Source: Desulfobacteraceae bacterium 4572_19 (lineage in GTDB: Bacteria > Desulfobacterota > Desulfobacteria > Desulfobacterales > NBLS01). From it: a stretch of 8,440 nucleotides of DNA. Where the stretch lies: positions 1-8,440 of the forward strand of contig NBLS01000097.1 in NCBI GenBank assembly GCA_002084385.1. Reading direction: 5' to 3'. Within the stretch, counting starts at the first letter, position 1. Every line of letters starts with the position of its first letter. Positions 1 to 8,440 of this stretch are shown here, in pieces. The notes under the pieces were generated by a model that saw only the letters and a program-made list of their open reading frames with translations, did no database searches and was not told the origin of the DNA. The translations under genes and the position numbers were made by a program.

Positions 1-479
1 AGTGCGTTAATGGCAGCCATCATAAGTTCGTTATTATCGTAATAGATAAAATCTGCTATGGTATCAGTAAACTCATTTTTTCCGGTTTTGCCAAGAGCAA
101 TTAGAGTTTGAAGTAATATGAATGTATCTGTTCCAGATTGCAGTATGTGGTTTAGAAGAGGTGCTGCCTTGCAAAGGTCTTCTTTTTTTGCAATTTGCGT
201 AAAAATAAAAATAAAGTTGGGGTTTACATGTGCTCTGTCTAAAATGTGGTCCATAAACTTTGATTTAAAAACTTCATTAGTAAAACCGGCGTTTGCAATT
301 TGTTCTAACATGGAATATGCCAGATTATCAGAGGCAACACATATTGCTCCAAGGGCTTTTTCCTGAGTAGTATCGTCAAGCTGTTGGAACATATTTAATA
401 ATTCCCGAATTTCAGGAAGACTTTTTTTCTTTATAGATGTTGTTAGTTTGTCTGTAAAACTACTTTCGTTATTCGACAT
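1..479 (-). CDS. HEAT-like helical repeat protein, partial (3' end beyond the left edge)
   Basis: An uninterrupted minus-strand frame runs from an ATG at 479-477 to the left edge, giving 159 codons of the N-terminal part (begins MSNNESSFTDKL, last visible residues MMAAINAL). The start is supported by a TGGAGAA ribosome binding site about five bases upstream. The protein is almost all amphipathic helix, with helix pairs of about 35 residues such as EKALGAICVASDNLAYSMLE and TFILLQTLIALGKTGKNEF. The last visible stretch (DFIYYDNNELMMAAINAL) is typical of HEAT/armadillo scaffold repeats. There is no signal peptide and no membrane segment, so it is probably a cytoplasmic protein-interaction scaffold. 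It follows the 136-residue gene on the same strand, with a palindromic repeat in the gap, and may be cotranscribed with it. The HEAT assignment is from helix pattern only, and no function can be given. Confidence 0.75.
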   Translation of the reverse strand, partial: MSNNESSFTDKLTTSIKKKSLPEIRELLNMFQQLDDTTQEKALGAICVASDNLAYSMLEQIANAGFTNEVFKSKFMDHILDRAHVNPNFIFIFTQIAKKEDLCKAAPLLNHILQSGTDTFILLQTLIALGKTGKNEFTDTIADFIYYDNNELMMAAINA

Positions 480-525
480 TACTTCTCCATTTGCAACCGG
501 TTCATTGGCAGGAGTTAACCTTTTT

Positions 526-628
526 TTGTAAGCGTTCACAATACCTCATCTTCGCATAGACAGCTTGTGAACGCTTACAAATGTGAGGTTACCGAAAAAT
601 CATATTTCTTTGTTGTGAACGGTTACCT
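526..628 (+). repeat. Palindromic repeat, copy 1 (short hairpin plus tail)
   Basis: A perfect 16-bp inverted repeat, ttgtaagcgttcacaa at 526-541 and ttgtgaacgcttacaa at 565-580, encloses a 23-base loop (tacctcatcttcgcatagac...). A tail follows to about 628: aaatgtgaggttaccgaaaa, then catatttc, ending in gtgaacggttac (615-626). The tail can form its own small hairpin, aaatgtga with tcatattt, using one G-U pair. Compared with copies 2 and 4 the inner part of the hairpin is missing. It lies between two minus-strand genes and may act as a processing or attenuation hairpin. Confidence 0.85.
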
Positions 629-650
629 TTTTTTATTGTTTGGTGAATCC

Positions 651-1061
651 TTACGATCTTGAAATATAAATCGTTAAAGGAATTATATGTAGTTCCCGTG
701 ATATTTCTTTTGTAGTTCCAATATTATAGCCTGTACACTGTATTGGAATATTAAATTTATCTTGAAATTGCACATTAATATTTTTTATCAATGCCTTGAT
801 ACCTATAACAGGATGTTTTTCAAATACATGGGGAAGACCATAGGTTAGATTGCAGGCAAGGCATTTTTGGGGTCTTTGTTTTAAATGAAACTCCAAATTT
901 AATTTATCAGCTTCTTCAGATTGAAATTCAAGGCTGATATCGTAAGCACCTTCGGATGCATCTCCATATAAAGCTTCAAAAAAATTATCTGCTCGGTTAT
1001 CAGGAAAAAGAGTTTTTAGATTATTTTTGGTAAATATTTTATCAAGATTGTTTGTTGTCAT
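651..1061 (-). CDS. Conserved hypothetical protein with CxxC motif (136 aa)
   Basis: ATG at 1061-1059, preceded by GGAAATATA (a GGAA Shine-Dalgarno about five bases away); the stop TAA is at 653-651. The product is a soluble alpha/beta protein without signal or membrane segments. The central part has the look of a conserved family core: an acidic helical N-terminus (FFEALYGDASEGAYDISLEF, residues 28-47), the stretch QRPQKCLACNLTYGLPHVF (62-80) with C67-x-x-C70, and a C-terminal GTTKEISRELHIIPLTI (115-131). I recall similar small proteins in Desulfobacterota with no known role. The single CxxC could bind metal or be redox active, but no second pair is visible, so a full zinc site would need other ligands or a dimer. 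The stop codon lies inside a GTGAATCCTTAC repeat core (643-654), and a second core lies just upstream of the gene (1123-1134), so the gene is bracketed by direct copies. Probably cotranscribed with the HEAT-like gene downstream. Confidence 0.8.
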   Translation of the reverse strand: MTTNNLDKIFTKNNLKTLFPDNRADNFFEALYGDASEGAYDISLEFQSEEADKLNLEFHLKQRPQKCLACNLTYGLPHVFEKHPVIGIKALIKNINVQFQDKFNIPIQCTGYNIGTTKEISRELHIIPLTIYISRS

Positions 1062-1154
1062 ATTATATTTCCAATTCTTATTGTGGCAGACAGTTTATCT
1101 ACGAAGATGGTTTAATGTAGTAGTGAATCCTTATTGTATATTTTCAATGGGGTA

Positions 1155-1183
1155 CGTATATTCTTATTTTTAAATTATATCAA
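1155..1183 (-). promoter_or_regulatory. Candidate sigma-70-type promoter for the 136-aa gene
   Basis: On the minus strand, TTGATA (1183-1178) is followed by a 17-base spacer and TATACG (1160-1155). It lies about 95 bases upstream of the ATG at 1061, within the divergent intergenic region. The match is moderate and the region is very AT-rich, so a chance hit is possible. Confidence 0.35.
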
Positions 1184-1191
1184 GAAGTTTT

Positions 1192-1422
1192 TTATATGAA
1201 AGTCCATAGAAAAAGCCATATTGTAAAGACTTTTATTTTTTGTTGTGGCGTATTATCCGTAATGGCAAGTTATATGAAAGTCCATAGAAAAGCTATATTG
1301 TAAAGACTTTTATTTTTTATTGTGGTGTATTATCCGTAATGGCAAGTTATATGAAAGTCCATAGAAAAGCTATCTTATAAAGACTTTTAATTTTTATTGT
1401 TAAGTGTTATCCGTCATGGTGG
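1192..1422 (+). repeat. Three tandem copies of a ~77-bp unit
   Basis: Units start with ttatatgaaagtccatagaa at 1192, 1270 and 1347, with lengths 78, 77 and about 76 bases. Units 1 and 2 are nearly identical; unit 3 is more diverged toward its end. Each unit carries an inverted repeat (AAAGTC ... GACTTTta) followed by a T-run, then ttgtggcgtattatccgtaa-like sequence. That last segment recurs outside the array at about 3893-3917 (gttgtggcgtattatt). No convincing coding content. Confidence 0.85.
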
Positions 1423-1489
1423 TTCCATGAGAATTATAGTAGTATCTTTAAAAAATATAACTTGGTCTTGTACCATGCAATAAGTTATG

Positions 1490-1645
1490 GTAAGCGTCCA
1501 CAAGCACCTTATTTTTGCATAAACAGTTGTTATATATTAGGACAACTATTATATGATAAGCTGTTTATGCGAATATAAGAATTTGTGAACGCTTACAAAT
1601 GTGAGATTACCGAAAAATCATATTTCTTGGTCGTGAATGGTTATA
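1490..1645 (+). repeat. Palindromic repeat, copy 2 (full hairpin plus tail)
   Basis: The hairpin runs from gtaagcgtccac (1490-1501) to gtgaacgcttac (1585-1596). Its arms pair imperfectly over about 37 bases and include the exact pair gcataaacag (1517-1526) / ctgtttatgc (1561-1570). The tail, aaatgtgagattaccgaaaa and on to gtgaatggttat (1633-1644), is the intact version of the site that the MITE interrupts in copy 3. An in-frame ATG at 1637 lies inside the tail. This argues that the real start of the following gene is the later ATG at 1667. Confidence 0.85.
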
Positions 1646-1666
1646 AATTATGTTAGTGGGCTTTTT

Positions 1667-1999
1667 ATGAAACAATATGTGATAGATGATATAAGACTTG
1701 AAGATTATGGGAAAATAAAAGATTATCTTGGTGAAACCTATGGTAAACCTGATTTGGGTGGTATTTATTGGATTCCTCTTTTGCAAGAACTATTAACAGA
1801 TGTTCAGGCAGAACATAAGGGATGTCATCCGCTTGTTTTTGCGGTGGATTTATCTGAAAAGAGACTTGAATGTGAATTTCTTGTCCGTACCAAAAAAAGC
1901 ATGCGATGCGATTGTATGGGATATGCAACGCTAACCCAGCGGAACTGGTTGATTGATTATATAGATACAATGTTGGAAAAATTAGGGGTAATTACATAA
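1667..1999 (+). CDS. Conserved hypothetical protein preceding RNase J (110 aa)
   Basis: The product is MKQYVIDDIRLEDYGKIKDY... . I prefer the ATG at 1667 to the in-frame ATG at 1637, because 1637 lies in repeat DNA and 1667 has gtggg six bases upstream. It is a soluble alpha/beta protein with the segments GGIYWIPLLQELL (31-43), PLVFAVDLSEKRLECEFLVRT (55-75) and a cysteine pair C81-D-C83. The C-terminal helix QRNWLIDYIDTMLEKL spans about 91-106. The stop is three bases before the RNase J start, so the two are probably translated as one operon. I recall a similar small protein beside RNase J in related delta-proteobacteria, which would suggest a role linked to RNA turnover, but nothing in the sequence gives a catalytic function. 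The segment LGGIYWIP and the RCDC motif are the best search seeds. Confidence 0.8.
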   Translation: MKQYVIDDIRLEDYGKIKDYLGETYGKPDLGGIYWIPLLQELLTDVQAEHKGCHPLVFAVDLSEKRLECEFLVRTKKSMRCDCMGYATLTQRNWLIDYIDTMLEKLGVIT

Positions 2000-2002
2000 A
2001 TT

Positions 2003-3593
2003 ATGGAAAAAGAAAATGATAAATTAAAAATAATTCCCCTTGGAGGGTTGGGTGAAATCGGCTTAAATATGATGGTGTTTGAGTGGAATGAGGAGCTTTT
2101 TATCATTGATGCGGGAATTATGTTTCCTGAAGATTATATGTTAGGTGTTGATATAGTAATCCCTGATATGGATTATATACGACAGCGAAAAGATAAAATT
2201 GCCGGAATTGTATTAACCCATGCCCATGAAGATCATATTGGTGCTCTTCCATATCTTTTAAAAGATGTAAACTTAAAGGTTTTCGGAACTTCTTTTACCC
2301 TTGGAATTGTTCAAAACAAGTTGCGTGAACACGATCTTCTTTCATCTGCTGTTCTTGTTAATGTCTCCCCCGGTGAAAAAATAACCCTTGGACCCTTTGA
2401 AATTGAATTTATCAGAGTTAGCCATAGTACAATAGATGGTGTGGGGCTTGCTATAAGAACTCCGGTGGGACTTGTTGTGCATACGGGGGATTTTAAAATT
2501 TGTAATGAATCTGTTGATGGTAAAAATACCGATGTGCAAAGTTTTGCAAGGTATGGTAATGAAGGTATCCTTGCACTTTTATCGGATTCAACTAATGTTG
2601 AAAAACCGGGATATACAGGTACAGACCGTGAAGTCGCAGAGGTTTTAGAACGAATTATAGATGAAAGTTCAGGGCGTGTTATAGTTGCCCTTTTTGCATC
2701 TAATGTTGCACGTATTCAACAAATTGTCGATATTGCCGTTAAAAGAAATTGTAAAATAATATTTAATGGTAGAAGTGTTGAGCTTACCGTAAAAGTTGCA
2801 AAAGAGTTAGGTTATATAAATATTCCCGAAGAGATGGAGATAGGCGTTGCCAGAATAAAAGATTATCCTCCTGCAAAAGTTATTATGATTACAACCGGGT
2901 ATTATTAATAATCTTTTCAGACAAGGTGCGAATGTATATTACGATAAAGTAGCAGATGTTCATGTTTCAGGTCATGCTTTTCAGGAAGAGCTGAAATTAA
3001 TGATGAATTTAACTCGCCCGAAGTTTTTTATTCCCATACATGGCGAATACAGACATCTTATTTCCCATGCTGCCATTGCACGTCAGGTTGGAATATTAAA
3101 AGATAATATTCTTTTAATTGAAAATGGTCAGGTCGTATCTTTTTCTAAGGAGCATTCTGTTAATGAGTGTTCTTCTGAAATAGTTGGTGAAATAGTTGGT
3201 GAAATAGTCGGTGAGATTTCCGGTAACGTTACAACCGGTCGAATTTTTGTGGATGGTAAGGGGATAGGGGATGTGGGTAGAAGCGTTCTTAGGGAGCGTC
3301 GTATCCTTTCTGAAGATGGACTTGTTGTTGTTACCATGATAATCGACGAAGAAACAGGAATAGTAATGTATGGACCTGAACTTGTGTCTAAAGGTTTTGT
3401 TTTTTCCAGTGAAACCGGTTATCTCGTGGACGATGCCCAGTGTGTTATCCTTGAAATAGTCGAAGAGGTCGATCCGGATTATCCCGATAGAATTAATATT
3501 ATCAGGGGCAAGATTCAAAAAGCCTTGAAACAATATTTTTATTTTACAATAAAGCGACGGCCTGTAATACTGCCAGTTATAGTACAAATATAA
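2003..3593 (+). pseudogene. rnj: Ribonuclease J, disrupted by internal deletion and frameshift
   Basis: RNase J is a metallo-beta-lactamase / beta-CASP exo- and endoribonuclease for RNA maturation and decay. The first part (301 codons, stop at 2906-2908) has the zinc-site motifs H73-A-H-E-D77-H78, H141 in VSHSTIDG, D163 in HTGDFK and D195 in SDSTN, then the beta-CASP segments ALFASNVARIQQI and IFNGRS. It reads ITTG at 2888-2899, where family members continue with SQGEP. Directly after, in another frame (from 2901), the sequence resumes as INNLFRQGANVYYDKVADVH, followed by SGHAFQEE (beta-CASP motif B His) and IPIHGEYRH (motif C). The C-terminal domain then runs to a normal-looking end at 3593. 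By comparison with the remembered B. subtilis protein about 45 residues are lost, including the conserved SQGEP substrate-binding loop and the PGN segment. The reading frame is also shifted. The internal ATG at 3000 could in principle start a 197-residue C-terminal fragment, which lacks the zinc site. Either a true pseudogene or an assembly/amplification deletion. Confidence 0.85.
3177..3224 (+). repeat. 12-bp tandem repeat in the RNase J linker
   Basis: Four units of gaaatagttggt (3177-3188, 3189-3200, 3201-3212 with one change, 3213-3224 degenerate) encode EIVG-EIVG-EIVG-EISG. The position is the linker between the beta-CASP core and the C-terminal domain. The unit is a multiple of three, so the frame is kept; the pattern looks like replication slippage. 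Confidence 0.9.
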
Positions 3594-3613
3594 ACTATGT
3601 TGTATCAAAAAGA

Positions 3614-3889
3614 CTTACAAATGTGAGATTACAGACCTCGTAATTAATATGCTATATTTGTAATTAAAAGTCAGTAATTACGGGTCTCCGTCTGTTTTTT
3701 GGACATTCATAACATTCGTTTATTATTACAACATGCTATCTATTGCTGTTTACAAATATAGATATCGCAATATATAGAATTAAATTTAAATACACATAAG
3801 ATTATGTCCAGTTTAGCCCCTGTAAAAAGGGTTGATTTTACGAGGTCTGGATTACCGAAAAATCACATTTTTTGTTCGTGAACGGTTAC
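3614..3889 (+). repeat. Palindromic repeat tail, copy 3, split by a MITE
   Basis: The left part cttacaaatgtgagatta (3614-3631) and the right part ccgaaaaatcacatttt... to gtgaacggttac (3855-3889) join into the same tail seen in copies 1 and 2 once the 218-bp insert and one 5-bp duplication are removed. The hairpin domain is absent: upstream there is only the RNase J stop, 20 bases away. The sequence after it (ttttttgttgtggcgtatta, 3892-3911) matches part of the tandem 77-bp unit. Confidence 0.85.
3632..3849. mobile_element. 218-bp MITE with 12-bp TIRs and 5-bp target duplication
   Basis: The ends are perfect 12-bp inverted repeats, cagacctcgtaa (3632-3643) and ttacgaggtctg (3838-3849). They are flanked by a direct repeat gatta (3627-3631 and 3850-3854). 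The empty site is visible elsewhere in the window (gtgagattaccgaaaaatc in copy 2), which shows that this is an insertion. No reading frame of useful length lies inside, so it is non-autonomous and needs a transposase from elsewhere. Internally, taattacgggtctc (3677-3691 region) is a near inverted match to the left end, so the left part can fold on itself. The parent insertion sequence family is not identifiable from the ends alone. Confidence 0.85.
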
Positions 3890-3937
3890 CATTTTTTGTT
3901 GTGGCGTATTATTATTCGTGGTGGTTATACAAGTTAT

Positions 3938-5314
3938 TTAGTTTTCTTTAATAAACGTTGAATATCCGATGGATTTTAATTGGTCTTTTATTTTTGTATA
4001 ATTATATTCGTTATTAAAAAGCCAAAGAATTTTGGTTTTTCTGTTTTTCGGGGCAAAAGGTATCGAAGCCCAGCCGTCAGTGAATATAATAAGTCCATCG
4101 TATCCTCTATTTTGATCAATATAGTCTAACACTGGTTGAAAATCTGTTCCTCCTCTTCCCTTTACCTGAACTTTATACTTGGCTTTTTTTAAAGACAATA
4201 AGTCTCCTTTTACTTCAGTATCAAATTGTAAGACTTCTACGCTTTCAATGCCGTATTTAAATAGTTGGTTAATGATTGAAAAAGCATTTCTAACATCTTC
4301 ATTACTAACAGAACCGCTTACATCAACAGCAAATAAAAGTTTGGTACAAAAATCTCGACGGCTTCCCATATATAAAAAACCATAACGGCGACTGGGTTTC
4401 ATTCGGGTTAAAACACGGTTGGAAGATAAAATACTGGCTCGAAATGATTTAAGTATTTCCCTATAATTGATTTTAGGTTTTAAAGTAGCTATAATTTGCT
4501 CTTGGATATGATCAGGAATGGTACCCCAAGAATTATTTGCTAAAATCAGCTCTATTTTATCATTAATTAAGTTACTGTGATATTCATTGATATCCCAAAA
4601 TTCTGTGTTTTCTGCACCGCAAATATTGTAATTGATATATTGGTTGATACCTTTATCATTTTCTTTACAGTCACTCTCTTCAGAAGAGGAAGTTTCTGAT
4701 GATTCTGAAGTTTCTGGTGATTCTGAAGTTTCTGATGACTCTGATGTTTCCTCTTTTGATTCATCTGAAATGTCATTTTTATTTGATTTTTCATTTGAAT
4801 CTTCGTTTAAATCAGGTTCAGATTTATTTTCCTCCCCTTTTCCTGTTTGAGTGTTATTATTTTGTAATTCATTATTTTGCTCTAAATCATTAGACTCTAA
4901 ACTATTTTCCTTCTCCTGCTCTAACAATTGATGATAATAAAATTCAAAATATTTAGTATCATACTTGTCACTTTGAAAAACATCTTTAGCATAAGGAAAA
5001 TCAAGGGGCGTTCTTAGATATTCTTGTACGGTGATATTGCTGGCCGCGTAAGAGATTCTTTGAACATCTTTACGTCTTAAATAGGGATGTTTTAAAATAA
5101 TTCGCATTACTTCAAACTGTAACACCAAAGAGAGTGTTTTCTCATCCAATGCTTTAATAAAGCTTGGATTATACTCAATCTTCCCATCTCCGACCCTGAT
5201 ATTTTGCATATTGGGATTAATACATAACTCATGGGTTGTCCAAACCGCAAAAAATAAAGGTTCTTTTAAATACCAAGATTCGATTATACGGGTAATACGT
5301 TGTTTTGTAAGCAT
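3938..5314 (-). CDS. vWA-domain protein, DUF2201 type (458 aa)
   Basis: The C-terminal domain (about 320-458) is a von Willebrand A fold with a complete metal-ion-dependent adhesion site: D331-V-S333-G-S335, T390 in GRGGTDF and D413 in FTDGWA. This is the DUF2201 vWA-like domain, a usual partner of MoxR ATPases. The N-terminal part (1-130) corresponds to DUF2201_N, a putative metallopeptidase domain. Where family members may carry HExxH, this protein has F67-E-V-M-R71 followed by LKHP, so protease activity is unlikely. Between them, residues 135-220 are acidic, low-complexity and Asn/Ser/Glu-rich, including 6-residue ETSESS repeats; probably a flexible linker. There is no signal peptide, so it is cytoplasmic. 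The ATG at 5314-5312 lies four bases after repeat DNA and has no clear Shine-Dalgarno sequence. It is the last gene of the cassette, after the MoxR gene with a 126-base repeat-filled gap. Likely role (inference from the family): adaptor that recruits targets to the ATPase. Confidence 0.88.
   Translation of the reverse strand: MLTKQRITRIIESWYLKEPLFFAVWTTHELCINPNMQNIRVGDGKIEYNPSFIKALDEKTLSLVLQFEVMRIILKHPYLRRKDVQRISYAASNITVQEYLRTPLDFPYAKDVFQSDKYDTKYFEFYYHQLLEQEKENSLESNDLEQNNELQNNNTQTGKGEENKSEPDLNEDSNEKSNKNDISDESKEETSESSETSESPETSESSETSSSEESDCKENDKGINQYINYNICGAENTEFWDINEYHSNLINDKIELILANNSWGTIPDHIQEQIIATLKPKINYREILKSFRASILSSNRVLTRMKPSRRYGFLYMGSRRDFCTKLLFAVDVSGSVSNEDVRNAFSIINQLFKYGIESVEVLQFDTEVKGDLLSLKKAKYKVQVKGRGGTDFQPVLDYIDQNRGYDGLIIFTDGWASIPFAPKNRKTKILWLFNNEYNYTKIKDQLKSIGYSTFIKEN
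4689..4760 (-). repeat. 18-bp tandem repeat coding an acidic 6-residue repeat
   Basis: Plus-strand units gaagtttctgatgattct occur at 4689-4706, 4707-4724 and 4725-4742, with a diverged fourth at 4743-4760. On the coding strand they give ETSESS/ETSESP-like hexapeptides in the acidic linker of the vWA protein (about residues 187-212). The frame-preserving unit suggests slippage expansion in a disordered linker. Confidence 0.85.
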
Positions 5315-5318
5315 TTTT

Positions 5319-5464
5319 GCAACCGTTCACGAACAAGAAATGTGATTTTTCGGTAATTTCACATTTGTAAGCGTTCACAAGTTCTTATATTCGCATAAAC
5401 AGCTTGTCATATAATAGTTGTCCTATATATGACAAGCTGTTTATGCGAAGATGAGGTATTGTGA
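5319..5464 (-). repeat. Palindromic repeat, copy 4 (full length, minus orientation)
   Basis: The tail (5319-5366, starting gcaaccgttcacgaacaaga on the plus strand) is followed by the hairpin domain from gtaagcgttcac (5367-5378) to about 5464, where similarity to copy 1 ends after gatgaggtattgtga. The hairpin core is a perfect 24-bp stem, 5390-5413 with 5426-5449, around a 12-base loop. It overlaps the 3' end of the MoxR gene: the stop codon (5443-5441) is inside the stem and the last seven residues (SQYLIFA) are repeat-coded. It fills the gap to the vWA gene and could modulate expression between the two. Confidence 0.9.
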
Positions 5465-6445
5465 TGCAACATGGGCAATTGCTTCCATCTGCTTTACCTG
5501 TTTTAGATGAAGTAAATATTTATGAAAATTTTTCAATATAGTCTTTTTTTTAGCAGGTTTATAATTGTCACCATTGAGCCAAAATACGATTTGCTCATTT
5601 AAAAAGATATAATCTTTTAATTTAAAAGATTTTAATTTACCCTTGTATTTACCAAAACTTAATAAAAGCTGTTCGGGTGAAACTTTTAAAGTGCTTCCTA
5701 AACTCTTTTTAAGATTCATGGCAACCTTTACACCCACAATACCGGCAATCGCTTTGATATGAAGGTCGCTTATATCTTCAAAGGAACTAATTAAGTTAGA
5801 TACTCTTTCCCACGCTCTACGGTCTGGGGTCTTATTAAGTCCGGAACCGATTGGGAAACCATCTTGACCCTCAAAAGCCTCGTCTTGATCAAGAAAATGA
5901 TGATGTTTTTGAATAAAGCTTATTATTCGTCCATCAATATCATTATCGTTAGCCCATAATAGCCAATCTTCCACCGTTGGAGCAAATTCATATACATTAA
6001 ATCGTGACACCAACGCAGGATCCAAATCAGTTAGTTGATATTCTTCACCTTCATTAACGGCAGATATAATAATACTGCCTTTTGGTAATTTTTTACCTGC
6101 CAAGGTTTTATTTAACGTTAAATCCTGAACAGATTGAAGAATTTCAGGGCGGGCACGGTTTAATTCATCCAAAAATAAAACAATCGGTTTATTATCGGTA
6201 GGCCACCAATATGGCGGTAAAAATTCCGAATGTCCCGTCTTTTCGTCTTTATGCATAAGACCAATTAAATCACCCGGATCACTCATTTGTCCTAAAAAAA
6301 AAGGAATGACCTTTATTTTTTTATAAAATTTGGTGATAATTTGCGATTTACCAATGCCGTGTTTACCAATTAACATAATGTTTTGTTCAGATGGAGTTAC
6401 ACTTAATATTTCGATTAACTCCGATGTATCAATTTTTATAGCCAT
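5441..6445 (-). CDS. MoxR-family AAA+ ATPase (334 aa)
   Basis: A cytoplasmic AAA+ ATPase of the MoxR group. Visible motifs: Walker A G27-K-H-G-I-G-K33-S34, the MoxR-typical QMSDPGDLIGL (53-63), Walker B LFLD93-E94-LNRA, sensor 1 N131 in SAVNEGEEY, arginine finger R148 in LDPALVSRF, and sensor 2 DRRAW (208-212). The lid and a helical C-terminal extension follow. Length is normal for the family. I chose ATG 6445-6443 (MAIKID); a TTG four codons upstream at 6457 directly follows an in-frame stop and is less likely. No good Shine-Dalgarno is visible, and the upstream sequence is a 71-bp inverted-repeat element. It is the middle gene of the cassette, between the 242-residue protein and the vWA protein. 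By family precedent it forms a hexameric ring that remodels proteins with its vWA partner. Its C-terminal residues are encoded by the inserted palindromic repeat, so the ancestral end has probably been replaced. Confidence 0.93.
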   Translation of the reverse strand: MAIKIDTSELIEILSVTPSEQNIMLIGKHGIGKSQIITKFYKKIKVIPFFLGQMSDPGDLIGLMHKDEKTGHSEFLPPYWWPTDNKPIVLFLDELNRARPEILQSVQDLTLNKTLAGKKLPKGSIIISAVNEGEEYQLTDLDPALVSRFNVYEFAPTVEDWLLWANDNDIDGRIISFIQKHHHFLDQDEAFEGQDGFPIGSGLNKTPDRRAWERVSNLISSFEDISDLHIKAIAGIVGVKVAMNLKKSLGSTLKVSPEQLLLSFGKYKGKLKSFKLKDYIFLNEQIVFWLNGDNYKPAKKKTILKNFHKYLLHLKQVKQMEAIAHVASQYLIFA

Positions 6446-6460
6446 AATTATTATCAATCA

Positions 6461-6531
6461 TAAGGGTTCATAAAAAAATAACTTGTACTTAGTAAATGCT
6501 GGTATTCTAATTATTTTTTTGTGAACCCTAA
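6461..6531. mobile_element. 71-bp inverted-repeat element (possible mini-MITE)
   Basis: Arms of 21 bases, 6461-6481 (taagggttcataaaaaaata plus a) and 6511-6531, are inverted copies matching at 19 of 21 positions, with a 29-base centre. The outer ends carry the GTGAACCCTTA core that recurs through the window. It fills almost the whole gap between the MoxR gene and the upstream 242-residue gene, and the upstream gene's TAG (6530-6528) lies in its end. I could not confirm a target duplication, so mobility is inferred from structure only. Confidence 0.65.
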
Positions 6532-7256
6532 GTTATCCAATTCGGTTCATCATAATATCTAGACATGTAAGAACGTATTTGAAACTTTAAGCCCGAATTA
6601 CGTAAGTCTCTAATTGTTTGAATCGTGGTATGTAAACTTTCAAAAACGTCGTGAAACTTGTTATAAGGAATATTAATTTTCATCTCCTCTGCTTTTCCTA
6701 AACAGATAGTTAATTCTGCATATTGACCATATCTTACCATGCAAAATTTAAATTTATCCTCCTTGGCAATTTCATGGATTTTAGCCTGAATTGCCTTGTA
6801 TTTAATATCCTTAATCTTTTCTTGTTTAATTTTCTTATTTTCTCTTTTAAGATAATTTGCAGCCAATCTTTTATACTCTTGTATCATTTTATCAACAAAC
6901 GTATCCATCTGTTTTAGATGATAAACATGTGTATAAATCCTATAGTTATCCACTATCAGTAATTCATTTTTCTCGTTAAACTCCAAGTAAAATTTTTGAT
7001 CCTCATAATATTTTGAAGGGGATATAACTTCAAAATAGCATTTGTTTTTATCTACTCTCATGTGAGAATCTGAATATGAAGCATAATAAGGGTTCTCTAA
7101 AAGTTTAATGCCCTCCATTATTTCCAACTTTTGCTTTATATCTGAAATAAACTCTATCTGTTCTTCCAAGCTATGTTGAATAATAGGCTCTTCGCCGTGA
7201 AAGTGTTCTCGAAAGATTTTTATGATGGTACTGTTACTCAATGATAATTTTGCCAT
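6528..7256 (-). CDS. Unknown protein, first gene of the MoxR-vWA cassette (242 aa)
   Basis: I do not recognise this protein. ATG at 7256-7254; a weak tagagtg ribosome binding sequence lies about eight bases upstream. It has no signal peptide or membrane segment. Visible regions: a helical N-terminus (about 5-50), a mixed segment with many aromatic residues (YYASYSDSHMRVDKNKCYFE, 57-76, to DNYRIYTHVYH, 103-113), a long, strongly basic helix or coiled coil (about 115-168, with KRENKKIKQEKIKDIKYK), and a C-terminal alpha/beta segment (AELTICLGKAEEMKINIPYN, 180-199, then helix to NWIT). The basic helix could bind nucleic acid or pack against partners. It starts the apparent operon with the ATPase and vWA genes, and a promoter at 7316-7344 precedes it. 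Its location suggests a dedicated third component: substrate, adaptor or effector. The gene is bracketed by direct copies of the GTGAACCCTTA core, and its stop codon lies in one of them. Confidence 0.8.
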   Translation of the reverse strand: MAKLSLSNSTIIKIFREHFHGEEPIIQHSLEEQIEFISDIKQKLEIMEGIKLLENPYYASYSDSHMRVDKNKCYFEVISPSKYYEDQKFYLEFNEKNELLIVDNYRIYTHVYHLKQMDTFVDKMIQEYKRLAANYLKRENKKIKQEKIKDIKYKAIQAKIHEIAKEDKFKFCMVRYGQYAELTICLGKAEEMKINIPYNKFHDVFESLHTTIQTIRDLRNSGLKFQIRSYMSRYYDEPNWIT

Positions 7257-7315
7257 TTTTTTATCACTCTACTTTTGTGAACCCTTATTTTAGAAAATAA
7301 ATATTATTTTATGTA

Positions 7316-7344
7316 AATCTAATAACTTATTTCTCTTATGTCAA
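7316..7344 (-). promoter_or_regulatory. Sigma-70-type promoter of the MoxR-vWA cassette
   Basis: On the minus strand a perfect -35 TTGACA (7344-7339) is followed by exactly 17 bases and -10 TAGATT (7321-7316). It lies about 60 bases upstream of the start of the 242-residue gene. This is the best promoter match I see in the window. It sits between the repeat tail at 7369-7416 and the repeat core at 7277-7288, so it belongs to the cassette. Confidence 0.6.
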
Positions 7345-7368
7345 GAGGGAAGTTATGCTGAAATCTGT

Positions 7369-7416
7369 GCAACCGTTCACGAACAAGAAATGTGATTTTT
7401 CGGTAATCTCACAAAT
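7369..7416 (-). repeat. Palindromic repeat tail, copy 5 (tail only, minus orientation)
   Basis: gcaaccgttcacgaacaaga through tttttcggtaatctcac to 7416 matches the tail of copy 4 almost base for base, without the hairpin domain. It is inverted relative to copy 3 at 3855-3889, so the two tails face each other across the three-gene cassette. The small inverted repeat aaatgtga / tcacattt of the tail is conserved. Confidence 0.85.
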
Positions 7417-7448
7417 ATGTGTTGTTCTATGCGATACATAATTAAATG

Positions 7449-7476
7449 TTGACATAGAATTAAAGTTTATGATACA
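7449..7476 (+). promoter_or_regulatory. Candidate promoter for ftsK
   Basis: A perfect -35 TTGACA (7449-7454) is followed after 16 bases by GATACA (7471-7476), a weak -10. A small inverted repeat, ttctatg (7425-7431) and catagaa (7453-7459), overlaps the -35 and could be an operator. It lies about 108 bases upstream of the ftsK start and is divergent from the cassette promoter. The weak -10 makes this tentative. Confidence 0.3.
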
Positions 7477-7583
7477 GGCGAGCGTGTAATTAATTGGCTG
7501 ATGGTCTATATGAAAATATTTTTGAGTGAACCCTTAACATATGTAAATTGTTATTTATAATTCATTTGCAGGATATCTGTTTT

Positions 7584-8330
7584 ATGCGTAAGGAAATTAT
7601 CGTACTTATTTTATTTTTTTGTTTTTTGTTGGTATCCATAAGTTTATTCTCATACGATCCTTCTGATCCTTCAATAAATCACGTTGTAAATAAGGGACAG
7701 GTTGTTCATAATCTTTTTGGAAAAGTGGGCTCTCACATTGCAGGTCTTTGTATCGGGTTATTTGGAGTTGGTGCATTTTGGTTTCCCGTCTTACTTTTAA
7801 TGGCTGGAATTCATTATTTTATGCATCGTTCTGCACAGGTGATGTTTTACATTGTTATAGGTGGAGTTTTGCTGATTATTGCCACAGGCGGTTTTACAGC
7901 TTTATACGGTGATAGTTGTATTATCTGGGGTAAGAAAGTATCCTCTGGTGGAATAGTTGGTATTCCTGTTAAGTCATTTCTTTTGGAATATACAAATAAA
8001 ATAGGTAGTATTCTTGTTCTTATTTTAACATTTTCTATAGGTTTTATCCTTGTTACAAGAATCTCAATTCTTGCCTTTATAGCAAGATGTTGGGCATATA
8101 TAATTGAATTTGATAAATTTCTTTGGAAAAAGATTAAGCTTCTTTGGGATAAAATTAAGTTTAAATTTAAGTTTGATAAAAATAATTATGGAAAAATTGG
8201 AAAATTATTTCAGGTAACAAGATATAAAATTGCAAAAATATTTAATAGAAAAAAAGTGGAACAGCTGTCTGAAAATGGGATGTCGCTTTCTGATATGGCG
8301 ATGTCTGAAAATAGGAAGTTGGCTGTATAG
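7584..8330 (+). pseudogene. ftsK: DNA translocase FtsK, N-terminal membrane domain; frameshifted and cut by the window edge
   Basis: FtsK is the septum-anchored DNA pump that segregates chromosome termini at division. The ATG at 7584 has AGGAT nine bases upstream and gives the family-typical start MRKEIIVLILFFCFLLVSIS with SYDPSDPS after the first helix; the in-frame ATG at 7548 only adds an atypical dozen residues. Hydrophobic segments at about 5-23, 51-79, 86-108 and 138-158 fit the four-helix FtsK membrane domain, followed by a basic stretch (180-225). Then the linker begins and reading stops at TAG 8328-8330 after 248 codons. The frame starting at 8327 stays open to the right edge and reads as more of the same linker (KELSENEQLSGIEGQSESKL), with the same SEN repeats. 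So one base has been lost (or two gained) between about 8312 and 8330. The motor and gamma domains would lie beyond the window. Real mutation or sequencing error cannot be told apart here. Confidence 0.85.
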
Positions 8331-8398
8331 TATCACATGGAAATAAAGAGTTGTCTGAAAATGAGCAATTATCAGGCATAGAAGGGCAGTCTGAAAGC
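8265..8398 (+). repeat. Degenerate repeats in the FtsK linker
   Basis: The motif tgtctgaaaatg recurs as ctgtctgaaaatggg (8265-8279), atgtctgaaaatagg (8301-8315) and ttgtctgaaaatgag (8351-8365), with a weaker cagtctgaaagc (8387-8398). They code for LSEN / MSEN / LSEN / QSES, the last two in the shifted frame. Reading the same peptide on both sides of the stop is what identifies the frameshift. Confidence 0.75.
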
Positions 8399-8440
8399 AA
8401 GTTGGAGTCAGAAACAAAAATATCCAATAGTGCTGTTTCC

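Follow-up and report, generated by a model that had tools for sequence, protein, structure and literature searches.

A putative three-component MoxR-vWA operon in a Desulfobacteraceae contig with relatives in Candidatus Parabeggiatoa

Pairs of a MoxR ATPase and a vWA protein, of which CbbQO is one, can act in complex assembly. The characterised MoxR-vWA pairs as a group serve this purpose, and ternary systems are also described in which such a pair is joined by a third component (PMC7159879). The VMAP systems, with the order third gene, MoxR, vWA, are reported from multicellular prokaryotes including Beggiatoa, and in the beta-propeller/FtsH ternary systems the MoxR P-loop is often GXXXTAKS (PMC7159879). 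Exchange between distant large bacteria has been described for Bbp, an actin-like protein of big bacteria, which moved between Gammaproteobacteria (e.g. Beggiatoa) and Desulfobacterota (PMC10580974).

Here we analysed a window of 8,440 nucleotides, the whole stretch of contig NBLS01000097.1 that was studied, for which a sequence-only reading had described three genes on the strand opposite to rnj and ftsK. ORF calling with Pfam and TIGR searches bore this out, placing three minus-strand ORFs in the interval from an rnj-type gene to the beginning of ftsK, two neighbours that lie on the plus strand, and identifying the block as a MoxR-vWA pair plus a third protein, which we call T (Table 1). Its layout is best read as resembling that of the VMAP ternary systems, as described in PMC7159879, with a third protein that appears to be unrelated: the likeness lies in the adjacency of MoxR and vWA, the gene order and a fast-evolving third protein, whereas T has no VMAP-named domain, the window vWA would be a DUF2201 pseudo-peptidase, and no effector or peptidase domain is fused to the three proteins. 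With the FtsH/beta-propeller systems, as described in the same paper, the block shares the MoxR-vWA core, and the ternary-system model bpMoxR matched the window MoxR at 19 bits, under its cut-off of 27; the P-loop, however, is GKHGIGKS rather than GXXXTAKS, and neither an FtsH pair nor a beta-propeller was present among the three proteins. RavA-ViaA and the other MoxR-vWA assembly chaperones likewise combine MoxR with a vWA partner and probably follow the same biochemical logic, but their vWA proteins belong to another family and no T-like partner is reported for them in the portions of the literature available. In N4-type phages the comparable proteins are gp24 (AAA ATPase) and gp25 (vWFA); PHROG 1297 and 1314 were matched by the window MoxR and vWA, whereas T had no PHROG match. 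Bbp is alike in its pattern of spread only, the protein itself being unrelated to the trio (PMC10580974).

The three proteins and their flanks

Table 1. Positions of genes, repeats and inserted elements in the window
Feature	Coordinates	Strand	Evidence or remarks
Repeat copy outside block	525..630	+	Inverted-repeat and core comparison
Repeat copy outside block	1538..1647	+	110 nt, 93% complementary to 5316-5425
110-aa gene upstream of rnj	1667..1999	+	Relatives of Desulfobacterales type
rnj	2003..3593	+	Broken, two pieces in different frames; TIGR00649 positions 1-294 and 345-545
Left half of split repeat copy	3614..3631	+	Same copy as 3850..3890
Nested MITE-like insert, 218 bp	3632..3849	.	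12-bp perfect inverted ends; 5-bp target duplication GATTA
Left tail, right half of split repeat copy	3850..3890	+	Inverted-repeat and core comparison
vWA/DUF2201	3938..5314	-	Pfam and motifs; zinc site degenerate (FEVMR), MIDAS-type motifs intact
Repeat copy inside block	5316..5464	-	Gives last codons and stop of moxR; 39-nt inverted arms; inverted-repeat scan and alignment
moxR	5441..6445	-	AAA_5 ATPase, 334 aa counted from ATG; final residues repeat-derived
Small inverted-end element, T-moxR spacer	6446..6530	.	18/19 ends paired; local score 17 vs <=14 in 500 shuffles
T	6528..7256	-	242-aa ORF, third protein, without accepted family
Right tail, repeat copy upstream of T	7371..7413	-	43/43 core matches (source of core)
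ftsK N-terminal part	7572..8330	+	FtsK_4TM, Pfam 127 bits

The MoxR protein matched Pfam AAA_5 at 37 bits (cut-off 22) with its Walker A/B, LVSRF and DRRAW motifs intact; one listed relative, P0021, carries PF20030 in a precomputed domain list. It is shorter than its homologues, 116 of the 119 among the matches listed being 358-409 aa long, and alignment with them showed that the C-terminus has been lost and that a repeat copy stands in its place; therefore the system may be impaired in this contig. The vWA protein matched DUF2201_N at 45.4 bits (cut-off 23.2) and DUF2201 at 49 bits (cut-off 26.4), and it shares the DUF2201_N plus vWA-like architecture of the canonical DUF2201 "putative metallopeptidase" proteins. 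It differs from them at the zinc site, where HExxH was kept in all 12 canonical DUF2201 proteins read and lost in all ten window-type proteins read; the window protein has FEVMR in place of HExxH. We regard it as a probable DUF2201 pseudo-peptidase with a dead peptidase site. When the three block proteins and one neighbour were scanned with PADLOC, the sole match was a weak one to Avs4 (15.8 bits, MoxR residues 2-51), and no convincing protein match to the anti-phage systems of PADLOC-DB was obtained.

The block had also been credited with its own promoter, a claim that gained no support. A sigma-70-like site with 10/12 matches does lie upstream of T at 7344-7316, but 27 such sites were found against 22.2 (sd 6.0) in shuffles and, because the count is near the shuffle level, the site is no evidence for a promoter. 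Nothing in the window matched Rfam at gathering scores. The flanks of the block look Desulfobacterales-like, judging from the named relatives of one neighbour gene and from the distribution of RNase J, for which none of the 42 Parabeggiatoa-family genomes had a score above the cut-off, vs 9 of 14 controls; the RNase J profile did match weakly in 31 of the 42, with scores no higher than 41 bits (cut-off 400). No case of rnj next to ftsK was found in the viral contigs scanned. The frame breaks in rnj and ftsK could stem from errors in the assembly.

Dispersed repeats at the gene junctions

The near-identical inverted tails of the block had suggested a mobile or inverting cassette bounded by repeats. 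The tails themselves were confirmed, 3850-3887 and 7371-7408 being inverted and 97% complementary across 38 nt, but they are not private to the block ends: a core of 43 nt, defined from the copy at 7371, occurs five times in the 8.4-kb window, with 38 (582+), 40 (1600+), 37 (3845+), 42 (5321-) and 43 (7371-) of 43 positions matched, compared with 27/43 for the best of 100 shuffles. One of these copies, 5321-, is internal to the block, where it separates moxR from vWA, and the left tail starts where it does because the 218-bp insert, another element, splits its repeat copy. A Pfam scan of nine ORFs of the window, the block's three included, brought up no recombinase or transposase. In searches run without a positive control, the repeat was detected in none of 42 Parabeggiatoa-family genomes and, with another copy as query, in none of three; its pattern was found in 0 viral contigs. 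These results largely refute the cassette, which we now consider highly improbable. The repeats in the gene junctions appear instead to be later arrivals, and the case illustrates that inverted repeats flanking a block can be plain dispersed repeats.

Relatives and gene order in other genomes

A search of 5.8 billion proteins returned four relatives of T, with 76, 64, 51 and 49% identity, and the scan of genome contigs gave 4 loci, all in Candidatus Parabeggiatoa. Class-wide searches matched the centre genome alone (1/274 and 1/369), and T is therefore rare. Up to 4 copies are present in one genome. It is also the fastest-evolving of the three proteins, with a dN of 0.365 relative to G003 vs 0.259 for vWA and 0.106 for MoxR. 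No accepted Pfam family matched T, and T and seven relatives gave no VMAP-named Pfam match at E<=1 in a library that presumably includes the VMAP-C model, so that none was assigned to VMAP-C. PRTRC_E was considered as its family and rejected, having scored 16.3 bits (cut-off 26) in one of 8 members. A fold search with T gave no match in PDB or BFVD at E<=1e-3. Among open-licence PMC papers, we found no published description of T and nothing on DUF2201 together with MoxR or on PRTRC together with von Willebrand.

The closest named relatives of T belong to Parabeggiatoa, giant sulfur bacteria of another phylum, and the window MoxR groups there too: its clade (30 rows, SH-aLRT 96) takes in seven Parabeggiatoa-family genomes and leaves out all four named Desulfobacterales proteins. 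A pairing of the window MoxR with P0029 of Desulfobacterales was not rejected (AU p 0.18), so the history may be vertical in part. Our best reading, from these relationships, is that the block probably spread horizontally across phyla. T had no match on plasmids or in viral contigs, and MoxR had only distant matches on plasmids (79 records) and in phages (315 records), all of them below 60% identity. A phage-contig ORF, L087:4274-5188, was tried as a T and rejected at an hhalign probability of 1.9%.

The three genes form a set elsewhere in some genomes and not in others. T-moxR-vWA on one strand was found in the window and in G003 and G309, both of the Parabeggiatoa family, whereas the three genes lie apart in G001 and G284, and T is separated from the other two in several genomes; the operon is therefore not obligatory. 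The order in G302 is T-T-moxR, and G304 and G305 have a diverged T-moxR-vWA whose T aligned with the T profile along 135 columns (E 9.6e-7, probability 91%). A MoxR match is missing from G002, where both T and vWA are present, and a T match is missing from G283 and G308. Across the 42 Parabeggiatoa-family genomes, T and window-type MoxR/vWA occurred together in 9, T alone in 1, MoxR/vWA alone in 2 and neither in 30 (Fisher p 1.2e-6, for genomes that are mutually related and sets that were defined after the scores had been seen). Some copies lie near NsnABC-like genes (G001 vWA), methyltransferases (G003) or a Fic gene (G002), these defence-type neighbours having been chosen by visual inspection with no baseline for comparison; on similar inspection, many of the other neighbours look housekeeping-like.

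Candidate mechanism and competing explanations

Support from the sequence comes from the composition of the block, gene order, co-occurrence, ATPase and MIDAS-type motifs that are intact, a zinc site that is lost, relatives divided between a Desulfobacterales-like host and the Parabeggiatoa family, and the junction repeats, and on this basis we lean towards an AAA+ remodelling operon of three components, T first, then MoxR and vWA, in which T would be the system's own partner, an adaptor or a client. By comparison with characterised MoxR-vWA pairs (PMC7159879), MoxR would assemble into a hexameric ring of ATPase subunits, and its vWA partner would serve as a pseudo-peptidase scaffold that grips a substrate peptide through the MIDAS and relays the ATPase stroke. 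The conserved C-terminal module of T may dock on this MoxR-vWA machine, and its variable N-terminal half may recognise the target or may itself be remodelled; the fast evolution and multiplication of T fit a role in specificity or as a client. MoxR-vWA machines would thus gain a third partner family, one of which very few relatives have been sequenced. More tentatively, the trio may represent an additional class among the MoxR-vWA ternary systems, with a fast-diversifying T upstream of MoxR and a peptidase-dead vWA. Such a trio would be exchanged whole between sulfate reducers and giant sulfur oxidisers, and T would act in it as sensor or client, either in conflict or in organising large filamentous cells.

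Parabeggiatoa is filamentous, and the trio might be a chaperone of the RavA-ViaA/CbbQO kind for assembly or maintenance of a cellular structure of large filamentous bacteria, with T as client-specific adaptor and exchange as for Bbp. The roles of the characterised pairs and the housekeeping-like neighbours agree with this, but the trio is present in just part of the Parabeggiatoa family, and we rate such a role as rather unlikely; were it correct, the trio would join the short list of genes, Bbp for example, that move between unrelated large bacteria. A defence role, raised in the sequence-only reading, is possible. Its specific form, a conflict system for defence or self-recognition of the MoxR-vWA ternary kind, with T as a VMAP-like sensor and MoxR-vWA licensing or restraining the response, would enlarge the set proposed for multicellular prokaryotes. 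The gene order shared with VMAP systems, the fast-evolving and multiplied third protein, the horizontal spread and the defence-type genes near some copies all point in this direction; the lack of an effector domain on the three proteins and of a VMAP-named match for T, the weakness of the one PADLOC match, and neighbours that were picked by eye and are in many cases housekeeping-like point away from it, and we consider it doubtful.

Whatever its function, the block may be a decaying remnant in this host, with a repeat-shortened moxR, element-filled spacers and frame breaks in rnj and ftsK nearby; we put this forward as a plausible but tentative explanation. It accords with the short MoxR, the repeats in both spacers and the gap in rnj, although T and vWA are full-length open frames, the catalytic motifs of MoxR persist, and the breaks in rnj and ftsK may have an origin in assembly. 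Decay was also observed in G303, where moxR and vWA are present as broken pieces.

Genes, flanks and probable host

The sequence-only reading had placed three genes between rnj and ftsK, on the opposite strand to both, and had described a MoxR-vWA pair with a third protein. ORFs and domain matches bore this out, with the three ORFs on the minus strand and the RNase J gene (rnj) and ftsK start on the plus strand: an AAA_5 MoxR, a DUF2201 vWA protein, both of whose DUF2201 domains exceeded the Pfam cut-offs, and beside them a protein, here called T, for which family-profile searches gave no accepted family. The two rnj pieces, which lie in different frames, matched positions 1-294 and 345-545 of the RNase J profile, leaving a gap of about 50 residues; the break reflects either real decay or an assembly error. 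Because the ftsK frame closes and, judged by eye, the reading seems to continue in the next frame (8328-8440), a frame break is likely there.

Features of the window
Feature	Position	Strand	Basis
T	6528-7256	minus	ORF, 242 aa
moxR	5441-6445	minus	ORF, 334 aa counted from ATG; AAA_5 protein
vWA	3938-5314	minus	ORF, 458 aa; DUF2201
RNase J gene (rnj)	2003-3593	plus	two pieces, RNase J profile
ftsK start	frame closes 8328-8330	plus	ORF
MITE-like element, 218 bp	3632-3849		inverted ends and target duplication
small element, T-moxR spacer	6446-6530		inverted ends, 18/19 paired
motif GTGAA[CT][CG][CG]TTA	539, 567, 615, 643, 1123, 1585, 1633, 3878, 5378, 7277, 7526

A search with the gene before rnj (1667-1999) gave 299 matches, itself among them, at E≤1e-5; six rows among the 120 matches listed named an organism (Desulfonema magnum, two Desulfobacterales, an uncultured Desulfobacter, Desulfosudaceae and one with no label beyond Pseudomonadota). 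Of the 42 Parabeggiatoa-family genomes, none had an RNase J match above the cut-off, versus 9 of 14 control genomes; sub-cut-off matches (≤41 bits) occurred in 31 of the 42. This family is the group assigned to G003 (isolate 4572_84 of Parabeggiatoa sp. nov. 2), presumably the Beggiatoaceae. On sequence grounds, we take the window to be a piece of Desulfobacterales-type chromosome.

MoxR retains Walker A, Walker B, DRRAW and LVSRF, the last of arginine-finger type. The vWA protein retains DVSGS, GRGGTDF and TDG; the MIDAS of vWA proteins is described in PMC7159879. All 12 canonical DUF2201 proteins read from the Parabeggiatoa family have HEALH, and all 10 window-type proteins read, including that of the window, have FEVMR, FEAMR or CEVMR at this site. 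PHROG 1314, labelled 'HNH endonuclease', matches residues 21-440 of the vWA protein; the label looks wrong. The predicted model of T (pLDDT 83, pTM 0.60) has a long helix, 115-167, between small alpha/beta parts, and matched no solved structure at E≤1e-3. Relative to G003, dN was 0.365 for T, 0.259 for vWA and 0.106 for MoxR, with synonymous sites near or at saturation, making T the fastest-evolving of the three.

Dispersed repeats within and around the block

Inverted tails near the ends of the block (3850-3890 and 7371-7413) had been read as cassette ends. A 43-nt core, taken from the tail copy at 7371 and searched across the 8,440 bases, had five copies, at 582, 1600 and 3845 (plus) and 5321 and 7371 (minus), matching 38, 40, 37, 42 and 43 (source copy) of 43 positions, respectively; the best match in 100 shuffles was 27. 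Longer copies, 110 nt at 93%, occupy 1538-1647 and 5316-5425, and the copy at 5316-5464 sits within the block. The 218-bp element interrupts one copy, and the left tail is that copy's right half; the 12-bp inverted ends of the element (CAGACCTCGTAA) are perfect, and it is flanked by a 5-bp duplication, GATTA. Minus the insert and one GATTA, the sequence aligns with the other copies. With five copies, one of them within the block, and the left tail split, the tails therefore belong to a dispersed repeat family and define no cassette, and a repeat-bounded or inverting cassette was rejected.

The motif GTGAA[CT][CG][CG]TTA was chosen after the repeats had been read. It occurred 11 times, where 300 first-order random sequences averaged 0.03, and it recurs within repeats and in other spacers; it may be an end marker of a repeat family. 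Three 77-bp tandem units (96% and 65% versus the first) lie at 1211-1441, and a 22-bp piece of them is shared with 3891-3912.

The search for MoxR homologues gave 4,442; of the 119 listed besides the window protein, 116 were 358-409 aa long, versus 334 aa in the window. Up to about residue 328 the window protein tracks them, after which it terminates in QYLIFA-stop, codons which fall in the inverted pair of the repeat; the C-terminal end of moxR appears to have been damaged by the repeat. The copy at the moxR end (5375-5464) has inverted arms of 39 nt, 87% complementary, with a 12-nt loop, and may serve as a moxR-vWA intergenic hairpin. T and moxR are about 10 bases apart in G309, versus the element-filled spacer of the window. 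A different short repeat fills this spacer in G003 (L008 9770-10250) and extends the moxR frame upstream; the spacer thus holds repeats in both lineages.

Distribution and probable transfer of the operon

Four relatives of T (76, 64, 51 and 49% identity) were found among 5.8 billion proteins, one of them named, from Parabeggiatoa, and all four loci from a genome_contigs scan were Candidatus Parabeggiatoa. T was detected in 10 of the 42 family genomes (weakly in G304, G305 and G310) and window-type MoxR (E below 1e-100) in nine. Several genomes had more than one T match: four in G003, one with stops, four in G302, two being fragments on one contig, three in G309, and two each in G001 and G002. 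Window-type MoxR or vWA (11 genomes) and T (10) occurred together in nine genomes, T alone in one (G310, where the match is short and contains a stop), MoxR/vWA alone in two and neither in 30; the Fisher p of 1.2e-6 overstates this co-occurrence, because of relatedness among the genomes and because set membership was decided with the scores already known.

The order T-moxR-vWA on one strand is shared by the window, G003 (L008) and G309 (L051). A diverged T precedes same-strand moxR-vWA in G304 (L052) and G305 (L053); this T, about 298 aa long, aligned with 135 columns of the T profile (hhalign E 9.6e-7). G302 has T-T-moxR (L082) with vWA on a separate contig (L046), G284 has T apart from moxR-vWA, and in G001 the parts are scattered. 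MoxR had no match in G002, which carries T and vWA; G283 gave no T match, its moxR-vWA pair lying at a contig end; G308 has only a vWA piece, and G303 has broken pieces.

In a 111-row tree the window MoxR fell within a 30-row clade (SH-aLRT 96) that includes G001, G003, G283, G284, G302, G303 and G309 and none of the four named Desulfobacterales proteins. AU tests on a 17-row tree rejected its grouping with all four (p 4e-8) and its single pairing with three of them, but not its pairing with P0029, a Desulfobacterales homologue (p 0.18). MoxR of G304 and G305 grouped with Magnetomorum HK-1 at 100% support, a second cross-phylum link between the Parabeggiatoa family and Desulfobacterales. The occurrence of two T subfamilies within this family suggests that it may be the reservoir. 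Comparable exchange has been described for Desulfonema ishimotonii (PMC6390638) and for the actin Bbp (PMC10580974). Of the proposed inserted or inverting block, what stands is that the third-MoxR-vWA operon has likely been shared horizontally, as the T relatives and MoxR tree indicate; the repeat-bounded or inverting cassette does not.

Comparison with known MoxR-vWA systems

According to PMC7159879, the vWA protein of characterised pairs captures a substrate peptide and the ATPase ring alters substrate conformation; by analogy, T would be the system's own partner, as adaptor, sensor or client. The operon may serve in defence, in complex assembly or in both. VMAP systems, the MoxR-vWA ternary conflict systems with a vWA-MoxR associated protein, are ordered third-MoxR-vWA in the same source. 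The window has this order, but T is without a VMAP-named domain, and domain scans found no effector domain on T, MoxR or vWA.

Phages carry the pair as a module too (PHROG matches; N4 gp24, AAA, and gp25, vWFA, whose function PMC2784036 gives as unknown). A 132-kb viral-collection contig (L087 900-6693) encodes a MoxR 50% identical to that of the window and a DUF2201-type vWA protein, also without HExxH, with NELDR at the HEALH site. Some copies lie near defence-type genes (NsnABC-like, methyltransferases, Fic), chosen by eye and without a baseline, and other neighbours resemble housekeeping genes. An NsnA-NsnB-NsnC-like trio (L044 2479-5740; each PADLOC E 1e-102 or better) adjoins the stand-alone vWA gene of G001.
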